DNA of 11,462 nt from an uncultured bacterium (lineage in GTDB: Bacteria > UBP6 > UBA1177 > JAKLFG01). The stretch is from contig CALITV010000148.1 of the NCBI GenBank assembly GCA_938048925.1, positions 1 to 11,462 on the forward strand, read 5' to 3'. Below are positions 1 to 11,462 of the stretch, piece after piece (position 1 is the first letter of the stretch; each line of letters starts with the position of its first letter). Below the pieces are notes generated by a model, which worked only from the letters and a program-made list of their open reading frames with translations, ran no database searches and was not told where the DNA came from. Both the position numbers and the translations under genes were made by a program.

Positions 1-477
1 GTTGCTACGGAAGAAAAGGTGGTTCTCGTGCATGTGTACGAGAGATATGCGGGCACGCTCGACACCGTCGAGAAGGTGATTGCCTTCGCGGAGGAGCGCA
101 GACTCCGTATGAAACAGATATCCTTTCACCGGGGACACAACGGAGACATGGTCGGGAGTTTCATCATTCCGGAGAAGGAGAACTATCACCTTTCTCCGGT
201 TCTGCAGGATATGCGAGAACGTTTCGGTTCTTCGGTGGACATCCACGGCGATTTTGCCGCCGTTTCGCTCGTCGGGGCCGGCATCACCGAACGTCAAGAG
301 TTCCTGCTCGAGACGATACGCCTCCTCAAAGAACACAGTATCGGGGCTGGAAGTTTCCATACCTCGTCTTTCCGTATCAGCCTTCTCGTTCCCCGCGATC
401 GCCTTGCCGATGCTGCCCGAGTTCTCTACGATCGGTTTTTCGTTCGCGGCGAAGAAGGGGAGTCTGTCGGATCCTGA
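1..477 (+). CDS. Aspartokinase, C-terminal ACT-domain region (5' end outside window)
   Basis: The reading frame is open from base 1, so this is the 3' part of a longer gene; the GTG at 19 is probably internal. The 158 visible residues look like the paired ACT domains at the end of aspartate kinase, which phosphorylates aspartate in the first step of lysine, threonine and methionine synthesis. The first ACT-like unit spans about residues 6-73. The second, about 78-147, holds the best signature: FAAVSLVGAGI, then a helix, then HTSSFRISLLVP and a final helix ending LYDRFF. In this family these domains bind the feedback inhibitor (lysine or threonine) and mediate dimer contacts. The catalytic kinase domain is not in the window, so the isozyme cannot be assigned. 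The first ACT unit is diverged and lacks an obvious PGV-type ligand loop. Family assignment is by motif recognition and fairly secure. Confidence 0.78.
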   Translation, partial: VATEEKVVLVHVYERYAGTLDTVEKVIAFAEERRLRMKQISFHRGHNGDMVGSFIIPEKENYHLSPVLQDMRERFGSSVDIHGDFAAVSLVGAGITERQEFLLETIRLLKEHSIGAGSFHTSSFRISLLVPRDRLADAARVLYDRFFVRGEEGESVGS

Positions 478-503
478 ATGCAAAAAGAGCCGACCGGACT
501 TTT

Positions 504-532
504 TTGACTTGTCCCATTTCGCGTGATACCCT
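504..532 (+). promoter_or_regulatory. Sigma-70-type promoter for the DUF1538/PII-like operon
   Basis: TTGACT at 504-509 is followed by a 17-base spacer and TACCCT at 527-532. A TG at 524-525 makes it an extended -10. Transcription would begin near 539, so the GTG at 545 would have almost no leader, which favours ATG 560 as the start of the gene. The spacing and -35 are good, but the -10 box is only a moderate match. Confidence 0.5.
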
Positions 533-559
533 GTTTTTAATACAGTGCGGGATAATCTG

Positions 560-2698
560 ATGACGGCGATGACTTCGCAGGCGAACAAACGCGTGGCCAT
601 CTCGTGGCGTCAGGCGATCGGCCTCATCGTTCCTTATATCAAGAATCGTCTGATGGAGCAGGTGCGGTCTGTATGGCTCATCGTGCTCTACCTGCTCCTT
701 TTCCAAGTGTTGGTGCTCGGCATCCCTATCGTTGACGGTGCCGTTATCACCTTCGGGATGGCGATGGTCATCACAGGCCTCGCCTTTTTCATGGAAGGGC
801 TTCTCCTCGGTCTCATGCCGCTCGGCGAACTCATCGGCCTTAAATTGCCCCAGCGAGTGGGACTGGCGGTCATCCTCGTGTTCGCCTTCACTCTCGGTTT
901 CGGGGTGACGCTCGCCGAACCGGCGATCGGTGCGCTCAAGATACTGGGAAGTTCGGTCAAGGCGTGGGATGCGCCTTTGCTCTTCATACTCCTCAATCGT
1001 TACGCCCACTACCTCGTATTCGCCGTCGGCGTCGGGGTCGGTTGCGCAGTCGTCTTCGGTATGCTTCGTTTTCTCTACAACTGGTCGCTCAAACCGTTTC
1101 TCTATGTTCTCGTGCCGCTGCTCACCCTCATTTCGATTGCCGCGTCGTTCAACCCGAATCTTCTGTATCTTACCGGTCTCGCGTGGGACTGTGGTGCAGT
1201 GACGACCGGTCCCGTGACGGTTCCGCTCGTGCTTGCTCTCGGCATCGGCATCACTCGCATCGTCGGCGGCGCCGATTCGGGAGTCTCGGGATTCGGCGTC
1301 GTAACGCTTGCTTCTCTCTTTCCCATCTTTACCGTACTCATCCTTGGCGTAGTCTTGCTGCCGCGGGTACCTTCCCCTTTGCCGGAAAAAGAGTTTTTGA
1401 GCGCCGAGCATCGTGACGAAACGAGAGTTTTGTTCGATAACGAAGAAGCGCTCGTGCGGTATGCCTTCATGCACGGAGACGAACCGGGGGTCACCGCCTA
1501 TTTCGGCGGCATTCCGGCGCGCCGCGCTTTTGTCGCAGAGATGGCCGCCGATGGTTCGGCCCGCTCGCGTATTTTCGGAGAGGATGAGCCTACATTCATG
1601 AGGTGGGTGGCTCGCTACGGGTCGGTCGAGGAGAAAATAACGCTGTTCGGGTCGGTCAATGGGGCTCGGGAGTATCTCGTCACCCCTTCTTCTTCCGGCG
1701 GTTTGGCGGCGGCGGCGCTTTTCTCGCGGAATTTCCGCGCATCCGCGCAGGCCATTATTCCTCTGACGCTGTTCATGTTGCTCGTGCTCTTTCTTGTCCT
1801 CCGCGAGCGGCTTCCTCGTGCCGACGAGACGGTGTTCGGCATCGCGGTCGCGTTCATCGGAATGGGCCTCTTCAATGTCGGCATGGAGACAGGTCTTTCG
1901 AAAATCGGTGATCAAGTCGGGAGCAAAGTGCCCGCCTCGTTCACCGCGTTGCCGCTCGAGGAAAAACGGGAAACCATCAAGAATTTCTCTCCGAGTGTCG
2001 TCTCCGAGGCGATCTCCCTCAACGGCGGCACGGAACGCTTCTTTTTTCGGCGCACCGATCGGGGGACAGAGGCGATCCCGTACCATGAAGAGAATTATGA
2101 CGAAATGACCGCCACCTATCTCCATGTGCCGAGGGTGGGGCCTTTGTTCGGATCCGAGCGAGGTATCGTCGGCATCATCGTCGTCCTCCTTTTTGCCTTT
2201 TTCATGGGATACGGCGCGACGCTTGCGGAGCCGGCGCTCAACGCGCTCGGTATCAAAGTGGAGGAACTCACCGTCGGTACCTTCAAAAAATCGTTTCTCA
2301 TGCAGGCGGTGGCGGTGGGTGTCGGTATCGGCATTGCATTCGGCGTCGCAAAGATTATCTGGGACATCCCCCTTATCTGGCTCCTTGTGCCGCCGTATCT
2401 TTTGTTGATGTTCGTTTCGAAGATATCAAGCGAGGAATATGTCAATATAGGATGGGACAGCGCCGGCGTGACTACTGGTCCGGTGACTGTGCCGCTTGTC
2501 CTCGCGATGGGACTGGGGATAGGAGCGCAGGTCGGCGTGGTCGAGGGGTTCGGCATCCTCGCGATGGCGTCGGTCTATCCGATACTGTCGGTTCTTCTGA
2601 CCGGCTTGTACGCCGCCCGCAAGCGCTTACCGGCCGAGGAGGAATCGGATGGGGAAACCATGTTCGAACAGGGGAAAGGGGAAGGACCGACGCCATGA
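560..2698 (+). CDS. DUF1538-family membrane protein with internal duplication
   Basis: A 712-residue polytopic inner-membrane protein, recognised as DUF1538 from its repeated signatures; I know of no proven function. Two homologous halves (about residues 12-269 and 388-685) each contain a GxGxTLAEPA motif (residues 113-122 and 550-559) and a WD...VTTGPVTVPLVLA motif (209-225 and 632-648). Acidic residues in hydrophobic context recur in both halves: E79/E443, E120/E557 and D210/D633. A charged, soluble-looking segment (about 270-387) joins the halves. Half 2 also has a ~75-residue hydrophilic insert (about 455-530) that half 1 lacks. The duplicated fold and paired acids suggest a transporter or channel; that is inference. 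The start is uncertain: GTG 545 would give 717 residues, but it lies about 6 bases after the predicted transcript start; ATG 560 has a weak GGGA 7 bases upstream, and ATG 569 is also possible. The stop overlaps the start of the next gene (ATGA), implying translational coupling. Confidence 0.8.
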   Translation: MTAMTSQANKRVAISWRQAIGLIVPYIKNRLMEQVRSVWLIVLYLLLFQVLVLGIPIVDGAVITFGMAMVITGLAFFMEGLLLGLMPLGELIGLKLPQRVGLAVILVFAFTLGFGVTLAEPAIGALKILGSSVKAWDAPLLFILLNRYAHYLVFAVGVGVGCAVVFGMLRFLYNWSLKPFLYVLVPLLTLISIAASFNPNLLYLTGLAWDCGAVTTGPVTVPLVLALGIGITRIVGGADSGVSGFGVVTLASLFPIFTVLILGVVLLPRVPSPLPEKEFLSAEHRDETRVLFDNEEALVRYAFMHGDEPGVTAYFGGIPARRAFVAEMAADGSARSRIFGEDEPTFMRWVARYGSVEEKITLFGSVNGAREYLVTPSSSGGLAAAALFSRNFRASAQAIIPLTLFMLLVLFLVLRERLPRADETVFGIAVAFIGMGLFNVGMETGLSKIGDQVGSKVPASFTALPLEEKRETIKNFSPSVVSEAISLNGGTERFFFRRTDRGTEAIPYHEENYDEMTATYLHVPRVGPLFGSERGIVGIIVVLLFAFFMGYGATLAEPALNALGIKVEELTVGTFKKSFLMQAVAVGVGIGIAFGVAKIIWDIPLIWLLVPPYLLLMFVSKISSEEYVNIGWDSAGVTTGPVTVPLVLAMGLGIGAQVGVVEGFGILAMASVYPILSVLLTGLYAARKRLPAEEESDGETMFEQGKGEGPTP

Positions 2699-3840
2699 AT
2701 CTCGTAGAAACTCCGGCCGTCAGAATAACCTGTGAGGTATACCGCGAGATATCGCCTTCCATCGCGGCGGCACTTGCCGCGATGGGCATCTCTCGCCCCT
2801 ATGTGCAATCGGGGCGTTCCATCATGATCGGCGAAGGAAGGGGATTGTTCTTCGCGCGTGGGACGAGACTCGTCGAGGATCGCATTGATATCTATCGGTT
2901 TGCGGTGGCGCCGGAACACGAGACGGTGGTCATGACCGGCCTCGTTCAGGCAGGTATGCTCAATCAGGAAGGACGCGGTTCAGTGTACAGCGAAAATGTC
3001 AAATTTCTGCACCCACAAGACGCCTGTCCGTTGGAGCGTCCGTCTTTACCCAGGAAAAGCGCTCATGCCACCGCCCTTATGTCTCCTCTCGCCGGCATTT
3101 CGGTCATCGTCCAGCGCGGACAGGGAGACACTATCGCGAGGGCCGCTCTCGATATGGGAATCTGCGTTCCTTCCGTCACCTTCGGCGTCGGTGCCGGTCT
3201 GCGTGATAAGTTGGGACTCATCCGCATTACGATACCCGCCGAGAAGGAGGTGGTGCACATCACCACTGCACGGCATGATCTGCCGGGTGTTCTTTCGCGC
3301 CTCATCGAAGCGGGGAAACTCGACCAGCCGGGAAAAGGGTTCATTTTCACCTACCCGATAGAACGAGGGTTACTTAATACGCGACTCTATGTGGGACGCC
3401 ATTTCTCGGCGGCGAGCCTCGGACAAATCGTCGCTGCAATAGACGAGATAAAGGGATCGACCGCATGGAGACGGAAGTTCACCGGTACCAGTGAACTGCG
3501 CCCACGGGCCAAGAAACGGCAGTATCTGCGAGGACTCGTTGATCTGAGCATCCTGTGCGCCGAAGGGATGGCCGCTACCCTCGCCAAATTGGCGATGGAC
3601 GCCGGCGCCGGCGGCGCCACGGTCGGGCGCCTGCGCCGCATAACGGGGGAAGAAGGGATGCACGGCAAAGACTCGCCGGCGCGGGAACAACTTACCATGA
3701 TTCTTCCCGAAGGTGTCGTCGAATCGGTGGTGCGCGCCGTCGCGGCTGCCGGTCTCTTCGAGAAGGAAACTTGCGGAGAGATCATTTCCAGACCGGTCCC
3801 AGAGGCCTATACCTATCTTGCCTCGACGAACGCAAAATAA
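2695..3840 (+). CDS. Protein with three tandem PII-like domains (P-II family regulator)
   Basis: A 381-residue soluble protein with no signal peptide or membrane segment. The clearest part is the second domain (about residues 130-225): a beta strand GISVIVQRGQG, a helix, the short loop FGVGAGLRDKLGL, a strand, then PAEKEVVHI and AGKLDQPGKGFIF. This matches the ferredoxin-like layout and B-loop region of PII (GlnB/GlnK)-like regulators. Domains at about 8-108 (EHETVVMTGLVQAGMLNQEG) and 278-372 (EGVVESVVRAVAAAGLFEKE) repeat the pattern in more diverged form. A conserved-looking linker, IDEIKGSTAWRRKF, separates domains 2 and 3. PII proteins sense 2-oxoglutarate, ATP/ADP or other nucleotides and bind target proteins, often transporters. 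ATG 2695 overlaps the upstream stop and has GAAGGA about 8 bases before it, so a longer frame open from 2452 is rejected. The likely partner is the coupled DUF1538 protein. The ligand is unknown, and the classical uridylylated T-loop is not recognisable. Confidence 0.72.
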   Translation: MNLVETPAVRITCEVYREISPSIAAALAAMGISRPYVQSGRSIMIGEGRGLFFARGTRLVEDRIDIYRFAVAPEHETVVMTGLVQAGMLNQEGRGSVYSENVKFLHPQDACPLERPSLPRKSAHATALMSPLAGISVIVQRGQGDTIARAALDMGICVPSVTFGVGAGLRDKLGLIRITIPAEKEVVHITTARHDLPGVLSRLIEAGKLDQPGKGFIFTYPIERGLLNTRLYVGRHFSAASLGQIVAAIDEIKGSTAWRRKFTGTSELRPRAKKRQYLRGLVDLSILCAEGMAATLAKLAMDAGAGGATVGRLRRITGEEGMHGKDSPAREQLTMILPEGVVESVVRAVAAAGLFEKETCGEIISRPVPEAYTYLASTNAK

Positions 3841-3843
3841 AAG

Positions 3844-3871
3844 TTGCTTTTATCACTGAAGCGGTTATATT
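3844..3871 (+). promoter_or_regulatory. Predicted promoter of the RRM protein gene
   Basis: TTGCTT (3844-3849), a 16-base spacer and TATATT (3866-3871) begin four bases after the stop of the PII-like gene. The predicted start near 3878 would give a leader of about 78 bases holding the hairpin at 3889-3911 and a repeat of the ribosome-binding region. Read-through from the upstream operon is also possible, because no T-tailed terminator separates the two. Confidence 0.45.
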
Positions 3872-3873
3872 CC

Positions 3874-3949
3874 TTTTTGTCTCGCGGGTCCCTTGTCGCA
3901 GCGACAAGGGATGGTGCGGGGGTGTTTTATGGTTTTTTGTTTCGAGGGT
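3874..3949 (+). repeat. Pair of 16-base direct repeats in the RRM leader
   Basis: TTTTTGTCTCGCGGGT at 3874-3889 recurs as TTTTTGTTTCGAGGGT at 3934-3949, with 14 of 16 bases identical and copies 60 bases apart. The second copy contains the GAGGG ribosome-binding site of the RRM gene. The first copy leads directly into the hairpin at 3889-3911. Function is unknown; a duplicated protein-binding site or a competing RNA pairing are both possible. Confidence 0.5.
3889..3911 (+). promoter_or_regulatory. Perfect hairpin in the RRM gene leader
   Basis: TCCCTTGTCGC, one A, then its exact reverse complement GCGACAAGGGA. In RNA the innermost bases would open, leaving about a 9-bp stem and a GCAGC loop. 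No T-run follows, so it is not a standard terminator. It lies between the predicted promoter and the ribosome-binding site (GAGGG, 3944-3948), which suggests a role in mRNA stability or translation control. Confidence 0.6.
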
Positions 3950-3955
3950 TTCGTT

Positions 3956-4210
3956 ATGACGACGCAGTTGTATGTCGGTAATATCAATTACCGGCTGACC
4001 GAGGAAGGACTCAAGGCCATGTTTGCGGAATTCGGCGAGGTTGCATCGGCGAAGATCGTGACCGACCGGGAAACCGGACGTTCCAAAGGCTTCGGTTTTG
4101 TCGAGATGGCCGATGCCGAAGCCGCCGATCGCGCTATCCAGAGCCTTAACGACAAGGAAGTGGACGGCCGCCGCATCAAGGTCAATATCGCTCGTCCGAA
4201 GAAGTTCTAA
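3956..4210 (+). CDS. RRM-domain RNA-binding protein
   Basis: An 84-residue single-domain protein that is almost entirely one RNA recognition motif. RNP2 is LYVGNI (residues 5-10) and RNP1 is KGFGFVEM (44-51). The RNA-stacking aromatics Y6, F46 and F48 are all present. The order is beta1 (RNP2), helix 1 TEEGLKAMFAEFG, beta2, beta3 (RNP1), helix 2 EAADRAIQSLN, beta4 IKVNIARP. There is no glycine-rich tail, unlike some cyanobacterial Rbp proteins. Such small bacterial RRM proteins bind single-stranded RNA; roles in cold response or mRNA handling are reported for some, but none can be assigned here. Start ATG 3956 has GAGGG seven bases upstream and begins right at the domain; the in-frame TTG at 3893 lies inside the leader hairpin and is rejected. 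The gene has its own predicted promoter and terminator. Confidence 0.93.
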   Translation: MTTQLYVGNINYRLTEEGLKAMFAEFGEVASAKIVTDRETGRSKGFGFVEMADAEAADRAIQSLNDKEVDGRRIKVNIARPKKF

Positions 4211-4232
4211 GACGATACGCTTCCTCTGCTGC

Positions 4233-4260
4233 AAGGCCGGGCATGCCCGGCCTTTTTTTT
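4233..4260 (+). terminator. Strong intrinsic terminator after the RRM gene
   Basis: GGCCGGGCATGCCCGGCC (4235-4252) is a perfect 18-base palindrome, followed immediately by eight T (4253-4260). It sits 22 bases past the RRM stop codon. There is no matching A-run on its left side, so it acts on + strand transcription. It isolates the RRM unit from the next gene. Confidence 0.93.
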
Positions 4261-4264
4261 GCCA

Positions 4265-4293
4265 TTGACTCCCGGCTTTCGTGAATATAGGAT
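4265..4293 (+). promoter_or_regulatory. Predicted promoter of the exported-protein gene
   Basis: TTGACT (4265-4270), a 17-base spacer and TAGGAT (4288-4293), beginning five bases after the terminator T-run. Transcription would start near 4300. The in-frame ATG at 4292 lies within the -10 box and could not be translated from this promoter, which supports GTG 4319 as the real start. Confidence 0.5.
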
Positions 4294-4318
4294 GGAAAAT
4301 CTGCTGAAGAGGATCACC

Positions 4319-5728
4319 GTGCCTTCGTCGGCTAAAACCTTTTTCCGAAATCTCTGCTGCCTGACGCTTCTTTTCTGGGGAGTCGCCGAGGCCGCCGCGG
4401 GAGAGGCCCCGCACTGTGCCGCTTCGCTTCTCCTTCCGGCCGGCGTTCACCTTCTTGAAACGCCCGGCTGTTTCTCTCTCGACACGGCTGCGGATCTTTC
4501 TTCCGATCCCGAAGGGCTCCACACCTATCTTGCCCGTTTTCCCGATACGGCGGCAGCCGACCAATACCGTTACTGGTATTACCTGCGTACGCGACATTTT
4601 TTGCCGGCGCTCCTTACGCTCGTCAGACTGGTCAACAGCGGCTCCTCTCTGGCGCCTGCCCGCCAGTTTCGCGACGAGTTGGCGTTTGTTGTCCTAAGCG
4701 GCATCAAGAGCGTGCCTCCCGAGATAGATCTCTACGGAAAGGACACTATCCTTGATCACGACATCTCTCATCGTTTCTTTTTCATTCTCGATCAAGTGGC
4801 GGCACTCTACGCGGCCGACAACAGTGATCTGCGGCGTGATGCGTGGCTGCTCTATCGTTCCTTGGCGTTGTTCTTCTCGAGTAGCGGCATCCCGCAGAGC
4901 GCCGACCCTCACACTGATGCGCTCTTCAAATACTTCTATCTGCTTTGGAGGGAAGGAGATCTTCTTTCCTATCTCGACTTCTATACTTTTTTTACCGGCG
5001 GTAGCGGTGACTATCTCCCCTCGGCAGAGATATACAGGAAGCGTTTCGCGCAATCGGTTCCTCTGCCGAAATCTGGTGACCCTCGTGAGGAGAGAGAGAT
5101 GCTCGCCTCCGTTTCGAGGATCATGGCGCGTCTTCTTTTGGAGCGGCTTCCGCTTTCTCCCCGCATCGAGTTCGTCCAAACGGACGACATCCACCCGTGG
5201 TATCGAACGAACCGATTGACTGGCTCCTCTCTCCCCGGCCGAGATCCGCGGTGTCTCGTATTCGACGAGCGCGAGGGACTATTGGCTCCTTACCAAGAAG
5301 ACCTCTTTCAGCCTTTTATCGAAAACAAGGCTCTCGCCCTTATGGAGTGGTGTGATCAGCGTCACCTGCCACCGGTGGTCATTGAAGCAGAGAAGGTCTA
5401 TCTTTCGACAGCCGATCGCTGGTTTTCCGATGCGGCGGTCGCCTATGCGCTTATCATGATGGGATCTTTTTCCTACCGCGAAGCGGCCAATCTGATGAGC
5501 GGCGCGCTTCTTTCGGCCCTTCGTCGCTATCTCGGCGAGGGACGCAAGCGTCCTTTTGGGGAGGTTCTTCTCTACGCATACCATACGGGACGCCTTTCAC
5601 TCTTCCGAGATGCTCTGTTTCTGCACCGTAAATACGAAGAAGATGCTGATTATACTAACGAAAAGAAGAGATCTGCCGTTCGGTTCACAACGCTGTTTTT
5701 TCTGGGCACCCGCGGACGCGAGCCGTAG
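4319..5728 (+). CDS. Exported protein of unknown function
   Basis: I do not recognise this 469-residue protein. It begins with a signal peptide: a short basic start (K6, R10), a hydrophobic stretch LCCLTLLFWGV (12-22) and an AEAAAG cleavage region near 24-28, so export to the periplasm or outer envelope is likely. No lipobox and no later membrane helix are evident. The mature part is rich in aromatic residues and looks mostly helical, with stretches such as DQYRYWYYLRTRHFLPALL that could be solenoid (TPR-like) repeats, though I cannot define a repeat unit. Two early cysteines (C33, C51) could form a disulfide. GTG 4319 is chosen because GAAGAGG (4306-4312) lies six bases upstream and a promoter is predicted at 4265-4293. 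ATG 4292 (478 residues) is the alternative, but it overlaps the predicted -10 box. The gene is a single unit between a terminator and the gyrB promoter. Confidence 0.8.
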   Translation: MPSSAKTFFRNLCCLTLLFWGVAEAAAGEAPHCAASLLLPAGVHLLETPGCFSLDTAADLSSDPEGLHTYLARFPDTAAADQYRYWYYLRTRHFLPALLTLVRLVNSGSSLAPARQFRDELAFVVLSGIKSVPPEIDLYGKDTILDHDISHRFFFILDQVAALYAADNSDLRRDAWLLYRSLALFFSSSGIPQSADPHTDALFKYFYLLWREGDLLSYLDFYTFFTGGSGDYLPSAEIYRKRFAQSVPLPKSGDPREEREMLASVSRIMARLLLERLPLSPRIEFVQTDDIHPWYRTNRLTGSSLPGRDPRCLVFDEREGLLAPYQEDLFQPFIENKALALMEWCDQRHLPPVVIEAEKVYLSTADRWFSDAAVAYALIMMGSFSYREAANLMSGALLSALRRYLGEGRKRPFGEVLLYAYHTGRLSLFRDALFLHRKYEEDADYTNEKKRSAVRFTTLFFLGTRGREP

Positions 5729-5854
5729 AGAGAGATATACAATAATGAAATCAATAAGTTAGAAAACAACCGACGCCTTTCGAGAGTTTTTTTGTTCGAA
5801 CTACTAATATACTAGAATCATTCGAGTTATTCGTCACTTTGGGGGGCCGAAAAT

Positions 5855-5883
5855 TTGATTTTATCCCCAGTGCTGATTATAAT
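5855..5883 (+). promoter_or_regulatory. Near-consensus promoter of gyrB-gyrA
   Basis: TTGATT (5855-5860), exactly 17 bases, then a perfect TATAAT (5878-5883). The predicted start near 5890 leaves a leader of about 26 bases. The -35 lies inside an imperfect inverted repeat, GGGG-ccg-AAAAT-ttg-ATTTT-at-CCCC (5843-5868), which could be an operator or a supercoiling-sensitive element. The 5729-5877 stretch is clearly more AT-rich than the genes around it and holds no gene. Confidence 0.8.
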
Positions 5884-5903
5884 GCCGTTGCAACAGTTTT
5901 TGA

Positions 5904-8384
<2,481 letters not shown>

Positions 8385-8410
8385 CAGGTCGTCCGAGAGG
8401 AGAAGAATCT

Positions 8411-10921
8411 ATGGTCGAACAGACAAACATCATCACCATCAACGAGACGATAAAACCGGTCAGCATCGAGCAACAGATGAAGAGTGCCTACATAGACTAC
8501 GCGATGAGCGTTATTGTGGGCCGTTCGTTGCCCGATGTGCGCGACGGTCTCAAACCGGTCCACCGCCGCGTTCTCTATGCGATGAAGGAGTTGGGGACCA
8601 CCTTCAATGCCCCCTACAAGAAATCAGCCCGTATCGTCGGCGACGTCATCGGTAAATACCACCCGCACGGCGATCAGGCGGTCTACCAGACGCTCGTCCG
8701 CATGGCGCAGGATTTTTCGATGCGCTATGTTCTGGTGGACGGGCAGGGGAACTTCGGTTCGATAGACGGCGACGAGGCGGCGGCGATGCGTTACACAGAG
8801 GCGCGCATGGCCCGTATCGCCGGAGAAATGCTCGCCGATATCGAGAAGGACACCGTCAACATGGTTGATAACTACGACGGTTCTCTCAAAGAGCCAGAGG
8901 TTCTTCCTACGCGCATACCGCAACTTATCATCAACGGCACCTCCGGCATTGCCGTCGGTATGGCGTCGAACATTCCACCGCACAATTTGGTCGAGGTCGT
9001 CAAGGCGCTCCTCCATCTCGTTGACCATCCGAAGGCGACCTCCGCCGACCTTATGAATTTCGTCAAAGGTCCCGATTTTCCGACCGCCGGCATCATCCTC
9101 GGCCGCGCCGGCATTCGACAGGCTTATGAAACGGGACGCGGCATAGTGAAGATCCGCGCCCGGGCGACGATAGAGGAAGGAGAGCGGGCTAACGATCGTC
9201 CCCGCATCATCGTCACCGAGATGCCTTATCAGGTCAACAAGGCGCAAACCATCATGCAGATAGCCGATCTGGTGAAAGAGAAGAAGATAGAGGGCATACA
9301 TGATATCCGTGACGAGTCCGACCGGCGCGGCATCCGGGTGGTCGTCGAACTCAAGAAGGACGCCATTCCCGATATCGTGCTCAACCAACTCTACAAAATG
9401 ACGAATCTCCAGACGAGTTTCGGCATCAATATGCTCGCCATTTGCAACGGTGTGCCGCGGACGCTCGACCTCTGTTCGATGCTCAACTATTTTCTCATGC
9501 ACCGTCGAGAGGTGGTGACGCGCCGGACCCGCTTCGAGCTTGCCGAGGCCGAGAAACGCGCTCACATCCTCGAGGGGCTCAAGAAGGCGATAGATGTCAT
9601 CGACAAGGTCATCGCCATTATTCGCAAGTCACCTTCGACCGACGAGGCGCGCGACGCGCTGGTGGCGAAATTCGCTTTCTCGAAGGTGCAAGCGGCCGCC
9701 ATCCTCGATATGAAACTGGCACGGCTCACCGGACTCGAGCGGGACAAGATAGAGAGCGAACTTGCCGACCTGCTCAAGAAGATCGCGTGGTACAACGACA
9801 TCTTGGCGCACGAGAAAACGCTCCTTTCGGTCATCAAGAACGAACTCAGGGAGATTATGGAGCGTTACGGCGACGAGCGGAGGACCGAGATCGTGGACGA
9901 GGCGGGCGATATAGACATCGAAGATCTCATCCCCGATGAAGAAATGGTGGTTACCCTCACTACCGAGAACTACATCAAGCGGACGCCGCTCACGCAGTAC
10001 CGTAAACAGAAACGGGGGGGGAAAGGCATCAATGCGGTAAATCCAAAAGAGAACGACTATGTCAAAGATATCTTCATTGCCAGCAACCATACGCAACTCA
10101 TGATCTTCACAAGTTACGGCAAGGTGTACTGGCTCAAGGTATATCAACTGCCCGAAGCGGGGCGAGGAAGCCGCGGAAAACCGATCATCAATCTCGTGCA
10201 AGTCGAAAAGGACGAGAGGGTCATGGAGATACTGCCAATCCGCGAATTTGTGTCCGATCACTTCGTTTTCATGGCAACGAAACGCGGAACCGTCAAAAAA
10301 ACCGATCTCATGGAGTTCGCTATTCAGCGTGCGAACGGCAAAAAGGCGATTACTATGGCCGAGGGTGACGAGCTCATCGGGGTGGCGATAACCAATGGCA
10401 GTAACGAGATTATCCTCGCGTCGCGTAACGGTCTTTCCATCCGTTTCCCCGAGAAGCAGGTGCGTCCGATGGGACGGGCGGCGGCTGGAGTCCGCGGCAT
10501 GCTCCTCGAGGAGGGTGATTCGGTGGTGACGATGGATGTGGTTGATCCGACCAAGACGCTTCTTTCGGTCACCGACCGCGGCATCGGCAAACGGACGCCG
10601 ATCGAAGACTATCGGGTGCAATCGCGCGGCGGCAAGGGAATCATCACCATCAAGACATCCGAGGAGAACGGTTTCGTTATCGGTGTCCTGAAGGTGGGCG
10701 ACAGCGACGAGGTGATGCTCATCACGACGAGCGGACAGGCGATACGCATACCGGTCTCCGGGATCAGCGTCATCGGTCGGAACACCAAAGGGGTGCGCCT
10801 GTTCCGCGTCGCCGAAGGGGAGCGTGTGGTAGGCGTCACCAAGATCGTCGAGCCTCAAGACAACGGACGACCTGACGAAGAGGACGAGGGGCCGGAAGGA
10901 GACGAAGAGCCAACGGCGTAA
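8411..10921 (+). CDS. gyrA: DNA gyrase subunit A
   Basis: An 836-residue DNA-cleaving and wrapping subunit of DNA gyrase. The N-terminal breakage-reunion domain (to about residue 515) contains the catalytic tyrosine Y128 in AMRYTEARM, which forms the phosphotyrosine link to DNA, and IIPQ-type neighbours such as [15 protein letters not shown]. The C-terminal pinwheel domain has a GyrA box at 533-539, QKRGGKG, needed for DNA wrapping and differing from the QRRGGKG form by one conservative change. A second box-like QSRGGKG occurs two or three blades later. The last ~23 residues are strongly acidic, like the regulatory tail of E. coli GyrA. In the quinolone-determining region HGDQAVYQT, both key positions (E. 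coli S83 and D87) are Gln (Q89, Q93). ATG 8411 has AGGAG eight bases upstream. I see no convincing terminator after the stop, only a T-rich stretch from about 10938. Confidence 0.99.
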
Positions 10922-10973
10922 GGAGACGGTACCGGATTCCTTGATTGTTTTCTTGCTCGTTCATCCTTGTTTG

Positions 10974-11001
10974 TTGACAATTCGCGGAGCGTTTCTATAT
11001 G
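10974..11001 (+). promoter_or_regulatory. Predicted promoter of the NrdD-like small gene
   Basis: Consensus TTGACA (10974-10979), a 16-base spacer and TATATG (10996-11001), giving a start near 11008. A short dyad, TCTAT (10994-10998) and ATAGA (11005-11009), covers the -10 and start region and might bind a repressor, although a five-base arm can arise by chance. Confidence 0.6.
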
Positions 11002-11035
11002 CTGATAGAGAAGAAACCGAACGAGGATGATTGTA

Positions 11036-11251
11036 GTGAACGGCGAGACGACACCACGGCACGAAGAGGGTTCCTCGCAGGGGGCGCGGTGCAACGCCCG
11101 GTGCGAGGTATGGAGCCGCATCGTGGGGTATTACCGGCCCCTCAGCGACTGGAATCGCGGCAAGCGGCATGAGTTTTCGTTGCGTAAGACGGTCGTCATA
11201 GACGAACGGACGATCGAACGCATCCCCGATCGTCCGACCGGCGGCGGCTAG
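11036..11251 (+). CDS. Stand-alone NrdD-type glycyl-radical domain protein
   Basis: A 71-residue protein whose core, CEVWSRIVGYYRPLSDWN followed by RGKRHEF (residues 23-47), matches the C-terminal glycyl-radical motif of class III (anaerobic) ribonucleoside-triphosphate reductase. The RIVGY signature puts the candidate radical glycine at G31. In full-length NrdD this glycine is oxidised to a radical by the SAM enzyme NrdG and starts nucleotide reduction. Everything else of NrdD (ATP cone, active-site cysteines, most of the barrel) is absent. Only C19 and C23 are present, not the four-cysteine zinc site usual just before the motif. Short orphan proteins of this kind are, as I recall, found in many genomes under NrdD annotations. 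The role is inferred by analogy with GrcA (YfiD), the spare radical domain of pyruvate formate-lyase. GTG 11036 has GAGG nine bases upstream; ATG 11027 (74 residues) is possible but lacks a well-placed site. A remnant of a broken nrdD cannot be excluded. Confidence 0.72.
   Translation: MNGETTPRHEEGSSQGARCNARCEVWSRIVGYYRPLSDWNRGKRHEFSLRKTVVIDERTIERIPDRPTGGG
11207..11236 (+). repeat. Perfect 10-bp inverted repeat at the 3' end of the small gene
   Basis: CGGACGATCG (11207-11216) and CGATCGTCCG (11227-11236) are exact reverse complements with a 10-base loop. The structure lies inside the last codons of the NrdD-like gene. No T-run follows, so it is not an intrinsic terminator. It could be an mRNA stability or processing element between this gene and the next. 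Confidence 0.65.
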
Positions 11252-11258
11252 CGTTTAG

Positions 11259-11462
11259 ATGAGGTGCTCCCGTCGCTTTCTTATCATACTCTTCGGCCGT
11301 ATCCTCGCGTTTCTCGGCATCGCCGCCTTCTTCTGGGCCCCGATGATCTTCTTCTATCGCATCCGCGCTGAGATGTGGGGTGGCGACTGGTGGTCCCGGA
11401 TAGATTGGCTGCTCGTCGGCGTTTTCTTTTTTATGACTGCGGTGAGCGTTTTCACGGTGGAT
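11259..11462 (+). CDS. Small membrane protein, 3' end outside window
   Basis: The frame opens at ATG 11259 and is still open at the last base (68 residues visible). It starts with a basic stretch (R2, R5, R6), then a long hydrophobic segment at about residues 7-33 (LIILFGRILAFLGIAAFFW), a polar stretch with tryptophans (MWGGDWWSRIDW), and a second hydrophobic segment at about 50-67. At least two membrane helices are therefore likely. It begins seven bases after the NrdD-like gene's stop, so the two are probably co-transcribed. No strong ribosome-binding site is visible; coupling to the upstream gene could compensate. I do not recognise the family. Confidence 0.6.
   Translation, partial: MRCSRRFLIILFGRILAFLGIAAFFWAPMIFFYRIRAEMWGGDWWSRIDWLLVGVFFFMTAVSVFTVD

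Follow-up and report, generated by a model that had tools for sequence, protein, structure and literature searches.

The stretch of DNA analyzed here (the window, 11462 bases) is one whole contig (G000:C148) of a 1.47-Mb host genome that is in 293 contigs and 65% complete. It carries two coupled genes on the forward strand: ORF1 (560-2698), which runs from an ATG at 560 to a TGA ending at 2698 and has an alternative start, GTG, at 545, and ORF2 (2695-3840), which runs from an ATG at 2695 to a TAA ending at 3840. The stop of the former and the start of the latter overlap in the sequence ATGA, as a first-pass annotation of this DNA had pointed out. ATGA, GTGA or TTGA at the stop of the DUF1538 gene was counted in 45 of 88 DUF1538-PII junctions, a pattern count in which use of the start codon is putative. 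The features of the two genes are as follows.

560..2698, + strand: ORF1, 712-aa membrane protein with two DUF1538 domains, of UmpA-UmpB type (PF07556; NCBIfam UmpA and UmpB)
680..1354, + strand: first DUF1538 domain, UmpA-like half, in which E120 and D210 do not vary across 12 diverse pairs (PF07556 placement; invariant columns of alignment A3)
1385..1681, + strand: insert between the halves, mostly helical, residues 276-374 (AlphaFold2 (AF2) secondary structure)
1766..2608, + strand: second DUF1538 domain, UmpB-like half, in which E557 and D633 do not vary across 12 diverse pairs (PF07556 placement; invariant columns)
within 1766..2608, + strand: beta-containing insert, about residues 471-522, in the second DUF1538 domain (AF2)
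2695..2698, + strand: ATGA, overlap of the ORF1 stop codon and the ORF2 start codon (sequence)
2695..3840, + strand: ORF2, triple PII-fold protein, 381 aa (AF2 model; Foldseek; profile to solved PII sequences)
2701..3015, + strand: PII-like domain 1, residues 3-107, whose beta2-beta3 hairpin is longer than those of domains 2 and 3 (AF2, profile, alignment)
3088..3360, + strand: PII-like domain 2, residues 132-222, corresponding to the first of the small PII genes where relatives have two (AF2; profile scores)
3184..3246, + strand: T-loop region of PII-like domain 2, shortened, residues 164-184 (conservation; low pLDDT)
3418..3477, + strand: conserved helical segment joining domain 2 to domain 3, residues 242-261, with D250, W258 and R259 invariant in 65 relatives (alignment; AF2)
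3535..3798, + strand: PII-like domain 3, residues 281-368, containing the SPARE motif (alignment; AF2)

The first-pass annotation had read ORF1 as a duplicated membrane protein, and the HMM search bore this out: PF07556 (DUF1538) matched in two stretches with an E-value of 9.2e-106 (352.3 bits against a cut-off of 22.6). The NCBIfam scores, 202.5 bits for UmpA and 164.5 bits for UmpB, are far under the equivalog cut-offs of 490 (NF041627, UmpA) and 500 (NF041628, UmpB); therefore ORF1 is classed as DUF1538, not as UmpA or UmpB, and a substrate identical to that of UmpAB is not assured. A UmpA score of 490 was reached by none of 386 and none of 197 genomes searched. PF07556 was the sole Pfam match of ORF1, in which the ammonium transporter family PF00909 is absent; PF00909 had no match in the 65% complete host genome. 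Comparing solved transporters with the DUF1538 model gave no clear match. The four acidic residues E120, D210, E557 and D633, two per half, are candidates for ion or proton binding on the strength of their invariance.

ORF2 itself gave no Pfam or NCBIfam match at E ≤ 1, so its reading as a PII protein had to rest on other evidence. The AF2 monomer model, made from a 65-row alignment (pLDDT 87.2, pTM 0.87), contains three beta-alpha-beta-beta-alpha-beta domains at approximately residues 3-107, 132-222 and 281-368, which is the ferredoxin-like fold of PII structures. Foldseek matched the model to many PII chains at probability 1.00 with a target TM of 0.53-0.71; the three top rows by E-value were sulfur oxygenase reductases, with a TM of 0.20-0.22. 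A profile of the ORF2 family found solved PII sequences (Corynebacterium glutamicum GlnK, E = 8.7e-5), and hhalign indicated that the domains are mutually related (98.1% for domains 1 and 2, 94.4% for 2 and 3, 37.7% for 1 and 3). Thus the earlier description of ORF2 as triple PII-like was correct despite the missing Pfam match, and the PII fold on which that description had been staked is present in the predicted structure. The PF00543 (P-II) profile matched 22 of 65 members of the ORF2 family at E ≤ 0.1, ORF2 not among them; it scored above the cut-off in two of three other triple proteins (L137 and L091, with L105 below) and in 5 of 6 small PII neighbours. Alignments A1 and A2 took 65 and 61, respectively, of the 120 listed relatives. 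One protein listing contained PF00543 in 6 of 120 proteins among the matches listed. The three PII folds of the ORF2 chain are probably packed as a pseudo-trimer.

Conservation in ORF2 peaks at the T-loop region of domain 2 (residues 164-184), where 9 of the 27 invariant columns fall (hypergeometric 1.9e-6); the best 21-residue conservation window starts at 166, and starts at 164 and 165 are also among the top five. The pLDDT of the block 171-180 is 55. A loop that is conserved and modeled at low confidence fits a flexible target-binding loop, although low confidence may have other causes. By a hand count on the alignment, from the G-x-G to the following proline, it is about 7 residues shorter than that of GlnK, so that domain 2 lacks the canonical GlnB/GlnK T-loop of about 20 residues; the hairpin of domain 1 is longer. 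Both the G-x-G at the T-loop base and that of the B-loop are retained when aligned with GlnK. Within the B-loop G-D-G-K, the G-x-G is kept in domains 1 and 2 and the aspartate and lysine are not. The B-loop lysine of GlnK has a role in phosphate binding. From the shorter T-loop and the absent lysine we infer that the ligand has changed and may be a nucleotide carrying fewer phosphates.

The first-pass annotation had mentioned PII-family genes near DUF1538 genes of other genomes and had named a rarity of this neighbour as evidence against the idea. Among 25 genomes of the order (the host included), 22 have DUF1538 and a triple PII gene adjacent and 3 have neither; a PII-like gene thus follows DUF1538 in 22 of the 22 genomes having DUF1538. 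We also assembled 98 loci, namely 18 stretches from DUF1538-bearing genomes (14 from outside the order and 4 from its members G018 and G022) and 80 loci from a scan of 84,980 species, each represented by a single genome; being the best 80 of 579 matches, the latter resemble the first query sequence and lean to fused-type transporters, so split-type transporters were covered by separate sets of 9 and 29 loci. A PII-like gene directly downstream, on the same strand and within 600 bases, was found in 89 of the 90 testable loci, a count in which some loci share a genome (in G018, G022, G056 and G090), L072-L075 belong to genomes already included in the 22, and L158 and L161 duplicate L069 and L061. 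The untestable loci stop at contig ends (L073, L075, L128, L130, L133, L134 and L151) or at a scaffold gap (L153). Eight of the nine further loci were positive and the ninth, L169, stops at a contig end; the set includes loci where split umpA, umpB and PII genes precede CBS-like genes, as well as one (L173) in which PII accompanies a lone DUF1538 gene. In the umpAB-rich order, 28 of 29 loci had PII (28 of 28 testable, L212 being at a contig end); UmpA matches occurred in 58 of its 197 genomes, none above the cut-off. The linkage was seen across several phyla, and in the loci examined the PII neighbour is nearly always present, the opposite of the rarity that would have spoken against the idea. 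The one testable exception in the 98-locus set, L070, lies in a 99% complete genome (G063), with no PII gene beside DUF1538 and no PF00543 match genome-wide, showing that the antiporter can exist without a PII gene.

The arrangement of the PII part varies. In 88 script-scored loci it consists of two ORFs (57 loci), one ORF of at least 340 aa (24) or one shorter ORF (7, of which those of L059 and L071 are of double length); L072, with a triple PII, is additional to these. The first small PII gene scored best with the domain 2 profile in all 44 two-gene loci compared, and the second was nearest to domain 1 in 25 and to domain 2 in 19. When mapped on a tree of 84 transporters, made by a quick method with several long branches and with a label 'none' that includes L151 at its contig end, the PII layout changed 5 times against 26.6 in shuffles, and the main two-gene set (53 rows) was uniform in layout. 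The DUF1538 family spans free single PII, paired PII, triple PII and PII covalently fused to the transporter.

As a control, we compared AmtB in 30 genomes of the umpAB-rich order. P-II lay within 600 bases of 25 of 36 AmtB genes versus 12 of 12 DUF1538 loci, where two contig-edge fragments of G403 were left out of the AmtB count and one of the 12 DUF1538 loci is a fusion; in those 30 genomes AmtB-PII is less tightly linked than DUF1538-PII. In genome G414, a P-II match shares an open frame with both DUF1538 matches, and this 642-aa fusion gives PF07556 at E = 3.8e-132 and P-II at E = 2.2e-7 (31.6 bits, cut-off 25). A search with its PII part returned 355 proteins, and 118 of the 120 listed carry both Pfam domains; because the search was restricted to proteins of similar total length, which selects fusions, these counts speak for existence in many sequences and not for frequency. 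Fusion proteins were named from Sulfurimonas gotlandica GD1, S. aquatica and an Arcobacter sp. MAG, and eight aligned fusions were 71-83% identical to the first, 642-aa one. None of the 120 relatives listed for ORF1 has PF00543, which places the fusion in other branches of the DUF1538 family. These natural fusions are the strongest evidence for the partners working together physically, and together with the linkage counts and the AmtB control they rule out a chance pairing. The fused domain architecture is already visible in public databases.

PII aside, gene clusters near DUF1538 each occurred in at most 11 of the compared loci. The commonest Pfam family was cNMP_binding, with 5 of 83 operon-adjacent genes; by similarity these are in L076, L080, L085 and L140, all from related Alphaproteobacteria, and in L078, so that they give a hint only. 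Pfam identified CHASE2-cyclase genes in four loci (L080, L085, L140 and L087) and cNMP-binding genes in two (L080 and L078); a CBS gene was Pfam-checked only in L061 and recognized by resemblance in L069, L157, L159 and L186. A Na+/H+ exchanger gene and an ion channel gene, both Pfam-checked, stand near DUF1538 in one locus each, and Na_H_Exchanger and TrkA_N account for 2 of the 83 operon-adjacent genes each. Some single-linkage BLAST clusters were mixed, and the cyclase, channel and exchanger counts are of Pfam-checked members only. The CBS, CHASE2-cyclase and cNMP-binding neighbours hint at an adenine nucleotide ligand.

The substrate, which the first-pass annotation had called unknown, is not wholly so. 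The tested DUF1538 pair, Halomonas UmpAB, is a Na+(Li+,K+)/H+ antiporter, and a subclone carrying only umpA and umpB allowed E. coli KNabc to grow again (PMC5484666), so that a PII partner was not needed for activity there; the term 'PII' is absent from that paper. DUF1538 is also among the predictors of growth pH listed in another study (PMC13255231). We found no work joining PII to DUF1538 or UmpAB in the literature searched, outside which most subscription papers lie, so a report elsewhere is possible. One paper mentions DUF1538, UmpAB and 'PII', and there 'PII' is only part of a peptide motif (PMC7221264). The titles found in that literature for tandem PII show no such system, and Sulfurimonas with DUF1538 was not found in the literature searched.

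In almost all genomes examined DUF1538 and PII genes stand side by side, and in some bacteria they are fused, so the sensor probably controls the transporter, and we consider it likely that ORF2 is a dedicated cytosolic regulatory subunit of ORF1 as an UmpAB-type cation/proton antiporter. ORF1 would then be a secondary transporter of UmpA-UmpB type in a single chain, its likeliest function being Na+(K+)/H+ antiport in the service of pH and salt homeostasis, and overlapping translation would keep the output of ORF2 in step with that of ORF1. The clefts between the ORF2 domains would bind a small signal molecule from the cytosol, with an adenine nucleotide as the likeliest candidate; the state of this ligand may alter the contact of the conserved short domain 2 loop with the cytoplasmic face of the transporter, and the altered contact would switch ion exchange on or off. 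We infer the transport function of ORF1, the contact of the unfused partners, the pseudo-trimer, the class of ligand and the direction of control. The more specific picture, in which a single-chain PII pseudo-trimer caps and controls a cation/proton antiporter from the cytosolic side and senses ATP/ADP/AMP, cAMP or c-di-AMP, is put forward tentatively. The AmtB-GlnK-like unit of transporter and PII proposed earlier holds as far as it concerns one functional unit, for which linkage and fusions speak, but ORF2 is not a copy of GlnK, given its shorter T-loop and missing B-loop lysine.

Control need not mean a shuttling GlnK-type inhibitor. The PII-fold protein could be an obligatory structural or gating-ring subunit that is always bound, for which the RCK rings of the Trk/Ktr potassium systems offer a comparison. 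A linkage tighter than that of AmtB-PII in the same genomes, the covalent fusions and the joint sorting of transporter and PII layouts in the tree would all suit such a subunit, whereas L070 has no PII partner and umpA and umpB rescued E. coli KNabc by themselves, in a Halomonas paper that does not use the term 'PII'; we regard this as a credible possibility that we would nevertheless not favor. It is unlikely that bicarbonate, ammonium or an organic acid is what the module moves, with PII signalling the carbon or nitrogen state of the cell in the manner of SbtA-SbtB or AmtB-GlnK. The sole biochemical result found for DUF1538 is cation/proton antiport, and the exchanger, channel, Na_H_Exchanger and TrkA_N neighbours in relatives, though few, concern ion homeostasis; on the other side, ORF1 is far from Halomonas UmpA by score, and the PII-controlled transporters named in one review are those for ammonium, nitrate/nitrite, urea and bicarbonate (PMC10710835).

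Co-translation alone is no proof of binding, and ORF1 and ORF2 might be merely co-transcribed, with ORF2 acting on other targets. The linkage across several phyla, the natural fusions and the lack of PF00543, and thus of a spare GlnB, in four relatives from the order make this highly improbable. A spare GlnB was itself ruled out in those relatives (G001, G003, G005 and G008; 99, 91, 99 and 99% complete), an absence that concerns canonical PII only because the profile also misses the triple PII.

If the antiport of one DUF1538 pair holds family-wide, PII control would gain ion and pH homeostasis; the control cap proposed for ORF2 would then take it beyond the uptake of nitrogen and carbon into pH and Na+/K+ homeostasis across many phyla. 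With its folds concatenated, PII would no longer depend on a transporter that is itself trimeric. DUF1538, a domain of unknown function with one biochemical paper found, would become a system testable by the effect of ligands on antiport, and the natural fusions open the complex to structure work without guessing partners.

The c-di-AMP receptor DarA/PstA has a PII-like fold outside nitrogen control, as ORF2 probably does, but is single-domain, unlike the triple ORF2. DarA/PstA has a link to potassium, and we know of no DUF1538 partner for it. SbtA-SbtB shares with the pair proposed here a PII-like protein in a non-nitrogen role on a secondary transporter and provides a plausible adenine-nucleotide model; SbtB binds AMP and cAMP and controls SbtA (PMC10117731). 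Its bicarbonate transporter is unlike ORF1, and SbtB is a homotrimer. AmtB-GlnK likewise has neighbouring genes for a transporter and a PII-fold protein as putative regulator, but ORF1 comes from an unrelated transporter family, ORF2 holds three PII folds per chain in place of a homotrimer, its domain 2 T-loop is shortened, and the DUF1538-PII linkage is tighter in the 30 genomes compared. UmpAB of Halomonas zhaodongensis shares the PF07556 family, the UmpA-like and UmpB-like halves and conserved acidic residues in each half, whereas ORF1 is a single 712-aa chain with two inserts that scores below both NCBIfam equivalog cut-offs.

The gene upstream of ORF1, the double DUF1538 gene, is probably truncated by the contig edge, judging from the sequence, because its reading frame is open up to the contig start. 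Downstream of ORF2, the triple PII-fold gene, an inverted repeat separates it from the gene of an RNA-binding protein; by eye, no T run follows this repeat. The features flanking the pair in the window are:

1-477, partial gene (3' part), a relative of the aspartate kinase C-terminal ACT region
3890-3910, perfect inverted repeat CCCTTGTC-GCAGC-GACAAGGG, spotted by eye
3953-4254, gene of a small RNA-binding protein of the RRM type, which scores above the NF058537 cut-off, and the hairpin 3' of this gene
4233-4254, that hairpin, terminator-like with a T run
4259-5728, 489-aa ORF

The 489-aa ORF, which had no match in Pfam or NCBIfam, lies upstream of two ORFs that, from their sequences, we take to be gyrB-like (5916-8384) and gyrA-like (8411-10921).

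Features at DUF1538 loci of other genomes are:

L070 4271-5794, DUF1538 locus without a PII neighbour
L173 1501-2536, single DUF1538 protein of 228 aa and one PII gene
L113 8537-9289, 242-260 aa protein
L080 2645-5939, L085 3082-5895 and L140 3112-5913, CHASE2-cyclase and cNMP-binding genes, DUF1538 strand
L078 3542-5998, Na+/H+ exchanger carrying a cNMP-binding domain at its C-terminus

L070 is the sole testable locus among the 98 without a PII gene beside DUF1538, and its genome gave no match anywhere to PF00543, the P-II profile that also misses ORF2. L173 may represent the module at its simplest. At ten loci (L113 and nine others) the second PII gene is followed by a gene for a protein of 242-260 aa, a possible extra component of the DUF1538-PII module; the L113 copy had no Pfam match. 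By eye, this protein appears coiled-coil-like.

The cyclase and cNMP-binding genes of L080, L085 and L140 lie just 5' of DUF1538-PII-PII. Pfam supports the CHASE2-cyclase in all three; the cNMP-binding gene has a Pfam match in L080 and is assigned by similarity in L085 and L140. The exchanger gene of L078 directly precedes DUF1538.
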